Assembly (NCBI RefSeq): GCF_017875765.1
Contig: NZ_JAGGNA010000001.1
Coordinates: 186,001-250,000, forward strand
Origin: Flavobacterium sp. CG_23.5
Lineage (GTDB): Bacteria; Bacteroidota; Bacteroidia; Flavobacteriales; Flavobacteriaceae
Direction of reading: 5' to 3'
Length of the DNA stretch: 64,000 nucleotides
How positions within the stretch are numbered: position 1 is the stretch's first letter; every line of letters starts with the position of its first letter. Shown piece after piece: positions 1-64,000 of the stretch. The position numbers and the translations under genes are program-made. The notes under the pieces were generated by a model that saw only the letters and a list, made by a program, of their open reading frames with translations, was not told the origin of the DNA and ran no database searches.

Positions 1-1349
1 ACAGAATGCTAAATGAAGTAGAGAAAATAATAATAAAAATTCCTGAAGTAGAAGCTTATAGCCGCCGAACAGGAACTCAAATGGGTTTTTTTATTACGGA
101 ACCCAATCGTGGTGATTACTTGATTCAATTAAAAAAAGATCGAAATAAAACCAGCAACGATGTGATTGATGAAATCAGACAAAAAGTAGAAGCTACTCAG
201 CCCGCTTTGCGTATTGATTTTGGTCAGGTAATAGGGGATATGTTGGGAGATTTAATGAGTTCTGTTTCGCCAATTGAAGTGAAAATTTACGGAAGCAATC
301 AGCAAGAACTACAAAAAATAGCTAAAAGAGTAAATAGTATTGTAGAAAAAGTAAAAGGAACTGCAGATGTTTTTGACGGAATTATTTTGGCTGGACCAGC
401 AATTAATATCCAACCCAATTATTCGCAATTGGCACAATACGGAATTACGCCAACTGATTTACAATTTCAGATGCAAACAGCACTTGAAGGAAATGTAGTG
501 GGTAGTTTGTTAGAAAATGAACAAACAACGCCGATTAGATTAATTTATTCGAATTCTAAAAATAGAAGTTTAGAAGATATTAAGAAACTGCAATTATTTT
601 TGCCCACCGGACAAGCGGTGCCTATTTCAAGTCTGGTTACTATTTCAGTTCAAAAAGGAGTTGCAGAAATTGAAAGAGAGAATTTGCAGATGATGAGCGT
701 CGTGACCGGAAGATTGGATAACCGGGATTTGGGAAGCGTAATGCAAGAAATTCAAAAGAAAGTGAGCAGTGAGATTCACCTTCCAACTGGATATTATATT
801 GAATATGCAGGAGCTTACAAAGATCAACAACAATCTTTCAAAGAATTATTGATGATTTTAATTGCGTCCTCATTATTGGTTTTTGGTGTGATTTTATTTT
901 TATTCAGAGATTTTAGAGTAGCATTAGTGATTCTTTTAATTTCCGTTTTAGGGATTTCAGGGAGTTATATTTTACTTTTTATAACAAACACACCATTGAA
1001 CGTAGGAAGCTATACTGGAATTATTATGATAGTAGGTATCATTAGCGAAAATGCCATATTTACTTTTCTTCAATTTAGGGAAACTTTTAAATTGACCAGA
1101 AATGTGAATGAGTCTATAATTTATTCTATTTCCACTAGATTACGACCTAAATTAATGACAGCATTAGGCGCTATTATTGCTTTGTTGCCATTAGCCATAG
1201 GAATTGGAACTGGTTCTGAGTTGCATCAACCCCTTGCAATAGCAGTAATTGGTGGTTTTTTAATAGCCATGCCGTTATTATTAATTGTATTGCCAAGTTT
1301 ATTGTGTTTAGTATATAAAAATGAAAAGCATTTTACACATTTTAATTAA
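1..1349 (+). CDS. Efflux RND transporter permease, C-terminal half (5' cut by window)
   Basis: Inner-membrane proton-driven pump of the RND superfamily (CusA/CzcA/AcrB-like), which exports metals or drugs with a membrane-fusion protein and an outer-membrane channel. About 448 residues are visible, with the frame open to the left edge. A porter-domain part comes first. From about residue 280 there is a block of hydrophobic helices, and the stretch around GIIMIVGIISENAIFTF corresponds to the conserved transmembrane helix 11 region of RND pumps. The partner genes would lie to the left, outside the window, so the substrate cannot be told. The protein ends normally at a stop codon. Family assignment is firm, subfamily is not. 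Confidence 0.9.
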   Translation, partial: RMLNEVEKIIIKIPEVEAYSRRTGTQMGFFITEPNRGDYLIQLKKDRNKTSNDVIDEIRQKVEATQPALRIDFGQVIGDMLGDLMSSVSPIEVKIYGSNQQELQKIAKRVNSIVEKVKGTADVFDGIILAGPAINIQPNYSQLAQYGITPTDLQFQMQTALEGNVVGSLLENEQTTPIRLIYSNSKNRSLEDIKKLQLFLPTGQAVPISSLVTISVQKGVAEIERENLQMMSVVTGRLDNRDLGSVMQEIQKKVSSEIHLPTGYYIEYAGAYKDQQQSFKELLMILIASSLLVFGVILFLFRDFRVALVILLISVLGISGSYILLFITNTPLNVGSYTGIIMIVGIISENAIFTFLQFRETFKLTRNVNESIIYSISTRLRPKLMTALGAIIALLPLAIGIGTGSELHQPLAIAVIGGFLIAMPLLLIVLPSLLCLVYKNEKHFTHFN

Positions 1350-1473
1350 TGGACTAATCGTTCAAAACTATTTATGATATCTTGAACTGAAATAGCGATA
1401 TACAAAAACAGGTGCCAATAGTAGATAATTTTTCACTTAACAAGTGCTTTCAACAAAGTGATAAATCGCTGGC

Positions 1474-2766
1474 TTAAACCGATAACCACAAGTTGCGGTA
1501 CACTCGCTTTTTATCATAATCATCGGCTTGCTTCTCGACATTGAAGTACCGATTTCCTCTTGGATCATTACCAACTCCAGCGATATATGCCCAATTTCCC
1601 CAATTGCTGCACACATCATAATCAATCAATTGTTGTTCGAAATACGCTGCGCCATAACGCCAATCTAACTCTAATTCGTTACAAAAATAACTGGCAACAT
1701 TTTGTCGTCCTCGATTACTCATAAAGCCAGTAAGCTTCAATTCAATCATATTAGCATCAATAAAATCATTCCCTGTTTTACCCTCTGTCCATTTTTGTAA
1801 TAGTTCTAAATTTATTGCTTTTGATTCTAATTTAGGTGTTTGAATTCCATTGAGCAAGAAATATTGCTGTTGGTGTTTTTTCATCATAAAACGAAAGTAG
1901 TCACGCCATAATAACTCAAAAACCAACCAATAGGTGGAGTCATTGGCTTCAAACTGCGTTTCGTATTTTTTTAGTTCTTGATAGATAAATCTTGGCGAAA
2001 TACAACCCATAGCCAACCACGCAGAAAATTTAGACGAATAATCAGCACCGACCATTTGGTTTCTGGTTTCTTTATAGTTTGAAATGCATTTAGATTTATA
2101 AAAATAATGATTCAAACGCTTTATTGCTGCGGATTCTCCACCTTTAAAACGGATTGCAGCTCTTTTGTCGATTGGTGTAAACTTCAAATTTAATGCTTGT
2201 AAAGAAGGTAAATTTAAAGACTTAATTTCTGGTGATTCAATGTGAGTTGGTGCCTCAAAAACTGTTCGAATCACTGCTTCTTTCTCGATTTTCTTTCTGA
2301 AATTGGTAAAGACCTCTGGAATATCTTTAATGGAAAAAGGTAAATCTTCTGCATGATACAAAGTGCTGGTGCTATATGTTTCTAGTTCGCATCGCACTTT
2401 GAAAAGTTCGGTTTGAACTAATAACTCTGTCTGTTTTTCTTCATAACAAACTTCTCTTTTTGCAAAAACTGTGGTTGCTTTGTATTGCTTAATCAGTTTA
2501 GGAATTTCAATTTCTGGTTTGCCATGAACTATCAGCAATCCTGAACCAATTGCTCTCAAATTTGAATCTAAGTTAATAAGAGATTCCATCAAAAATTGCG
2601 CTCTGAAACTTCCTGTTTTTTTAAATCCAAAATCAGTTGTTTCAAAATGGGATTCATCAAAACAATACACTGGAATAATGCTATCACTGTGCGAAATCGC
2701 TTTTACCAAGGTTTCATTATCGTGTAAACGTAAATCGGTTTTAAACCAAACTAATGCAGTTTTCAT
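1474..2766 (-). CDS. DASH-family cryptochrome
   Basis: Flavoprotein of the cryptochrome/photolyase superfamily, DASH clade; members repair cyclobutane dimers mainly in single-stranded DNA and may also signal blue light. The 430-residue product starts MKTALVWFKTDLRLHDN, the usual photolyase N-terminus. The FAD-binding C-terminal half shows SSKFSAWLAMGCISPR (244-259), SNRGRQNVASYF (350-361) and SNWGNW (387-392), all typical of DASH proteins. The ATG at 2766 is preferred over an upstream in-frame start at 2844, because it begins the Rossmann domain and overlaps the stop of the upstream gene by four bases (ATGA), implying translational coupling. It is the last gene of the photolyase operon. Confidence 0.93.
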   Translation of the reverse strand: MKTALVWFKTDLRLHDNETLVKAISHSDSIIPVYCFDESHFETTDFGFKKTGSFRAQFLMESLINLDSNLRAIGSGLLIVHGKPEIEIPKLIKQYKATTVFAKREVCYEEKQTELLVQTELFKVRCELETYSTSTLYHAEDLPFSIKDIPEVFTNFRKKIEKEAVIRTVFEAPTHIESPEIKSLNLPSLQALNLKFTPIDKRAAIRFKGGESAAIKRLNHYFYKSKCISNYKETRNQMVGADYSSKFSAWLAMGCISPRFIYQELKKYETQFEANDSTYWLVFELLWRDYFRFMMKKHQQQYFLLNGIQTPKLESKAINLELLQKWTEGKTGNDFIDANMIELKLTGFMSNRGRQNVASYFCNELELDWRYGAAYFEQQLIDYDVCSNWGNWAYIAGVGNDPRGNRYFNVEKQADDYDKKRVYRNLWLSV

Positions 2767-4298
2767 AATGTGTTTATGTTTTTTAAATAATAATCGGCTT
2801 GTTCTAATAAGGCAACTTTTGCTTCTGGCTTCATTTTTCTCCAAATGTTATACATCATTCCAATTCTAGGATTTTTACCTAATTTATCTTCATTCTGGTC
2901 ATAAAAATTCCAATATAAACTATTGAACGGACATGATTTTTCTCCAGTTTTAATTTCCTTTTTATAAAAACAACTTCCGCAATAATGACTCATTTTATCG
3001 ATATAAGCTGCTGAACTTACATACGGTTTTGTACCTACAATTCCGCCATCGGCAAATTGACTCATACCGCGAGTATTGGTAATTTCAACCCATTCAATCG
3101 CGTCAATATAGATTCCCAAATACCAAGCATCTATTTCGTCTGGATGAATTCCGGCTAAAAGCGCAAAATTTCCTGTGATCATCAATCGCTGAATGTGATG
3201 CGCATAAGCAAAGTTTAAGGATTGATTTATAGCATCTTTGAGACAATTCATTTTTGTTTTTCCCGTCCAAAACCAATCCGGTAATTTTTCCTGATTGTTG
3301 AAAAAATTCATCGTGGCATACTCGGGCATTTTGAGCCAATAAATTCCTCTCATGTACTCACGCCATCCAATTATTTGTCGCACAAAACCCTCTAGTTGAT
3401 TGTATTCAATTTCGTCAGGTCGTTTTTCCCATTCTTTTATGGCGCTATCAATAACTTCTTGTGGTGAAATCATTTTTAAATTCATAGAAAATGAAATTCG
3501 AGCATGGTATAAAGACCATTCGTTTGGCGACATAGCGTCTTGATAACTTCCAAATAAAGGCAAACATTCAACAAGAAAAAAATCTAATAATTCTAAGGAT
3601 TGTTTTCGGTTAATTGGCCAAACAAAACTAGCTTCGTCAATATTCCCGATTGTTTTAATATCGGTTTTCTTAATTTGATTTAAAATTTCACGAACATCAT
3701 TGTTAAAAACTAACGGTGGTGTAGCTTTATGATTTTTGGGTAGTTTTTTACGGTTTTCACTATCATAATTCCATTTTCCTGTTAGTGGTTTATCGCCTTC
3801 CATCAAGACTTCATGCTTTTTTCGGAGCATACGATAAAAACTTTCCATCAAAAAGGTTTTCTTTCCTTCAAAAAAATCACCTAATTCATTTCGGGTAGTA
3901 AAAAAATGTTCCGAATCAAACACTGTATTTGAGATCGAGATTGATTGGCAAAGGTTTTTTAAACAAACATCAACTCTATATTCGTCTGGAAGTTGGTATT
4001 CAAAATGAGTGAAATTGTGCTTTGAAACTAGATTTTGTATGTTTTTTTCAAATGATTGCAAGTTATTTTCATCATTTAAATGAATATAAATCACTTGGTG
4101 ATTGTTTGATTTTAATTCCAAATAAAAAGATTGCATTGCCGAGAAGAAACCAACTATTTTCTGAATGTGATGCGTTGCATAATCAGTTTCAGAACGAATT
4201 TCCATCATCACATAAGTAACCGAATCATCTACGGATTTAAACCAGGAGTGATTGCTGTTGAGTTGATCGCCAAGAATTAATCGTACCGTTTTGTTCAT
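2763..4298 (-). CDS. Iron-sulfur bacterial cryptochrome/photolyase (FeS-BCP, PhrB-like)
   Basis: Member of the deoxyribodipyrimidine photolyase-related family (FeS-BCP or CryB/PhrB group), whose studied members repair (6-4) photoproducts and carry FAD, a lumazine antenna and a [4Fe-4S] cluster. The product is 511 residues from the ATG at 4298. Four cysteines match the cluster ligands of Agrobacterium PhrB in order and spacing: C352, C440, C443 and C456 here against 350, 438, 441 and 454 there. The N-terminus KTVRLILGDQLN is typical. An upstream in-frame GTG at 4325 would overlap the DUF2256 gene and is less likely. The stop overlaps the start of the DASH gene. Substrate is inferred from family, not shown. 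Confidence 0.93.
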   Translation of the reverse strand: MNKTVRLILGDQLNSNHSWFKSVDDSVTYVMMEIRSETDYATHHIQKIVGFFSAMQSFYLELKSNNHQVIYIHLNDENNLQSFEKNIQNLVSKHNFTHFEYQLPDEYRVDVCLKNLCQSISISNTVFDSEHFFTTRNELGDFFEGKKTFLMESFYRMLRKKHEVLMEGDKPLTGKWNYDSENRKKLPKNHKATPPLVFNNDVREILNQIKKTDIKTIGNIDEASFVWPINRKQSLELLDFFLVECLPLFGSYQDAMSPNEWSLYHARISFSMNLKMISPQEVIDSAIKEWEKRPDEIEYNQLEGFVRQIIGWREYMRGIYWLKMPEYATMNFFNNQEKLPDWFWTGKTKMNCLKDAINQSLNFAYAHHIQRLMITGNFALLAGIHPDEIDAWYLGIYIDAIEWVEITNTRGMSQFADGGIVGTKPYVSSAAYIDKMSHYCGSCFYKKEIKTGEKSCPFNSLYWNFYDQNEDKLGKNPRIGMMYNIWRKMKPEAKVALLEQADYYLKNINTL

Positions 4299-4299
4299 T

Positions 4300-4437
4300 T
4301 TATTTGTTGCTTCTGCATTTATCACTGCAATATTTTACTTCGTCCCACACTTTTTCCCATTTTTTGCGCCAAGCAAAAGGTTTGTTGCAAACGATACACG
4401 TTTTTGTTGGTAGGTTTTGCTTTTTTACACCTTTCAT
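4300..4437 (-). CDS. Small DUF2256 cysteine-rich protein (45 aa)
   Basis: A 45-residue protein read directly from the minus strand. It starts [20 protein letters not shown] and continues [21 protein letters not shown], ending RSNK. The paired motifs CxxC (C14, C17) and CxxxC (C37, C41) around a Trp/Lys-rich middle are the hallmark of DUF2256, which looks like a small metal-binding ribbon. It sits four bases after the DUF2071 stop, and its own stop is one base before the ATG of the FeS-type photolyase, so it is surely cotranscribed. The function of DUF2256 is unknown to me. Its position suggests a partner of the iron-sulfur photolyase, which is inference. Confidence 0.88.
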
Positions 4438-4441
4438 TTGT

Positions 4442-5155
4442 TTAGATTTTATTTCTTTTCCAATTGATTTCAATAGCAGAACCTTCGGCTAAAAATATAG
4501 ATTCGGGTTGTGTTTTATCTAAAACAGCAAAATCTTTTCCGTACATGGTTTCAAAATCGCAATCTATTTTATACGCTACGATTTCATTAATTAGCCAACT
4601 AGGATGCGCAATTTGATATTCTTCTGTAATCGTGTTATTGAATTTTGTGTAACCATAATAATGTTCAAAAATGAAGCTTTCAAAACTACTTTTCTCCATT
4701 GTCTTTTTCTCTTTCAACGCTGATAACGCGATACTATTCCACTTCTTATTAACCAGCCATTCGTATTTTATTTCTTTTTGTTCCTTGGCAAAATCCCAGC
4801 TATGTCGTGTTGGTATAGTTGTATAATGTTCTTTATACAACGCATTTGCTAACCACGCAACGGCTTTATATGGAACGGTTTCGTTTATAAAAACAACACC
4901 TCGCCTGGTTTTATTCCCCACTTTCCTAGAAACATAAAACCGTAAATTAATTTCTTCAAAAGTTCCGAATCTATATATTGGGACATTAAATATTTTAGTG
5001 TTTTTAAACATAAACCCGACTAAACTAACATAAGCTTTGTCATTATATAAATCTATTGTCACGCCTTTTGGTAAATATTTGGACAGAATTGCTGTAGATA
5101 TTTCATAATTTGCCATTACAATATTTTCCCAATTGGCTTTTAAAAACACACTCAT
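4442..5155 (-). CDS. DUF2071 (YqjF-like) protein
   Basis: A 237-residue soluble protein of the DUF2071/YqjF family (function unknown; a fold related to acetoacetate decarboxylase has been proposed for the family). Visible family-like segments are the N-terminal [15 protein letters not shown] and [21 protein letters not shown], followed by [16 protein letters not shown] and [10 protein letters not shown]. No signal peptide or membrane segment is seen. Its ATG overlaps the stop of the upstream photolyase-like gene (ATGA), and its stop is four bases from the DUF2256 start, so it is an internal member of the photolyase operon. Its tie to light repair rests on gene order only. Confidence 0.87.
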
Positions 5156-6657
5156 TTTAATTTCTTTTTTATTTGTTTACTTCTGGAAACAGCTTTCGAG
5201 CTATTTACATGTTTTGCTAAAATTCGTTTTCCTTCTTCTTTGACATCGTCCTGCTTGCGAAAACTCCATACAATATCACTTGCCTGTTTTCTAGTTTCTT
5301 CAATATTTACGATTGGTTGCGGATAATCTTTACCTATTTCACAATTATAAAATTGTTGTTCAATGGCGTTCAATTTCCAAGGTTCGTGAATTAATGCTAC
5401 TGGAATTTCAGCTAATTCAGGCAACCATTGTTTTATGAAAATACCTTCTGAATCATGTTCTTCTGAATTTTTTATAGGACTGTAAATCCGAATGGTATTA
5501 ATTCCCGTAGTTCCGGATTGCATTTGTAATTGAGGATAATGAATTCCAGGTTCATAATCTAAAAACTGTCTTGCCAGAAAGTGTAATTCGCGCCAATCTT
5601 GCCACAAATTGAAAGTAAAAAACGAAACCACCATAGCTCGCATTCTAAAATTAAGATAACCCGTTGTGACCACACAGCGCATACAAGCATCCACAATTGG
5701 AATACCCGTTTTGCCTTCTTGCCACGCTTTTATGTAAACTTCATTTTTAGGTTTCACTAATGAATCGTAGGCTTTGTTGATATTTTCAAATTCCATTCGG
5801 CATTCATCTTCAAATTTTTGAATAAAATGACAATGCCAATGCAATCGAGAAACAAAATTTAGTATCGCTCTTTTGTTGGACGAATTTTCATAATGCTGAT
5901 TGGTATATTGGTAAATCATTCGCATGCTGATGTTTCCATAAGTCAAATAAGGTGACAATCTGCTGCACCCTTTTCTACTTAAACTAGGTTTGGAAATGTG
6001 TTTGCTGTAATTTACATAACGTTCCTTCACAAAACTGTCTAAATAGCGCCACGCCCAATGTTCGCCACCATGCTGAAAGTTCTTATTGCGAGTAGTAATT
6101 GCTTTTGGAAGTTCTTTTCCTTTGAATTTTGCATAAAAATCAGTTGCTAAAGTTTCAATTTTTAGAGAATTTATTTCGAAATTTAACGGAGTAGCGCGCA
6201 TTACATTTTCCCAACGCTTATCCCAATCGCTTCTGGATTTTAATTTCCGAATCACACCGTGCATTTGAGATTGTTTCCAATGAATCATATTTTTATCAAA
6301 AAAAGATTGCATAGTGATATCTCTATCGAAAGTAATTTTGTTGCCAATTTCTTGATGTGAAAAAACCGTTTTTACATCATAAACATTTAGTAATTCCTGA
6401 AAAACGGATTGCACCTCGTTGTGAAAATAGTAAATTTCAGTAGAGGCAGACTTTAATTTAGACTGCATTTCTTGTAATGATTCATAGACAAATCGCCAAT
6501 GACGCTCATCAGAATCATCATAAGACATCACTGATGGTTCAAAAAAACAAACTAAAAGAATGGGAATGTTTTCTTGTTGTGCCATAAAAAGTGGTTCGTG
6601 ATCTGTAAAACGCAAATCACGTTTGAACCAAACAATATTTATAGCTTTTTTATTCAA
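5152..6657 (-). CDS. Divergent cryptochrome/photolyase-family protein
   Basis: First gene of the photolyase operon; 501 residues. The N-terminal Rossmann domain ([18 protein letters not shown], residues 6-23) and the C-terminal FAD domain ([12 protein letters not shown] 233-244, [16 protein letters not shown] 312-327) place it in the cryptochrome/photolyase superfamily. It departs from classical class I enzymes in the flavin pocket. Where those have an Asn-rich loop followed by a WQW motif, this protein has [15 protein letters not shown] (368-382), so the FAD-proximal tryptophan appears to be missing, while the [10 protein letters not shown] segment keeps Trp. The C-terminus is Lys/Arg-rich (KQIKKKLK). 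It may be a separate photolyase clade or a photoreceptor; substrate unknown. Confidence 0.9.
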
Positions 6658-6921
6658 TTTTGAATTATTGATGTGATTTCTTTATCCGGTTTTTGTAATC
6701 TAATCGTTTTAATTGAAAGGTTTTATGAAAATTTTTTAAAACCTAAAAAGTGCTGATATTTGCTTTTCTTTATTTTTTCGAATCTATTTTTATTAGAAGT
6801 CCGAAGTAAAGAAACGCTTTTGAGTTGGGCGTAAGTATTATAAAATGAATACGATCTTGTCTTTCTAATTTTAAGAAAACAATAGTTTTAATGTATATTT
6901 TTTTGTTCTATTTTTGAATTT
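6658..6921. other. Intergenic spacer upstream of the photolyase operon
   Basis: 264 bases without a convincing reading frame. It must hold the promoter of the minus-strand photolyase operon and the end of the DUF2452 transcript, but I see no clear TAnnTTTG element and no strong hairpin with a T-run. Confidence 0.4.
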
Positions 6922-7341
6922 TTACGAAAAAATGATTTCTTTTTTGTTCAGTAGAATCCACTTTTTATCGCTGTTTAGTTTAAAAGTTCCTATATGTTCC
7001 TTATTCCATTCATTTGGACCAATTAATGAAAGAAAATTTATGCCGTCATCGCCTCTATATAAATGATAAATTTCGCCAACCACTGGTTCAAAAGAAAATT
7101 TAGAGTTGTAAACTAATTCATTCCACTCAAATTCTTCTATTAAATTTTGATACTGAAGTTTAAGCTCATTGAACTTACTTTCAAATTCTTTGTTTACATT
7201 ACTGATACCTCTACTTTTCCAAGAAACTACATCATCGATTCTAATTGCGGGCGCGCCAACACTTGTTGCATAAGGTAAAAGATTCGCATTATATCCTTGC
7301 TCTTCAGAATATACGATATTATCTGGTCTTTCTTTTTTCAT
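6922..7341 (-). CDS. DUF2452 domain protein
   Basis: A 139-residue cytoplasmic protein of the DUF2452 family, function unknown. Family-like segments are KKERPDNIVYSEEQGYNANL at the N-terminus, YATSVGAPAIRIDD, EFEWNELVYNSKFSFEPVVG and GEIYHLYRGDDG. The frame is open further upstream (to 7476), but the family normally begins just before the RPDNIV segment. The ATG at 7341 lies 19 bases after the stop of the DUF2805 gene, whereas the longer form would overlap that gene by more than 100 bases. It probably forms a two-gene operon with DUF2805, next to the photolyase island. Confidence 0.82.
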   Translation of the reverse strand: MKKERPDNIVYSEEQGYNANLLPYATSVGAPAIRIDDVVSWKSRGISNVNKEFESKFNELKLQYQNLIEEFEWNELVYNSKFSFEPVVGEIYHLYRGDDGINFLSLIGPNEWNKEHIGTFKLNSDKKWILLNKKEIIFS

Positions 7342-7360
7342 TATTGCTGAATAAATTTTA

Positions 7361-7651
7361 TTATCGCTTAGAAATTTTATTATTTGAGATTGCTCTTTGC
7401 ATATTGCATTTAAATCTGTCAATACCTTCAACGCGCTTGGCGAGGTGCTTCGTTTTGCAATTTTCAACTCGTTCACGCCATAATTTGTAGCTTCTAAATT
7501 TTAATTCTTTTTTCATTAAAGCCTTGACGTCGGCTTCTTTTAGTCCAAATTGAAAATAGATGGCTTCAAAAGGCGTTCGGTCTTCCCAAGCCATTTCGAT
7601 AATCCGATCTAGTGCTATTTCTGAAAGTTGAATTTCGGTAGTTGACTTCAT
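7361..7651 (-). CDS. DUF2805 / TIGR03643 family small protein
   Basis: A 96-residue protein matching the TIGR03643/DUF2805 family. It has a helix-rich N-terminus (IALDRIIEMAWEDRTPFEAI) that resembles a helix-turn-helix, then FGLKEADVKALMKKELKF, and a basic C-terminus (YKLWRERV...TKHLAKR). An earlier in-frame start exists at 7687, but the ATG at 7651 gives the usual family length. Function is unknown. From memory, family members often sit near photolyase genes, and here the gene precedes DUF2452 and the photolyase operon on the same strand. A small DNA-binding role is possible but unproven. Confidence 0.82.
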   Translation of the reverse strand: MKSTTEIQLSEIALDRIIEMAWEDRTPFEAIYFQFGLKEADVKALMKKELKFRSYKLWRERVENCKTKHLAKRVEGIDRFKCNMQRAISNNKISKR

Positions 7652-7816
7652 TATTTTGTTTAATCTTTTATTGATTTGATTCAACAAATTTAATGATTAA
7701 AAGTTTACGATGGTATATTCTTGATTTATATTTTGGAATAAAATATTTGAGGGAGATAAGATTGTCGATTTTGAATTTACTTTTGCTTTTTTTGATTAAT
7801 AGAAAACGTAGTAAAT

Positions 7817-7849
7817 GTATTCAGAAAAGAGAATTTCTTTTCTGAATAC
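7817..7849. repeat. Perfect intergenic hairpin
   Basis: GTATTCAGAAAAGA (7817-7830) and its exact reverse complement (7836-7849) flank a 5-base loop. It lies between the tamL stop and the DUF2805 start, both on the minus strand, so it may end the tamL transcript. There is no clean T-run on the minus-strand 3' side, so a classical terminator is not certain. Confidence 0.6.
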
Positions 7850-7908
7850 TAAATGTTTTTTGGTATATAGAATCTAAAAATACAACTATGTATCTATAGT
7901 TTTAAAAT

Positions 7909-10200
7909 TTAGAAAGGATATCCGATTGCTAAATTAAAAACTAAATTTTCTTTTCGCCAAGTACTGTTACCAAAACTTATTTGATCTAACACCCAACGTT
8001 GACCATCCGGTAAATAAGGTTTCCGAACAGGGAAGGCAAGGTCAGTTCGAAGGACTAAAAACGAAAAGTCAAAACGAAGTCCGGCTCCAGTTCCCACGGC
8101 TATTTCGTTGATGAATTTTTTAGAAAATTCAGCCCCAGGTTTTTCTGGATTATTGTTCAGTAGCCAAATGTTTCCTGCGTCCAAAAATAACGCTCCTTTA
8201 ACCAGACCATAAATTTTAGCTCTATATTCAGTGTTGAATTCCAATTTTAAATCTCCTGATTGGTCTGCTAAAAAGGAACTCGAAGTAGTTGAACCATCGT
8301 AACTACCGGGTCCGATAGAACGTGCTCTAAACGCTCTTAAACTATTGGTTCCACCGATGAAAAACTGTTTGATGAAAGGCATTTCAGTTGAATTGCCATA
8401 GGCAAAACCTGCACCAACAATAACTCTGCTAGCCAGTTGTGAATCTTCTCCTAATTTTAAATAATGTCTGAATTCGTTTTCAATTTTTATAAATTGACTA
8501 AACGGAACTCCAAACACCTTAATGGTATCTCCTTTTTTTGCATTAGCACCGGTCAGCAACCCGGCTATAGTTCCAGAAAGACCCAAAGTTCCTTTATAGT
8601 AAAAGGTGTTTTTCTTTCTTTTCTCCATGGTATTAGTAAAGGTGTACGAATAACTTGGACCAAAAATTAATTGCTTTTCGATTACTTTTTCAAGCGATGG
8701 ATTGGCAGCAATTTGATCTCGATACAAAGGAGTTACATTTTGCGGGCTGGCATATGTAATTTCGGTAATACTCAACAAGTGTTCTTTATGTTCATTTGCT
8801 TTCCATAAATAACCGTAAGATCCTTTGAATGTCTGCAAGGAATATAATTTGATTCTATTTTGAAATTCATAACCTAGAGTAGCTTTAGTTTTTGGAACAA
8901 AACCACCAGGCGTTTCAATTTTGAAAGGGGAAACAAATCTTGGCCAAACCAAATTAGCTTCGGTACCCATTCGGTAAACATTAAAGCCATTATTTTGTCC
9001 TGATACTTGTACTTCAACTCCACCAAAAGCAGAAATAGTAAGTAGTTCGGCTCCTCTAAAAGCGTTTCTGTTGCTCCAGTTCACATTCAATTCTGTTCCG
9101 GTATAATTAGCAGAATTGGTTTTTGCCAACACTTCCACCCGAATTGATTTTTTGGGTAAAGGAGTGAGATAATACAAAGCATCTAGATAATTTCCTAGCG
9201 TATCAGAGACCTTAAATTGATTTTTCACAAACTTGAAAGTTCCTAAATTGACCAATCGGTTCAGAGATAAATTGTGATTGGTACGGTTGTAAAAATCTCC
9301 TTTTTTAAAATACAACGCACGATCAAAAATTCTTGGTTTGAATAAATTTTCGCGATCTATGATAGTAAAATCATTGTATTTTGTGGTAAATCCTTCTTTT
9401 GATTTCAAAGTATCAGAAACAATAGAATAATTAGGATAGACAATAATATTATTTATCTTGAATTGTGTTTGAGACAATGAAGGCGCTTCATTTTTTACTT
9501 TTACAGTCAAATCTACTTGATGATCTGCAACGGTGCTGTCCACTTGAATTTTAAGATAATCCGGATTGAAATAAAAATATCCTTTTTCTTTTAGCTTAGC
9601 ATCAATACGAACTCTTTCTGCCTTTATTATATCAAGGTTGTATCCTTGATCTGTTTTTAGTAGGCTTCGATCGCTTATCGCGCGAATATTACTTGAAATT
9701 ACGGAGGAATCAGTTGGGAATTTAACTTCTCTAATTTTATACTGTTTTTTCGGGTTTACGGTATAATTTGCTTTAACTTTTTTACCGCTCCTTGTTGAAT
9801 CAGCTGTAGTTTTAGTATTGAAATAGCCATGATTTTCGCTAAAGTTTTGTAAAACACTTTTGTTGTATTCTAAATCAACTTGACTGTATAAGACGGGTGC
9901 TTCGCCAACTTTTGTTCGCAACCAGTAGCGCCATCCTTTTTCTTTTTTAGGTTTCCCTACTAAATTATAGATATATAATTTTGGTCTCAAACCAAGAATA
10001 GTGGAATTAGGTTTTGGTCTTACGATTTTTTGTAATTCAGTTTTTAAATATTTTCTTTCCTTTTTCGAAGTCTCATTTCCTTCCATTTTTACAGTTGCGC
10101 CAGTATATAGAAGTTCTCCTTCAGGTAAATATTTTGTATTGCTGCATGAAGTCACAAACAATGCTAAAAAAAGAAAATATAGTAAATGGTTCTTATTCAT
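7909..10200 (-). CDS. tamL: TamL: lipoprotein BamA/TamA-type outer-membrane assembly protein
   Basis: A 763-residue outer-membrane protein of the BamA/TamA (Omp85) superfamily, of the lipidated Bacteroidota form called TamL, which works with TamB in envelope biogenesis. It starts with a lipoprotein signal (LYFLFLALFVTSC, lipobox cysteine at 19). POTRA-like domains fill about residues 40-370. A C-terminal surface-antigen beta-barrel runs from about 420, with FIGGTNSLRAFRARSIGPGS as the barrel landmark and a terminal hydrophobic strand (LVFNLAIGYPF). The start overlaps the tamB stop by 8 bases, so the two are translationally coupled in the order tamB-tamL. The length fits the family. Confidence 0.92.
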   Translation of the reverse strand: MNKNHLLYFLFLALFVTSCSNTKYLPEGELLYTGATVKMEGNETSKKERKYLKTELQKIVRPKPNSTILGLRPKLYIYNLVGKPKKEKGWRYWLRTKVGEAPVLYSQVDLEYNKSVLQNFSENHGYFNTKTTADSTRSGKKVKANYTVNPKKQYKIREVKFPTDSSVISSNIRAISDRSLLKTDQGYNLDIIKAERVRIDAKLKEKGYFYFNPDYLKIQVDSTVADHQVDLTVKVKNEAPSLSQTQFKINNIIVYPNYSIVSDTLKSKEGFTTKYNDFTIIDRENLFKPRIFDRALYFKKGDFYNRTNHNLSLNRLVNLGTFKFVKNQFKVSDTLGNYLDALYYLTPLPKKSIRVEVLAKTNSANYTGTELNVNWSNRNAFRGAELLTISAFGGVEVQVSGQNNGFNVYRMGTEANLVWPRFVSPFKIETPGGFVPKTKATLGYEFQNRIKLYSLQTFKGSYGYLWKANEHKEHLLSITEITYASPQNVTPLYRDQIAANPSLEKVIEKQLIFGPSYSYTFTNTMEKRKKNTFYYKGTLGLSGTIAGLLTGANAKKGDTIKVFGVPFSQFIKIENEFRHYLKLGEDSQLASRVIVGAGFAYGNSTEMPFIKQFFIGGTNSLRAFRARSIGPGSYDGSTTSSSFLADQSGDLKLEFNTEYRAKIYGLVKGALFLDAGNIWLLNNNPEKPGAEFSKKFINEIAVGTGAGLRFDFSFLVLRTDLAFPVRKPYLPDGQRWVLDQISFGNSTWRKENLVFNLAIGYPF

Positions 10201-13200
10201 CAGATTTCTTTTTTGATACTTTTTTTATCTTGTTGTTTGTTTTTTGGCTTTTACTTTTGAGGAATAACTCTTTGAATTTATTATAATCCAATGTGATGAT
10301 AAAGGCAATTCCAGTCTCTACAACTTCTCCTTGAAGCGCAACTTGATATTTGTTTACACGGTAAGCTCTTACTTTATATCTTCCGTCTTTTGAAAGTTGG
10401 TAATCTAAGGAAACATCGCCGGCAATATTATTTGCATTTTGATTCAATTGCTGAGGTCCCTCTATTCCAAAGCTGCTTCCCACAGTAACTTTCAATCGGT
10501 CATTTAGTAATTTCTTGGAGATACCTACATTCAAGTCCGTTTTGTTTTCTCGCTGACCTGTAGTATAATCATCGGTAGTATTTAAATCAAAATTAAGTTC
10601 AACCCCGTTAATTAAATTTGCGGTAAGATTATTCAGTTGCTGCGATAAAATTTTACTCGCACTTGCTCTGGCGAGCGAAGAAACGTTTGTGCCCCCGGAT
10701 TCGCTTGCAAATGGATTTTCGCCGATGAAACGGTTTAACAACAGCAAAGCAAAAACCTGTTTGTTTAATTCATCAGGCTGTTGACTTAATTGCGTTAATT
10801 TTGCCTGCGTACTATTGATGATTTCAGTTGAAACACTGTTATTTCCTTCTGGTAAAATGATATCAAAATTAATAGTTGGTTTCATTATATCCCCTTTCAT
10901 TTTTAACTCTGTTTCAAAAGGTATTTTTTGTTTGTACGTGTTTCTAATTTCTGGGGTGATATCTCCTAATTGATCACTTATCAAATCGATTGGTGCTGCT
11001 TCCGTTTTATAAACAGCAGTAATATTGATATCCGCTGTTGTTGGTTCGCCGGTCCAAAGAATATAACTTCCTTTTTTGATGTCAAATTTTCTTTTAATCG
11101 CACTGAAATTCATTTCATAACTACCTTCGGATAATTCATATCTTCCAGTTAAGCTAGTTTTTCCAGAAGGATCAATACCGCCGTTCAGTTGGGCTTCTCC
11201 TTTTAATTTTAAAAAATCACCGTTTGCTTTATCAATAACCAATGATAATTCAGCGTCTTTATCAATTTCAATGTTTACTGAAGCATTAAAACCTTTTAAA
11301 TCCGAATTACTGCTAATTTCAGTAAGCGCAACATTTTCGATTAATTGCGGGTGGTCTTGGTCAATAAATTCAACAATTCCTTCTCTATCTGCAATTGAAG
11401 GATCAGATTGTGGTAAAACAACGGTAAATTTAGTATCCTTATTCACTTTGATATTACCGTCGATATCCGGGTTATTAAAATCGCCTTTTATGCGCAAGTG
11501 GTTGTCTAAGTATAATTCTCCGTAGTACAAATCGTTATCTTTAGCTTTTGAATTTACGGCCTTGAAATTATCAGCGTCAACTGTTAGATTGAATCCTAAA
11601 TTGCTAAATTCATGACTGTCAATTGTTCCGTTGATCGTTAAATCATTATCTTTTTCGTCTTTTATAATGAACTTATTGAAAGTAATAGCATTATTCGTAA
11701 ATGAGATTTTATCATTAATAGATTTGAATTTTGCATTCAGTTCTGTTGCTTTGAAACCCACGTCATTAAATTGTAAATCACCAATCACATTGGGTTGGGA
11801 TGTGTTTCCGGTTATTTTAAAATTACCTGTCAAAAATCCGGTGCTTTCACTTAAATGATTCATCGTAAATCCTTGAATACTCTTCATGTTGAGTTTTTCA
11901 ATGGCAAGATTCATATCAAAACTACTGTCGCCTGTTTTATAATTTCCGTCTAAATTGACTTGATTTCCTTGGCCGGTAATTGAAATAATAGCGTCATATC
12001 TATTGGCGATGGCATTATTTACTTTTATGCTAATGGTTCCAACAGTATCTTTTTTGAAGGTAAAATTCTCGATTATCAAATCGGAAGTAAAAAGGGGAGT
12101 CGTGCTTACATTTTTCAGTAAAGCGTTTCCATTGATTTTTCCGCTCATTTGCAAATCGCTTTTTTCGACTATACTGGTAATGGTTTCAAGATCGAAGTCT
12201 TTGAAATCAATTGCTATGGGAGCATTTTGTCTTTCGGATTGGGATTGAATTTTAATGTTATTCCCTCCTTTGTCCAAATCGAAATTATTGATGTAGACCC
12301 CGTTTTTACCAAAACGAATTAAATTATCGGGTACGATTTTCCAAGATTCATAATTGAGTAATAAATTATTAGAATCCAAATTGATTTCGTTGTTTCCGTT
12401 GATGGCTTTAAGAGTTCCAGCAATTAAGTAGCGTTCTTTGTCCTTTAGGTCTTTTAACTGAATCGTATAATTGGCAATGTTGTTTTGGACTTTACCGGTA
12501 ATACTTGTAAACGGCAACTGAATTTGTTTATTTATGACGTCGTCTACAACTAAACTATAAACCAGTGCCTTGTCTTGGGTATCTATCTTCAAAACTCCGT
12601 TAGTGATTCTATTTTCACCGTAAATTAATTTTGGAATTGTACCATTCAAAACAATAGAATCATTAACAGAATTGTACCTTCCGCTTAGGTTAATGGGTTC
12701 TAAGCTTTTTATTTCTGGAACTAATTTTAGTAAAATGGGGCTGTCTTTTATAGCGATTTTAAAAGCTAATTGTTGTTTTTCACTTACTGCTTTTCTTTTA
12801 TAAGATGCAGTATTATAGTAATTGGCAATAGAATTAGATAATGCAGTTGCTATTTTTGTTAGCTTGTATTTTCCATCGACTTCTGCATCTAAAAAAGGTG
12901 ATTTTAGTTTTAAAGTGTTTTTTAGTGAACTGGACGTTGCCACTACATTAATGGAATCAATAACAAATTGTTCTTTTCCATTGGCAATGGTTATCGTATT
13001 GGCACTTATGGTTCCATTGAGATAATCTAAATTGGCAGATTGAATATCGGCATCTACAACTCCTCTAATTTTCATTGGTCCGGCATGCAGATTTAGTTTT
13101 TCTAAATCGGCGATATCAACATTCAGTTTAAGTTTTCCTGAAGGATATTTGTCTCTAAAACTTCCGCTGCTTACTAAATCAAAAGTTAGATTTGGATCTT

Positions 13201-15193
13201 GAGCATTTGCTTTAACATTAAAATTTCCGTTTCGAATATTCCCTTTTACATTTAGATTTCGATAGGTATATTTATTGTAATAGGCTTTTTTAATGGTTCC
13301 GTTCAAAGAGGCAGTCGCCGTTTTTAAATTAGAACCACTTCCTTTTATGTTAGCTTTTAAAGTGACTTTACCAATTGAATCGTTTTTGATAAATTTCCCA
13401 AGATCAAAATTAGTCAGTTCCATTTTGGCATCATATCGATCCAGATTTTTTATTCTTCGATCGTATGTACCATTAATTTTTGCATTTCCAAAACTGCTTA
13501 CCAAATTCAAATTGGTAGTAAAATTATCTATTGTCCCTTTGAAAGTTCCTACAGCACTGAACTTTGAAGGCAGTTGAATCGAATTTGGAATCGTTCCCGG
13601 AGGTAAAATTCCATTAAGATCTTTAGCACCGGATTGCAAATTCTTAATATTAAAATCATAATATGCTTTGTTAGCATCCGGTAAACCTATAATTCTTCCG
13701 CTGGTAACCACTTTAGTAGTTCCAATACCACTAATTTCAATGTCTGGAAATGCAAAATTCTTTAATTTTCCCGAAACTTTCCCATTTACCTGTAGTATCG
13801 CATTGGGATTGCTCATAAAAGGATTTGTTTTTACTAAAATTGGAGCAAAAAGCAAAATATCTTTGATTCCCAATTTACTTTTTTTCAAGTTAGCTGTAAT
13901 ACCTAATTCTCCTGGATTTTTAGCTAAAGATCCAATTGAAGGATAACCGATGAGAATTTCATCTTTCAACTCTGTTTGAGGGGTTTTTAAATATAATTTC
14001 TTGAAGAAAGCATTCTTTTTACCATAGAAAAAGTCAGCAGTAAACGATTGAATGTTTAAACCACTTTTGTCTTTAAAAGTTAACGAATTTACCGCTCCGG
14101 AGATATTTTCCGGATTGTAATATAAAGCATCGACTTGTAAGTTTAATTGAGTAAAATCTAAATGGTTGTAATCTATACCTTCGTTTATTCTGTTAATATT
14201 ATTATTGTCATAACGGAAATTTACTCGTTTAAATTCGGTTTTAGTTACTTTTACTTCCCAGTTATTTGGGTCGCCTTTTGCTTCTTTTCTTGAATTTTCT
14301 GAATCGAGTTTGCCAAAAGCTAATTCGCCTTCAGCACCTGTCAAATCAATGCTGTCAAATAATAATAATTGGTTATTAAGATCAATTTTATTAATTTTAG
14401 CTAAAAGTTTTTTCAAATAAAAGTTAGTGGATAATTTGGTTTCGTCACTTTGGTAATCAAAATCAATTTTAGCCAAATCAATTTCTCCCAGTTTTAATTT
14501 TAAGATGGATTCTGGAGCATTTTGTACAGCAGCAACTTTGGTTTTATTGGATATTTGAACCAACCCTTGCCTTAATTTAAAACGTAAGCCATTAATTTTA
14601 GCTTTTGGGATTTCAAAAATCATCTGATCTAAATCAAATGTTTTTACTGTTGTTTCAAAATGATTTAAATTGGCATTTAAATCGTTTTTTGTAACGGCAT
14701 CATTATAATTGAATTTTATTCGGTCCAATTTAATTTTCTCTACAGAAAATTGCATCGGAGGAGAATCGCTTTTTTGTTTTTCTGGCGAAGCAAAAGCCTT
14801 GAAGATATATTCGAAATTAAAAACTGCTTTTGAATCTCTATTTAAATTGGCAGTAATTCCCTCCAATTCCAAGGAGTTGATTTCAATTTTGTTGTTTATC
14901 AATTGCAGCAAACTGATATCAGCCGATAATTTTTCTCCGGCTAAAAGCGTGTCCTTTTTTTGATCCTGAAAATAAACACCTTCTAGAATTACTTTTTCGG
15001 GTAATCCAATTTTTAATCTGGCAATGGAAACTTTAGTTTTAATTTTTCCTTCCAGATACGTTACCGCTTTTTCTTTGGCAAAATTTTGAACAGAGGGAAT
15101 TTGAAAAATTGCTATTATCAATAGAAACAATAGTACGATTGTTCCTAAAGTCCAAAGGAAAATTTTTAAACCTTTCTTTAAATAGTTTTTCAA
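10193..15193 (-). CDS. tamB: TamB-like translocation/assembly module protein (DUF490)
   Basis: A very large envelope protein (about 1666 residues from the proposed start) of the TamB/AsmA-like group, thought to bridge inner and outer membranes and to partner TamA/TamL. An N-terminal transmembrane helix (WTLGTIVLLFLLIIAIFQIP) is followed by long beta-rich repeats. The C-terminal DUF490 region includes SEGSYEMNFSAIKRKFDIKKG and the closing domain with LLLNRFIGENPF. The longest frame begins with TTG at 15292, but a promoter-like element lies at 15273-15282, inside that stretch. The TTG at 15193, giving MKNYLKKGLKIFLW, is therefore preferred. The 3' end overlaps tamL. Function is by family. Confidence 0.88.
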   Translation of the reverse strand: MKNYLKKGLKIFLWTLGTIVLLFLLIIAIFQIPSVQNFAKEKAVTYLEGKIKTKVSIARLKIGLPEKVILEGVYFQDQKKDTLLAGEKLSADISLLQLINNKIEINSLELEGITANLNRDSKAVFNFEYIFKAFASPEKQKSDSPPMQFSVEKIKLDRIKFNYNDAVTKNDLNANLNHFETTVKTFDLDQMIFEIPKAKINGLRFKLRQGLVQISNKTKVAAVQNAPESILKLKLGEIDLAKIDFDYQSDETKLSTNFYLKKLLAKINKIDLNNQLLLFDSIDLTGAEGELAFGKLDSENSRKEAKGDPNNWEVKVTKTEFKRVNFRYDNNNINRINEGIDYNHLDFTQLNLQVDALYYNPENISGAVNSLTFKDKSGLNIQSFTADFFYGKKNAFFKKLYLKTPQTELKDEILIGYPSIGSLAKNPGELGITANLKKSKLGIKDILLFAPILVKTNPFMSNPNAILQVNGKVSGKLKNFAFPDIEISGIGTTKVVTSGRIIGLPDANKAYYDFNIKNLQSGAKDLNGILPPGTIPNSIQLPSKFSAVGTFKGTIDNFTTNLNLVSSFGNAKINGTYDRRIKNLDRYDAKMELTNFDLGKFIKNDSIGKVTLKANIKGSGSNLKTATASLNGTIKKAYYNKYTYRNLNVKGNIRNGNFNVKANAQDPNLTFDLVSSGSFRDKYPSGKLKLNVDIADLEKLNLHAGPMKIRGVVDADIQSANLDYLNGTISANTITIANGKEQFVIDSINVVATSSSLKNTLKLKSPFLDAEVDGKYKLTKIATALSNSIANYYNTASYKRKAVSEKQQLAFKIAIKDSPILLKLVPEIKSLEPINLSGRYNSVNDSIVLNGTIPKLIYGENRITNGVLKIDTQDKALVYSLVVDDVINKQIQLPFTSITGKVQNNIANYTIQLKDLKDKERYLIAGTLKAINGNNEINLDSNNLLLNYESWKIVPDNLIRFGKNGVYINNFDLDKGGNNIKIQSQSERQNAPIAIDFKDFDLETITSIVEKSDLQMSGKINGNALLKNVSTTPLFTSDLIIENFTFKKDTVGTISIKVNNAIANRYDAIISITGQGNQVNLDGNYKTGDSSFDMNLAIEKLNMKSIQGFTMNHLSESTGFLTGNFKITGNTSQPNVIGDLQFNDVGFKATELNAKFKSINDKISFTNNAITFNKFIIKDEKDNDLTINGTIDSHEFSNLGFNLTVDADNFKAVNSKAKDNDLYYGELYLDNHLRIKGDFNNPDIDGNIKVNKDTKFTVVLPQSDPSIADREGIVEFIDQDHPQLIENVALTEISSNSDLKGFNASVNIEIDKDAELSLVIDKANGDFLKLKGEAQLNGGIDPSGKTSLTGRYELSEGSYEMNFSAIKRKFDIKKGSYILWTGEPTTADINITAVYKTEAAPIDLISDQLGDITPEIRNTYKQKIPFETELKMKGDIMKPTINFDIILPEGNNSVSTEIINSTQAKLTQLSQQPDELNKQVFALLLLNRFIGENPFASESGGTNVSSLARASASKILSQQLNNLTANLINGVELNFDLNTTDDYTTGQRENKTDLNVGISKKLLNDRLKVTVGSSFGIEGPQQLNQNANNIAGDVSLDYQLSKDGRYKVRAYRVNKYQVALQGEVVETGIAFIITLDYNKFKELFLKSKSQKTNNKIKKVSKKKSDE

Positions 15194-15272
15194 ATGAAGT
15201 GTTTTTTTTAATGTTTTAAAAATAACCAATTTCAACCAGATTAACAATTTTAGTCGAAAATGGAATAATCTA

Positions 15273-15282
15273 CAAAGATGTA
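15273..15282 (-). promoter_or_regulatory. Candidate promoter -7 element for tamB-tamL
   Basis: On the minus strand the sequence reads TACATCTTTG, a loose match to the Bacteroidota -7 element TAnnTTTG. It lies about 80 bases before the proposed TTG start. No matching -33 TTG is clear. Confidence 0.35.
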
Positions 15283-15424
15283 AATTTCGCAACGAAAAAT
15301 CGTATAAAAGTCGTTTTTAAAGTTGTAAAATTTTTGGATAAAATAGGCTCAAAGTTTTATGTATTTTACTTGTAAGGCTTAGGTATTTTAAAAAACGGCT
15401 AAAAATCAATCACTTTCACTTCTT

Positions 15425-17107
15425 TTAGGTTTTATATTTTGGAATCTCATTAAAAAATTCAGCTTGTTTTTCGTCCAATACCATTTCTTTTACAGCCATT
15501 AGCATCGCTTTATTGGAGGTGAAAAGTTCCCGATTAAAGTTGATTATGGTGGTGATATCTAAATTTTCAATTGAAGCTTGTTGCGCCTCGGTATAAAAAT
15601 TATTCAAGGCAGAACTGTAGTTATTCTGGATACTGTCAAAAAGGGATTGGAGTTCTTCAAAACTCACTTTGTTTTCTTGCAAAAGCAAGGTATTCAAATG
15701 AAAATACAGGTTTTCTGTTTCTTTTTTATGATGTATAAAAAAATTGTATTTAATATCTTTTGAGGAATGGCTGAGATTTGAGATATTAGAACCTATGTCC
15801 TTGATACTTTTTACCGAATGCATAGAGCTCCGTCCTGCTGAAATCAATTGATTGAGTTCTCCCTGGTGCTCATTTTGTATTTTAGATCGCAATTTTAAAT
15901 AAAAAGCCTGTATTTCACCCTGCAATTGTTTCAGGAATTCATATTTTTCTTCTTTAGTTTTCGAAAAGAAATTTTTATCCTTATTGATGATTTTATATTC
16001 AGAGTGGGCTTGAAGCGAGGAAGTATCGGTCTTAAATAACTCCAGATTAAAAATCATTGAATTATAAATAAAATATTTGGTTTCTCGTCGAAATAAATCC
16101 AAGGCTGTTTCTGGTTCATTGATAGACGCGTGTCCTATAAAGGCAGCTGTGGAACCATCTGAATCTTTAAAAAACCGTTCTAAAAATTTTGTAAATAAAT
16201 CGAGAAAAGGAAGAAAAAGAACAATAGCAAGTAAATTAATAAGACTGGAAAAAGTAACCAATCCTATAAGGGAATCCTTTATGTTGAAAACATCAGTAAT
16301 CAATAACAGAATAGGTTTTAGGAATAGGAACGCAATTACAGTTAGGACGATGTTGAAAAGAATATTACCAAGCGCCACTCGCTTTTTCGAGACATTGCCA
16401 CCTATTGCGCCAAGTAGTATTTTAATTGTAGTACCTGTTTCTGAGCCTAGAACAATGGCTGCTGCCATAGGAAAATCAATTGCCCCTGCATGAAGTGCAC
16501 TAAGTGTAAGAGCCATTGTTACAGAGCTGGATTGAACCACCATAGTAATGAGAAACCCCATGAATAGAAACACAATAGAAGGCATGGCTGCATATTCCGA
16601 AAAATTAAAGTTTTGCACCTGCGTTTCCATGGCAGTTTTCATAAAGGAAAGCCCAATGAATAAGAGTCCGAATCCTAAAAGAAAATAAGAGATATATTCA
16701 ATTGTCTTGCGACTCCTGAAAAGTATTAGTAGAAAACCGCCCAAGCACACGGCAGGATAGGCAATTATTTCAATATTTGTTTTAAAACCAAGCGTAGCGA
16801 CCAGCCAACTATCGAGTGTGGTGCCCAGATTAGCGCCTAGAATTATTGTCAAGGCATTCTTCATCGTAAACACGCCTGCCCCTACAAATGCTAAAACCAT
16901 CAAAGAAACCATAGAACTGCTCTGAAGAACTGCAGTTACGACTGCGCCACCAGTTATGGCACCTATATTATTTTTTGTAATGCGCTGCAAAAAAAGTTTA
17001 AATGTTCGACCGGAAAGATTTTTTAATGCTTCCTCAATCAGGTACATTGCAAATAGGAACAATCCTATTCCCGCGGCTAGTTTAAAAATCGAGTTAAGTG
17101 TTTCCAT
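15425..17107 (-). CDS. Na+/phosphate symporter family protein with PhoU-like tail
   Basis: A 560-residue inner-membrane transporter of the Na/Pi cotransporter family (NptA/PNaS). The first about 320 residues hold two inverted halves of hydrophobic helices, each with the family's QSSS motif (VLQSSSMVSLMVLAF near residue 62 and VVQSSSVTMALTLSAL near 190). The remaining about 240 residues are hydrophilic and helical, like the PhoU-type cytoplasmic domain common in this family. It imports phosphate with sodium, or perhaps another anion; the sequence does not settle this. A minus-strand TATCTTTA at 17124-17131 could be its promoter. It appears to be a single-gene unit. Confidence 0.93.
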   Translation of the reverse strand: METLNSIFKLAAGIGLFLFAMYLIEEALKNLSGRTFKLFLQRITKNNIGAITGGAVVTAVLQSSSMVSLMVLAFVGAGVFTMKNALTIILGANLGTTLDSWLVATLGFKTNIEIIAYPAVCLGGFLLILFRSRKTIEYISYFLLGFGLLFIGLSFMKTAMETQVQNFNFSEYAAMPSIVFLFMGFLITMVVQSSSVTMALTLSALHAGAIDFPMAAAIVLGSETGTTIKILLGAIGGNVSKKRVALGNILFNIVLTVIAFLFLKPILLLITDVFNIKDSLIGLVTFSSLINLLAIVLFLPFLDLFTKFLERFFKDSDGSTAAFIGHASINEPETALDLFRRETKYFIYNSMIFNLELFKTDTSSLQAHSEYKIINKDKNFFSKTKEEKYEFLKQLQGEIQAFYLKLRSKIQNEHQGELNQLISAGRSSMHSVKSIKDIGSNISNLSHSSKDIKYNFFIHHKKETENLYFHLNTLLLQENKVSFEELQSLFDSIQNNYSSALNNFYTEAQQASIENLDITTIINFNRELFTSNKAMLMAVKEMVLDEKQAEFFNEIPKYKT

Positions 17108-17714
17108 AGACTTATTTAACTTTTAAAGATAACTAATTTAATTTTATAATTGTACTAGAACTATTACCGATCTATAACCTCAAGTTTTAAATAAAATGTG
17201 TTACAAATCAGTTTTGTTTATTAAACTGTTCGTCATTTTATTTCAAACGGGAAGCCAGAGGAATCAATATCTTAATAAAATTTTTAATTAATGCCATGAT
17301 GACCCGTATAACCGGAGGATTAAATGGGATTATTTTTGCAATTAGCGCTACCAAACTGGTTACTTAGTTTATAATTGGCCCAGTTCAATCGCACTATGTC
17401 CTATACTTCTTTCGTTTTTAATTTGTTATGTTAGTGACGTATTTTTTAGCTATTATCATGCGTTGAAAGCATCAAGGTTAAATTCTATTGAGGTGTTGCG
17501 GTAAGATTAAAAATTTAAATATTATGGTTCTGTTTTGAAAACCTAAATTTCAAAAAAAAATCTTATTAATTAATTGCAATACAGATTGATATATAAATAT
17601 TTTTTCTTTTTTAATCAGAAAATAATTTATAAATGTAAATTTTTTAAACAGAAAAATGCTACCTTTATGTTTGATTTACTAAAATAGTTGTTCAACAATT
17701 TAAATTATTTAATT
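17108..17714. other. 607-base spacer without recognised gene
   Basis: AT-rich DNA between the Na/Pi symporter and the GlsB gene. Its left end holds the symporter promoter candidate (17124-17131). Its right end holds TACCTTTA (17660-17667), a possible -7 element for the GlsB gene. The middle (about 17230-17470) has higher GC and looks like decayed coding DNA, with short hydrophobic frames broken by stops. I could not identify a parent gene. Confidence 0.4.
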
Positions 17715-17990
17715 ATGTCAACAGAAAATTTTTTAGTTTGGTTACTTTTAGGAGTAGTCGCAGGATGGTTAGCAGGTCAAATTATGAAGGGTAGTGGCTT
17801 TGGCCTTATCGGAAACATAATTGTAGGTATCGTAGGTAGTTTTTTGGGCGGATGGCTAGGCACAAGACTTGGAATTGCAGGTACTGAAACTGGTGGTTTT
17901 AATTTAGCCAGTATAGTAACCGCGGTCTTAGGTGCTGTTGTCCTGTTGTTTATTGTAGGATTGTTAAATCGAGGAAGATCAAATTTGTAG
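17715..17990 (+). CDS. GlsB/YeaQ/YmgE-family stress-response membrane protein
   Basis: A 91-residue inner-membrane protein with three hydrophobic segments rich in glycine: FLVWLLLGVVAGWLAGQIMK, GLIGNIIVGIVGSFLGGWLG and SIVTAVLGAVVLLFIVGLL. This is the transglycosylase-associated (Tag-like) family that includes GlsB and YeaQ. Members are induced under general or envelope stress, but their biochemical role is unclear. The ATG at 17715 (MSTENFLVW) is chosen over an in-frame start at 17688, which only adds a short hydrophilic leader. It stands alone, followed by a strong terminator. Confidence 0.9.
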   Translation: MSTENFLVWLLLGVVAGWLAGQIMKGSGFGLIGNIIVGIVGSFLGGWLGTRLGIAGTETGGFNLASIVTAVLGAVVLLFIVGLLNRGRSNL

Positions 17991-18011
17991 CAAAAAAACT
18001 ATTTAATGCAT

Positions 18012-18049
18012 AAAAAAAGTCAATAGCGTAATTTCTATTGACTTTTTTT
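18012..18049. terminator. Intrinsic terminator, probably bidirectional
   Basis: AAAAAGTCAATAG pairs with CTATTGACTTTTT around a 6-base loop, with A and T runs on both sides. It lies between the convergent GlsB gene and the minus-strand lipoprotein gene and can serve both. Confidence 0.85.
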
Positions 18050-18079
18050 ATTCTTGATGTACAATTTTTTAGTTTTTCG

Positions 18080-18394
18080 TTACTTCAGCACTCGCACTGT
18101 CATATGATTAACGCCTGAAATTTTAAAAACATCCCCTTTCACTTGTATAGTTTCTCCAGTTGAAACCTGTCTATATTGTGTTGGTTCAAATAAATTGGCG
18201 CGACTGATAGTCGCTAGATAAATTGAATTGTCGGTTGTTGCTAATTTCGCGGTATACCCGTCTTTGCCCACTACGATTTCCTGCACTTTACCAGTGGTGA
18301 ATTCAGTGGTGTTTGCGTTTATCAACGGACTGCAACTTACAGCCAGTGCGATTACAATCAGTAAGCAGCTGGCAATTTTAAATAATTGTTTCAT
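18080..18394 (-). CDS. Small lipoprotein of unknown function (104 aa)
   Basis: A 104-residue protein with a lipoprotein signal (LLIVIALAVSC, lipobox cysteine at 21), so it is probably anchored in a membrane facing the periplasm. The mature part is short and beta-prone (VQEIVVGKDGYTAKLAT, ETIQVKGDVFKISGVNHMTV), reminiscent of small OB- or SH3-like domains. I recognise no family. Its start is four bases after the stop of the thioesterase gene, so both are probably on one transcript, though that need not mean a shared task. Confidence 0.72.
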   Translation of the reverse strand: MKQLFKIASCLLIVIALAVSCSPLINANTTEFTTGKVQEIVVGKDGYTAKLATTDNSIYLATISRANLFEPTQYRQVSTGETIQVKGDVFKISGVNHMTVRVLK

Positions 18395-18398
18395 AAAT

Positions 18399-18836
18399 TT
18401 AAAGTTCTAGAAAATCATTAGTTTTTGGAAAATTACGAATAGCGTCTATCGCTATTTCAGGAGTTGGGTTGGCTATTTTGCGCAGTTTGGTATCCATCCA
18501 TGCACCATCTACGGTTATTATGGCACAAAGTTTATTTTCGTCATTCAGGAATTCGTGGACAATTGACCAACGTGAAGCGTCGGGTTTCATTTTAGAAATT
18601 TTAGTATGCATCACTATTTTATCCGAAAGCAGTATTTCTTTTCTAAAAATGCATTCTTCCCTGAATAAGATGGGACCAAAATTCTGTGACCGCAAAACCT
18701 TCATTGTTAAACCTAGGCTTTCTAAAATCTCGATACGGTGCTGAGCGCCAAAATCATAATAAGCGCTGTGACGTACATGAAAATTAGGGTCTAAATCTGA
18801 CCAACGAAAGGATAATTCTTTGCTAAAAGCTGTCAT
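18399..18836 (-). CDS. Acyl-CoA thioesterase, hotdog fold
   Basis: A 145-residue single-domain protein of the 4-hydroxybenzoyl-CoA thioesterase-like (hotdog) family. The N-terminal segment ELSFRWSDLDPNFHVRHSAYYDF matches the family active-site pattern, in which an Asp in the D-x-x-x-H type motif is catalytic; here WSDLDPNFHV. It ends with the usual beta strands (CAIITVDGAWMDTKLRKI). The likely activity is hydrolysis of an acyl-CoA or acyl thioester; the substrate cannot be read from sequence. First gene of a two-gene unit with the small lipoprotein. Confidence 0.85.
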   Translation of the reverse strand: MTAFSKELSFRWSDLDPNFHVRHSAYYDFGAQHRIEILESLGLTMKVLRSQNFGPILFREECIFRKEILLSDKIVMHTKISKMKPDASRWSIVHEFLNDENKLCAIITVDGAWMDTKLRKIANPTPEIAIDAIRNFPKTNDFLEL

Positions 18837-19023
18837 TATTATTTTATTTTAAATTGCATTTATTTTAGTGCTAAGGTCCGATAAACATATTGTAGAACCC
18901 GCATTTGATTTCTGTAAATATAGAAAAAACGAGTAATAATACGATAATAAAGTTTTTACTTTTTAAAATGTTGGAAGAGAAGAGGATTTAAAACCTGCGT
19001 TTTTTTATTGTAGAAAAACATAA

Positions 19024-19227
19024 TTAATCCAAGGTCTTTATTTGTTTGCTATTTACTAAAGCTTTCATTTGGGTTATCGCAATAGTATTGAGTTGAATAA
19101 GCCTTTGTGATTGCGATTGTCCTTGCTGAATAAAAACAGCATTGAGACTTTCCAAATTTGATAAAATGACCAATTGTCCTATTGTTGCGCTATCTCTTAT
19201 GTTTCTTTTAGTTTCTAAACTTTCAAT
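19024..19227 (-). pseudogene. C-terminal gene remnant (about 66 codons, no start)
   Basis: The minus strand holds an open frame from just inside the end of the DUF2461 gene down to a TAA at 19024-19026. It has protein-like composition, including IRDSATIGQLVILSNLESLN and QSQRLIQLNTIAITQMKAL, and ends KTLD. There is no ATG near its beginning, and an in-frame TGA stops it upstream. It looks like the tail of a gene whose front was lost; I could not name the family with confidence. It might be a coincidence, but the amphipathic helical pattern argues otherwise. Confidence 0.45.
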
Positions 19228-19904
19228 TCTCCATTTAAATCAGTTGTAAGCACAAAACTCATATAATCAAAAAAGGGTCTTACCGATTTAAATATTTCGT
19301 TTACATTGTAAATAAATTTTGGATCAATTACTTCTTTATCGGTAAAATTATGTTTAAGAATAAATTGTTTATGCCGAATTAAATCCATCGCTTCGTGGTC
19401 TTGGGAAAATCCTTTTGGGAAAGTTGGAACTGTATGACCTGTCAGTTCTAAAAAATTATTCTTTATTGATTTGGAGTTTAAAATTTTGCGCCAATCTTTA
19501 TGGTTAAGGTCAATATCTTTTCTTATTCTTTTTAGGTCATCGGGATTTGGAGAGAAAAAACCACACGCTAGAAAATTATTACCGGGCTGAATATTCAAAT
19601 AATAGCCACCTCGTTTTAAGTTAGTCGCTCTTTGCAAACTTGCTGCAAAGCGAGGTTTGTAAGGTGATTTGTCTTTACTGAAACGAACATCACTATAAAT
19701 ACGATAGAGACTTTTTTTTCCAGAAACATTTTCAATAGATTCATGATTATTCATTAGTATTATAAGTTGGTCTATAAATGCAATAATATTATTTTGTGCT
19801 GAAATATAAGTCTCCTTATTTTCAGCAAACCATTCTCTATTGTTATTATTTGCCAGACTCTTCAAAAAAGTGATGCTACTTGCTAATATGGGGATGTCTT
19901 TCAT
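19215..19904 (-). CDS. DUF2461 family protein
   Basis: A 229-residue protein of the DUF2461 family (TIGR02453), function unknown. Family landmarks are FLKSLANNNNREWFAENKETY near the start, KSLYRIYSDVRFSKDKSPYK, then GGYYLNIQPGNNFLACGFFSP. The chain is soluble, without signal peptide. A minus-strand TATATTTA just upstream (about 19922-19929) is a plausible -7 promoter element. It is transcribed alone, and its last bases overlap the small remnant frame downstream in another frame. Confidence 0.9.
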   Translation of the reverse strand: MKDIPILASSITFLKSLANNNNREWFAENKETYISAQNNIIAFIDQLIILMNNHESIENVSGKKSLYRIYSDVRFSKDKSPYKPRFAASLQRATNLKRGGYYLNIQPGNNFLACGFFSPNPDDLKRIRKDIDLNHKDWRKILNSKSIKNNFLELTGHTVPTFPKGFSQDHEAMDLIRHKQFILKHNFTDKEVIDPKFIYNVNEIFKSVRPFFDYMSFVLTTDLNGELKV

Positions 19905-19960
19905 TCTTTATTTTTATAAAGTAAATATATGGAACTTTAAGGTCACGATCGCTTCGCAAA

Positions 19961-20065
19961 GTTTTCAACTTTGAGAAAGTGTTTAAGGTCTCCTGATCTT
20001 TATTGCATCAGTCAGTTTTATTATTTTAATCTTAAACTGAATGACGCATCCTCAAAGTTGAAAAC
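19961..20065. repeat. Inverted repeat, 15-bp perfect arms around 75 bases
   Basis: GTTTTCAACTTTGAG (19961-19975) is the exact reverse complement of 20051-20065. The interior also has partly inverted pieces (CAGTCAGTTT against AAACTGAATGAC). No gene is encoded. The layout is like a small decayed mobile element or a long hairpin. Confidence 0.6.
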
Positions 20066-20186
20066 GTTTTGGAGTAAGCAAAGAACACTTCGAGGAGCGG
20101 GTTTTTTCACGTGGAGACAAGTCGCGACCTGTCCGTACAATAATGAGAATAAGATAATGATTTTAAATGTGATGGAAATACAAAAT

Positions 20187-20289
20187 CCCTAGCCCTGATA
20201 GAAATGGAAATCCTTTCTTGTCTCTTCTTGTCCCAAAAGACAAGAAGAGACAAGAAAGATTGCAATGGATAGCAGGAAATAGCTCCTAA
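20187..20289 (+). repeat. Flavobacterial intergenic hairpin element, copy 1
   Basis: Begins CCCTAGCCC, carries a 20-bp perfect stem (20213-20232 with 20239-20258, loop CCAAAA) and ends with AGATTGCAATGGATAGCAGG followed by AAATAGCTCCTA. A second copy lies at 49864-49950 on the minus strand with the same flanks but a different stem. It lies upstream of dnaK. Confidence 0.8.
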
Positions 20290-20377
20290 AATAAAGGAGG
20301 AATAAATCATAGGCAAGCTGAAGATAGCGAGATATAAGACAGGAGAATCTGAAATGAATTCAGATTAAAATGTCATG

Positions 20378-20418
20378 TTGTCAGATTATTTCCCGCCAAT
20401 TTTCACATAAACTGACAA
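20378..20418. promoter_or_regulatory. Inverted repeat TTGTCAG / CTGACAA upstream of dnaK
   Basis: TTGTCAG (20378-20384) and CTGACAA (20412-20418) face each other 27 bases apart, just before the sigma-54-like promoter of dnaK. It may be a binding site for an activator or repressor of the heat-shock gene. Confidence 0.45.
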
Positions 20419-20437
20419 TTTATGGGCACCTATTGTA

Positions 20438-20454
20438 TTGGCACAAAGATTGAC
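20438..20454 (+). promoter_or_regulatory. Sigma-54-like -24/-12 promoter of dnaK
   Basis: TTGGCACAAAGATTGAC matches the sigma-54 consensus TGGCAC-N5-TTGC at all but the last base. It would start transcription near 20465, about 45 bases before the dnaK ATG. The match is read from sequence; its use in heat shock is inference. Confidence 0.55.
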
Positions 20455-20510
20455 TTATCGTCTTCGAGACGTTAAAAATAAGTTTACAATTAAAATTAAA
20501 TATAGTAAAA

Positions 20511-22397
20511 ATGGGTAAAATAATCGGAATTGATTTAGGTACGACAAACTCTTGTGTTTCTGTAATGGAAGGTAACGAAGCAGTGGTTATCCCTAACGCA
20601 GAAGGAAAAAGAACAACACCATCTATCATCGCTTTTGTTGAAGGTGGAGAGATTAAAGTGGGAGATCCTGCCAAAAGACAAGCGGTAACTAATCCTACCA
20701 AAACGATTGCTTCTATCAAACGTTTTATGGGTCACTCTTTTTCAGAAATTACTGCTGAAGCAAAAAGAGTTTCTTATTCTGTAGTAAAAGGAGACAACAA
20801 TACACCACGTGTTGATATTGATGGTCGTTTATATACTGCACAAGAATTGTCAGCAATGACTCTTCAAAAAATGAAAAAAACAGCTGAAGACTATTTAGGC
20901 CAAACTGTTACTGAAGCAGTTATTACAGTTCCTGCTTACTTTAATGATGCACAACGTCAAGCTACAAAAGAAGCTGGTGAAATTGCAGGTCTTAAAGTAA
21001 TGCGTATTATCAACGAACCTACAGCTGCAGCGCTGGCTTACGGTCTTGATAAAAAAGGTAAAGATCAAAAAATTGCAGTTTACGATTTAGGTGGAGGTAC
21101 ATTTGATATTTCTGTTCTTGAATTAGGAGACGGAGTTTTCGAAGTATTATCTACAAATGGGGATACTCACTTAGGTGGAGATGATTTTGACCATGAAATT
21201 ATTGACTGGTTAGCTGCTGAATTCTTAACTGAAGAAGGTATTGACTTACGTCTTGACCCAATGTCATTGCAACGTTTGAAAGAAGCTGCTGAGAAAGCAA
21301 AAATTGAATTGTCTTCTTCTGCGGAAACTGAAATTAACTTGCCATACGTTACTGCTACGGCTTCAGGACCTAAACACTTAGTTAAAAAATTAACTAGAGC
21401 TAAATTTGAGCAATTAACTGATTCATTAGTGAAACGTTCTATGGCACCAGTTGCTAAAGCGCTTAAAGATGCAAATTTATCTGTTTCTGATATTGACGAA
21501 GTTATCCTTGTAGGAGGTTCTACTCGTATGCCAAGAATCGCTGACGAAGTGGAAAAATTCTTTGGTAAAAAAGCGTCTAAAGGAGTTAATCCTGATGAGG
21601 TTGTTGCTATTGGAGCAGCTATTCAAGGTGGAGTTCTTTCTGGAGATGTAAAAGATGTATTGTTACTTGACGTTACACCTTTATCTTTAGGTATCGAAAC
21701 TATGGGTGGTGTTATGACAACTCTTATTGAGTCTAATACAACTATTCCAACAAAAAAATCTCAAGTTTTCTCTACTGCTGCAGATTCTCAACCAACAGTT
21801 GAATTGCACGTATTGCAAGGAGCTAGAGCAATGGCTGCTGATAACAAAACTATCGGTCGTTTTAACTTAGACGGTATTCCACCAGCACCAAGAGGTGTTC
21901 CACAAATTGAAGTAACTTTTGATATTGATGCTAATGGTATCATCAAAGTTTCGGCTACTGATAAAGGAACTGGTAAATCTCACGATATTCGTATCGAAGC
22001 TTCTTCTGGATTAACTTCTGAAGAAATCGAAAGAATGAAACAAGATGCTGAAGCTAACGCTGAATCTGACAAAATCGCAAGATCTAGAGCAGAAAAATTG
22101 AACGAAGCAGATGGAATGATTTTCCAAACTGAAACTCAATTGAAAGAATTAGGTTCTAAATTATCTGACGAAAACAAAGTGGCTGTAGAATATGCATTAA
22201 CTGAATTGAGAATGGCGCACCAATCTCAAGACATTCCTGCAATTCAAACTGCTCTTGACAACATCAACGCTGCTTGGAAAAAAGCAACTGAAGCGATGTA
22301 TGCTCAAGGAGAACAAGGTCAAGCTGAAGCACAACCTCAAGGGGATGCTGCTCAAGGAGACAATGTTGAAGACGTTGAATTTGAAGAAGTAAAATAA
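20511..22397 (+). CDS. dnaK: Chaperone DnaK (Hsp70)
   Basis: ATP-driven cytoplasmic chaperone that binds unfolded peptides with DnaJ and GrpE. At 628 residues it has full family length. The N-terminal ATPase domain shows [17 protein letters not shown], the second phosphate motif [17 protein letters not shown] and the adenosine motif [13 protein letters not shown]. The substrate-binding domain begins with [18 protein letters not shown]. The tail ends in the acidic EDVEFEEVK typical of DnaK. Codon use is strongly biased, as in highly expressed genes. dnaJ and grpE are not adjacent. A sigma-54-like promoter precedes it, and two hairpins follow it. Confidence 0.99.
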
Positions 22398-22410
22398 TAA
22401 TTTCCCGTAG

Positions 22411-22430
22411 AGACGCACTGCGGTGCGTCT
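22411..22430. repeat. GC-rich hairpin after dnaK
   Basis: AGACGCAC and GTGCGTCT form a perfect 8-bp stem with a TGCG loop, 14 bases after the dnaK stop. It is followed by a weak T-stretch and may stabilise the mRNA end or assist termination. Confidence 0.6.
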
Positions 22431-22443
22431 TTATTGTTGATTT

Positions 22444-22478
22444 AAAAAACCGTTCGCCTGTGGTGAACGGTTTTTTTT
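22444..22478. terminator. Bidirectional terminator between dnaK and blh
   Basis: CCGTTCGCC and GGTGAACGG pair (one mismatch) around TGT, flanked by AAAAAA and TTTTTTTT. It lies between two convergent genes and just touches the blh stop codon. Confidence 0.88.
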
Positions 22479-23376
22479 ATGCGATTTTCGAATGCTTTTT
22501 ATGCGACATTTTCAGAATTACTAATACATGCGGAAACGTAATTGCTGCTAGAAAAGAGAAAAACAACCCGTTGAATATTTCCGTATCCCTAAACAGGAAA
22601 TAAAGAAGTCCGATACCCAGTAATGAGGCGAACCAATAGACAAAGCCATTCCTACAATACGCTATAAAATGGGTAAAAGTAAAAGAACCATGCAGATATT
22701 TTATTTGGTCTAAAATAGAAGGAATGCTATGCCAAATGATAAAGTAAATGGCAAAACCCCAAATTAAATCTGAAGTTTTAAATAATATTGCAAAAAGCAA
22801 AAGAAAAAACAATTCTCTTTCTAATTTTTTTCGAAAGGATTCAAATTTCCAATAAAAATAAACACTTAAACTTATAAAGATCAATCCGCTAATTATGAGG
22901 GTTTCATTTATATAGTAGGACGGAAGTTTAAATCTAATAATTTCTGTTACTATAATTTGGACTTCATTGATATGAAAGAAAAACAATAAGAACAAGAGAA
23001 CAATTCCGTATGTAAACGGGTAGAGAATAAGCAGCCATTTTGGGACATCAAAATCTAAATACAACCCTTGCTGATCGCCAAAATGGAACGCACTTACCAA
23101 AATGAATAATAGCAAGGCTAACACAGGTACTAAATAGAAAAGTAGTAACCCACTTAAAACTACCAGAACATAATATATTAGAATTTTTGTAAAGGAAAAC
23201 GCGTTTTTTGAATCGTTTGTATTCTTAATTAATAGCAAATCATTAGCCCCATGTAAAATTCCGAACGTAAAAATGAGTAAAAAACTAATGAATATTTGAA
23301 TTTCTTTAGGGAAAAAGGAGTTGAGCCACAAACAAAAAAAGCTTGCTACGATTGCGAAATTTGTATATTTAAGCAT
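22477..23376 (-). CDS. blh: Brp/Blh-type beta-carotene 15,15'-dioxygenase
   Basis: Inner-membrane enzyme that splits beta-carotene into two retinal molecules, the chromophore of proteorhodopsin. The 299-residue product from the ATG at 23376 has many hydrophobic helices and the family His motifs: FGILHGANDLLLI, SAFHFGDQQG, FIIWHSIPSILDQI and a late FPHVLVILKM. These histidines are thought to bind the catalytic iron. An in-frame start at 23421 would only add a short leader. It is divergent from the proteorhodopsin gene across a 115-base spacer, which makes the pairing functional beyond reasonable doubt. Carotenoid synthesis genes are not in the window. Confidence 0.94.
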   Translation of the reverse strand: MLKYTNFAIVASFFCLWLNSFFPKEIQIFISFLLIFTFGILHGANDLLLIKNTNDSKNAFSFTKILIYYVLVVLSGLLLFYLVPVLALLLFILVSAFHFGDQQGLYLDFDVPKWLLILYPFTYGIVLLFLLFFFHINEVQIIVTEIIRFKLPSYYINETLIISGLIFISLSVYFYWKFESFRKKLERELFFLLLFAILFKTSDLIWGFAIYFIIWHSIPSILDQIKYLHGSFTFTHFIAYCRNGFVYWFASLLGIGLLYFLFRDTEIFNGLFFSFLAAITFPHVLVILKMSHKKHSKIA

Positions 23377-23433
23377 GTTTGAATTAAGTTTGTTTAAAAT
23401 TAAGTAAAAATATTTTAACAAAATGTATTTTGT

Positions 23434-23456
23434 TTGTTTAACTTTTATTATATTTA
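23434..23456 (+). promoter_or_regulatory. Candidate proteorhodopsin promoter
   Basis: TATATTTA (23449-23456) matches TAnnTTTG in seven of eight bases. TTG triplets at 23430-23432 and 23434-23436 could form the -33 part. It lies 35 bases before the proteorhodopsin ATG, in the spacer shared with blh. Confidence 0.45.
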
Positions 23457-23491
23457 CTTCAACAAATAACCTTAACCTTTAAATTTAAATT

Positions 23492-24217
23492 ATGACAAAT
23501 TCTATGTTTATTACTATGTTGGTTGCAAAATTATCTCCTACAGATTATGTAGGATTTACTTTTTTCGTTGGTTGTATGGCTATGATGGCCGCATCAGCAT
23601 TTTTCTTTTTATCACTGAACCAATTTGACAAAAAGTGGCGTACTTCAGTCTTAGTTTCTGGTTTAATTACTTTTATTGCCGCAGTACATTATTTTTACAT
23701 GAGAGATTATTGGGCTTCGTTTGGAGAATCACCTACTTTCTTTCGTTATGTTGACTGGGTTTTAACGGTGCCATTAATGTGTGTTGAGTTCTATTTGATA
23801 TTAAAAATAGCAGGAGCTAAACAATCATTGTTATGGAAAATGATTATCTATTCATTAATAATGTTAGTTACGGGTTACTTTGGTGAAGCCGTAAATCCAG
23901 AAAATGCTCAAATTTGGGGATTAGTATCTGGAATAGCTTATTTCGCTATTGTTTACGAAATATGGTTAGGGCAAGCTTCTAAATTAGCTGCCGCTGCAGG
24001 AGGAAATGTTCTTGCCTCACACAAAATATTATGTTGGTTTGTACTTGTAGGTTGGGCAATTTACCCATTAGGATACATGTTAGGAACTGATGGATGGTAC
24101 ACGGGAATCCTTGGAAAAGGAAGCGTAGATGTCGCTTACAATATTGCTGATGCCATTAATAAAATTGGTTTTGGATTAGTAGTCTATAATTTAGCAGTAA
24201 AATCACAAGCTAACTAA
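23492..24217 (+). CDS. Proteorhodopsin, light-driven proton pump (green type)
   Basis: Seven-helix retinal protein that pumps protons out of the cell in light. The 241-residue product has every key residue. In helix C, RYVDWVLTVPLMCVEFYLIL gives the proton acceptor D88, T92 and donor E99 (the DTE motif of H+ pumps). H66 matches the His that partners the acceptor. D220 and the Schiff-base lysine K224 are in helix G. The spectral-tuning position is M96, equivalent to 105 in the reference proteorhodopsin, which in flavobacteria goes with green absorption. A TAnnTTTG-like promoter precedes it and a terminator follows. The retinal-making blh is divergent next door. Confidence 0.98.
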   Translation: MTNSMFITMLVAKLSPTDYVGFTFFVGCMAMMAASAFFFLSLNQFDKKWRTSVLVSGLITFIAAVHYFYMRDYWASFGESPTFFRYVDWVLTVPLMCVEFYLILKIAGAKQSLLWKMIIYSLIMLVTGYFGEAVNPENAQIWGLVSGIAYFAIVYEIWLGQASKLAAAAGGNVLASHKILCWFVLVGWAIYPLGYMLGTDGWYTGILGKGSVDVAYNIADAINKIGFGLVVYNLAVKSQAN

Positions 24218-24242
24218 TTTTCTTTTATTTAATTTGTTTACT

Positions 24243-24274
24243 AAAACCGAGCTTTTTTAAAGTTCGGTTTTTTT
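24243..24274 (+). terminator. Intrinsic terminator after proteorhodopsin
   Basis: AAAACCGAGCTTT pairs with AAAGTTCGGTTTT (one mismatch) and is followed by a T-run, 25 bases after the stop. Confidence 0.88.
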
Positions 24275-24371
24275 ATGCAATGGATTTTTTTATTTAGTTA
24301 AAAAACAAAACGGATTATTTTGCATCAAATATTATTGTAATTTTCAATCCTAGTTGAAATCTTAATTCATT

Positions 24372-24974
24372 ATGAAAAAAATAATCCTACTTCTTACACT
24401 ATCATTTTTTTGTACTACTATTTTTAGCCAGTCAAATAAGTCATCCAAAAAATCATCCTCTTCACTAGTTCTTGCAAAATCAGAAAATGTTTCGGCAGAG
24501 ATGAATAAGAATAAATTTTATTTGTCTTTCACCAATAAAGAAGAAAAAAAAGATACAATTTTATTGAAAACTTTTGACTCAAATAAGGTGCCATTAGAAT
24601 GTAAGATTGAGGCGTTTATAACCAAAGGAACTACCTTGCATAAAATAACTTGGTTGGAAAAAAAGAGTGCAATAACCAAATTAAAAACTGAAGATGCGGT
24701 AACAACTGTTTCTGTAATTTGTGATATTGCTTCAAAAACAAAAGTCCTGACGAATGAACAAACCATGACTAAAATAAAAGAAATACATTTTTTGGATGTT
24801 AACCAAACTGTTTCTGAAACCATTGATAAAATTAGAAACGAAGGTTTTGAATGTATAGTAAACAAACAAGGAGATGTGGTATTGAAAAATAAAGGAAAGG
24901 AAAATAAAATGATTTACAATCCTTCAGATAAAAAGTTTGTATTCGCCTCAGCCGGACAATCTAAGAAAAAATAA
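24372..24974 (+). CDS. Secreted protein of unknown function (200 aa)
   Basis: A 200-residue exported protein. It has a clear signal peptide (KKIILLLTLSFFCTTIFSQS), a serine/lysine-rich linker (SNKSSKKSSSS) and a mixed alpha/beta body of about 160 residues. The body includes TKIKEIHFLDVNQTVSETID and EGFECIVNKQGDVVLKNKGK, a shape common in small periplasmic domains. No lipobox and no barrel signature are seen. I recognise no family. It stands alone between two terminators, after proteorhodopsin, and nothing in the sequence ties it to light. Confidence 0.75.
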   Translation: MKKIILLLTLSFFCTTIFSQSNKSSKKSSSSLVLAKSENVSAEMNKNKFYLSFTNKEEKKDTILLKTFDSNKVPLECKIEAFITKGTTLHKITWLEKKSAITKLKTEDAVTTVSVICDIASKTKVLTNEQTMTKIKEIHFLDVNQTVSETIDKIRNEGFECIVNKQGDVVLKNKGKENKMIYNPSDKKFVFASAGQSKKK

Positions 24975-24995
24975 TAAAATCAAGTTTTAATATTT

Positions 24996-25034
24996 AACCC
25001 GACCCGTTTTAAAAATGTGTCGGGTTTTGTTTTT
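24996..25034 (+). terminator. Intrinsic terminator
   Basis: AACCCGAC pairs with GTCGGGTT (24996-25003 with 25019-25026), followed by TTGTTTTT, downstream of the 200-residue secreted protein. Confidence 0.82.
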
Positions 25035-25082
25035 AATACGAGATACGTCATTAATCTGCTATTAGTAATTATTATTTCTGCA

Positions 25083-25090
25083 TATCTTTG
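25083..25090 (+). promoter_or_regulatory. Candidate corA promoter, -7 element
   Basis: TATCTTTG is an exact match to TAnnTTTG, 112 bases before the corA start. No clear -33 TTG is seen at the right distance. Confidence 0.45.
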
Positions 25091-25201
25091 TTTTTTTTAA
25101 AATAAGTCAATATGAAAACTTGATTTTTAGAATGTCCAATTCCTAAAGTTGAGATTTATTGATAAAAGTATTTCGTAATATTACTATACAAATAATTTTG
25201 A

Positions 25202-26272
25202 ATGAGAAAAATTAAGTACAAGAAAGGCAGAAAATTGCAGCCTTTTAATTTGGAATATACCGGAATTCACAAGCAGCATGAGTCAGAAATGCAGTTGTTT
25301 GTTTTTGACAATTTTGATTTGACAGAATATGAGGATTTTAAAGTTTCGGATCTGGATAAATATATCAATACTCAAAAAATGAATTGGCTGAATATTCATG
25401 GTTTAAATAATATTGAGCTAATAAAAGCGATTGGTGGTTATTTTGAAATAGATGATTTGATGCTTGCCGATATTTTAAATACGACTAGAAGAACAAAACT
25501 GGAAGAACTGTCCGACATCTTATTTTTTAATATAAAATCACTTCTGCCGGCTGGAGATTCCGACAATATCAGTGTGGAACAAATCAGTTTTTTGATAAAG
25601 GATGGTATTTTAATTTCTTTTCAAGAAAAGCGCAGTGATTTTTTCATGCATATCAGAGAACGAATTCGCACGCATTCAGGAATTGTTAGAACAAAAAAAG
25701 TCGATTATCTGTTGTACATCCTTTTGGATGCTATCATGGAAAATTTTTATATTACTATTGAAAATGAAGAAGACAAAGTAGAAGACCTAATTAACCTTTC
25801 GAAACGAAGTGCTGACCCCATTATTTTAGAGAGAATTGAAAAACACAGAGATAATTTTAATTTTGTTAAAAGATCCATTATTCCTTTGAGAGATTCTTTG
25901 TACGATATAAAAAGTATAAAAGATGACAATGTCTTTAATGCTATGGAAATGGATAATTTTAGTTTTTTTGCTCGATTGCATCAAAAAAGTTTAGAGCTGT
26001 TAGAACAAATTGATTCGGATATGGGATCATTAGAAAGTGCTTCTAATTTCTTTTTTTCGGCGCAAACGCATAAGATGAACGAGATTATGAAAACGCTGAC
26101 TATTGTCTCCGCCATATTTATTCCGCTGACATTTATTGTGGGAGTTTATGGAATGAATTTTGAGTTTATGCCGGAGCTGCATTATCGAAATGGATATTAT
26201 ACCATTATTGGTATTATGATTTCTTTAGGAATTGCAATGATCTTTTATTTTAAAAAGCGAAAGTGGTTTTGA
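25202..26272 (+). CDS. corA: Magnesium/cobalt transporter CorA
   Basis: Inner-membrane Mg2+ (Co2+) channel of the CorA family, working as a pentamer. The 356-residue chain has a large N-terminal cytoplasmic domain and two C-terminal helices. The first helix (VSAIFIPLTFIVGV) ends in the signature YGMN at residues 316-319. The periplasmic loop FEFMPELHYRNGYY follows, then the last helix and a basic tail (FKKRKWF), as in all CorA proteins. Length and layout are normal. No Mg-sensing leader was recognised in the 112-base upstream stretch. It appears to be a single-gene unit. Confidence 0.96.
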   Translation: MRKIKYKKGRKLQPFNLEYTGIHKQHESEMQLFVFDNFDLTEYEDFKVSDLDKYINTQKMNWLNIHGLNNIELIKAIGGYFEIDDLMLADILNTTRRTKLEELSDILFFNIKSLLPAGDSDNISVEQISFLIKDGILISFQEKRSDFFMHIRERIRTHSGIVRTKKVDYLLYILLDAIMENFYITIENEEDKVEDLINLSKRSADPIILERIEKHRDNFNFVKRSIIPLRDSLYDIKSIKDDNVFNAMEMDNFSFFARLHQKSLELLEQIDSDMGSLESASNFFFSAQTHKMNEIMKTLTIVSAIFIPLTFIVGVYGMNFEFMPELHYRNGYYTIIGIMISLGIAMIFYFKKRKWF

Positions 26273-26417
26273 GAGTAGTAATCAGTAAAGATATTTAGTC
26301 TATAACAATAGAATGCCTTTAAAAGAATATAAAATCTCGGTCTTAAATAAAGGACTGGAGTGAAATATAGAGAATTTTCAACGCATAAGAATTATAATAA
26401 AAATAAAAAATATTAGA

Positions 26418-28511
26418 ATGAACAAAGCCATATATATTGCAACCTCTGAACCTAATAGTGGAAAGTCAATTATTACTTTAGGTTTAATGAGTATGCTTAT
26501 TGGTAAAACAGCTAAAGTGGGCTATTTTCGACCAATAATAGAAGATTTTGAGGATGGTAAAATAGACAATCATATTGAAACCGTAATCTCTCATTTTGGT
26601 TTGGATATTGCATTTGAAGATGCATTTGCAATTACTAAAAGCAAGCTAATCAAAAAGAAAAACAAAGGTAAAATAGGAGAAGTCCTTGATTTGATCATTG
26701 ATAAATACAAACGACTGGAAGAACAATTTGATTTTGTTTTGGTTGAGGGAACTAGCTTTAGCGGTGAAGGAACGGTTATCGAACTCGATATGAATGTTCT
26801 TATAGCCAAAAATCTGGGTATTCCAACTATAATTGTGGGCTCAGGAGTTGGTAAAACATTAGAGGAATTAATCGATAGTCTTTATTTGGCGTATGATTCT
26901 TTTAAAGTAAAGGACGTCGAAGTACTGGCTGTTATTGCCAATAAAGTACAACCCGAAAATATCAAATTAGTTACGGATGGATTAAAAGCAAGTTTACCAA
27001 AAGATATTCTCGTGAATGCCATTCCGATAATTTCTAGTTTGAACAATCCGACCATTAAAGAAATTGTAGATGAACTCGAGGCAAAAGTGTTATTTGGTGG
27101 CGAATTCTTAAATAATGAAATTGGGAATTTTAGTGTTGGAGCAATGCAGTTACACAACTACTTGTTACACTTAAAAGAAAATGCTTTGGTGATAACTCCT
27201 GGTGACAGGGCTGATATTATATTGGGTGCATTGCAAGCCAATGAATCTGCAAATTATCCGACGATTTCAGGAATAGTACTCACAGGTAATATATTGCCTG
27301 ATGACAGTATTCTCAAATTAATTGAAGGATTGACCAGTATTGTTCCTATTATTTCTGTTGAAGGAGGAACATATAGCATTACTAATAAAATAGGGAATAT
27401 AAAATCTCAGATTTATGCTGACAATAAGCAGAAAATTGAAACTTCAATAAATACTTTCGAGAAGTATGTTGACTTGGATAATTTAGCTAAAAAATTAAGC
27501 TCTTTTGAAGCGGAAGGGATGACTCCAAAAATGTTTCAATACAATCTAGTAAAAAGAGCAAAAAAGCACAGAAAGCATATCGTTTTGCCCGAAGGGAATG
27601 ATGAAAGAATTATTATTGCTGCTGCACGTTTGTTAGCAATGGATGTTGTTGATATATCGATTCTGGGAAATAAAAAACAAATAGAAAATAAGGTTGCAGA
27701 GTTGGGTATTGCTTTTGACTTTTCGAAAGTAAAAATCATCAATCCGATTCAATCTGAGAATTATGAAGATTACGTAAATACCTATTATGAGTTGCGTAAG
27801 AATAAGAAAGTAACATTGGCTATGGCCAAAGATTTAATGGAAGATGGTTCTTATTTTGGAACAATGATGGTGTATAAAGGCCACGCTGACGGTATGGTTT
27901 CAGGGGCGGCGCATACCACACAGCATACGATTTTACCAGCATTGCAATTCATTAAAACAAAACCAAATTCATCCGTAGTCTCTTCTATATTTTTCATGTG
28001 TTTAGAAGACCGGGTTTCTGTTTTTGGGGATTGTGCTATTAATCCTAATCCTACCGCAGAACAATTGGCGGAAATAGCCATTTCATCTGCTGATTCGAGT
28101 TTGGCTTTTGGTTTAGAACCAAAAATAGCGATGCTTTCGTATTCTTCTGGATCGTCTGGAAAAGGAGACGAAGTAGATAAGGTAAGAACAGCAACTGAAA
28201 TAGTTAGAAAAAAACGTCCCGATTTAAAAATCGAAGGTCCTATTCAATATGACGCTGCCGTAGATATGGAAGTGGGAAAAAGCAAAATGCCAAATTCAGA
28301 AGTGGCAGGACAAGCAAGCGTTTTAATTTTCCCAGATTTAAACACAGGAAATAACACATACAAAGCGGTGCAAAGAGAAACGGGAGCATTGGCAATTGGT
28401 CCTATGTTACAAGGGTTAAATAAACCTGTTAACGATTTAAGTCGTGGTTGTACGGTTGATGATATTATAAACACAGTCGTGATTACCGCGATTCAAGCAC
28501 AAGGATTGTAA
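26418..28511 (+). CDS. pta: Phosphate acetyltransferase
   Basis: Converts acetyl-CoA and phosphate to acetyl phosphate, the first step of the acetate/ATP pathway. The 697-residue protein is of the long type. It has an N-terminal P-loop domain (IATSEPNSGKSIITLGL, EPNSGKS at 11-17), a central DRTGG-type regulatory domain (GDRADIILGALQANES) and the C-terminal catalytic PTA domain (HRKHIVLPEGNDERIIIAAARL, GMVSGAAHTT, LSYSSGSSGKGDEVDKV). The partner ackA follows after 117 bases, so the two form the usual operon. The spacer holds a hairpin, which could tune ackA expression. Confidence 0.97.
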   Translation: MNKAIYIATSEPNSGKSIITLGLMSMLIGKTAKVGYFRPIIEDFEDGKIDNHIETVISHFGLDIAFEDAFAITKSKLIKKKNKGKIGEVLDLIIDKYKRLEEQFDFVLVEGTSFSGEGTVIELDMNVLIAKNLGIPTIIVGSGVGKTLEELIDSLYLAYDSFKVKDVEVLAVIANKVQPENIKLVTDGLKASLPKDILVNAIPIISSLNNPTIKEIVDELEAKVLFGGEFLNNEIGNFSVGAMQLHNYLLHLKENALVITPGDRADIILGALQANESANYPTISGIVLTGNILPDDSILKLIEGLTSIVPIISVEGGTYSITNKIGNIKSQIYADNKQKIETSINTFEKYVDLDNLAKKLSSFEAEGMTPKMFQYNLVKRAKKHRKHIVLPEGNDERIIIAAARLLAMDVVDISILGNKKQIENKVAELGIAFDFSKVKIINPIQSENYEDYVNTYYELRKNKKVTLAMAKDLMEDGSYFGTMMVYKGHADGMVSGAAHTTQHTILPALQFIKTKPNSSVVSSIFFMCLEDRVSVFGDCAINPNPTAEQLAEIAISSADSSLAFGLEPKIAMLSYSSGSSGKGDEVDKVRTATEIVRKKRPDLKIEGPIQYDAAVDMEVGKSKMPNSEVAGQASVLIFPDLNTGNNTYKAVQRETGALAIGPMLQGLNKPVNDLSRGCTVDDIINTVVITAIQAQGL

Positions 28512-28563
28512 AAAAGTTTTAAGTTTAAGGTTTTAAGTTTAAAAAAGTTAATATAATAAATAT

Positions 28564-28613
28564 CTACCCCGTCTGCCTTTAAGTGGGAAAGTCCCGAAAC
28601 TTCGGGACGGTAG
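28564..28613 (+). repeat. Hairpin in the pta-ackA spacer
   Basis: GTCCCGA and TCGGGAC (28591-28608) form a compact stem. CTACC (28564-28568) can pair with GGTAG (28609-28613) as an outer stem across an internal bulge. It sits 16 bases before the ackA start and lacks a T-run, so it is not a terminator. Confidence 0.5.
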
Positions 28614-28628
28614 AGGAAAACATAAAAA

Positions 28629-29828
28629 ATGAAAATAGTAATTATAAACTCGGGGAGTTCTTCTATAAAATACCAACTGATTGATATGCCGGCAAATCAC
28701 GTAATTTGTTCTGGTATGATTGACAGAATAGGATTGGAAACTTCTAATCTAACTTATGTAACAGATAATGTAAAATTAGAAGAGATTTTACCTATTCCTA
28801 GTCATAAAATTGGTTTAGAAAAAATCGCCCAATTGTTAATGGATGAAACCGTGGGCGTGATTAAAAGCACATCGGAGATTGAGGCTGTTGGTCATCGAGT
28901 GGTACATGGCGGAAGCACTTTTTCGAATACCATTATCATTGATAAGGAAGTGAAAGATAAAATCAAAAAACTTTTTGACTTGGCACCATTGCATAATCCT
29001 GCTAACTTAGAAGGTATAAATGTAGCCGAAGAAATCTTTGAAAATGCTCAACAAGTAGCAGTTTTTGACACGGCATTTCATCAAACAATTCCAGTAGTGG
29101 CGCATAAATATGCGATACCAAATCAACTTTTGACAGAAAATAAAATTCGAGTATACGGTTTTCACGGAACAAGTCATAAGTACGTTTCAGAAAATGCGAT
29201 TCATTATTTAAGGGAAAACTCAATTAATTCGGCGTCAAAAATTATAACAATACATCTTGGAAACGGATGTAGCATGACCGCTATAAAAGACGGAAAAAGC
29301 ATCGATCATACTTTAGGTTTTGGTCCTATGAACGGTTTGATTATGGGAACAAGAAGCGGTGATGTCGATCAATCGGTGATATTTTATATGGTAAATTCTT
29401 TGGGCTATTCGCTGGATGATGTCAATACAATGTTGCAAAAACAAAGCGGAATGCTAGGGATGACCGGTTACAGTGATTTGAGAGATATAGAAGCTAATGC
29501 AGAGAATGGAGACGTGGATTGCCAATTAGCATTAGATATGAATGCCTATCGAATAAAAAAATATATTGGTTCTTACACGGCTGTTTTGAATGGCTTGGAT
29601 GCAATTATTTTTACAGCGGGAATTGGAGAGAATTCATCTTATATCAGAAAACTAGTTTGTACTGATATGGATTATTTCGGAATTGAATTAGACGATGCAA
29701 AAAATGAAATTCGTTCGAAAGAAATAAGAGAAATCAATACTCTAGATTCGAAAACAAAAATATTGGTGATACCTACCAATGAAGAAATTGAAATTGCCAA
29801 TCAGGTTTATGAGTTACTTGTAAACTAA
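28629..29828 (+). CDS. ackA: Acetate kinase
   Basis: Transfers phosphate between acetyl phosphate and ADP, yielding ATP and acetate in the direction used during overflow metabolism; cytoplasmic. The 399-residue chain has the complete family set: VIINSGSSSIKYQLID at the start, GHRVVHGG (88-95), the segment VFDTAFHQTI around the catalytic Asp, GFHGTSHKYV (177-186), HLGNGCSM and GLIMGTRSGDVDQSV. Length is normal. It is downstream of pta in the same direction and closed by a terminator at 29845-29875. Confidence 0.98.
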   Translation: MKIVIINSGSSSIKYQLIDMPANHVICSGMIDRIGLETSNLTYVTDNVKLEEILPIPSHKIGLEKIAQLLMDETVGVIKSTSEIEAVGHRVVHGGSTFSNTIIIDKEVKDKIKKLFDLAPLHNPANLEGINVAEEIFENAQQVAVFDTAFHQTIPVVAHKYAIPNQLLTENKIRVYGFHGTSHKYVSENAIHYLRENSINSASKIITIHLGNGCSMTAIKDGKSIDHTLGFGPMNGLIMGTRSGDVDQSVIFYMVNSLGYSLDDVNTMLQKQSGMLGMTGYSDLRDIEANAENGDVDCQLALDMNAYRIKKYIGSYTAVLNGLDAIIFTAGIGENSSYIRKLVCTDMDYFGIELDDAKNEIRSKEIREINTLDSKTKILVIPTNEEIEIANQVYELLVN

Positions 29829-29844
29829 GAATAGATTTACACAG

Positions 29845-29875
29845 AAAAAAGCTTCTCAATCGGGAAGCTTTTTTT
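29845..29875 (+). terminator. Intrinsic terminator after ackA
   Basis: AAAAAAGCTTC pairs with GAAGCTTTTTT around a short loop, 16 bases after the ackA stop. Confidence 0.9.
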
Positions 29876-29900
29876 ATGGTTCAAATTCAATAAATGTGAT

Positions 29901-29908
29901 TATATTTG
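29901..29908 (+). promoter_or_regulatory. Promoter -7 element of the PUL regulator
   Basis: TATATTTG is an exact TAnnTTTG match. It covers the first possible TTG start codon (29906) of the regulator, which argues that translation starts at the next TTG (29927). Confidence 0.5.
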
Positions 29909-29926
29909 AAGACAAATCATACAATT

Positions 29927-32671
29927 TTGAAAGAAAGAATAATAAAAATAATACTTCTCTATTTTATATCCTCGCAGTTGTATTCGCAGGAGTTATTGCC
30001 ATTTGTTGAGAATTACAATAAATCAAATTATCAGGGAGATAACCAAATTTGGAATGTAGCGCAAGGAAACGATAACGCTATGTATTTTGCCAATAACCAT
30101 TATTTATTGCGTTATGATGGCGTAAAATGGGAAAAAAACATGTTGCCTAATAAGACCATTATACGTTCTATAATGGTCGACGGAGATAAAATTTATTCGG
30201 GATCCTATAAGGAATTTGGGTATTGGTTTAGAAAAGAGGGCAAGATGTATTACGTTTCCATTTCTGATAAAACGAAAGTTTTTGATGATAGTGATAATGA
30301 AGAGATTTGGAAGATATTTAAATTCAAAGGCAAAATTTACTTTCAGTCTTTTAACGGGATTTATCTTTATGATGCGAAAGTACTTAGGAAAATTAAGTTC
30401 CCTTTTCTGGTTTCCTATTGCTTTGTGGTAGAGAATCAATTGCTTGTTGCCGCGGTAGAAAAAGGAATTTATAAGATGAATGATTCTAAGTTTGAAAAAA
30501 TACAAGGATGGACCATCTTAGAGAATAACGTAATTCACCATATTGAAAAATACCACAACAAAACCTATATTTTCACTAAAAAAAACGGAGTTTATATTGA
30601 AGAGAACGGTATTCTTAGGGTTTGGGATAACCCCTTAAATGCAGTTTTGAAAGCGGCAAATATCAACTTAGCCAAGTTTATTAAGGACAATAAATTAATC
30701 ATAGGAACTGCTAATAAAGGCGTTTATGTTTTTGATTTCGCTACTAATTCATCTACAAGTATCAATCGAAATAACGTATTGATGAATAACTCCATTTTAA
30801 GTATTGGCCTGGATTCTGAAAATGATTTATGGCTGGGCTTGGACAACGGAATTGCGCATGTTGAGGTTAATTCACCAATCTCTATTTTTTATGATAATTC
30901 AGGTATTTTAGGTTCAGTTTATTCGGTGGCAAGTACGCCAAAGGGATATTTGATGGCTTCCAATCATGGCGTTTTTAAGTATGAATATAAGCAACTCTCT
31001 TTAATTCCAAATACCCAAGGGCAAGCTTGGAATATCAGTAAAATAGATAATAAATACGTTATTGGTCACAATGAAGGGACTTTCATTTATGAAAATGGTA
31101 TTTTTTCTAAGTTAAATGATATAAATGGAGGTTGGAATTTTGTAAAAAGTAACATCAATAATACCTATCTGCAGGCTACATATAGTGGTGTTATCATTTA
31201 CAATAATGCCAATGATTTAGGTCAAAACAAGCTAGTAAATGGACTTTTAAAACCTATTAAATATGTTGCTCAAAACAGAAAAAATGAAATTTGGGCGGCT
31301 GATAACTATCGAGGGTTGTATCGCATAAAATATAGTGATAGCGACGAAGGTACTCAGGTAGAAAACACTACTCAACGCCATAAAATAACGAATGACTTTG
31401 GGGTGAAAATATTTGAGTTCAGAGATGAAATTTTGTTTTTGATTAACAATTCTTGGTACACTTATAGTTCTATCACTAATCAATTAAAATTAAATGAATT
31501 GTTTAATTCGAATTTCAGAAACGTTTCTGAAATCATTGCGATTGATGAAAATCATTTTATGGTTTTAAAGGAAGGACTTTTATATCATATTGATGCCAAG
31601 GGAAATAGATTTGTTTGGAATGTTGTTCAGGAGAAATATTACAAAGGAAAAATTATTAACGACAATTTGAAAATTTTCAAAGATAAAGAAAATTATTTAT
31701 TGAATTTGGATGATGGATTCATTTCCCTTCGATTAAAATTTGAGAATAAACAGAACACAACTGTAAAAATTGAAGCTTTCAATAATGATAATCTGTTAGA
31801 AGATAAATCAAAGATTGATTATAATTCAGAGCTAAAAATAAATGTGATTTCGGGAATATTTGGAGCAACAAAACCGAACTTGTTTTATAAAATTGATACT
31901 GCAAATGATTTCATTGCCATAAAAGAAGGGTTAATTGTTTTGAACAATATAAGTAATGGTTCACATATCATTACAATTTATAATCATGATGGTTTAAGTT
32001 ATAGTAAAATTTCCACTTTTGAATTCACAGTTGCAAAACCTTGGTATTTTTCTTTTTGGATGATTCTGTTGTATTTCGCAATAATTGGTGCTGTTTTATT
32101 TCTTTATTATAAATGGAATAAAATGCAATACACTCAAAAGATTGAATTGAGAGAAGAAGAACTAAAACATCAAAAGAAAATTCTAGAGATGGAATTAAAA
32201 GCCGAAAATGAATTGAATGTTCAGGAGTATGAAAAGCACATCCTTGAATTGGAATTGCAATCTAAATCTTCAGAAGTTGCCGGTAAATCACTTTCTATTG
32301 CAAAGCAAAGTGAAATGATAGAAAATATTCAAGGAATTTTGGATACAGAAACCGACTTTAATAAATTGAAAAGTGAAATAAAAAAGGCCATAAAAATTAA
32401 CGCTGTAAATAAGCATGAATGGGAAACCTTTGAATCCAACCTGAATCAAATTCACAATGAATTTATAATTAATCTTTCGAAAAAATATCCAGTCCTAACT
32501 TCAAAGGATATAAAGCTTTGTATTTATTTAAAAATGAATTTATCTTCTAAAGAAATTGCTCCAATGATGAATATTTCTTTTAGAGGAGTGGAGCTACATC
32601 GTTATCGATTAAGAAAGAAATTGAATCTTACTCAGGATGAAAATCTTTCTAAATTTTTATTAAGTTTATAA
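29927..32671 (+). CDS. Beta-propeller sensor with LuxR-type DNA-binding domain (PUL regulator)
   Basis: A 914-residue one-component regulator that fits the pattern of SusC/D-linked regulators in flavobacteria. The chain has an N-terminal signal/anchor (IIKIILLYFISSQLYS), a long periplasmic sensor made of two-component-regulator propeller repeats (NQIWNVAQGNDNAMYFANNH, SIGLDSENDLWLGLDNGIAH), a Y_Y_Y domain, one transmembrane helix (FWMILLYFAIIGAVLFLYY), a coiled coil (REEELKHQKKILEMELKAE) and a C-terminal HTH (DIKLCIYLKMNLSSKEIAPM, then RGVELHRYRLRKKLNL). No kinase domain is present. There is no ATG; the TTG at 29927 is preferred. It lies directly upstream of the SusCD operon, whose inducer it probably senses. 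Confidence 0.9.
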   Translation: MKERIIKIILLYFISSQLYSQELLPFVENYNKSNYQGDNQIWNVAQGNDNAMYFANNHYLLRYDGVKWEKNMLPNKTIIRSIMVDGDKIYSGSYKEFGYWFRKEGKMYYVSISDKTKVFDDSDNEEIWKIFKFKGKIYFQSFNGIYLYDAKVLRKIKFPFLVSYCFVVENQLLVAAVEKGIYKMNDSKFEKIQGWTILENNVIHHIEKYHNKTYIFTKKNGVYIEENGILRVWDNPLNAVLKAANINLAKFIKDNKLIIGTANKGVYVFDFATNSSTSINRNNVLMNNSILSIGLDSENDLWLGLDNGIAHVEVNSPISIFYDNSGILGSVYSVASTPKGYLMASNHGVFKYEYKQLSLIPNTQGQAWNISKIDNKYVIGHNEGTFIYENGIFSKLNDINGGWNFVKSNINNTYLQATYSGVIIYNNANDLGQNKLVNGLLKPIKYVAQNRKNEIWAADNYRGLYRIKYSDSDEGTQVENTTQRHKITNDFGVKIFEFRDEILFLINNSWYTYSSITNQLKLNELFNSNFRNVSEIIAIDENHFMVLKEGLLYHIDAKGNRFVWNVVQEKYYKGKIINDNLKIFKDKENYLLNLDDGFISLRLKFENKQNTTVKIEAFNNDNLLEDKSKIDYNSELKINVISGIFGATKPNLFYKIDTANDFIAIKEGLIVLNNISNGSHIITIYNHDGLSYSKISTFEFTVAKPWYFSFWMILLYFAIIGAVLFLYYKWNKMQYTQKIELREEELKHQKKILEMELKAENELNVQEYEKHILELELQSKSSEVAGKSLSIAKQSEMIENIQGILDTETDFNKLKSEIKKAIKINAVNKHEWETFESNLNQIHNEFIINLSKKYPVLTSKDIKLCIYLKMNLSSKEIAPMMNISFRGVELHRYRLRKKLNLTQDENLSKFLLSL

Positions 32672-32730
32672 TAAAGTTTATATTTTTATAGATAATATAT
32701 TATTTAAGTAATTTTTTTGCGAAATTACAA

Positions 32731-32843
32731 TACATCATTACTACATCACATCGATGTAGCCTATACCTCATTATCTTCCTTAGCTACTATAAAACATTGA
32801 TTTTTTCATGTATTTCAACATTTTGATGTATTCATGTAGTAAT
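32731..32843. promoter_or_regulatory. Inverted and direct TACATCA repeats upstream of susC
   Basis: TACATCA occurs at 32731-32737 and 32742-32748, and its inverse TGATGTA at 32824-32830. ATTACTACAT (32737-32746) is the exact reverse complement of 32834-32843. CTACAT/ATGTAG also flank 32741-32759. These are probable binding sites for the upstream regulator. Confidence 0.5.
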
Positions 32844-32911
32844 TCCATTTAGCTTACTATAACGTTGTATTTATCTAATTTGGCTCTACTAACTTAACAA
32901 ATTATTAATAT

Positions 32912-35893
32912 ATGAGAAATTTTATTTTTAGCTTTTTAGCGCTCATCCTGCTTCCAGCCTATATGTCTGGTCAAGTAATCAAGGGAAAAGTATTAGATAA
33001 AAACGGAATTGGAATTCCTGGAGCAATGATATTTGCCACTGATTCTAAAACATCGGCTGATACTGATTTTGATGGAAATTTTAATATCAATGCCAAAGTA
33101 GGTGAGATGTTAAAAATTAGTATGTTAGGTTTTGATGCATTATCAATGCCTGCAACTTCTAGTCCTATGTCTATACAGATGAAGGAATCTAAGGATACTG
33201 AATTGAAAGAGGTAGTTGTAATTGGGTATGGAACCAGAAAAAAATCTGATAACACAGGATCAATTTCACAACTTTCAGCAAGCGATATAACTAAATCTAA
33301 AGTTTTGAATGCCACACAGGCGATTCAAGGTAAAGCGGCAGGTGTTCAAGTTATAGGAACTGATACACCAGGTAGTTCTCCTTCACTTATTATTAGAGGG
33401 ATTGGTACTTTTGGTGCTGATAGAACACCTTTATATGTTGTAGATGGGATTCCTACAAAAAATATCATTAACATAAATTCTAATGATATCGCATCATTTG
33501 ATGTATTAAAAGATGCTTCTTCATTAGCAATTTACGGTAATCAAGCGGCGAATGGAGTTGTAATTATTACAACTAAAAAAGGAAAAGGTGATAAAACTAC
33601 TGTGGAATATGATGGCTTTTATGGAGTAAGAACTCCGCTAAAAACTGTAAAAATGGCGGGTTCTAATCATTTTGCTTACTATTCTGATGTGGCAGAGCAA
33701 AACACCAGATTTTCTACAAATCAAAAATATAACACCAATTGGTTTGATGAAATTTCAAGATTAGGAACGTATTCCTCAAATAATTTATCATTATCTGGAG
33801 CTTCAGAAAAAATCAATTATTTATTCAGTTTGAATTATTATGATGAAAAAGGAATTTTAAACGGTTTGGATTACAACCGTTTTACTTTTAGAAATAATAA
33901 TGATTACAAGCTTACCGATAAATTAAAAATAACTCAAACTTTGAGTGCATCTATCTCTAAATCTTCACCAAAACCTTTATCAGCATTCACATCAGCTTAC
34001 AAACAATCACCATTAGTTCCTGTAAAATACCCGAATGGAAGATGGGGAATGCCAATAATTGGTGCTGATGGACAAGCATCTACAAGTGGAGCTTTATTCA
34101 ATAATGTGGGAAATCCAGTGGCTCAATTAGAGTATTTTACTGAAGAGCAAAAAAATCTATTGTTGCAAGGAAGCCTCGGACTGGAATACAAAATTTTTGA
34201 TGAATTGAAATTTACTTCAAGAGTAGGTTTGGAATATAATACTTGGAAAAAATTTGCTTACACACCTTCACGTAATCTATGGTTAGCGGCTGATCCTACA
34301 AGAAATGTGGCTAATTATTCTGCTTCAGATCCAATTAATGAATTAGTTACTGCAAGAAGTGATTATTTCAATTGGAATTTTGATAATTTCTTGACTTACA
34401 ATAAGAAATTTGCTGATATTCATGATGTTGAATTAACTGTCGGTATGTCTGCTCAAGAGTTTGGAAGTAAAGAAGAGTTAGACGTAAAAGGTAGAAATGT
34501 TCCTGAGAATTCTAATTACTGGAGTTTAAATCAATCTAGTGCTCTTTCTAATAATGTTGTTACTAATCATAGAATTGGAAATCGTAAAAATTTAATTGGG
34601 TATTTCGCTCGATTCCAATACACACTTATGGAAAAATATCTTTTTACAGGTACGATTCGTAGAGATGGTTCTTCACAATTTTCATCTGATAACAAATGGG
34701 GTAATTTTCCATCATTTGGTTTAGGGTGGGTTGTATCCAAAGAAGATTTCTTGAAAGACAGTAATGCAATCAATTTCTTAAAACTTCGTGGAGGTTGGGG
34801 TAGATTAGGAAATCAAAATGTACCTATTAATCAACAAACGTTTAGTTCAGGTTCAGGATATGCTTATGATTTTGGTGGTTCACTATATTCAGGGACTACT
34901 ATTGGTTCTTTTATTGACCCTACTTTGGGTTGGGAAATTACAGAAGAAGCATCAGCTGGTTTAGACTTTAAAACGATAGACAATAAATTATCAGGATCAT
35001 TGGATTGGTACAATAAAAAGACAACGAATGTTATTCTTAATGTTACACCACCTTTGACTGTGGGTACAGGAGCAACTCCAGCGCATGCAGGAGAAATTAC
35101 AAACAAAGGATATGAAGTTGCCTTGCGCTGGGATGATAATATCAATGATAACCTTAAATATTGGGTTGGAGGTAATTATTCGAATAATAAAAACTTAGTG
35201 TCTAATGTGTACAATCCATTAGCAATTAAGCAAACTGGTGGAGGAATAGGTAATGGACAATATACTAAGCAATTGGCAGAAGGACAGCCTATTGGTAGTT
35301 TTTACTTGTTTGAAGTAGCGGGTTATGATGCAAATGGTAATTTTACTTACTATGACAAAGATGGCATTGTTACATCTACACCGGCAGAAACAGATCGAAA
35401 ATTCTTTGGTTCTTCTTTACCAACGTATTATTACGGGGCAAATTTTGGTTTAGAATATAAAAATATTGACTTTTCTGTAGATACATACGGAGTAGGAGGA
35501 AACAAAGTGTACAATGGAAAAAAAGCACAACGTTTTGGAAACGAAAACATTGAAGCTGGTATAGCTACCGATTTTTGGACTTCTACAAATATTAATGCAG
35601 CAAATCCGGCACCGTTTAATTCTGTTCCAATTTCATCAAACTATTACTTAGAATCAGGAGCTTTCTTTAGAGTGAATAACATCACTTTAGGCTATACTAT
35701 ACCTAAATTGTCAAACTCTGTTAGTTCTCTTAGGTTATATGCAAGTGCTATAAATCCTTTTATATCACAAAAATTTACAGGATATTCTCCAGAATTAAAT
35801 AATGATGGTGACCCAATGGGAATGCAGGGAATAGAGCTTGATGCTTATCCTACATTGAGTTCATTCATTATTGGTGCTAACATAAAATTTTAA
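32912..35893 (+). CDS. SusC/RagA-type TonB-dependent outer-membrane transporter
   Basis: Outer-membrane channel that imports oligosaccharides with TonB energy, working under its SusD lid. The 993-residue chain has a signal peptide (FSFLALILLPAYMSGQ), an N-terminal carboxypeptidase-regulatory-like domain (KGKVLDKNGIGIPGAMIF), the SusC signature region ELKEVVVIGYGTRKKSD, a plug domain (LIIRGIGTFGADRTPLYVVD, GVVIITTKKGKG) and a C-terminal barrel ending in FIIGANIKF. Its SusD partner follows after four bases. It heads the PUL operon behind an operator-like repeat region. The substrate is inferred from the downstream enzymes to be a glucan. Confidence 0.97.
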   Translation: MRNFIFSFLALILLPAYMSGQVIKGKVLDKNGIGIPGAMIFATDSKTSADTDFDGNFNINAKVGEMLKISMLGFDALSMPATSSPMSIQMKESKDTELKEVVVIGYGTRKKSDNTGSISQLSASDITKSKVLNATQAIQGKAAGVQVIGTDTPGSSPSLIIRGIGTFGADRTPLYVVDGIPTKNIININSNDIASFDVLKDASSLAIYGNQAANGVVIITTKKGKGDKTTVEYDGFYGVRTPLKTVKMAGSNHFAYYSDVAEQNTRFSTNQKYNTNWFDEISRLGTYSSNNLSLSGASEKINYLFSLNYYDEKGILNGLDYNRFTFRNNNDYKLTDKLKITQTLSASISKSSPKPLSAFTSAYKQSPLVPVKYPNGRWGMPIIGADGQASTSGALFNNVGNPVAQLEYFTEEQKNLLLQGSLGLEYKIFDELKFTSRVGLEYNTWKKFAYTPSRNLWLAADPTRNVANYSASDPINELVTARSDYFNWNFDNFLTYNKKFADIHDVELTVGMSAQEFGSKEELDVKGRNVPENSNYWSLNQSSALSNNVVTNHRIGNRKNLIGYFARFQYTLMEKYLFTGTIRRDGSSQFSSDNKWGNFPSFGLGWVVSKEDFLKDSNAINFLKLRGGWGRLGNQNVPINQQTFSSGSGYAYDFGGSLYSGTTIGSFIDPTLGWEITEEASAGLDFKTIDNKLSGSLDWYNKKTTNVILNVTPPLTVGTGATPAHAGEITNKGYEVALRWDDNINDNLKYWVGGNYSNNKNLVSNVYNPLAIKQTGGGIGNGQYTKQLAEGQPIGSFYLFEVAGYDANGNFTYYDKDGIVTSTPAETDRKFFGSSLPTYYYGANFGLEYKNIDFSVDTYGVGGNKVYNGKKAQRFGNENIEAGIATDFWTSTNINAANPAPFNSVPISSNYYLESGAFFRVNNITLGYTIPKLSNSVSSLRLYASAINPFISQKFTGYSPELNNDGDPMGMQGIELDAYPTLSSFIIGANIKF

Positions 35894-35897
35894 TAAC

Positions 35898-37370
35898 ATG
35901 AAAAAAATATTCATACCCATAACTTTAGTAACTATTGCGCTTTTTTCTAATAGTTGTTCTAATGATTTTATTGATGTTGCTCCAACAGAAAGTATAACTG
36001 AAGCAGATTTATTGACAGTTTATAATAATGACGATGGAGCTAAGAGTTTTGTAACCGCTATTTATAGTAAGTCTCTGGACTGGAATATGAGTTCATTCTC
36101 TTGGAATGGTTTGTCAAGCATGACTTCTGATGATGCTGACAAAGGATCGGATCCTGGAGATTCAGGAGCAGATAAAGATAAATGTGACGCACTTACTCTA
36201 GATGCAACTTCGCTATCTGTACAAGATGTTTTTGAGGCTAATTACCAAGGAATAAGCAGAGTTAATATTGCGCTTTTATATCTTCCAAAATTAGATAAAG
36301 CAGATGCTGCTCTAAAATCTAGATTAACTGGTGAAGCTAAATTTCTTCGCGCTTTGATGTATTTCAATTTGGTAAGATGCTATGGTGGTGTACCGATTGT
36401 AGATCATGTTCCCGTACCTTCTTCTTCAGAAGATACTGATATGACATTGACTAAAAAATCAAAACAAGAAGTATATGCTTTTATTCAAACAGATTTATTA
36501 GCTGCAATAGCTGCGCTTCCTGAAAAATCAGGATATGCTGTTTCTGATTTAGGAAGAGCGACTAAAGGTGCTGCTCATGCTTTACTGGCAAAAGTATATT
36601 TGTATCAAGGAAACTGGCAAGGTGTAAAAGACCAAACTTCCGCTATAACGGGATATAATTTAGTGCCTAATTATGCAACAATTTGGAGAGAAGCTGGTGA
36701 AGACAGCATAGAATCTATTTTTGAAATTCGTGGATATGGTGGGAATCCTTCTCAAGGTATTGAAGGCTATATGGTATCTCAAGGAGCGAGAGGAACTAGT
36801 GGCTGGGGTTGGGGTTTCAATACACCTACTTTAGGGTTGGCTAATTCTTATGAAGCTGGCGATGTCAGAAAAGATGCAACTATTGTTTTTGCAGGTGAAA
36901 CCATGTGGGACGGAAGAGTAGTTTCTCCGCTTGTGGCTAACCCAAGATACAATGAAAAAGCATATGTAAGTAACACTGCAGAAACTTTCAACGGTGATTG
37001 GGAAACCACAAAAAACATCCGAGTTTTACGTTACGCAGAGGTTTTATTGATGCAGGCTGAAGCCGCTAACGAAAGTGGAACCGGTGATGTAACTGGTCCA
37101 TTGAATAAAGTAAGAAACAGAGCTGGTTTAGCAAATACAACGGCAACAGGACAGGCAGGATTAAGAGCTGCCATTAGAGCCGAAAGAAGACATGAATTGG
37201 CTTTTGAGCATGACCGATGGTTTGATCTAGTTAGAACAGGTCAAGCAAAAGCCGCTATGGCTGCCGATGGTAAAACTTTTGTGGAAGGAAAACATGAATT
37301 GTTTCCTTTACCTCAAAAATTCATTATTCAGGCTGATGGGAAATCTTTACAAAATCCAGGTTATAATTAG
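35898..37370 (+). CDS. SusD/RagB-type surface glycan-binding lipoprotein
   Basis: Cell-surface lipoprotein that caps the SusC channel and binds glycan. The 490-residue chain has a lipobox (ALFSNSCSNDF, Cys 20), the TPR-like helical core of SusD proteins (LTGEAKFLRALMYFNLVRCY, ATKGAAHALLAKVYLYQG), and the SusD C-terminal motif with IRVLRYAEVLLMQAEAAN, LNKVRNRAGL and RAERRHELAFEHDRWFDLVR. It ends QNPGYN, as many SusD proteins do. Only four bases separate it from susC, so expression is coupled. Glycan specificity cannot be read directly. Confidence 0.97.
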   Translation: MKKIFIPITLVTIALFSNSCSNDFIDVAPTESITEADLLTVYNNDDGAKSFVTAIYSKSLDWNMSSFSWNGLSSMTSDDADKGSDPGDSGADKDKCDALTLDATSLSVQDVFEANYQGISRVNIALLYLPKLDKADAALKSRLTGEAKFLRALMYFNLVRCYGGVPIVDHVPVPSSSEDTDMTLTKKSKQEVYAFIQTDLLAAIAALPEKSGYAVSDLGRATKGAAHALLAKVYLYQGNWQGVKDQTSAITGYNLVPNYATIWREAGEDSIESIFEIRGYGGNPSQGIEGYMVSQGARGTSGWGWGFNTPTLGLANSYEAGDVRKDATIVFAGETMWDGRVVSPLVANPRYNEKAYVSNTAETFNGDWETTKNIRVLRYAEVLLMQAEAANESGTGDVTGPLNKVRNRAGLANTTATGQAGLRAAIRAERRHELAFEHDRWFDLVRTGQAKAAMAADGKTFVEGKHELFPLPQKFIIQADGKSLQNPGYN

Positions 37371-37453
37371 AAATTTCTACAATTTCGCCCTTTCTTTTTG
37401 AAAGGGTTGGAGTTTGTGGACAATCTATTATACATCATAAAACAAAATCTAAA

Positions 37454-38836
37454 ATGATAAAATTTTCAATTTTAGTTCTGCTTTTTACTTTCCTTGGATG
37501 TGACTCTTCTAGTTCCGCTTCAAGCGGTGGTACAGTAGTTACTCCTCCAGTTGTTGTTCCTCCGGTAGTAAAATTATCTGATGAAGAACTAATAGATTTG
37601 GTGCAAAAGCAAACCTTCGCTTATTTTTGGAATTATGCTCAAACTAATTCTGGAATGGCAAGAGAACGCTATATTCCTCAAGACCCAAGTTTTGATCAGA
37701 ATATTGTCACAACAGGTGGCTCTGGTTTTGGTTTAATGGCGATAGTTTCGGCTATGTCCCGAGGGTATATAACAAAAGCACAAGGAACAGAACGATTAAA
37801 TAAAATAGCTGATTTCCTAGCTACTGCTGATCGTTTTCATGGTGCTTGGTCACATTGGATTGATGGAAACACTGGGCATGTTATTCCTTTTGGAACCATA
37901 GATAATGGTGGTGACTTGGTGGAAACTTCATTTTTGACAGCTGGTATGATAACTGTTCGCGAATACCTTAAAAATGGTACAACTGACGAAAAAGCTTTAG
38001 CTCAAAAATATGATGTACTTTGGAAAGGAGTCGATTGGCAATGGTATACTAATAATCAGAATAAGTTGTTTTGGCATTGGTCACCTAATTACGCCTGGCA
38101 AATGAATTTCCCTCTTGAAGGTTATAACGAGTGTTTGATAACTTATGTTATGGCATCTGCTTCTCCTTCACATGCTATTGCACCAATTGCTTATCATGAA
38201 GGTTGGGCCAGAAGTGGCGGAATAGTATCGGCCTTAACAAAATACAATTTGCCTTTGATTTTAAAACACAATGGAGCTCAAGAATTTGGTGGACCATTAT
38301 TTTGGGCACATTATTCTTATCTTGGTGTAGATCCAAATCAGTTGAGCGATCAATATGCTAACTATTGGGATTTGAATTCGAATCATGTTAAAATTGACTA
38401 TCTATATTGCGTTGCAAATCCAAAGAGTTATAAAGGATATGGCCCAAATTATTGGGGCTTAACCGCATCGTATTCTAGAAATACAGATGGATCGATCGGT
38501 TATGATGCACACATGCCGAGTAATGATAAAGGGATTATTTCTCCAACAGCGGCAATAAGTTCAATTGTTTATACACCGGTAGAATCTAAAGCACTGATGC
38601 GAAATTTATATGAAAATTATAAAACAGATACATGGGGCGTGGCAGGATTTTACGACGCTCACAGTCAGCAGTATCAATGGACAGCACAACGCTATTTGGC
38701 GATAGACCAAGGACCAGAAATGGTTATGTTAGAAAATTATCGTTCGGGATTATTATGGCAATTGTTCATGAATGCTCCCGAGGTGAAACAAGGTTTAATT
38801 AGTCTTGGTTTTCATTCTGGTAAATATGCATTCTAA
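37454..38836 (+). CDS. GH144-like endo-beta-1,2-glucanase lipoprotein (glucoamylase-type domain)
   Basis: A 460-residue lipoprotein (VLLFTFLGCDSSSS, Cys 16) with a Ser/Pro/Val-rich linker and an (alpha/alpha)6-type glucoamylase-like domain. Family landmarks are QKQTFAYFWNYAQTNSGMAR, VTTGGSGFGLMAIVSAMSRG, FHGAWSHWIDGNTGHVIPF and DNGGDLVETSFLTAGM; the end holds AIDQGPEMVMLENYRSGLLW. This family includes GH144, whose first member, from Chitinophaga pinensis, is an endo-beta-1,2-glucanase. As a surface lipoprotein after SusCD it would make the first cuts in the polymer. Activity on beta-1,2-glucan is inferred from family; related enzymes may act on other beta-glucans. Confidence 0.88.
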   Translation: MIKFSILVLLFTFLGCDSSSSASSGGTVVTPPVVVPPVVKLSDEELIDLVQKQTFAYFWNYAQTNSGMARERYIPQDPSFDQNIVTTGGSGFGLMAIVSAMSRGYITKAQGTERLNKIADFLATADRFHGAWSHWIDGNTGHVIPFGTIDNGGDLVETSFLTAGMITVREYLKNGTTDEKALAQKYDVLWKGVDWQWYTNNQNKLFWHWSPNYAWQMNFPLEGYNECLITYVMASASPSHAIAPIAYHEGWARSGGIVSALTKYNLPLILKHNGAQEFGGPLFWAHYSYLGVDPNQLSDQYANYWDLNSNHVKIDYLYCVANPKSYKGYGPNYWGLTASYSRNTDGSIGYDAHMPSNDKGIISPTAAISSIVYTPVESKALMRNLYENYKTDTWGVAGFYDAHSQQYQWTAQRYLAIDQGPEMVMLENYRSGLLWQLFMNAPEVKQGLISLGFHSGKYAF

Positions 38837-38882
38837 TTAGAATTAAAAATAGAAAAATTAGTAATAATTAAAAATATTAAAT

Positions 38883-39869
38883 ATGAAAAATAGTATAAAA
38901 ATATTCTGTTTAAGTGCTGTATTTTCCATGCAGTTTTTAGCAAGTTGTACTGATAATGTAGATAGCAATGAGCCACTGGATTACCCACCAATTGGGTCTT
39001 ACAATACTTCTGACGAGGTAAATGCTTCAAATTTAATTGCGAAATGGAGTTTTGAAAATAGCATAGCAGATTCTAAAGGAGGCCTTACCGGAACAGGCAA
39101 AAATGTAACTTATACAGCAGGTGCTAAAGGACAGGCGTTTCAAGGTTCTAATATTCAAGAACGTTATGCCGTTTATAATAATGCAACAGCTGTTGGTGCA
39201 CTAAGTAGCTTCAGTTTTAGTTTTTGGATGAAATCTGGTCAAACCGTTCCTGACGGTGGTGCTCCAGGACAAGGAAAAGGTATTCAAGGAATTTTTTCTT
39301 TAGTAAACCCAGCAGGTTTTTGGGGAGGATTGAATTTGTTTCTTGAAAATCCTGATAACTCAAAACCGAATACTCTTCGTTTGAAAATGGGTATCGAAAA
39401 CAAAAGAGTAGCTTGGGGTGGTCAAGGACCAATTTTTAACATTGAAGGAGCAGTAGATTCTTGGATTCAAGTGGTTTTGACGTATGATGACGTTACAAGT
39501 AGATATACAGTTTATAAAAATGGAGAAAAAGGAACTAACAGTATTTACGGAACTCCTTACGGTCCTTTTACGGACTTAAATGGTTCATGCATACTTTATG
39601 GTGATAATCCAGGCGGACCTGATGGAAGCAACGGAAATCCTAACAGCGCTCCTTTATACGGTGCCTTAGTTTTTGCTACACCAAATCTATCGCAATTGGT
39701 TATTGGGTCAAATCAATTCAGCACTACACCTTCACTTACAACTACACATGGAGATGAAGGTTGGGCAACAGATTATGCCGGTTTATTAGATGAATTTAGA
39801 ATCTATAAATCAGCTTTGACTTCTTCTGAAGTTAATGCCTTATATAAATTAGAAAGTACAAACAGATAA
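38883..39869 (+). CDS. LamG-like (concanavalin-type) lipoprotein, probable surface glycan-binding protein
   Basis: A 328-residue lipoprotein (MQFLASCTDNV, lipobox Cys 22) with a single LamG-like jellyroll domain. LIAKWSFENSIADSKGGLTG is the typical first strand pair, AVGALSSFSFSFWMKSG the central strands, and YAGLLDEFRIYKSALTSSEV the closing motif of LamG proteins. No catalytic residues of a glycosidase are visible, so a binding role on the cell surface next to SusD is likely. It lies 46 bases after the GH144 gene and before the esterase gene in the PUL operon. Confidence 0.87.
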   Translation: MKNSIKIFCLSAVFSMQFLASCTDNVDSNEPLDYPPIGSYNTSDEVNASNLIAKWSFENSIADSKGGLTGTGKNVTYTAGAKGQAFQGSNIQERYAVYNNATAVGALSSFSFSFWMKSGQTVPDGGAPGQGKGIQGIFSLVNPAGFWGGLNLFLENPDNSKPNTLRLKMGIENKRVAWGGQGPIFNIEGAVDSWIQVVLTYDDVTSRYTVYKNGEKGTNSIYGTPYGPFTDLNGSCILYGDNPGGPDGSNGNPNSAPLYGALVFATPNLSQLVIGSNQFSTTPSLTTTHGDEGWATDYAGLLDEFRIYKSALTSSEVNALYKLESTNR

Positions 39870-39928
39870 TATTTAATTGTTAAACAGATAGTAAAATTAC
39901 CTACTATCTGTTTTTATTATATTTTTAA

Positions 39929-40636
39929 ATGAAAAGAAAGCTTCTTTTTCTATTTTTAATTTTAAGTCAATTTTCTTTTTCTCAATCAGAGGTTAATGGG
40001 AAAATGAAAACCGAAATCGTTGAAAAACACGAATTAGGTTATGTATTACATATGCCTGCAAATACCAAAGAGAAAAAACCACTGATTATTTTTCTTCATG
40101 GTTCAGGCGAAAAAGGAACAGATATAGAAAAAGTGAAAGTTCACGGTCCTTTCAAATACTTAAAAAGCCACGCACTCGATGCTTATATTTTAGCGCCACA
40201 ATGTCCGGAGAATGAATATTGGAATGAAGAAGTATTGTACCGTTTGATATTAAAAATCCAAAAAGAAAATAATATCGATCCCAGTAGAATTTATTTGACG
40301 GGTTTAAGTATGGGAGGATGGGGAGCTTGGAATCTTGCTTTTGCACATCCCGAAACTTTTGCTGCATTAGTTCCAATTGCAGGATTTGTAGACAGAGTTC
40401 CGATGATAGAAGATTGTAAAATCAAGAATATTCCCACCCGAATTTTTCATGGTCTGTTGGACGATGTTGTCAATGTCGATTATGCGATTACTATTTATAA
40501 AAAATTAAAAACCTGTAATGCCAATGTTGAACTAACCATCTTCGATGATGCGGGTCACGATAGCTGGTCTAAAGTATATGACAACCAAGAAATTTACGAT
40601 TGGATGTTTAAACAAACAAAAACAGATAAAAAATGA
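39929..40636 (+). CDS. Secreted alpha/beta-hydrolase (esterase/peptidase-like)
   Basis: A 235-residue exported enzyme with a signal peptide (RKLLFLFLILSQFSFSQS) and an alpha/beta-hydrolase fold. Visible catalytic elements are the oxyanion segment PLIIFLHGSGEKG, the nucleophile elbow GLSMGGWGAW with Ser near residue 127, an acid in HGLLDDVV and the His in DDAGHDSW. The type resembles COG4099-like predicted esterases often found in PULs. It could remove ester groups (for example acetyl or succinyl substituents) from the glycan, which is inference. Its stop overlaps the start of the GH3 gene (ATGA). Confidence 0.86.
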   Translation: MKRKLLFLFLILSQFSFSQSEVNGKMKTEIVEKHELGYVLHMPANTKEKKPLIIFLHGSGEKGTDIEKVKVHGPFKYLKSHALDAYILAPQCPENEYWNEEVLYRLILKIQKENNIDPSRIYLTGLSMGGWGAWNLAFAHPETFAALVPIAGFVDRVPMIEDCKIKNIPTRIFHGLLDDVVNVDYAITIYKKLKTCNANVELTIFDDAGHDSWSKVYDNQEIYDWMFKQTKTDKK

Positions 40637-42933
40637 AAACGAAACTAATTATACTGCTCTTGGGATTTTCCCTTTTTGGCTTCAGCCAAAAAAAGACTAC
40701 CAAGAAAACGGTTAAAATTAAACCCAAAACCGAATTTGTAGCAGAATTAATGTCGAAAATGACTCTGGAGGAGAAAATTGGGCAGCTAAATTTGCCTACT
40801 TCGGGAGACATCACAACAGGATCAGCCAGTAGCTCTAATGTCGCTAAAAATATTGAAGATGGTAAAGTAGGTGGTTTATTCAATATCAAATCAGTTCAAA
40901 AAATTAAAGAAGTACAAAAGATTGCAGTCGAAAAAAGCCGACTGAAAATACCATTACTTTTTGGAATGGATGTGATTCATGGTTATGAAACCACTTTTCC
41001 TATTCCGCTTGGATTGTCTTGTACTTGGGATATGAAACTGATTGAAAGAAGTGCACAAATTGCTGCTCAAGAAGCCAGCGCTGATGGGATAAACTGGACT
41101 TTTTCTCCTATGGTTGATATTTCTCGCGATCCGCGTTGGGGCAGAGTTTCTGAAGGTTCAGGTGAAGATCCGTTTTTGGGAAGCCAAATTGCAAAAGCGA
41201 TGGTACATGGATATCAAGGAGATGATTTATCAAAAAATAATACGATTTTATCGTGTGTGAAACATTTTGCTTTGTATGGTGCGCCTGATGCAGGACGTGA
41301 TTACAACACGGTTGATATGAGCAGAATAAAAATGTACAACGATTATTTCCCTCCATACAAGGCCGCTGTTGATGCAGGTGTCGGATCAGTTATGGCATCT
41401 TTCAACGAAGTAGAAGGAATTCCTGCAACCGGAAATAAATGGTTAATGACCGATGTGTTGAGAAAACAATGGGGTTTTAAAGGTTTTGTAGTTACTGATT
41501 TTACTGGTATTAACGAAATGGTTGAACACGGGATGGGCGATTTGCAAACCGTATCTGCTTTGGCATTAAATGCTGGAATTGAAATGGATATGGTGGGTGA
41601 AGGTTTCCTTACAACTTTAAAGAAATCATTAGACGAAAATAAAGTAAGTATGGAACAAATTGACAATGCAGTTCGACTTATTTTGAATGCAAAATATGAT
41701 TTAGGATTATTTGAGGATCCTTATAAATATTGTGATGAGAAAAGAGCAAAAACGGAAGTTTTTACAACCTCAAATAGAGTTGAAGCTAGAAAAATTGCGA
41801 CTCAATCTTTAGTTTTACTAAAAAACAACAACCAATTGCTTCCGTTAAAAAAATCTGGAACCGTTGCCGTGATTGGACCATTGGCTGATGCCAAAGAAAA
41901 TATGGCGGGTACTTGGAGTGTTGCTACTAACATGCAAACATCGATTTCATTAATATCCGGAATCAAAGAAGTGGCAGGGAATAGTACAAAAGTGCTTTAT
42001 GCTAAAGGAAGTAATCTGGATTATGACCCCGCATTTGAAGAAAAAGCAACCATGTTTGGTAAGACTCTACACCGAGATAATAGAACAAAAGAAGAATTAT
42101 TGGCGGAAGCATTGAAAATTGCCAATCAATCGGATATAATTGTTGCAGCTCTTGGTGAGTCAGCAGAAATGAGCGGAGAAAGCAGTAGTAGAACTAACTT
42201 ATCCATTCCACAGGCTCAGAAAGATTTATTGCAGGAATTACTTAAAACAGGAAAACCGGTTGTACTCGTTTTATTTACAGGACGTCCTTTGGTTTTGGTT
42301 CAGGAAAATGAAACTGTACCAGCTATTTTGAACACTTGGTTTGCAGGAAGCGAAGCGGGAAGTGCCATTGCTGATGTTTTGTTTGGAAATGAAAACCCTT
42401 CTGGAAAATTAACCGCTACTTTCCCAAGAAATGTAGGGCAGGTACCTATTTATTACAATCAAAAAAATACCGGAAGACCCTTAGGTAATAAAGAAGGAAA
42501 GTTCGAAAAATTCAGGTCTAATTATATAGACGAAAGAAATGAGCCATTATTTCCTTTTGGTTTTGGATTGAGTTACTCCACATTTGACTATTCAAATCTT
42601 AAAATTTCATCGGACAAAATGAACTTCAACGAAAAAGTAAACGTTATCGTTGATGTTAAAAATACCGGAAATTATGATGGTAAAGAAGTCGTTCAATTGT
42701 ATATACGTGATATGGTAGGTTCAGTTACAAGACCGATAAAAGAGTTGAAGGGTTTTCAAAAAATAATGCTTAAAAAAGGAGAAAAACAAACGGTAACCTT
42801 TGAAATTTCTGTCGAAGAGTTGAAGTTTTATAATTCTGATTTGCAATTTATTGCTGAACCGGGTGTGTTCCAAGTTTTCGTAGGAACAAACTCCAGCACA
42901 GAGAATAAAGTTAGTTTTGAGTTGATTAAATAA
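40633..42933 (+). CDS. bglX: GH3 beta-glucosidase (BglX-like)
   Basis: A 766-residue periplasmic or exported GH3 enzyme that releases glucose from beta-gluco-oligosaccharides. It has an N-terminal signal (LIILLLGFSLFGFSQ), the GH3 barrel with MTLEEKIGQLNLP, IPLLFGMDVIHGYETTFPIP and the nucleophile Asp in GFKGFVVTDFTG (about residue 289). The second domain carries LVLLKNNNQLLPL, and a fibronectin-III-like end carries GLSYSTFDYSNL. Length and order match BglX. Some GH3 enzymes act on beta-1,2-linked glucose (sophorose), which would suit the GH144 neighbour. It overlaps the esterase gene by four bases and is closed by a terminator at 42960. Confidence 0.95.
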   Translation: MKTKLIILLLGFSLFGFSQKKTTKKTVKIKPKTEFVAELMSKMTLEEKIGQLNLPTSGDITTGSASSSNVAKNIEDGKVGGLFNIKSVQKIKEVQKIAVEKSRLKIPLLFGMDVIHGYETTFPIPLGLSCTWDMKLIERSAQIAAQEASADGINWTFSPMVDISRDPRWGRVSEGSGEDPFLGSQIAKAMVHGYQGDDLSKNNTILSCVKHFALYGAPDAGRDYNTVDMSRIKMYNDYFPPYKAAVDAGVGSVMASFNEVEGIPATGNKWLMTDVLRKQWGFKGFVVTDFTGINEMVEHGMGDLQTVSALALNAGIEMDMVGEGFLTTLKKSLDENKVSMEQIDNAVRLILNAKYDLGLFEDPYKYCDEKRAKTEVFTTSNRVEARKIATQSLVLLKNNNQLLPLKKSGTVAVIGPLADAKENMAGTWSVATNMQTSISLISGIKEVAGNSTKVLYAKGSNLDYDPAFEEKATMFGKTLHRDNRTKEELLAEALKIANQSDIIVAALGESAEMSGESSSRTNLSIPQAQKDLLQELLKTGKPVVLVLFTGRPLVLVQENETVPAILNTWFAGSEAGSAIADVLFGNENPSGKLTATFPRNVGQVPIYYNQKNTGRPLGNKEGKFEKFRSNYIDERNEPLFPFGFGLSYSTFDYSNLKISSDKMNFNEKVNVIVDVKNTGNYDGKEVVQLYIRDMVGSVTRPIKELKGFQKIMLKKGEKQTVTFEISVEELKFYNSDLQFIAEPGVFQVFVGTNSSTENKVSFELIK

Positions 42934-42959
42934 ATTTGGTTTGTTTATTTTGAGATTCG

Positions 42960-42991
42960 CCCTTCGATATTTAATATCGAAGGGTTTTTTT
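42960..42991 (+). terminator. Intrinsic terminator after the GH3 gene
   Basis: CCCTTCGATATT pairs with AATATCGAAGGG, followed by seven T, 27 bases after the stop. It ends the susC-to-GH3 operon. Confidence 0.93.
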
Positions 42992-43015
42992 AACAAATAA
43001 ATCGTATTTGTTAAA
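42989..43015 (+). promoter_or_regulatory. Perfect operator-like palindrome upstream of the GH97 gene
   Basis: TTTAACAAATA and TATTTGTTAAA (11-bp arms) flank AATCG, 61 bases before the GH97 start. It is probably an operator controlling GH97 separately. Confidence 0.5.
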
Positions 43016-43076
43016 TGTCAGATTATAAAAAAGCCGCTATTTTATTTACTTTTATCAATTCTAAAAAACTATAAAA

Positions 43077-45173
43077 ATGAAACAATTAGTAACACTTTTA
43101 GCCGTCTTTACCATGAGTATATTGAATGCACAAAGCATTGAATCGCCTTCCGGTAAAATTGCGATTAATTTCAAATTAGCTGGAAATGGACAACCAACAT
43201 ATTCAGTAAATTACAAAGATAAAGCGGTCGTTCTGCAAAGCGCTTTGGGAATAAAACTAAAGGAAAAACCGGCTTTGGATGCTGGTTTTGAAAGTGTTGG
43301 TTCAAAAACAGCCACTTTCAATGAATCTTGGAAACCAGTTTTAGGAGAACAAGCCACTATTGTTAATCATTACAATGAGCTTATAATTTCTCTTATTCAA
43401 AAAGAAACCCATGTAAAAATGAATATCATTTTCAGGGCTTTTGACGAAGGAGTGGCTTTCAGATATGATTTTCCAAAACAAGCTGATTTGAATTATTTCA
43501 TTATTTCTGATGAGGTTACTCAATTTAATCTGACAGAAAATAACAAAGTATTTTGGATTCCGGGGGATTTTGACAGCAATGAATATGAATATAATGAAAC
43601 GAAACTTTCAGAAATTGATAACTCTAAAATAAACATGAATAATGGTATTGGAGTAAAATCCATTCCAGGAAAATATGTGGTGCAATCCCCTTTGATGATG
43701 AAATCGCCATCAGGGTTGTATCTTAATATTTTTGAAGCAGCAGTTGTCAATTATCCGGTAATGCATTTGAATGTTGATGTAAAAAATTACAAATTAAATG
43801 CACAATTAGTACCCAATGCCATTGGTGACAAAGCATATTTACAAACGCCTTGTGTTTCTCCTTGGAGAACTATCATGATAAGTAATGATGCTAGAGATAT
43901 TGTAGGGTCTAAAATGATTTTAAACTTAAATGAACCATCAAAATTAGATGACACTTCTTGGGTAAAACCAATGAAATATATTGGAATTTGGTGGGAAATG
44001 CATGTTGGGAAATCAACATGGGATTATGCCGGTTCCCAAAATGCAACTAATTTTGCAGATGCACCAAAAGCGTCAGGAAAGCACGGCGCAACTACGGAGA
44101 ACACCAAAAGATATATCGATTTTGCAGCCAAAAATGGTTTTGATGGAGTATTGGTAGAAGGTTGGAATGTAGGTTGGGAAGATTGGAATGGAAACTGGAA
44201 AGAAGAAGTTTTTGATTTTGTAACGCCTTACCCAGATTTTGATATTGCTGCTATTTCGGCTTACGCCAAATCAAAAAACGTTAAAATGATTATGCATCAT
44301 GAGACATCAGGTTCTGTCGCTAATTACGAGCGCCATTTGGACCGTGCTTTCGAGAATATGGTGAAATACGATTATCCTGCAGTAAAATCAGGCTATGTGG
44401 GTAAAATTATTCCGCGTGGTGAATTTCATGACGGTCAAACTATGGTGAATCATTTCAATTTTGTTGCCAGACGCGCAGCAGATTATAAGTTGATGATTAA
44501 TTCCCATGAATCTTCAAGACCAACAGGTTACGGAAGAACGTATCCAAATTATATTGCTGCCGAAGCGGCTCGTGGTAATGAGTTTAATGCTTGGAGTGTT
44601 GGAAATCCACCAATGCATGAAACGATATTGCCTTTTACAAGACTTTTAGGAGGACCTATGGATTATACTCCCGGAATTTTTGAAATAAAAATGAGTTATT
44701 ATGACAAAAATAAAACCGAGCAAGTTCATACTACTTTAGCAAAACAATTGGCATTGTACGTGACAATGTATTCTCCGTTGCAAATGGCGGCTGATTTACT
44801 TGAAAATTATGAAAAATATCCGGATGCTTTTCAGTTTATAAAAGACGTAGCAGTAGATTGGGACGAAAGTAAATATCTTCAAGCGGAACCGGGAGATTAT
44901 TTAACGATTGCTAGAAAAGCAAAAGGAAAAGAATCTTGGTTTCTAGGTGCAATCACGGATGAAAATGCCAGAAAATCGGAAATAAAGTTAGACTTTCTTA
45001 CCAAAGGTAAAAAGTATAAAGCGATCATCTATGAAGATGCCAAAAATGCCGATTGGAAAAATAACCCTATCGCTTATAAAATTAAAACAATAGAAGTGAC
45101 CAATAAATCAAAAATCAATTTGAATTTGGCACCAGGAGGAGGAACAGCGATTAGTTTCGAACCAATTAAATAG
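43077..45173 (+). CDS. GH97 glycoside hydrolase, inverting SusB-like alpha-glucosidase
   Basis: A 698-residue exported enzyme (signal MKQLVTLLAVFTMSILNAQS) of family GH97. The catalytic glutamates of the inverting SusB type are all present: E409 in MHHETSG, E478 in SHESSRPTG, and E496 and E502 in AEAARGNEF. They lie exactly 30 positions before SusB E439, E508, E526 and E532, as I recall that enzyme. The retaining subgroup would carry an Asp nucleophile instead. The likely activity is release of glucose from alpha-gluco-oligosaccharides. It has its own upstream palindrome and its own terminator, so it is regulated apart from the beta-glucan operon it follows. Confidence 0.94.
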   Translation: MKQLVTLLAVFTMSILNAQSIESPSGKIAINFKLAGNGQPTYSVNYKDKAVVLQSALGIKLKEKPALDAGFESVGSKTATFNESWKPVLGEQATIVNHYNELIISLIQKETHVKMNIIFRAFDEGVAFRYDFPKQADLNYFIISDEVTQFNLTENNKVFWIPGDFDSNEYEYNETKLSEIDNSKINMNNGIGVKSIPGKYVVQSPLMMKSPSGLYLNIFEAAVVNYPVMHLNVDVKNYKLNAQLVPNAIGDKAYLQTPCVSPWRTIMISNDARDIVGSKMILNLNEPSKLDDTSWVKPMKYIGIWWEMHVGKSTWDYAGSQNATNFADAPKASGKHGATTENTKRYIDFAAKNGFDGVLVEGWNVGWEDWNGNWKEEVFDFVTPYPDFDIAAISAYAKSKNVKMIMHHETSGSVANYERHLDRAFENMVKYDYPAVKSGYVGKIIPRGEFHDGQTMVNHFNFVARRAADYKLMINSHESSRPTGYGRTYPNYIAAEAARGNEFNAWSVGNPPMHETILPFTRLLGGPMDYTPGIFEIKMSYYDKNKTEQVHTTLAKQLALYVTMYSPLQMAADLLENYEKYPDAFQFIKDVAVDWDESKYLQAEPGDYLTIARKAKGKESWFLGAITDENARKSEIKLDFLTKGKKYKAIIYEDAKNADWKNNPIAYKIKTIEVTNKSKINLNLAPGGGTAISFEPIK

Positions 45174-45196
45174 CCATTTCAGTTGCTAAGTTCATT

Positions 45197-45237
45197 TCCT
45201 GCAAGTTGTTATTAACTTGCAGGATTTTTTTTTTTTT
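45197..45237 (+). terminator. Intrinsic terminator after the GH97 gene
   Basis: TCCTGCAAGTT pairs perfectly with AACTTGCAGGA around a 6-base loop, followed by a run of more than ten T. Confidence 0.95.
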
Positions 45238-45327
45238 GATTTAGATGCCAGAATACTATAATATTGACGAAATTGCGGCATAAATCAGAATAGTATAGAA
45301 CTATTTAAATACTTAATGCTATAAATT

Positions 45328-46707
45328 ATGAGAAAACTATCTTTTGTAATGCTTATTTTTTTTAATGGAATTACCCTTTTTGCACAAACCAAAGAGGAGC
45401 AAACTATCAAAGAAATTTACAAATCTTCATTAACCAATTCAAAATGTTATTCTTGGTTGGATTATTTATCCAATAAAATCGGTTCTCGTTTATCAGGTTC
45501 TGATAATGCTCAAAAAGCAGTTTTATATACTAAAGCACAACTTGAAAAACTTGGTTTAGATAAAGTCTATCTTCAAGAAGTAATGGTACCAAAATGGGTT
45601 CGAGGTGAAAAAGAAACAGCCTATATTCAAGATAAAAAGAACAAAATAAGTGTGCCAATTTGTGCTTTAGGAAGTTCTGTTGCAACCGCAAAGAGCGGAC
45701 TAACTGCAGAAGTTATTGAAGTACATAGCTTAGCAGAATTAGCTACATTAGGAACAGATAAAATAAAAGGAAAAATTGTTTTTTATAATCGTCCAATGAA
45801 TAATGGCGAGATAGAAGCTTTTGATGCATATTCTGGAGCGGTAGATCAAAGATACGGTGGTGCAGAAGAAGCATCAAAATTTGGTGCCGTGGGTACAATA
45901 GTGCGTTCAATGAATTTGCGATTGGATGACTTTCCTCATACTGGAAATCAAAGTTATGGTGATATACCAAAATCACAATACATTCCTACAGCAGCTATAA
46001 GTACTAACGGTGCCGAATTATTATCTAAAACTTTGAAAAACAATCCAAAATTAAAATTCTATTTCAAGCAATCGTGCCAGCAAATGGACGACGTTTTGTC
46101 TTATAACGTAGTTGGTGAAATAAAAGGAAGTGAACATCCAGAAAATATTATGGTGGTTGGCGGACATCTTGATTCTTGGGATTTAGCAGATGGTTCTCAT
46201 CATGATGGCGCTGGAGTAGTACAAAGTATGGAAGTCATTAATATTTTCAAGAATTTGGGTTATAAACCAAAAAATACTATTCGTGTCGTACTTTTTATGA
46301 ATGAAGAAAATGGAGGCAGAGGAGGAAAAAAATACGAGGAATTGGCAAAAGCCAATAAAGAAAACCACATTTTTGCTTTAGAAAGTGATTCAGGAGGTTT
46401 TAGTCCAAGAGGTTTTTCTTTTGAAGCTGATGATGCTAATTTTAATAAAATAGCAAGTTGGAAAAATCTTTTCGAGCCTTATTTAATACACCTTTTTGTA
46501 AAAGGACATAGTGGTTCGGATATTGGGCCATTGACTTCTAGATCGATTGTAAAAGCAGGTTTAAATCCTGATTCACAACGTTATTTTGATTATCACCATG
46601 CTTTAAATGATAAATTTGATGCAATAAATAAACGAGAATTAGAGTTAGGAGCAGCAACAATGGCTTCACTGATGTATTTGATCGATCAAAACGGAATCAT
46701 TAAATAA
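45328..46707 (+). CDS. M28-family zinc aminopeptidase/carboxypeptidase (secreted)
   Basis: A 459-residue exported peptidase (signal RKLSFVMLIFFNGITLFAQ) with a PA-domain insert (about 120-250) and an M28 catalytic domain. Zinc ligands and catalytic residues are visible: H280 in VGGHLDSWDLADG, D293 in SHHDGAGV, E326-E327 in LFMNEENGG, D354 in LESDSGG and a late His in DYHHALNDKFD. It resembles plasma glutamate carboxypeptidase (PGCP/CPQ) relatives that trim small peptides. It lies convergent with the histidine kinase gene, 32 bases apart, and has no operon partner. Confidence 0.93.
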   Translation: MRKLSFVMLIFFNGITLFAQTKEEQTIKEIYKSSLTNSKCYSWLDYLSNKIGSRLSGSDNAQKAVLYTKAQLEKLGLDKVYLQEVMVPKWVRGEKETAYIQDKKNKISVPICALGSSVATAKSGLTAEVIEVHSLAELATLGTDKIKGKIVFYNRPMNNGEIEAFDAYSGAVDQRYGGAEEASKFGAVGTIVRSMNLRLDDFPHTGNQSYGDIPKSQYIPTAAISTNGAELLSKTLKNNPKLKFYFKQSCQQMDDVLSYNVVGEIKGSEHPENIMVVGGHLDSWDLADGSHHDGAGVVQSMEVINIFKNLGYKPKNTIRVVLFMNEENGGRGGKKYEELAKANKENHIFALESDSGGFSPRGFSFEADDANFNKIASWKNLFEPYLIHLFVKGHSGSDIGPLTSRSIVKAGLNPDSQRYFDYHHALNDKFDAINKRELELGAATMASLMYLIDQNGIIK

Positions 46708-46739
46708 TATAAATGAGTGAGCTAAATTTATTTTTTTCT

Positions 46740-47840
46740 TTAATATTTAAAAGAAATAGTAAATTTAGCTCCTTCATTAATTTTACTTTCTACAACGATA
46801 CGGCCACCAAGACTGGTAATATGATTATAAACTAAATATAGTCCTATACCATTACTGTCACTATGACTGTTATTATGGAATTTTTGATGTAATCCAAAAA
46901 TTTTATCTTTTACTTTATCCAAATCAAAACCAAGACCCTCATCACAAAATATTAATTGATTTATTCCATTAACTTTCTTAGAATAAACGGAAATAGTGGG
47001 GACCGAATCTGGTTTGGCATATTTTATTGAATTCGTCAATAAATTCAGAAAAATACTTTTTAGATAGGCTTTATTAAAATTTATGTTTTCAAGCGCTGAG
47101 AAATCAACATTAATGACCGCTTTGGAATCTTTTATTAAAGAAGTTATCGATACAAGAACATCGTGTAAGGACTCGTTTAAATTTAATTCTTCGATTGAAG
47201 TAGTCAAATTTTCATTTTGAGACAGTGTTTTTATAGAGTCATTTAAAGTTTCTTTTAAATTTTCCGTGGTAATTTTAAGTATTTCTACAAATTCAAGCGT
47301 TTCCGGATCATTAATTTTAGAAACATCAATAAGTCCGAAAATGGAAAGTAAATTGTTAATAGGAGACTTTAAATCATGTGACGTTTTATGTGTTAAAAGC
47401 TTGAGATCCTTATTGATTTTTGTAATATTGGAAAGAAGTAAATTTCGTTCCTCTTCAATTCTTTTTTTATCCGTAATATTTTTTGCTATCGCATAAACTA
47501 ACCGCTCGTTTTCTACAGGCATGGATGTCCAAGATAACCAAACAATTTCCCCAGCTTTCGTTAAATACCGATTTTCAAAATTTAATAGTGGTTTATTTTT
47601 ATATACTTGTTCTCGAGTTTCAATCGTGGCTTTAAGATCTGGTGCATAAACAAAATCAGTTATAGGTTTAGAATATAGTTCCTCATCACTATACCCTAAT
47701 AATTTTGAAACTGCAGGATTAATTCTTTTAAAATATCCATCAAATCCTGCAATACAAATAAAATCGGCTGATATCTTAAAGAAATTATCAAAGTGATATA
47801 TTCCCTCTAAATCAGGATTTAAATTGCTGTTTTTAGTCAT
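46740..47840 (-). CDS. PAS-domain sensor histidine kinase
   Basis: A 366-residue, apparently cytoplasmic kinase without transmembrane segments. A PAS domain covers about residues 15-125 (FDGYFKRINPAVSKLLGYSD, plus the PAC end AKNITDKKRIEEE). The HisKA phosphorylation site is H155 in THKTSHDLKSPINNLL. The ATPase domain has the N-box FLNLLTNSIKYAKP, the G1 box FCDEGLGFDL and the G2 box DSNGIGLYLVYNHI. No response regulator is adjacent, so its partner and signal are unknown. In this organism light or redox sensing by PAS is conceivable, but no cofactor-binding residues were recognised. Confidence 0.93.
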   Translation of the reverse strand: MTKNSNLNPDLEGIYHFDNFFKISADFICIAGFDGYFKRINPAVSKLLGYSDEELYSKPITDFVYAPDLKATIETREQVYKNKPLLNFENRYLTKAGEIVWLSWTSMPVENERLVYAIAKNITDKKRIEEERNLLLSNITKINKDLKLLTHKTSHDLKSPINNLLSIFGLIDVSKINDPETLEFVEILKITTENLKETLNDSIKTLSQNENLTTSIEELNLNESLHDVLVSITSLIKDSKAVINVDFSALENINFNKAYLKSIFLNLLTNSIKYAKPDSVPTISVYSKKVNGINQLIFCDEGLGFDLDKVKDKIFGLHQKFHNNSHSDSNGIGLYLVYNHITSLGGRIVVESKINEGAKFTISFKY

Positions 47841-48036
47841 TTTGCTTAATAAAATTTATATGTGAGATTTCGAGCTAGTATAAAATTTTGTACTTATTTA
47901 ATTAATACTTAAAGATTAAACAAACTTTTTAAATCAAAATTAGACAATATAAATTATAATATTGTTAATTTTCATTAGAAACCTAGGATAAAAATTTGAA
48001 AGAATAATATTATTTAATAATAAGAAAATGATTTTT

Positions 48037-48074
48037 AAAAAAAAGGCTATCAATTTTGTTGACAGCCTTTTTTT
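48037..48074 (-). terminator. Intrinsic terminator of the kdsA / outer-membrane protein unit
   Basis: On the minus strand, AAAAGGCTGTCAA pairs with TTGATAGCCTTTT (one mismatch), followed by a T-run, 18 bases after the stop of the outer-membrane protein gene. Confidence 0.87.
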
Positions 48075-48091
48075 ATGCGATTTTAATTAAT

Positions 48092-48952
48092 TTAGATTTT
48101 AAAAATCCCTCCCAAGGCAATTATTCTTTGAAAAAAGAAAAAGTCTTGAGAAGCGCTGTCTTCTATGCTTTGAGTAGTTCTAATGTCTTGCATATTAATA
48201 TAACCTGCTTTTAATTCTCCTTGAACATAAAAATGTTTTAAAAAAGTGATATTTAAACCTGCTTTTAAAGAGGTTCCATAACCCGATATATGAAAATCAT
48301 CATTACGTGGTTTCCCTAAAAGTGTTGTATTTGTTTTTGGATACAATAATCCAACTCCTACACCTTCAGTCAAATTGATTTGAATCTTATCAGTATTTCC
48401 AATTTTGAATAATGACGAAATATCATCATGCCTCGAAAACTCTGTGTTTACATAATTCAATCCATCTGTATGTTCGTACATTAGAAACTTCTCCGTAACA
48501 ATAGTAGGAGTATTGCTGTAAGTACCATTGTAATCTGATCCCGAATCGGTTAATGGAAGACTGATTGTTCCGGTCATATTGACTGTCTGGTTTTGTGTCA
48601 ATACATATTTCATATGATCCATTCCAATAGCAATACTGTAATGGTTATTAATGAAATATCCCATTCTAAAATTAGTTTGAGGGATAGTCATTTTAGTAGG
48701 ATTTATATAATCTACGTGCCAGCCTTTTGGTTTGTCATGAGCGATTGCATTATCAAGAGTGAAATTGTAATCTTTCCCTGTAAAAGTTATGTCAGAATTA
48801 CTGTAAGAATCTCGGTTTCCTCCCCATGAGATAAAGAATTTTCCTTTATTATTGTTAGTATATCTATCTTTTATTTTAAGTTGTTCTTGAGCTACAATAT
48901 TTTTCGAAAAACACAGTGAAAAATATGCAGAAAATATAATTATATTTTTCAA
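48092..48952 (-). CDS. Outer-membrane beta-barrel protein, unknown role
   Basis: A 286-residue exported protein with a signal peptide (IIIFSAYFSLCFSKNIVAQ) and alternating hydrophobic beta-strands. Examples are FRMGYFINNHYSIAIGMDHM, GVGVGLLYPKT, GYGTSLKAGLNITFL and KHFYVQGELKAGYINM. It closes with an aromatic/hydrophobic strand (FQRIIALGGIFKI), as expected of an 8- to 12-strand barrel. I recognise no specific family. It starts 16 bases after kdsA on the same strand, so it shares the kdsA transcript. A structural or porin-like task in the outer membrane is possible. Confidence 0.8.
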   Translation of the reverse strand: MKNIIIFSAYFSLCFSKNIVAQEQLKIKDRYTNNNKGKFFISWGGNRDSYSNSDITFTGKDYNFTLDNAIAHDKPKGWHVDYINPTKMTIPQTNFRMGYFINNHYSIAIGMDHMKYVLTQNQTVNMTGTISLPLTDSGSDYNGTYSNTPTIVTEKFLMYEHTDGLNYVNTEFSRHDDISSLFKIGNTDKIQINLTEGVGVGLLYPKTNTTLLGKPRNDDFHISGYGTSLKAGLNITFLKHFYVQGELKAGYINMQDIRTTQSIEDSASQDFFFFQRIIALGGIFKI

Positions 48953-48968
48953 CGAATTTTTATTTAAT

Positions 48969-49787
48969 TTAAAATTGATTTACGGTTTTTCTGATTGCAA
49001 CTAACTTGGTCATTAATCCTTCAAAATAGTCTAAATGCAGCATATTTGCCCCGTCACTTTTTGCATTAGCGGGATCAAAATGTGTCTCTATAAAAATCCC
49101 ATCCACGCCTACAGCAATTCCGGCTTTGGCAATTGTTTCAATCATATCAGGTCTTCCGCCTGTTACTCCAGCCGTTTGGTTGGGTTGTTGTAACGAATGT
49201 GTTACATCAAGAACCGTAGTAGCATATTGTTGCATTGTAGGAATTCCTCTAAAGTCAACAATCATATCTTGGTAACCAAACATAGTTCCACGATCTGTAA
49301 CCATTACGTTTTGATTGTTACAATCCAAAACTTTTTGCACGGCATGTTTCATGCTTTCAGGACTCATGAATTGCCCTTTTTTCAAGTTTACCACTTTTCC
49401 AGTATTGGCAGCTGCCACAACTAAATCAGTTTGGCGAACAAGAAAAGCAGGGATTTGAAGAATATCAACATATTGCGCAGCCATTTCTGCATCTTCATTG
49501 GTATGAATATCTGTTACGGTTGGAACACTAAAAGATTCTGATACTTTTCTCAGTATTTTCAATGCTTTTTCGTCTCCAATTCCAGAAAAACTGTCAATTC
49601 TAGAACGATTAGCTTTCTTGAATGAACCTTTAAAAACGAAAGGAATTTGCAGTTTGTCAGTGATACCAATTAATTTTTCAGCGATACGCATTGCCATTTC
49701 TTCACCTTCAATAGCGCAAGGTCCAGCCAGTAAAAAAAAGTTACCACTTTCAGTATGTTTGATTTGTGGAATATGTTGTATGTTCAT
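48969..49787 (-). CDS. kdsA: 3-deoxy-8-phosphooctulonate (KDO-8-P) synthase
   Basis: Condenses phosphoenolpyruvate with arabinose-5-phosphate to KDO-8-phosphate, for the inner core of lipopolysaccharide; cytoplasmic. The 272-residue chain has the full family pattern: FFLLAGPCAIEGEEMAMRIA, FVFKGSFKKANRSRIDSFSG, VPTVTDIHTNEDAEMAA, DILQIPAFLVRQTDLV, VTDRGTMFGY and FIETHFDPANAKSDGANML. A strong promoter (TTG-N18-TACCTTTG, 49808-49836) lies just upstream on the minus strand, and the outer-membrane protein gene follows in the same unit. Confidence 0.98.
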   Translation of the reverse strand: MNIQHIPQIKHTESGNFFLLAGPCAIEGEEMAMRIAEKLIGITDKLQIPFVFKGSFKKANRSRIDSFSGIGDEKALKILRKVSESFSVPTVTDIHTNEDAEMAAQYVDILQIPAFLVRQTDLVVAAANTGKVVNLKKGQFMSPESMKHAVQKVLDCNNQNVMVTDRGTMFGYQDMIVDFRGIPTMQQYATTVLDVTHSLQQPNQTAGVTGGRPDMIETIAKAGIAVGVDGIFIETHFDPANAKSDGANMLHLDYFEGLMTKLVAIRKTVNQF

Positions 49788-49807
49788 AGTAGTTATTTTT
49801 GAAAGTG

Positions 49808-49836
49808 CAAAGGTAGTTAGGATTTGCGATTTACAA
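49808..49836 (-). promoter_or_regulatory. Promoter of kdsA (TTG-N18-TACCTTTG)
   Basis: On the minus strand, TTG is followed after about 18 bases by TACCTTTG, a full match to the Bacteroidota consensus, ending 21 bases before the kdsA ATG. It is the best promoter in the window. Confidence 0.75.
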
Positions 49837-49863
49837 ATTAATTTAGATTAATATTATCAAGTA

Positions 49864-49950
49864 TTAGGAGCTGATTCCTTCTATCCGTTTCAATCTTTTC
49901 CTTTTTAAATAAAAAAGGAAAAGGATTTTTCACTTCTATAAGGGCTAGGG
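49864..49950 (-). repeat. Flavobacterial intergenic hairpin element, copy 2
   Basis: Reads CCCTAGCCC on the minus strand and shares the segments ATCCTTTT, AAAGATTG, GGATAG, AGGAA and AGCTCCTAA with copy 1 (20187-20289). Here the stem is CCTTTTTTATTTAAAAAGG. It sits 14 bases after the stop of the small lipoprotein gene, in the same direction. Confidence 0.8.
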
Positions 49951-49964
49951 CAGTCGTCTATATT

Positions 49965-50417
49965 TTAATTTTTCTTTAAACTAAGACCTACAGGAACCAT
50001 TAAAATTCCTTTTTCGTAAATATTCAAATAGAGTTTTACAGGTTTTTTTTGTCCATCCCATTTTAGTTCATAAACGTCTAGAAATCCAGCACCTAATTCA
50101 GTTCTTTTCGAGGGGAAAGGACAACAGCTTTCTAATTTTGTATACGTGATTTTTTCGCCTTTTGGTCCTGCTAAAGCATTCAAAAATCGTTGTTGATTAA
50201 TGGAGTCTTCCTTGGTATTTCTATAAAAAATATTGATGGGATAATCTTGATCGTAGCCGTATTTTTTGTCTTTGCTGAATTCTGTGATTACAAATGTATT
50301 GTCTTTGGATAACATAAGAGCAGGAGCGTTGTCATCAATGTTTTTCAACGTAGATTTTGTACTCATGCAAGAAGCGGTAACAATCAGTATTGCGATATAA
50401 AGTGCAGTTTTTTTCAT
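49965..50417 (-). CDS. Small lipoprotein (150 aa) upstream of kdsA
   Basis: A 150-residue lipoprotein with signal and lipobox (LYIAILIVTASCMSTKS, Cys 17). The mature chain has a compact conserved-looking core: KKYGYDQDYPINIFYRN, INQQRFLNALAGPKGEKITY, a double cysteine in LESCCPFPSK, and VKLYLNIYEKG near the end. I do not recognise a named domain. Relatives in databases may carry the kdsA product name by gene neighbourhood, but this chain has none of the aldolase motifs. Function unknown; likely in the envelope. It is followed by hairpin element copy 2. Confidence 0.78.
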   Translation of the reverse strand: MKKTALYIAILIVTASCMSTKSTLKNIDDNAPALMLSKDNTFVITEFSKDKKYGYDQDYPINIFYRNTKEDSINQQRFLNALAGPKGEKITYTKLESCCPFPSKRTELGAGFLDVYELKWDGQKKPVKLYLNIYEKGILMVPVGLSLKKN

Positions 50418-50580
50418 GTTTTTTAATTAATCTTTATAGGTGAAATTTATTTGGTAATTATCATACAAATATAAAAAGAACTTTAAATGATTATTACAAG
50501 AATCAATTAGTATTTTGAATTTGAATCCTTCTTTTATTTCTAATGTAACATTTCTCACATAGATTTAGTGAAATGCTTCA

Positions 50581-50588
50581 TATATTTG
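50581..50588 (+). promoter_or_regulatory. Promoter -7 element of the YeeE/YedE pair
   Basis: TATATTTG, an exact TAnnTTTG match, 16 bases before the ATG at 50605, leaving a very short leader. No exact -33 TTG is seen. Confidence 0.55.
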
Positions 50589-50604
50589 CAAAAAAAGAAT
50601 CTAT

Positions 50605-51162
50605 ATGAATATTATTTTTCAAACTTGGCCTTGGTATGTTTCAGGGTTTTTGATAGGAATGATTATGCTTTCTCTTATCTATTTCGGGAAAGTTTTTGGG
50701 ATGTCATCTAATTTGCGTTCGTTATGCTCTATAGCAGGAGTAGGGAAATATGTCTCTTTCTTTAATTTCGATTGGAAATCACAACGATGGAATTTACTGG
50801 TTGTGGTAGGGGCCATGTTGGGTGGTTTTGTAGCTGTACATTTTATGAGTGATCCCTCGAATGTCGACATAAACCCAAAAACTATCGCTCAGTTAGCACA
50901 ATTAGGAATTGACGCACCAAATGGAAAACTTATGCCGGAAGCACTATTTGGAACACAAATTTGGCAATCTCCAAAAAGTATTCTTATCCTATTAATTGGA
51001 GGAATTCTAATCGGATTTGGAACTCGTTATGCCGGCGGTTGTACTTCAGGTCATGCCATATCAGGCTTGAGTAATTTGCAGCTTCCTTCTTTGAAAGCTG
51101 TTATCGGATTTTTTATTGGAGGTTTAATCATGGCACATTTTTTATTACAATTAATTTTTTAG
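50605..51162 (+). CDS. YeeE/YedE-type sulfur transporter, first half
   Basis: A 185-residue inner-membrane protein of the YeeE/YedE (TsuA-like) family, members of which take up thiosulfate or related sulfur compounds. It carries about four to five hydrophobic helices and the family cysteine motif in RYAGGCTSGHAISGL (C155). In enzymes such as TsuA conserved cysteines relay thiosulfate through the membrane. It ends three bases before the second half-gene, which has another cysteine motif, so both probably form one heterodimeric transporter. The promoter TATATTTG lies just upstream. Confidence 0.88.
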   Translation: MNIIFQTWPWYVSGFLIGMIMLSLIYFGKVFGMSSNLRSLCSIAGVGKYVSFFNFDWKSQRWNLLVVVGAMLGGFVAVHFMSDPSNVDINPKTIAQLAQLGIDAPNGKLMPEALFGTQIWQSPKSILILLIGGILIGFGTRYAGGCTSGHAISGLSNLQLPSLKAVIGFFIGGLIMAHFLLQLIF

Positions 51163-51165
51163 CAT

Positions 51166-51579
51166 ATGAACATATTAAAATATTTACTTGTTGGTTTTGT
51201 TTTCGGAATTGTACTTACAAAATCAGAAGCAGTTTCTTGGTATCGCATTTATGAGATGTTTCAATTTCAATCGTTTCACATGTACGGAATTATTTCTGTA
51301 GCAATTGCAACGGGTGTGATTGGCATTCAAATTATAAAAAGAAACAATATTAAAGACATAAAAGGACAACCAATAGAAATTCTTGATAAAGAAAAAGGCT
51401 CTTTCCGTTATTGGATAGGAGGAATATTTTTTGGACTAGGATGGGCGCTTGTAGGTTCTTGTCCAGGACCTATCTTCATCCTGCTTGGCGCTGGTTTCTG
51501 GAGTGTTCTATTAGTGCTTTTTGGCGCTTTGTTGGGTACTTTTATTTATGGAGTAATGAAAGATAAATTGCCTCATTAA
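51166..51579 (+). CDS. YeeE/YedE-type sulfur transporter, second half (DUF6691-like)
   Basis: A 137-residue membrane protein forming the second half of the split YeeE/YedE unit. It starts three bases after the first half. The hydrophobic pattern includes YLLVGFVFGIVLTKSEAVSW at the N-terminus and the cysteine motif in GWALVGSCPGPIFILLG (near residue 100), followed by LVLFGALLGTFIYG. Full-length YeeE proteins carry both motifs in one chain; here they lie in two small proteins. No rhodanese or sulfurtransferase gene is adjacent, so the substrate (thiosulfate) is inferred from family. Confidence 0.87.
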   Translation: MNILKYLLVGFVFGIVLTKSEAVSWYRIYEMFQFQSFHMYGIISVAIATGVIGIQIIKRNNIKDIKGQPIEILDKEKGSFRYWIGGIFFGLGWALVGSCPGPIFILLGAGFWSVLLVLFGALLGTFIYGVMKDKLPH

Positions 51580-51597
51580 TCATTCTGAATTGACATT

Positions 51598-51640
51598 TAA
51601 AATAGCATTTTCTAAAAAAAGAAGATGCTATTTTTTTTTG
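51598..51640. terminator. Bidirectional terminator (YeeE pair / lysoplasmalogenase)
   Basis: AATAGCATTTTCT (51601-51613) pairs with AGAAGATGCTATT (51620-51632), with A and T runs on both sides. The stop codon of the minus-strand YhhN gene lies inside the stem. Confidence 0.85.
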
Positions 51641-52299
51641 TTTAATTTTAAAATACCAACAACGATTAAATACTGTGCCGCTATATACGTGGACATAATC
51701 AGGAAAGAACTAAATTTAAGGGGTTCATAAAACTTATCAAAAGCCATGATACTATCAGAACTTACAAAAATAACTGCACCTAGTAAAATATACATTCCAG
51801 CAGGTTTGCTCCATTTCAAATAGCCTTTAAATGCAAATAAAAGCATAGTTGACAGCACTATAGCATAGACAAAGACAGGAATTTTTAGATCACCCAAACT
51901 TGGTAATAAAACGGATAACATAGCCATTAAATAGACTATTATAACTGTAATGCCCACCCAAAAAACAGCTTTGTTTCTTGTTGAATTTATTCTTAATTGT
52001 TTGCTGAACAAAATGATGTAAGCAATATGGGAGATTAAAAAGGAAGCCAATCCAACTATAAAGTATAGCTCTCCTTTGTCCGCAAACATTAAAACTACAT
52101 CACCAATCCAAGAAAAAGTCAAGGCTATTAATAGGAATTTTTTTGATGGAAAATCTCCACAAGTGTAAACGGCTAAAAAAAGAAAAGGAATCAAAAAAGG
52201 TTTTAAGAACCAAGAAATGTCCTCTCTTTCTAAAATAATTAATAAAAGATAAACGAAACTAATTCCTATATAGGCTTTGAATGATAACGTACTTCTCAT
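51628..52299 (-). CDS. YhhN/TMEM86-family lysoplasmalogenase
   Basis: A 223-residue inner-membrane protein of the YhhN (TMEM86) family; characterised members cleave the vinyl-ether bond of lysoplasmalogens to an aldehyde and a glycerophospho compound. About eight hydrophobic helices are visible, with the family acidic residues in LTFSWIGDVVLMF (near 75-87) and LLGAVIFVSSDSIMAFDKF (near 174-192). The gene starts 15 bases after the stop of the alkylglycerol-monooxygenase-like gene on the same strand. Together they suggest cleavage of ether-linked lipids, which is inferred from families and adjacency. Confidence 0.88.
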   Translation of the reverse strand: MRSTLSFKAYIGISFVYLLLIILEREDISWFLKPFLIPFLFLAVYTCGDFPSKKFLLIALTFSWIGDVVLMFADKGELYFIVGLASFLISHIAYIILFSKQLRINSTRNKAVFWVGITVIIVYLMAMLSVLLPSLGDLKIPVFVYAIVLSTMLLFAFKGYLKWSKPAGMYILLGAVIFVSSDSIMAFDKFYEPLKFSSFLIMSTYIAAQYLIVVGILKLNKKK

Positions 52300-52314
52300 G
52301 AATTATTTTTAGGA

Positions 52315-53580
52315 TTATGATAAAACTACTTTTTCTTTTTCGAAATTTACACTTACAAAGTAGAGCGTGGCTATTAAGGATAACGTGAGATATCCAATAA
52401 TAATATAATTTGCGTACGGGAAAAGCTGATTCATTGAAAACCAGTCACCAAAATAAGTGATAATGGAGATTCCAAAAATAAATCGGATGCTTTCCCAAAA
52501 TATTGAAATCTTTCGAGTATCCATCAATTCCGTATAACTGTAAACAGTGACAAAGATGAAGGCTCCATATACAAATACATTTGGTAAACCAATTATGGCA
52601 ATAGAATTATAGAGATAAGTAATAAATAATAAAGTAATTATGGCTTGAAACATTGACCAAATCATTAGTTTTTTAGAGTGATTTGTGCTGTATTTTTCAA
52701 AATCATATACGTTCGTGATTTTGTGTACTGGGTATTTTTCTTCAAAATTTTCTGGACGCCAACCGGTTGGTTTAAACCAAATGGTAAATTTGTCTTTCCA
52801 ATTTTCAGCACGCCAAGCATCGGTAATCATTAACCATAAATGTTGAAAGTTTATTCGAATGGGATTCCAGGTTTTTGCAGGTCTCGTGATTCCAAAAACA
52901 GGAGGAACCGTTTCTAACTCTTCCTGAAAAGTTCCGAACAACTTGTCCCAAATAATAAATATTTGAGAATGATTTTTATCCATATATTCTGGGTTGATAG
53001 CATGATGCACCCTGTGATGAGATGGTGAAACGAGTATGTTTTCAAGAAAACCGATTTTTTTTATGTGTTTCGTATGATACCAAAATTGAAGAAATAGATG
53101 TACAGGAAGCGTAATTGCAATGACTTTAGACGGAACGCCCAGCAACGCTGCAGGAATCAATAAAAAGGTAAATAAATTAACAAAACTCGATACTGGCTGA
53201 CGCAAAGCACACGCTAAGTTAAACTCTTCACTGCTGTGATGTATAGCATGTTTGTTCCATAAAAAATTAATTTGATGTGACAAGCGATGACTCCAATACC
53301 CATAAAAATCGATAGCTATAAAACCAATTATATAAGCCATGATGGTAGCCTCCAAATGGAAAATGGCAATTTTTGAAGCAATCCAATCATAGGATATTAG
53401 GGTAATACTAAGCCCCAAAACATCCTTCACAGAATTGACCATTCCTGAACTTACGCTCGAAATAGAATCCATATTAGGAGCCGTGTTTTCTCCTTTATAA
53501 TGTCCATAAAGTTTTTCTAATATAATTAATATTAAAAAAATGGGCATCACAAACACTAAAATTTTACCGTATTCTACCAT
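52315..53580 (-). CDS. Sterol-desaturase/alkylglycerol-monooxygenase (AGMO)-like enzyme
   Basis: A 421-residue multi-pass membrane protein of the fatty-acid-hydroxylase superfamily. The di-iron histidine boxes are intact: HRLSH (98-102), HAIHHSS (111-117), His 161/169/172 in the next helix and HHRVHH (188-193). Beyond the boxes, the segment with MDKNHSQIFIIWDKLFGTFQ and FGITRPAKTWNPI resembles animal AGMO (TMEM195), which oxidises the ether bond of alkylglycerols with tetrahydrobiopterin. The chain is longer than simple sterol desaturases, as in AGMO. A minus-strand TATATTTG (53599-53606) is a likely promoter. The lysoplasmalogenase gene follows, closed by a terminator. Confidence 0.9.
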   Translation of the reverse strand: MVEYGKILVFVMPIFLILIILEKLYGHYKGENTAPNMDSISSVSSGMVNSVKDVLGLSITLISYDWIASKIAIFHLEATIMAYIIGFIAIDFYGYWSHRLSHQINFLWNKHAIHHSSEEFNLACALRQPVSSFVNLFTFLLIPAALLGVPSKVIAITLPVHLFLQFWYHTKHIKKIGFLENILVSPSHHRVHHAINPEYMDKNHSQIFIIWDKLFGTFQEELETVPPVFGITRPAKTWNPIRINFQHLWLMITDAWRAENWKDKFTIWFKPTGWRPENFEEKYPVHKITNVYDFEKYSTNHSKKLMIWSMFQAIITLLFITYLYNSIAIIGLPNVFVYGAFIFVTVYSYTELMDTRKISIFWESIRFIFGISIITYFGDWFSMNQLFPYANYIIIGYLTLSLIATLYFVSVNFEKEKVVLS

Positions 53581-53598
53581 ATAAGTCTAATATTTTTT

Positions 53599-53606
53599 CA
53601 AATATA
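53599..53606 (-). promoter_or_regulatory. Promoter -7 element of the AGMO-like gene
   Basis: Minus strand TATATTTG, exact TAnnTTTG match, 18 bases before the start codon at 53580. Confidence 0.5.
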
Positions 53607-53674
53607 TAATAAAACTATATGTTTTTTAAATTATAGTGAATAATTTTGCAAAAGGCTAATTGTTTTAGTTTTGG

Positions 53675-53950
53675 TTATACAATTTCTGCACTCAATCCTG
53701 CTTCGAGTAATTGACTGCATTGCGGTTTTAGTTTGTCATAAGGACCCGTTTTTACCGTACATTTTCCATTATAATGCACGATTAAAGAACATTGTTCTGC
53801 TTGTTCGGCCGTGTGTTGGCAAACACGTATAAGAGTATCTATTACGTGATCAAAAGTATTTACATCATCATTATAAACTACAATTTCGTTATTTATTGAT
53901 GTAACTTCTTTCTTGCTGACTTTTTCTCTTACTTTTTCTTTGGTACTCAT
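53675..53950 (-). CDS. clpS: ATP-dependent Clp protease adaptor ClpS
   Basis: A 91-residue adaptor that delivers N-degron substrates to the ClpAP/ClpCP protease. It has the ClpS core: VVYNDDVNTFDHVIDTLIRV (the N-D-D motif that faces the substrate pocket), CQHTAEQAEQCSLIVHYNGK and the closing strand TVKTGPYDKLKP. The flexible N-terminus is Lys/Glu-rich. Length fits the family. It starts 39 bases after the methyltransferase gene stop and might be transcribed with the genes above it. Confidence 0.95.
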   Translation of the reverse strand: MSTKEKVREKVSKKEVTSINNEIVVYNDDVNTFDHVIDTLIRVCQHTAEQAEQCSLIVHYNGKCTVKTGPYDKLKPQCSQLLEAGLSAEIV

Positions 53951-53989
53951 TTTTATGTAATTGGGGTTTAAATAAAAATACAGTTTGAT

Positions 53990-54601
53990 TTATCTTCTCC
54001 TAAAAATACAAAATATAAAATTTTGTATAGTTTCAAAAGGCGTTTTGTGATCTTCGTTAATGCATTTTAATTTTTCAAATTCTTTCTGAAATTGATTTTC
54101 TAAACTTGTTTCGGTGTACTGTTTTATCTCAAGTCCGCTACATTTGCTAGGACCTTCTTCAGAAAATGTGCCAATAATTAAATATCCGCTAATCCATTTT
54201 TGAGCTATTTTAACATATTGATTTATCTGATCCTCTGTAATCAAGAAATGAAAGGTAGCCCGGTCATGCCAAATATCATAATTGGTGTCAGGTTCAAATT
54301 CAGTGATATCTGAAACGATCCATGTAACCCTGTCAGCTTTATCTCCCAAACGAATTTTAGCTCGTTCTAACGCACTAGCCGATATGTCTAAAACAGTTAA
54401 ATTTTCGTAACCTTGTTCTAATAGAAAATCAACTAGTTTACTGTCGCCACCTCCAATATCTATAATTTTTGCCGATTTACCCAAATTGGTTTCTCGAATA
54501 AAATCAAGAGAAGTATGAGGTTTTTCTTGTGTCCAACTTACTTCATTGGGCTGTTTAGTTTCATAAACAGTTTCCCAATGATTTTTTCTACTAATTTCCA
54601 T
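53990..54601 (-). CDS. Class I SAM-dependent methyltransferase, target unknown
   Basis: A 203-residue soluble protein of the class I methyltransferase fold. It has the N-terminal NHWETVYETKQPNEVSWTQE typical of small thiopurine- or tellurite-like methyltransferases, motif I in AKIIDIGGGDSKLVDFLLEQ, an acidic residue in LTVLDISASALERA, and YDIWHDRATFHFL as motif IV region. Cysteine-rich or metal-binding features are absent. The substrate cannot be deduced. It sits 17 bases downstream of prmA on the same strand, so it is likely cotranscribed with it and with clpS. Confidence 0.88.
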   Translation of the reverse strand: MEISRKNHWETVYETKQPNEVSWTQEKPHTSLDFIRETNLGKSAKIIDIGGGDSKLVDFLLEQGYENLTVLDISASALERAKIRLGDKADRVTWIVSDITEFEPDTNYDIWHDRATFHFLITEDQINQYVKIAQKWISGYLIIGTFSEEGPSKCSGLEIKQYTETSLENQFQKEFEKLKCINEDHKTPFETIQNFIFCIFRRR

Positions 54602-54618
54602 CTATCTGATATTCAGTA

Positions 54619-55452
54619 CTAAATTACGTATTTTAAAGAAACCCAATTATTTTTTTGGAACTTTTTAACATAATGTAGACCTTTTTCCGTACAAGAAGAG
54701 TCTATAAACGGGATGTCTTCTTCATAAAAACCGCTTAATAAAAGAGTTCCTTTTGGATTCAAACAATCAAAGTAACTTTGCATGTCGTTCAACAGAATAT
54801 TTCTGTTAATATTCGCTATAATTAAATCGTATTTTTTGTCTTTTAATAAAGATGCATCTCCTTCATAAACTGTAATGTGTTTACAATTATTGCGTTCCGC
54901 ATTTTCTATAGAATTCAAATAACACCAATTATCGATGTCAATGGCGTCAATTGGTTGTGCTCCCTTCATTTCGGCAAGAATAGCTAAAATTGCTGTTCCG
55001 CAACCAATATCCAACGTTTTCATTCCTGTAACATCTATTTCTAATAAATGCTGAATCATCATGTGTGTAGTCTCATGATGACCAGTTCCAAAACTCATCT
55101 TCGGTTCGATTACAATATCAAATTCGGCATCAGTTTTTGGATGAAAAGGGGCACGAACATGGCAATTTCCTTCTACATCTATAGGTTCAAAATTCTTTTC
55201 CCATTCCTCATTCCAATTCACTTGTTCGATTTCCTCAAAAGTATAGTCAATTTTAAATTCCTCAGATTGCAAAATGTAAATATTATCTAGAATAGTTTCA
55301 TCCCATAAATCTTTTTGCACAAAAGCAGAAATACCAGTTTCCGTTTCTGCAAAACTTTCAAATGCTTTTTCGCCTAATTCGGCAATTAATATTTCCGAAC
55401 CTAGTTCTTTTGGTTCGATGGTAAAATGATAACCTATATATATGTTTGACAT
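54619..55452 (-). CDS. prmA: Ribosomal protein L11 methyltransferase
   Basis: Trimethylates ribosomal protein L11 with S-adenosylmethionine; cytoplasmic. The 277-residue chain has the PrmA layout: an N-terminal ferredoxin-like substrate domain with an Asp/Trp-rich region (EEIEQVNWNEEWEKNFEPID), the linker IEPKMSFGTGHHETTHMM, and the catalytic domain with motif I DIGCGTAILAI and motif IV LIIANINRNILLND. The promoter TACCTTTG lies at 55466-55473 on the minus strand. Slightly shorter than proteobacterial PrmA, as usual in Bacteroidota. Confidence 0.95.
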   Translation of the reverse strand: MSNIYIGYHFTIEPKELGSEILIAELGEKAFESFAETETGISAFVQKDLWDETILDNIYILQSEEFKIDYTFEEIEQVNWNEEWEKNFEPIDVEGNCHVRAPFHPKTDAEFDIVIEPKMSFGTGHHETTHMMIQHLLEIDVTGMKTLDIGCGTAILAILAEMKGAQPIDAIDIDNWCYLNSIENAERNNCKHITVYEGDASLLKDKKYDLIIANINRNILLNDMQSYFDCLNPKGTLLLSGFYEEDIPFIDSSCTEKGLHYVKKFQKNNWVSLKYVI

Positions 55453-55465
55453 GTTTATTTTTTTG

Positions 55466-55473
55466 CAAAGGTA
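55466..55473 (-). promoter_or_regulatory. Promoter -7 element of prmA
   Basis: Minus strand TACCTTTG, exact TAnnTTTG match, 13 bases before the ATG, implying a very short leader. The same element precedes kdsA. Confidence 0.6.
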
Positions 55474-55504
55474 GTATTATCTATTTCTATTGGATAATGA
55501 AAAC

Positions 55505-55545
55505 CAAAAAAAAAGAGGTTCGAATAATTTCAAACCTCTCTTTAA
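55505..55545 (-). terminator. Intrinsic terminator of tpiA
   Basis: On the minus strand AGAGGTT and AACCTCT pair around a loop, followed by a run of nine T, 16 bases after the tpiA stop. Confidence 0.88.
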
Positions 55546-55561
55546 ACTTTATTTAATTTTT

Positions 55562-56314
55562 TTAAATAGCATTTACAATAGCTATGAAATCATCAGCTTT
55601 TAGTGCGGCTCCACCTATAAGACCTCCGTCTACATCTGGTTTCGAGAAAATTTCTTTCGCATTTTCAGGTTTAACGCTTCCACCATATAGAATTGATACA
55701 TCTTCAGCAATATCACTTCCAAAAGCTTTACGAACTGTTTCTCTAATGAATTCATGCATTTCTTGCGCTTGTTCTGGAGAAGCAGTTTCTCCTGTTCCTA
55801 TAGCCCATACTGGTTCATACGCCAAAACTATATTTCCCCAATCTGATGCTTCAATACTAAATAAACCATCTTTTAATTGATTTTCAACAATATTAAAATG
55901 ATTCTTAGATTGACGGTCTTTTAATTCTTCGCCAAAACAAAAGATAATGGTCATGTCATGTTCCAAAGCTGAATTTACTTTACTGGCAATTAATGCATCT
56001 GTTTCATTAAAAATAGCTCTTCGTTCTGAATGCCCAAGAATTACGATATTTACACCTACACTTTGCAACATATCAGCAGAAATTTCACCGGTAAAAGCGC
56101 CACTTTCCGCTTGATGCATATTTTGGGCAGCCACATCAATGTTTGTGAATTCCAAATGATCAACAGCAGAAGCCAAATTAACAAAAGTAGGAGCAACTAT
56201 TACTTGTGCTGTAGTTTCAGTTGGTATTTTAGCGATTAGCTCATTCAATAGATCTTCAGTTTGCTCTGCATTTTTATGCATTTTCCAGTTTCCTGCTACA
56301 ATCTTCTTTCTCAT
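55562..56314 (-). CDS. tpiA: Triosephosphate isomerase
   Basis: Glycolytic enzyme that interconverts dihydroxyacetone phosphate and glyceraldehyde-3-phosphate; cytoplasmic dimer. The 250-residue chain is complete: VAGNWKMHKNAEQ with the catalytic Lys near the start, VILGHSERRAIF with the catalytic His, VLAYEPVWAIGTGETASPEQ with the catalytic Glu and flexible loop, and SILYGGSVKPENA plus DGGLIGGAAL for phosphate binding. Own terminator downstream; upstream the TlpA-like gene lies on the same strand 85 bases away. Confidence 0.99.
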   Translation of the reverse strand: MRKKIVAGNWKMHKNAEQTEDLLNELIAKIPTETTAQVIVAPTFVNLASAVDHLEFTNIDVAAQNMHQAESGAFTGEISADMLQSVGVNIVILGHSERRAIFNETDALIASKVNSALEHDMTIIFCFGEELKDRQSKNHFNIVENQLKDGLFSIEASDWGNIVLAYEPVWAIGTGETASPEQAQEMHEFIRETVRKAFGSDIAEDVSILYGGSVKPENAKEIFSKPDVDGGLIGGAALKADDFIAIVNAI

Positions 56315-56399
56315 CTTAGTACTTATTATATTTAGTTTTTAGTTTTTTTAACAGTAAAAATGGCATTTATTTTTTACTTAACCACCGATATTGACTTTC

Positions 56400-56897
56400 T
56401 TATTTCAATTTTTTTAACGTTTCATTTATTTTGTCAAAATCAGTTTCTATGGCACGATATAAAACAATTTTTCCTGTTTTGTCTAAAATAATATATCTTG
56501 GAATCCAATCTAAATCTATAGCTTTTCCAAATACTCCTTTCATTTGATCATTTGCCATGAAGTGATCTCCTTTTAATTCGTGTTTTTCAACACCCATTTT
56601 CCATTTGTCAGCTGCTTTGTCCATAGAAATGAAAACATAAGCAACGTTAGGATTATTTGCTTGTAATTCTTTAATTTTAGGCATTGCTTTTACACAATCA
56701 CCGCACCAGGAAGCCCAAACTTCTATTACAAGCGTTTTTCCTTTATATTTTTTTATGATATTCTTAAAAGCAACTTGACTTCCATCAGGAGATAATAATG
56801 TTTCTGATAATGCCTTTTTTGAGAATTTTGTCTTTTGTTGCGCGTTGGTACATGAAAATGTTGCGATAACAATTAATAAAGCGAATATTTTTTTCAT
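56400..56897 (-). CDS. TlpA-like thioredoxin-family lipoprotein
   Basis: A 165-residue thiol-disulfide protein exported as a lipoprotein (FALLIVIATFSCTNAQ, lipobox Cys 16). The thioredoxin fold shows the redox motif WCGDC in EVWASWCGDCVKAMPKIKEL, followed by PNVAYVFISMDKAADKWKMG and the cis-proline region LDWIPRYIILDKTGKIVLY. This matches the TlpA/ResA group, which keeps periplasmic thiols reduced. A minus-strand TAACTTTA at 56914-56921 may be its promoter. It lies between tpiA and the DoxX/MauE-type gene in a block well known to me from Bacteroidota genomes. Confidence 0.92.
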   Translation of the reverse strand: MKKIFALLIVIATFSCTNAQQKTKFSKKALSETLLSPDGSQVAFKNIIKKYKGKTLVIEVWASWCGDCVKAMPKIKELQANNPNVAYVFISMDKAADKWKMGVEKHELKGDHFMANDQMKGVFGKAIDLDWIPRYIILDKTGKIVLYRAIETDFDKINETLKKLK

Positions 56898-57116
56898 TTG
56901 TTTATAATTTTAGTAAAGTTAGAAAAAGAAATGGAATGAGATATATAGAATATCGAATTTTGAAAGCAGAATCTCAAAACCCACAAAATAATATCGTTAT
57001 AGTTAATAAAAAAACTGATAATCTTTATTTTACAGTTGTTTACTATTGTTCCCCACTGAAGCAATAAGCTGTAGCGGATAATTACTTTAATTTTATTTTT
57101 GGAGGCAATAAAAAAA

Positions 57117-57157
57117 AGTTTAAGGTTTAAAGAGATGGGAGCTTTAAACTTTAAACT
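57117..57157. repeat. 16-bp intergenic hairpin near the end of the DoxX/MauE-type gene
   Basis: AGTTTAAGGTTTAAAG and CTTTAAACTTTAAACT pair with one mismatch around a 9-base loop, 10 bases after the stop of the gene at 57167 (minus strand). It can act as its terminator, with an A/T-rich tail. Confidence 0.6.
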
Positions 57158-57166
57158 GAAATAATT

Positions 57167-58267
57167 TTACAATTTCAAGTCTTGAATATCGTTATAATGT
57201 ACTTTTTGCAAAATCGTTCCGTGATTCAAAATCACAATGCTTGGATTAGCTCTTTCAATTGTTTTCAAAGGGATAGCATCACAAAAATAAAAATCAAAAG
57301 TATATCCGAATTGTTTGTTTGTTTTAGCAATATCTTCTGGAGTTGAAGCCGTCATACCAATTACTTTATACCCTTTTGCTTTAGCATCTAAATTCAGCTT
57401 TTCTAGTTTCAATAAACCCGCTTTGTCCGCATGAATTAAATCATAGGCGACGATCATGACCACTTTTGGTTCTTGTAAAAATTCATCTTTATAATCAGAA
57501 CCGTCTTTTGCCATAGCAAAATCATGAATTGGAGGAACGTAACCTTCTGTAATTACCTTGTCTTTTCTATCTACAAAAGTCGCTCCAGCCGGAATATTCA
57601 TTAAATCCTTCTCTGTAAATTCCTTGTCAACGCCGTTTACTTTATAGATAAAAACCATTTCTACTACACTTTTTGGCGCACCATCCGGAATTCTCATTCC
57701 TTTTTGGATATTGTTTCCAACTTTAAAAGGTCGAAAATCAATAAATGGCAAATGGTTTAAAACCCAATACCCCATAAAGGCACAGGCAGCAATGCTTGCA
57801 AACGCTAGGATGTTTTGCGTGGTATTTCCAAATAAAGGTTTGACTAATTTTTTGTTATAAAACAAGATAAGGATGAAAAACAACAAAACCACATCTTTAG
57901 TGAAGGATTGCCATGGGGTAAGATGTAAGGCATCACCAAAACAACCACAATCTTTTACGACATCAAAATAAGCCGAATAAAAAGTTAAGAATGTGAAAAA
58001 TACAATCAGTAATAACAAACTCCAAATCGTGAATTTAGATTTGTAACCAATGAGCAACATAACACCCAAAACCACTTCAACGGTCACTAAAAATAAGGCT
58101 AGGGCCAATGCGAACGGCTCCAAAAAAGACATATTGAAAACAGGTTCACTAAAATATTCTGCCAGTTTATAAGAGAACCCAAGCGGATCATTTAATTTTA
58201 TTAATCCCGAAATAATGAATAAGATTCCAACGAAAATTCTTGAAAATTGAGTAATTATATTTTTCAT
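57167..58267 (-). CDS. DoxX/MauE-type membrane protein with thioredoxin-like tail (BT_3928-like)
   Basis: A 366-residue protein from the ATG at 58267. The first half has four to five helices like DoxX/MauE proteins (RIFVGILFIISGLIKLNDPL, then FALALALFLVTVEVVLGVML and the conserved Cys pair region VVKDCGCFGDALHLTPWQSF). The second half is soluble and thioredoxin-like (VVMIVAYDLIHADKAGLLKL, MTASTPEDIAKTNKQFGYTF). The family is called BT_3928 in Bacteroidota; function unknown, but the Cys motif and the TlpA neighbour suggest redox transfer across the membrane. An in-frame start at 58288 would overlap the DUF1599 gene and is rejected. Confidence 0.88.
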   Translation of the reverse strand: MKNIITQFSRIFVGILFIISGLIKLNDPLGFSYKLAEYFSEPVFNMSFLEPFALALALFLVTVEVVLGVMLLIGYKSKFTIWSLLLLIVFFTFLTFYSAYFDVVKDCGCFGDALHLTPWQSFTKDVVLLFFILILFYNKKLVKPLFGNTTQNILAFASIAACAFMGYWVLNHLPFIDFRPFKVGNNIQKGMRIPDGAPKSVVEMVFIYKVNGVDKEFTEKDLMNIPAGATFVDRKDKVITEGYVPPIHDFAMAKDGSDYKDEFLQEPKVVMIVAYDLIHADKAGLLKLEKLNLDAKAKGYKVIGMTASTPEDIAKTNKQFGYTFDFYFCDAIPLKTIERANPSIVILNHGTILQKVHYNDIQDLKL

Positions 58268-58271
58268 ATTT

Positions 58272-58820
58272 TTATTTTTGATTACCAAAACCCATTAAAA
58301 TTAAAGCAAAAACGGCATAATTTATCATATCTTGATAATTAGCGTCAATTCCTTCGGAAACTAATGTTTTTCCCTTATTATCTTCAATTTGTTTAACACG
58401 AAGTAGTTTTTGCAAAATAAGATCAGTAAGTGAACTGACACGCATTTCGCGCCAAGCTTCCCCATAATCATGATTTTTATCCAGCATTAAATCTTTGGTT
58501 AGTTTTATTTTTGCATCGTACAATTCGGTTGCTTTCGCAACATCTAAATCAGGTTGATCCACAACACCTAATTCTAATTGAATTAGAGCCATTATCGAAT
58601 AATTGATAATGCCGATGAATTCTCCTGCTTCATCTTCATCAATTTTACGAACTTCATTTTCTTGTAAGCTTCTGATTCTCTGTGCTTTTATGTAAATTTG
58701 ATCCGTCAATGAAGGCAATCTCAAAATACGCCATGCACATCCATAATCTTTCATTTTGTTGATAAATAATGTGCGACAGATCGCAATCACAGAATCATAT
58801 TCCTTTGACGTATTCTTCAT
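58272..58820 (-). CDS. DUF1599 protein with internal duplication
   Basis: A 182-residue soluble protein of the DUF1599 family. It is made of two repeats. The first is around KMKDYGCAWRILRLPSLTDQ, then IKAQRIRSLQEN and FIGIINYSIMALIQLEL; the second around KNHDYGEAWREMRVSSLTDL, then QKLLRVKQIEDN and YQDMINYAVFALILMGF. The shared DYGxAWR and SLTD residues probably form the active or binding site; a role in nucleotide metabolism has been suggested for relatives, as far as I recall. It ends four bases before the DoxX/MauE-type gene and is divergent from folP. Confidence 0.88.
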   Translation of the reverse strand: MKNTSKEYDSVIAICRTLFINKMKDYGCAWRILRLPSLTDQIYIKAQRIRSLQENEVRKIDEDEAGEFIGIINYSIMALIQLELGVVDQPDLDVAKATELYDAKIKLTKDLMLDKNHDYGEAWREMRVSSLTDLILQKLLRVKQIEDNKGKTLVSEGIDANYQDMINYAVFALILMGFGNQK

Positions 58821-58896
58821 TATTGGTGTATATTTGTCTAAAATTTCCTCAAAAATAAGGATAAATTTTGATTGAAGAATGTAGATTAACGATTTT

Positions 58897-59021
58897 TGAT
58901 TGCAGAAGTTTTTAAACTGAATACTAGGAGAGAATATCGAATGTTAATTAATGTTCCGAAGCGTCGGGGTTGAATACAGAAGTTTTTGAAACTCGAGACT
59001 GCGACTGAAAACTGAAAACTT
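58897..59021. repeat. Degenerate short repeats in the folP upstream spacer
   Basis: CAGAAGTTTTTAAACT (58903-58918) recurs as CAGAAGTTTTTGAAACT (58977-58993), followed by a tandem patch of GACTG and AAAACT units (58997-59021). The exact + strand element TATATTTG at 58831-58838 may be the folP promoter. No gene is encoded here. Confidence 0.45.
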
Positions 59022-59030
59022 AAAAAAATA

Positions 59031-59855
59031 ATGACTATTAATTGCAAAGCACAACTCATTGACTTATCAACTCCCAAAGTAATGGGAATTTTGAACGTTA
59101 CACCCAACTCTTTTTTTGATGGTGGAAAATATAAAAATGAAAACGAAATACTTTCTCAAGTCGAAATAATGATAACCGAAGGTGCTAGCTTCATTGATAT
59201 TGGTGCCTATTCCAGTAAACCTAATGCAGAGTTTGTATCAGAAGAAGAGGAGATTTCAAGATTAATTCCTTCGATTGATTTGATTCTAAAACATTTTCCT
59301 GAAACGATTCTTTCGATAGATACTTTTAGAAGCGAAGTGGCCAAAGCCAGTATCGAAAGTGGCGCGGGCATCATCAATGATATTTCGGCAGGACATTTAG
59401 ATGATAAAATGTTGGCGGTAATTGGTAAATATAATGTTCCTTACATTATGATGCACATGAGAGGAACACCGCAAACCATGCAAGCCTTAACGGATTATGA
59501 TGATATTGTAGAAGAAATGTTGCTTTATTTTTCGGAACGAATTGCAAAAGCCAGAAGTTTTGGAATCAATGATTTAATAATCGATCCCGGTTTTGGCTTT
59601 GCCAAAACGATGGATCAAAATTACGAAGTTTTTGAAAAAATAGAATTGTTTAATATGCTTGAGTTGCCGCTTCTGGTTGGAATTTCAAGAAAATCAATGA
59701 TTTATAAAACATTAAATACTAGTATTGAAGAAGCCTTAAACGGAACCACAATATTAAATACCATAGCATTAACAAAGGGTGCAAAAATTCTTCGTGTTCA
59801 CGATGTAAAAGAAGCAATTCAGTGTGTAACTTTATATAATAAAATCAATTCATAA
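59031..59855 (+). CDS. folP: Dihydropteroate synthase
   Basis: Joins p-aminobenzoate to the pterin pyrophosphate in folate synthesis; the sulfonamide target; cytoplasmic. The 274-residue chain has the TIM-barrel family motifs MGILNVTPNSFFDGGKY, ASFIDIGAYSSKPNAEFVSE, ILSIDTFRSEVAKAS, GAGIINDISAGHLDD, YIMMHMRGTPQTMQ and LIIDPGFGFAKTMDQN. The length is normal. It is divergent from DUF1599 and directly followed, two bases on, by a small lipoprotein gene. Confidence 0.98.
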   Translation: MTINCKAQLIDLSTPKVMGILNVTPNSFFDGGKYKNENEILSQVEIMITEGASFIDIGAYSSKPNAEFVSEEEEISRLIPSIDLILKHFPETILSIDTFRSEVAKASIESGAGIINDISAGHLDDKMLAVIGKYNVPYIMMHMRGTPQTMQALTDYDDIVEEMLLYFSERIAKARSFGINDLIIDPGFGFAKTMDQNYEVFEKIELFNMLELPLLVGISRKSMIYKTLNTSIEEALNGTTILNTIALTKGAKILRVHDVKEAIQCVTLYNKINS

Positions 59856-59857
59856 AT

Positions 59858-60493
59858 ATGAAATACTTTAGCCTGATTGTTCTTTTTATAGTTGTTTCTT
59901 GCGGAAACAAAGAAGATATTCTATTGCCGAAATCGAATACAACTATTGTCAAAAATGTCGAAGATCATTCGCCAATCTATATTTTTTTTAGAACAAAAGA
60001 AAAAGATACTTTGGCCGAAGTAAACCGTAAAAATGAAATTATTTCTACCAATTGGATTTTTAATATCGACAAACGTTTGCCATTGCGATTAGTGATTCCG
60101 GAAGTGATGAAATTACAGGAAAAAAAACGCGCTGAAAAAGCACACAAAAATGAAAAGGCCGAAAATTATTATTCCTATGCGGACACCATTGGCAAAAACT
60201 TAGCTTTTATCCTATTTACAAAAGTGTTTTACAAATTGGAAAAACCTTTTTCAGGGAATCCTACTGTTTACTTTTATAAAGACAAAATCAAAGTGAATGA
60301 TGTTTTGGTGCTTAAAAAAGAATTACAAAATTATTTGAACAATATGTTTGTTGAGAATGATGTAAAAATTATTTTGTGTTTTGATAAGAACGACAGCTAC
60401 GGATCTTATCTTCAGAATAAAATTTTTATTAGAAATTTGGTACATACCAAGAAAGGAATCCGATTTGATGAAAATAAAGAATTTTTCTACTAA
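59858..60493 (+). CDS. Lipoprotein of unknown function (211 aa)
   Basis: A 211-residue lipoprotein (LIVLFIVVSCGNKED, lipobox Cys 15). The mature chain is mixed alpha/beta with a highly charged helix (LQEKKRAEKAHKNEKAENYY) and later strands (KPFSGNPTVYFYKDKIKVND, DVKIILCFDKNDSYGS). It has a shape like ExbD-type periplasmic domains, but no such match is claimed. It begins two bases after the folP stop, so the two are cotranscribed. A shared terminator with the convergent CHRD gene follows. Function unknown. Confidence 0.75.
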   Translation: MKYFSLIVLFIVVSCGNKEDILLPKSNTTIVKNVEDHSPIYIFFRTKEKDTLAEVNRKNEIISTNWIFNIDKRLPLRLVIPEVMKLQEKKRAEKAHKNEKAENYYSYADTIGKNLAFILFTKVFYKLEKPFSGNPTVYFYKDKIKVNDVLVLKKELQNYLNNMFVENDVKIILCFDKNDSYGSYLQNKIFIRNLVHTKKGIRFDENKEFFY

Positions 60494-60529
60494 CTAGAAG
60501 ATTCTTGTTTAGAAAAAGGAATATTTACA

Positions 60530-60576
60530 AAAAAAAAATCTTACTTCCTTTTATAAAGAGAGTAAGACTTTTTTAT
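60530..60576. terminator. Bidirectional terminator (folP unit / CHRD gene)
   Basis: A long A-run, then TCTTACT (60539-60545) pairing with AGTAAGA (60561-60567) and a following T-run, between convergent genes. Confidence 0.78.
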
Positions 60577-60600
60577 ACGATTAAAGATAATAAATTATTC

Positions 60601-61071
60601 TTAGTAGCCTCCGCCAGTACTTCCACCTGTTGTAGCGCCCTTAAGCAGTTGACCTCGTATTTCTCCACCGCTAAATGTAGAACTATGTATATTAACATAA
60701 TACATGTCTGCCTTAAGATCTGCTTCCTGTGCTGTAGTTAAGGCGATACTTGTGTAGTTGATAGGTGAGGTTAAACTAGTAAAAGGAAATACTACTGAAC
60801 CGTTAGTTCCAGCCGCTCCCATGTGTATATGCCCAGCTGCTGCCGCTGCAAGAGTATGAGTAACTGTAATTGTAAATATCTTTGTCGTATTATTAAAAGA
60901 AAGCGTGGCTGTTCCACTTGCAGTTGAATTGTTTGCAGGAACCTCGTTTGCGCCATTTAATGTAGCAGTAAAAGTAGTTATGCTTGGACCTGAGTTTGAA
61001 TTGTTGTCACTACAAGAAGTGATAACCAATACAAAAAATGAAAGTGCGAATAATCTAATTAAATTTTTCAT
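60601..61071 (-). CDS. CHRD-domain lipoprotein
   Basis: A 156-residue lipoprotein (LFALSFFVLVITSCSDNN, Cys 20) with one CHRD domain, named after chordin. Landmarks are FTATLNGANEVPANNSTASG at its beginning, FTITVTHTLAAAAAGHIHMG with the conserved His pair, and YYVNIHSSTFSGGEIRGQL at the end. The tail is Gly/Ser/Thr-rich. The function of bacterial CHRD proteins is not known; copper or protein binding has been suggested. The gene stands alone, closed by the shared terminator. Confidence 0.92.
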   Translation of the reverse strand: MKNLIRLFALSFFVLVITSCSDNNSNSGPSITTFTATLNGANEVPANNSTASGTATLSFNNTTKIFTITVTHTLAAAAAGHIHMGAAGTNGSVVFPFTSLTSPINYTSIALTTAQEADLKADMYYVNIHSSTFSGGEIRGQLLKGATTGGSTGGGY

Positions 61072-61367
61072 AGGATATAAAAATAAAGATTAAAAAAATG
61101 AAAGAGCATTGTTCATAATTTTTTTTTAACTATTTGTAATACATAGTCTTAAAAATTTACTATCCTTGTAAATTTAGGAATTTTCTTTTAAAAGGCAACT
61201 TATTTTTCAATACTTTTTTTAAAACAAGGTTTGATATTTTTAAGGAAGGCAATATTTTAAATTTTGCCTGCTGCAAAGCACCAACTCTTGCAAAAGGAAT
61301 AAATTATCTTTTTTTGAAAAAGATTTGAGATAGGGAAGTTATATTGAAGACAAAGTATTTCTAAAAT

Positions 61368-61841
61368 CTATTGATGATGATACGGTTCATTCCTCAAAAT
61401 TGTAAATCCACGATACAATTGTTCAATAAAAAACAAACGCACCATTTGGTGTGAAAAGGTCATAAGTGATAGAGAAATTTTGCCGTTTGCTTTGGCATAT
61501 AATGTTTCCGAGAATCCGTAAGGACCACCAATTACAAAAACCAAAGTTTTAACGCCTGAGTTCATTTTCTTTTGCAATTCTTCAGAAAAGCCGACGCTGG
61601 AATAGTTTTTACCGTTTTCGTCCAACAAAATAAGTTGGTCTGTAGGAGTGATTTTTGATAAAATTAATTCGCCTTCCTTCTCTTTCTGCTGACTTTCAGA
61701 TAAGTTTTTTACGTTTTTTATATCAGGAATAATATCCAGATCAAACTTGATATAAAAAGACAAACGTTTGGTATAATCGTCGATTAATGTTTGTAAAGCT
61801 TTGTTATCGGTTTTACCAATGGCAACCAGTTTGATGTTCAT
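61368..61841 (-). CDS. rlmH: 23S rRNA pseudouridine-1915 N3-methyltransferase
   Basis: SPOUT-class enzyme that methylates pseudouridine 1915 in helix 69 of 23S rRNA; cytoplasmic homodimer. The 157-residue chain has the usual length and the C-terminal knot signature: KTLVFVIGGPYGFSETLY, then ISLSLMTFSHQMVRLFFIEQ and LYRGFTILRNEPYHHQ at the very end. A minus-strand TATCTTTA (61862-61869) serves as its likely promoter, 20 bases upstream. In flavobacteria it often neighbours nadC, as here. Confidence 0.98.
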   Translation of the reverse strand: MNIKLVAIGKTDNKALQTLIDDYTKRLSFYIKFDLDIIPDIKNVKNLSESQQKEKEGELILSKITPTDQLILLDENGKNYSSVGFSEELQKKMNSGVKTLVFVIGGPYGFSETLYAKANGKISLSLMTFSHQMVRLFFIEQLYRGFTILRNEPYHHQ

Positions 61842-62024
61842 TTTCTAGTGTTTCAAAAACGTAAAGATAGAAAATTTCAGAAGTTTAACGCGATTGGCTT
61901 TAAACGGAATGGCACTGGACTTATTCAAGTTTAAAAAATATTTTCAATTTTCAGTTGAATTCTGGTCGATTTATTTGTTAAGTAATGAAGTTTTCGTAAC
62001 ACTAAAATGGATAAAAAACAGGAA

Positions 62025-62516
62025 TTATTTTACTTCAATGGTTTCTATAATCAGTTCAAAAGTTTCGCGTTTTTTATTCCCAATCAAAAATGCAATTTCT
62101 TCTAAATTTGAACCATCATAATTCGGAATTTCTAATTTACGACCTCTAAAAGCAGGATATAACGACATAATAGGAATGTCAATGGTTTGCCAGTCTCCTG
62201 AAGTTTTAAAGTGATAGACATACGAATGGGAATCATCTCGATGGGTCTTGACTCTAAATTGGTATTCTTTACCGTCTCCTTTAAGACGGATAGAAATGTG
62301 CTTACTTTGTTCTAAAGCAATTGCAGCAAAAGCAAATTTAACAGCACAAAACCCACCATTATTTTCTAATGACACCTCACCTTCAAATACGCCATTTCCT
62401 TCGGCATTCAGATATAATTTACTTTGTGATTTTCCTCCCATCACAGCATCATTGACAACTTTCCAGTGACTTAGATCACTTTTGGAACTAAATTCAAAAA
62501 TCAATAACGGATTCAT
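62025..62516 (-). CDS. CIA30-family (NADH:ubiquinone oxidoreductase intermediate-associated 30-like) protein
   Basis: A 163-residue soluble beta-sandwich protein of the CIA30 family. Landmarks are SHWKVVNDAVMGGKSQSKLY with the conserved NDxVMGG motif, VSLENNGGFCAVKFA, ISIRLKGDGKEYQFRVKT and YPAFRGRKLEIP. Eukaryotic relatives help assemble respiratory complex I; the bacterial proteins resemble a galactose-binding-like fold, and their task is unclear. The ATG at 62516 (MNPLLIFEF) is chosen because an upstream in-frame start at 62585 would overlap the neighbour gene and add a non-conserved leader. Confidence 0.9.
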   Translation of the reverse strand: MNPLLIFEFSSKSDLSHWKVVNDAVMGGKSQSKLYLNAEGNGVFEGEVSLENNGGFCAVKFAFAAIALEQSKHISIRLKGDGKEYQFRVKTHRDDSHSYVYHFKTSGDWQTIDIPIMSLYPAFRGRKLEIPNYDGSNLEEIAFLIGNKKRETFELIIETIEVK

Positions 62517-62548
62517 TAGCGTTTTTTTCAAAAATAAATTTAAAATTT

Positions 62549-63010
62549 CTATTTCGGCAATGGTGCGCCGACAGCAATATCGCATCTATGGTTGGTTTGA
62601 CCGTGTGGTGGATTCATTCCCTCTGGTGTAGGAGTTGCTTCAGCTGGAGTAGCTGCAGTAGTTATGGTTGTGGCAGGCGCTGGAGCGTTTTGATTCGGCT
62701 TTGTAACCGCTGGAGCGTTCAATGGCGCTCCAACTGCAATGTCGCAGCGGTGTCCAGGTTGTCCGTGTGCCGGATTCATTCCTTTCGCAACAGTACTGAT
62801 AGTTGATGGAGCAACAGTATTTGTCGTTACTGGATCAATAGTGGCGGGTTGTTGCTGGTTGCTAGTCTGAGATTGATTCTTCATTTGTCTTCCAACTTCA
62901 GTAAAAGGAACTACATTTGTGGTAGTTGTGTCGTTTTGTTGTTCTGCTTCATTTTTGCAAGAAGTCGTTAGTATAGTTAATGCAAAAAGTAGATTGATAA
63001 AATTTTTCAT
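62549..63010 (-). CDS. Lipoprotein with duplicated HRCDIAVGAPL motif
   Basis: A 153-residue lipoprotein (LLFALTILTTSCKNEAEQ, Cys 18) that is mostly low-complexity Thr/Pro/Ala/Gln. It carries two copies of one 21-residue motif, at 77-97 and 131-151. Each begins GMNP, has HGQ, then HRCDIAVGAP, and ends at Leu. The single cysteine and two histidines per copy could bind a metal or haem, but this is only a guess. I have seen the motif in flavobacterial proteins, usually at the C-terminus, without a known function. It is 32 bases upstream of the CIA30 gene. Confidence 0.82.
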   Translation of the reverse strand: MKNFINLLFALTILTTSCKNEAEQQNDTTTTNVVPFTEVGRQMKNQSQTSNQQQPATIDPVTTNTVAPSTISTVAKGMNPAHGQPGHRCDIAVGAPLNAPAVTKPNQNAPAPATTITTAATPAEATPTPEGMNPPHGQTNHRCDIAVGAPLPK

Positions 63011-63286
63011 AATAAAGGATTTAAATTACTACACTCAAATATAAGACTTTAAATAGTAAACACCTAACTATTGCAATTGATTTTGGGGCATCAATCTTAT
63101 TCGCAAAATCATTTAGTAAAGGAAACTATGGGAATTCTTTTTTGCAAACTGTTTCAAAATTTACTAATGTAGTTATTTATGAAGAGTAGAATCAGTGCTT
63201 CTTTTTTTTTCAAAAGAACCCCACCTACAAATTTTCAAATCCACAAAATATATTCTACTTTAGCATACTATTAAATTTCCTATAAA

Positions 63287-64000
63287 ATGATTAGCGAAGC
63301 ACAGTTCGAAAACGAGTTACAATTAATAATAAAAAACGCCATTCGCGAAGATGTTGGTCCGGGAGATTACAGTTCTTTGGCCTGTATTCCTGCAACTGCA
63401 AGCGGAAAAGCAAAGTTGCTTGTAAAAGAAGATGGTATTATTGCCGGTGTGGCTTTCGCCAAAATGGTTTTTGCGTACGTCGATCCAAATTTGGAAATCG
63501 AAATTTTTATAAAAGATGGAACGCCAGTTAAAAAAGGTGATATTATTTTGCATGTTTCGGGAAGTTCACAATCCATTTTAAAAGCCGAAAGAGTAGTTTT
63601 GAATTCGATGCAAAGAATGTCAGCCATTGCAACCAAAACCAAAGAATACGTTCAGTTATTGGAAGGAACCCATACTAAAATTCTCGATACACGCAAAACA
63701 ACTCCGGGATTCCGTGCATGTGAAAAATGGGCAGTGAAAATTGGCGGAGGCGAAAACCACCGTTTTGCTTTGTATGATATGGTAATGCTCAAGGACAATC
63801 ACAACGATTTTGCGGGTGGAATTACTTTGGCCATAGCCAAAACTAAAGCCTATCTCAAAGAAAATAATTTGGATTTAAAAATAATTGTCGAAGCCAGAAA
63901 CCTAGACGAAATAAAAGAAATCCTGAAAAGCGAAGGTATTTTTAGAATCCTGATAGACAATTTCAATTATGAAGATACAAAAAAGGCAGTAGCCTTAATT
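63287..64000 (+). CDS. nadC: Nicotinate-nucleotide pyrophosphorylase (quinolinate phosphoribosyltransferase), 3' cut by window
   Basis: Makes nicotinate mononucleotide from quinolinate and PRPP in NAD synthesis; cytoplasmic. The frame runs from the ATG at 63287 to the right edge with no stop (238 codons seen of about 285). Clear motifs are IREDVGPGDYSSLACIP at the start, ERVVLNSMQRMSAIAT, KILDTRKTTPGFRACEKWAV, GGGENHRFALYDMVMLKDNH and KIIVEARNLDE, covering the quinolinate and PRPP sites. An AT-rich spacer of 276 bases precedes it; a weak TACTTTAG at about 63256 might serve as -7 element. Confidence 0.97.
   Translation, partial: MISEAQFENELQLIIKNAIREDVGPGDYSSLACIPATASGKAKLLVKEDGIIAGVAFAKMVFAYVDPNLEIEIFIKDGTPVKKGDIILHVSGSSQSILKAERVVLNSMQRMSAIATKTKEYVQLLEGTHTKILDTRKTTPGFRACEKWAVKIGGGENHRFALYDMVMLKDNHNDFAGGITLAIAKTKAYLKENNLDLKIIVEARNLDEIKEILKSEGIFRILIDNFNYEDTKKAVALI

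Follow-up and report, generated by a model that had tools for sequence, protein, structure and literature searches.

A photolyase island of Flavobacterium sp. CG_23.5 headed by a candidate light-responsive operator

Gene calls combined with Pfam and NCBIfam searches placed seven genes on the minus strand, from position 7651 to 1474 of the window (the whole stretch of 64,000 nucleotides that was analysed). Their order is DUF2805, DUF2452, dPHR (a divergent photolyase-superfamily protein), DUF2071, DUF2256, FeS-type (6-4) photolyase, and DASH cryptochrome. These genes and the other features of the window considered here are as follows:

7655..7688, minus strand: operator candidate, 1 mismatch, with 3 bases between its end and the start codon of DUF2805
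7361..7651, minus strand: DUF2805/TIGR03643, 96 aa (PF10985, 114.6 bits)
6922..7341, minus strand: DUF2452, 139 aa (PF10504, 46.3 bits)
6663..6821, minus strand: decayed flavin reductase gene, from blastn/tblastn against sister-island genes
5152..6657, minus strand: dPHR, 501 aa, TTG start (PF00875 and PF03441)
4442..5155, minus strand: DUF2071, 237 aa (PF09844, 164.5 bits), ATGA overlap with dPHR
4300..4437, minus strand: DUF2256, 45 aa (PF10013, 79.1 bits, cut-off 25)
2763..4298, minus strand: putative FeS-type prokaryotic (6-4) photolyase, 511 aa (PF04244, 255.4 bits, cut-off 22.1)
1474..2766, minus strand: DASH cryptochrome, 430 aa (TIGR02765, 560.4 bits, cut-off 317.05), ATGA overlap with the FeS gene
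22477..23421, minus strand: Blh/BCD beta-carotene 15,15'-dioxygenase (retinal synthesis), longest ORF, predicted same regulon
23389..23422, no strand assigned: operator candidate, 1 mismatch, on the blh side, from the arm scans
23433..23466, no strand assigned: operator candidate, 1 mismatch, lying 25 bp upstream of the start codon of the rhodopsin gene
23492..24217, plus strand: microbial rhodopsin, predicted same regulon

The start of blh is provisional because its longest ORF overlaps an operator candidate. The intergenic gaps of the island, recomputed in gene order, are +19, +264, -4, +4, +1, and -4. The last four values confirm the coupling of five genes claimed in an earlier note on this DNA, and joint expression of these five is likely. 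The same note placed DUF2805 and DUF2452 just upstream; they do adjoin the block on the same strand, but a 264-bp gap separates them from it. Among the 80 named loci, five (L060, L061, L063, L073, and L082) repeat the order dPHR-DUF2071-DUF2256-FeS-DASH, with the contig ending within DASH in two of them, L063 and L082; the order is therefore not a chance arrangement. The three photolyase types that had been proposed were borne out by a 61-row tree, which separates the dPHR, FeS, and DASH rows into three clades with support of 100/100 each when the "DASHmid" rows are counted within the DASH clade. Sigma-70-type promoters were not in excess (31 found versus a shuffle mean of 31.6), nor were terminators when compared with shuffled sequence. 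A 15-pair hairpin lies at 7817-7849, between TamL and the island.

The product of the FeS gene matches PDB 7ykn with 557.8 bits over residues 4-510; C352, C440, C443, and C456 align with cysteines of that structure, and the HH and YAHHIQ motifs are conserved. Since it has both PF04244 and the four cluster cysteines that define membership, it is classified by sequence as an FeS-type prokaryotic (6-4) photolyase. It resembles the known FeS-BCP or prokaryotic (6-4) photolyases (PDB 7ykn/8a1h, 4dja PhrB, 3zxs CryB) in the four Cys and the HH, but its gene, unlike theirs, shares one operon with dPHR, DASH, and DUF2256. The last gene product, above the TIGR02765 cut-off, is classified as a DASH cryptochrome.

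The dPHR protein scores under all the listed NCBIfam photolyase cut-offs. Its assignment to the class I CPD photolyases was rejected by family score: the best, for NF007955, is 150.7 bits where the cut-off is 506, and for TIGR03556 it is 135.6 where the cut-off is 884.6. The catalytic residues of class I CPD photolyases are Glu274, Asn341, Met345, Asn378, and Trp382 (E. coli numbering). The assignment was also rejected by residues, these positions being R271, F337, A341, H373, and L377 in a profile alignment to 11 class I-like sequences that does not include the E. coli protein itself. R271, F337, and H373 are invariant across 36 sequences, and M379 is also listed as invariant. Classification among the short photolyase-like proteins (SPL), reportedly from Xu et al. 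2021, was discarded as well: unlike SPLs, which are without an N-terminal domain, dPHR has one (PF00875, residues 8-133). The accessible part of one report gives E310, N384, M388, and N412 as key residues of the bifunctional CPD/(6-4) photolyase PhrSph98 (PMC9649867), and the matching dPHR positions differ, as judged through the class I mapping and not through an alignment to PhrSph98. dPHR belongs to a separate clade in which the catalytic positions hold different residues, three of them invariant; it is probably not an ordinary CPD photolyase and points to a photolyase-superfamily class in which every catalytic residue has been replaced. Orthologues (270 bits or more, weaker matches to other photolyases being left out) were found in 20 genomes of a 148-genome survey of the phylum, and all 20 have both DUF2256 and FeS.

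DUF2256 and FeS photolyases tend strongly to occur in the same genomes. In the 148 genomes, FeS is found in 46 of the 49 with DUF2256 and DUF2256 in 46 of the 49 with FeS (odds ratio 491, with a sub-cut-off DUF2256 match in genome G011 left out). FeS also accompanies DUF2256 in 31 of 33 DUF2256 genera (82 genera surveyed) and in 31 of 36 DUF2256 genomes among 200 of Pseudomonadota (odds ratio 139). The co-occurrence persists in both phyla even when the genes lie far apart. A photolyase-superfamily gene lies within 3 kb of DUF2256 in 59/80 named, 35/47 survey, and 18/34 Pseudomonadota loci; anchors under 60 bits were left out, and survey counts labelled "other photolyase" are "at least" values. 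The FeS gene is within 200 bp in 35 of the 80 named loci, and in 14 of them genes for SPLs, named in the accessible parts of PMC9178010 and PMC9649867, adjoin DUF2256/FeS. At some loci elsewhere DUF2256 pairs with dPHR or DASH in place of FeS. The partnership does not look exclusive, because none of 35 viral contigs carrying DUF2256 has a photolyase in the fetched flanks. Three plasmid regions were viewed for DUF2256 or dPHR; those of Erwinia and Spirosoma have DUF2256 with no photolyase annotated nearby. Four Pseudomonadota frames of 355-578 aa were rejected as DUF2256-photolyase fusions, since each is a long frame in high-GC sequence that ends in the 40-residue domain. A literature search, with most subscription journals outside its scope, found two papers that name DUF2256 and none linking it to photolyase.

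The DUF2256 protein is zinc-finger-like, with four conserved Cys (CxxC...CxxxC), and the accessible part of PMC4047054 places the family in the TRASH clan. By sequence, none of the solved structures matched DUF2256 significantly (best E 0.12, ribosomal L24). DUF2256 may be a small zinc-binding nucleic-acid or protein adaptor that serves the FeS photolyase (and dPHR). To our knowledge, E. coli is without DUF2256. According to the accessible part of PMC9178010, a cyanobacterial FeS photolyase produced in E. coli has its cluster and is active; this counts against an essential role for DUF2256 in maturing the cluster. That DUF2256 is instead a metal- or FeS-handling factor for the FeS photolyase, and not an adaptor, would agree with its four Cys and with the FeS enzyme being its tightest association, but the same maturation in E. 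coli, the viral contigs without photolyase, and the pairing with dPHR or DASH at other loci make this rather improbable.

DUF2805 yielded a four-helix, HTH-like model with a conserved C-terminal RFKC..QR.ISNNKISKR, and its fold search returned weak matches only. DUF2256 is present in 37 of 41 DUF2805 genomes of the survey, with second copies and genomes G021 and G025 (76-bit paralogue only) left out, or in 37 of 43 when the weak-paralogue genomes are kept; DUF2805 also recurs with FeS photolyases. The earlier note had proposed a survey of how the DUF genes co-occur. In relatives, DUF2256 and DUF2805 proved non-random, but DUF2071 and DUF2452 are each within 10 kb of DUF2256 in one of the 17 genomes that have both, the window itself. 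The island supplies a genomic context, and a partner that can be tested, for DUF2256 and DUF2805, families without an assigned role. DUF2071 and DUF2452 are also carried by close named relatives of the island; both are linked to photolyases only within the compact-island lineage, where alone DUF2452 takes its island position, and both may be passengers of that lineage. Against this for DUF2452 counts its co-occurrence with DUF2256, unlinked, in 17 of 18 DUF2452 genomes. Within the 264-bp gap are the remnants of a flavin reductase gene (the 3' end and a short 5' piece, with the middle missing and the frame broken). They match the 3' ends of the genes in sister loci L057 and L059 at 74-78% and the 5' part of that in L059 at 83% over 36 bp (blastn), and 52% over 25 aa with E 3e-4 (tblastn). 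Sister islands retain this gene, and this comparison identifies the flavin reductase as a member of the ancestral unit. Neither this member nor the operator appeared in the earlier note.

The candidate operator is an inverted repeat, TTTGTTTA-N18-TAAACAAA, with a total length of 34 bp, which was first spotted by eye in a MAFFT alignment of upstream regions, where the copy in the window stood out of register, and then tested by scans. It also precedes DUF2805 in L057, L059, L060, L075, and L077, and with 2 mismatches in L063. The scan of the own genome covered 1.28 Mb out of 3.67 Mb and found six sites, versus a mean of 0.8 at 31 other total lengths; one precedes crtI, which adjoins a CarH-type B12 photoreceptor gene, another a second flavin reductase gene, and another a fasciclin gene. 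Across 2.63 Mb, leaving out L001, a copy of the window, a total length of 34 gave 23 occurrences of arms with up to 1 mismatch, compared with 6 for a length of 35 and a combined 8 for the remaining 20 lengths from 24 to 45; these counts include sister species repeating one another. Six of 29 sites (up to 1 mismatch) are not beside a gene tied to light, and the gene labels beside sites are non-independent samples because the loci were fetched around DUF2256. In the Pseudomonadota loci no site was found in 446,535 bases, and therefore the control is not general. These sites suggest that the island is linked through the repeat to genes for rhodopsin, retinal, and carotenoids. The coordinated light system with DUF partners put forward earlier thus survives as a conserved light-related unit with an operator common to those genes, but not for all four DUFs. 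The accessible part of PMC7064467 calls the mechanism of light control in Bacteroidota unknown; the repeat is a concrete DNA site by which rhodopsin phototrophy and photorepair could fall under one light switch in this phylum.

A candidate reader of the site is encoded in the same genome:

C1:1359835-1360725: CarH/LitR photoreceptor homologue, MerR and B12-binding domains

Its sequence aligns to CarH structures at W, E-H, and the lower-ligand H, which we take to be B12-site residues by role. With a MerR domain and a B12 region bearing these residues it belongs with CarH/LitR; PF02310, the second B12 domain, is not listed among its domains. A candidate operator lies within 400 bp downstream of full carH in 5 of 6 loci, 3 of which also have one at the carH start (L008, L009, and L103; with 2 mismatches in the own genome). 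No site was found in L079, where carH lies at the end of the fetched sequence. From this placement we infer that CarH may bind the 34-bp site in an AdoB12- and light-dependent manner.

The island is probably a photorepair operon induced by light under the control of CarH. With AdoB12 bound, the homologue would sit on the candidate sites in the dark and repress; in the light it would be released, and the repair enzymes would rise along with flavin reduction, carotenoids, retinal, and rhodopsin. Going by the known families, the FeS enzyme would repair 6-4 photoproducts and DASH would act on CPDs in single-stranded DNA, with DUF2256 as the presumed zinc-binding adaptor. A wider reading is possible, and we put it forward tentatively: in these flavobacteria, a single 34-bp operator read by a B12 photoreceptor would unite light-energy capture, photoprotection, flavin reduction, and photorepair; dPHR would be a light-driven flavoenzyme of a distinct kind, its active site rebuilt, and the zinc-finger DUF2256 would serve both it and the FeS photolyase. 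The rebuilt site refers to an invariant His at the flavin N5 Asn position and no proximal Trp. If true, one light switch may run sunlight capture, sun protection, and repair together.

TetR proteins bind inverted repeats, and a TetR gene is beside sites in L002, L008, L009, L010, L100, and L102. A regulator other than CarH, such as the TetR_C_23-type repressor whose gene comes first in the light cluster of this family, could then bind the repeat, leaving the regulon real and the sensor not B12-based. We consider this unlikely, since sites stand at the carH start itself and, in other families, beside carH in L030, L037, and L103 with no TetR match in the mapped loci, a point tempered by the possibility that TetR lies elsewhere in the genome. 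Ordinary clustering, with redundant photorepair genes gathered by horizontal transfer, DUFs as hitchhikers, and no system beyond co-transfer, would fit the unlinked DUF2071 and DUF2452 elsewhere, an island composition that differs from locus to locus, and the dPHR or DUF2256 genes found on plasmids. The co-occurrence of DUF2256 and FeS in two phyla irrespective of distance and the fixed-spacing candidate operator at the island head render it very unlikely.

A CarH-controlled operon would have parallels in other phyla. The P. putida PplR regulon (PMC9758184) and V. cholerae MerR/ChrR (PMC5241685) are LitR/CarH-type light regulons in which, according to the accessible parts of these reports, photolyase, FolE, cryptochrome-like, and unannotated genes are light-induced under a MerR-type regulator; FolE is also present in sister light clusters of this island. 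In contrast to those regulons, the predicted operator here also reaches blh and rhodopsin, while the pair of regulator and operator belongs to another phylum. An operon of Synechococcus PCC 7335, to its authors' knowledge the first UV-B-inducible one with two photolyases (PMC9649867, accessible part), likewise has overlapping photolyase genes in a single operon, but the island differs from it in having three other classes, DUF2256, DUF2805, and the predicted light operator.

The seven genes that an earlier note had assigned to the photolyase island were all recovered at the positions claimed for them (gene calls, Pfam/NCBIfam), and recomputed gaps of -4, +4, +1 and -4 bp bore out the tight joining of its last five genes. 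The source genome is 3.67 Mb in a single contig (C1).

window 7651-7361 (-): DUF2805 (TIGR03643), followed after 19 bp by DUF2452
264 bp downstream of this pair (-): divergent photolyase-superfamily protein (dPHR), DUF2071, DUF2256, FeS-type photolyase and DASH cryptochrome (DASH), ending at 1474
window 7688-7655: candidate 34-bp inverted repeat (operator)

Judging from sequence, the island has lost the flavin reductase gene (PF01613) that sister islands keep between DUF2452 and dPHR; remnants of it, the 3' end and a small part of the 5' region, survive in the 264-bp gap. Another flavin reductase in the same genome (C1:1846398-1847006) is 44% identical to the sister-island protein. The closest neighbours of the window dPHR in the tree were Flavobacterium rows, one of the grounds for placing the genome, as probable, in the phylum Bacteroidota. 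Between TamL and the island, a hairpin of 15 pairs at 7817-7849 may serve as a two-way terminator. DUF2805 proteins, including the window one, share a C-terminal tail, RFKC..QR.ISNNKISKR, past the Pfam domain.

The DUF proteins had been proposed to act with the photolyases, and each family was searched in one common set of 148 genomes. DUF2256 and the FeS photolyase family occurred in 49 genomes each and together in 46 (odds ratio 491, p = 6e-31); by genus, the figures were 33, 34 and 31 of 82 genera. Among 200 Pseudomonadota genomes they were 36, 38 and 31 (odds ratio 139), and the FeS family was still found in 29 of 38 further genomes picked for a DUF2256 outside the phylum or not adjoining the FeS gene. 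DUF2256 was also present in 37 of the 41 survey genomes with DUF2805 and in all 20 with dPHR. Neither DUF2256 nor DUF2805 is randomly placed in relatives. Within this survey, DUF2071 and DUF2452 lay within 10 kb of DUF2256 in the window only, though near relatives of the island among the named loci (the best 80 of 569 confirmed matches) carry both in matching positions: DUF2452 between DUF2805 and flavin reductase in loci L057, L059, L060, L063, L075 and L077, and DUF2071 ahead of DUF2256 in L060, L061, L063, L073 and L082. Because 17 of 18 survey genomes with DUF2452 also carry DUF2256, the reading of DUF2452 as a passenger is weakened. Short photolyase-like genes (about 370 aa, FAD_binding_7 only) recur beside DUF2256 and FeS genes (L022, L003, L021, L025, L035, L037 and others). 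A weaker DUF2805 paralogue (77 bits; C1:1521017-1521241), also seen in several genomes of the genus, had no adjoining photolyase within the fetched stretches.

DUF2256 does not go with photolyases alone. The family is encoded on 35 viral contigs (IMG/VR, L235-L269) whose fetched flanks, up to 6 kb, had no photolyase model match, a pattern that fits a small, general adaptor for nucleic acids or proteins better than an FeS-specific factor. In each of the three contigs checked (L239, L243, L263), DUF2256 had phage genes (exonuclease VIII, terminases) beside it. Four plasmid regions were opened. The two picked by DUF2256 had no photolyase nearby in the PLSDB annotation, which is incomplete; in those picked by dPHR, the dPHR gene overlaps an annotated DUF2256 gene (Salinivibrio kushneri) or lies with TIGR03643 and flavin reductase inside 4 kb (Vibrio pelagius).

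The inverted repeat came to light when the regions ahead of sister islands were aligned. If no more than one mismatch in the arms is allowed, 2.63 Mb of loci held 23 copies at length 34 and six at length 35, against eight in total over the 20 remaining lengths from 24 to 45. A looser pattern matched 23 times, one site being counted twice from overlapping loci; base shuffles yielded 0.6 matches, reversed sequence yielded 2, and the direct-repeat and outward-facing forms of the pattern gave 3.5 and 3. By our count, 23 of 29 sites lie within 300 bp of a listed gene start; the other six (L012, L054, L107, L114, L116, L125) have none at that distance.

Gene starts near the 23 predicted operator sites
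DUF2805: 6 (window included)
crtI: 3
ECF sigma: 3
carH: 2
SRPBCC: 2
blh/rhodopsin: 2
DUF2256 (L016), DUF2256/DASH (L124), dPHR, TetR, flavin reductase: 1 each

Six length-34 sites were found in 1,280,002 bases of the genome itself; sites with two mismatches were near background there (15 at length 34 vs about 10 elsewhere).

Predicted operator sites in the source genome
island: one
window 22477-24217: two, between divergent Blh and microbial rhodopsin genes
C1:1359791: before crtI
C1:1846329: before flavin reductase
C1:163290: perfect copy, before a fasciclin-domain lipoprotein-like gene (L183 2649-3324)
C1:1360717: two mismatches, carH start
C1:1347948: two mismatches, before the TetR gene of a second light cluster

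The genome encodes a MerR/B12-binding regulator whose closest solved relatives include Thermus CarH (56 bits). Six loci contain a full carH; in five the site lies within 400 bp downstream of the gene, and in three also at the gene's start. LitR/CarH proteins are described as AdoB12 repressors released by light (PMC6739363), and a class II LitR of P. putida governs photolyase, FolE and cryptochrome-like genes (PMC9758184). From these papers and the carH-linked sites we infer that CarH would bind the predicted 34-bp site and repress in the dark; its release in the light would jointly induce the genes bearing the site.

The second light cluster (C1:1341000-1360000, L002) comprises TetR-ABC1-dPHR paralogue-SDR-FolE and a class I-like photolyase; its dPHR is 50% identical. 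Ahead of this copy, in the carotenoid light cluster, lies a decayed DUF2256 (L002 8980-9140, C1 about 1349997-1350068; 23.1 bits, broken frames). Since sister loci L008 and L009 keep an intact DUF2256-DASH-dPHR-DUF2805 at the equivalent place, the compact window island may have replaced genes lost from the second cluster.
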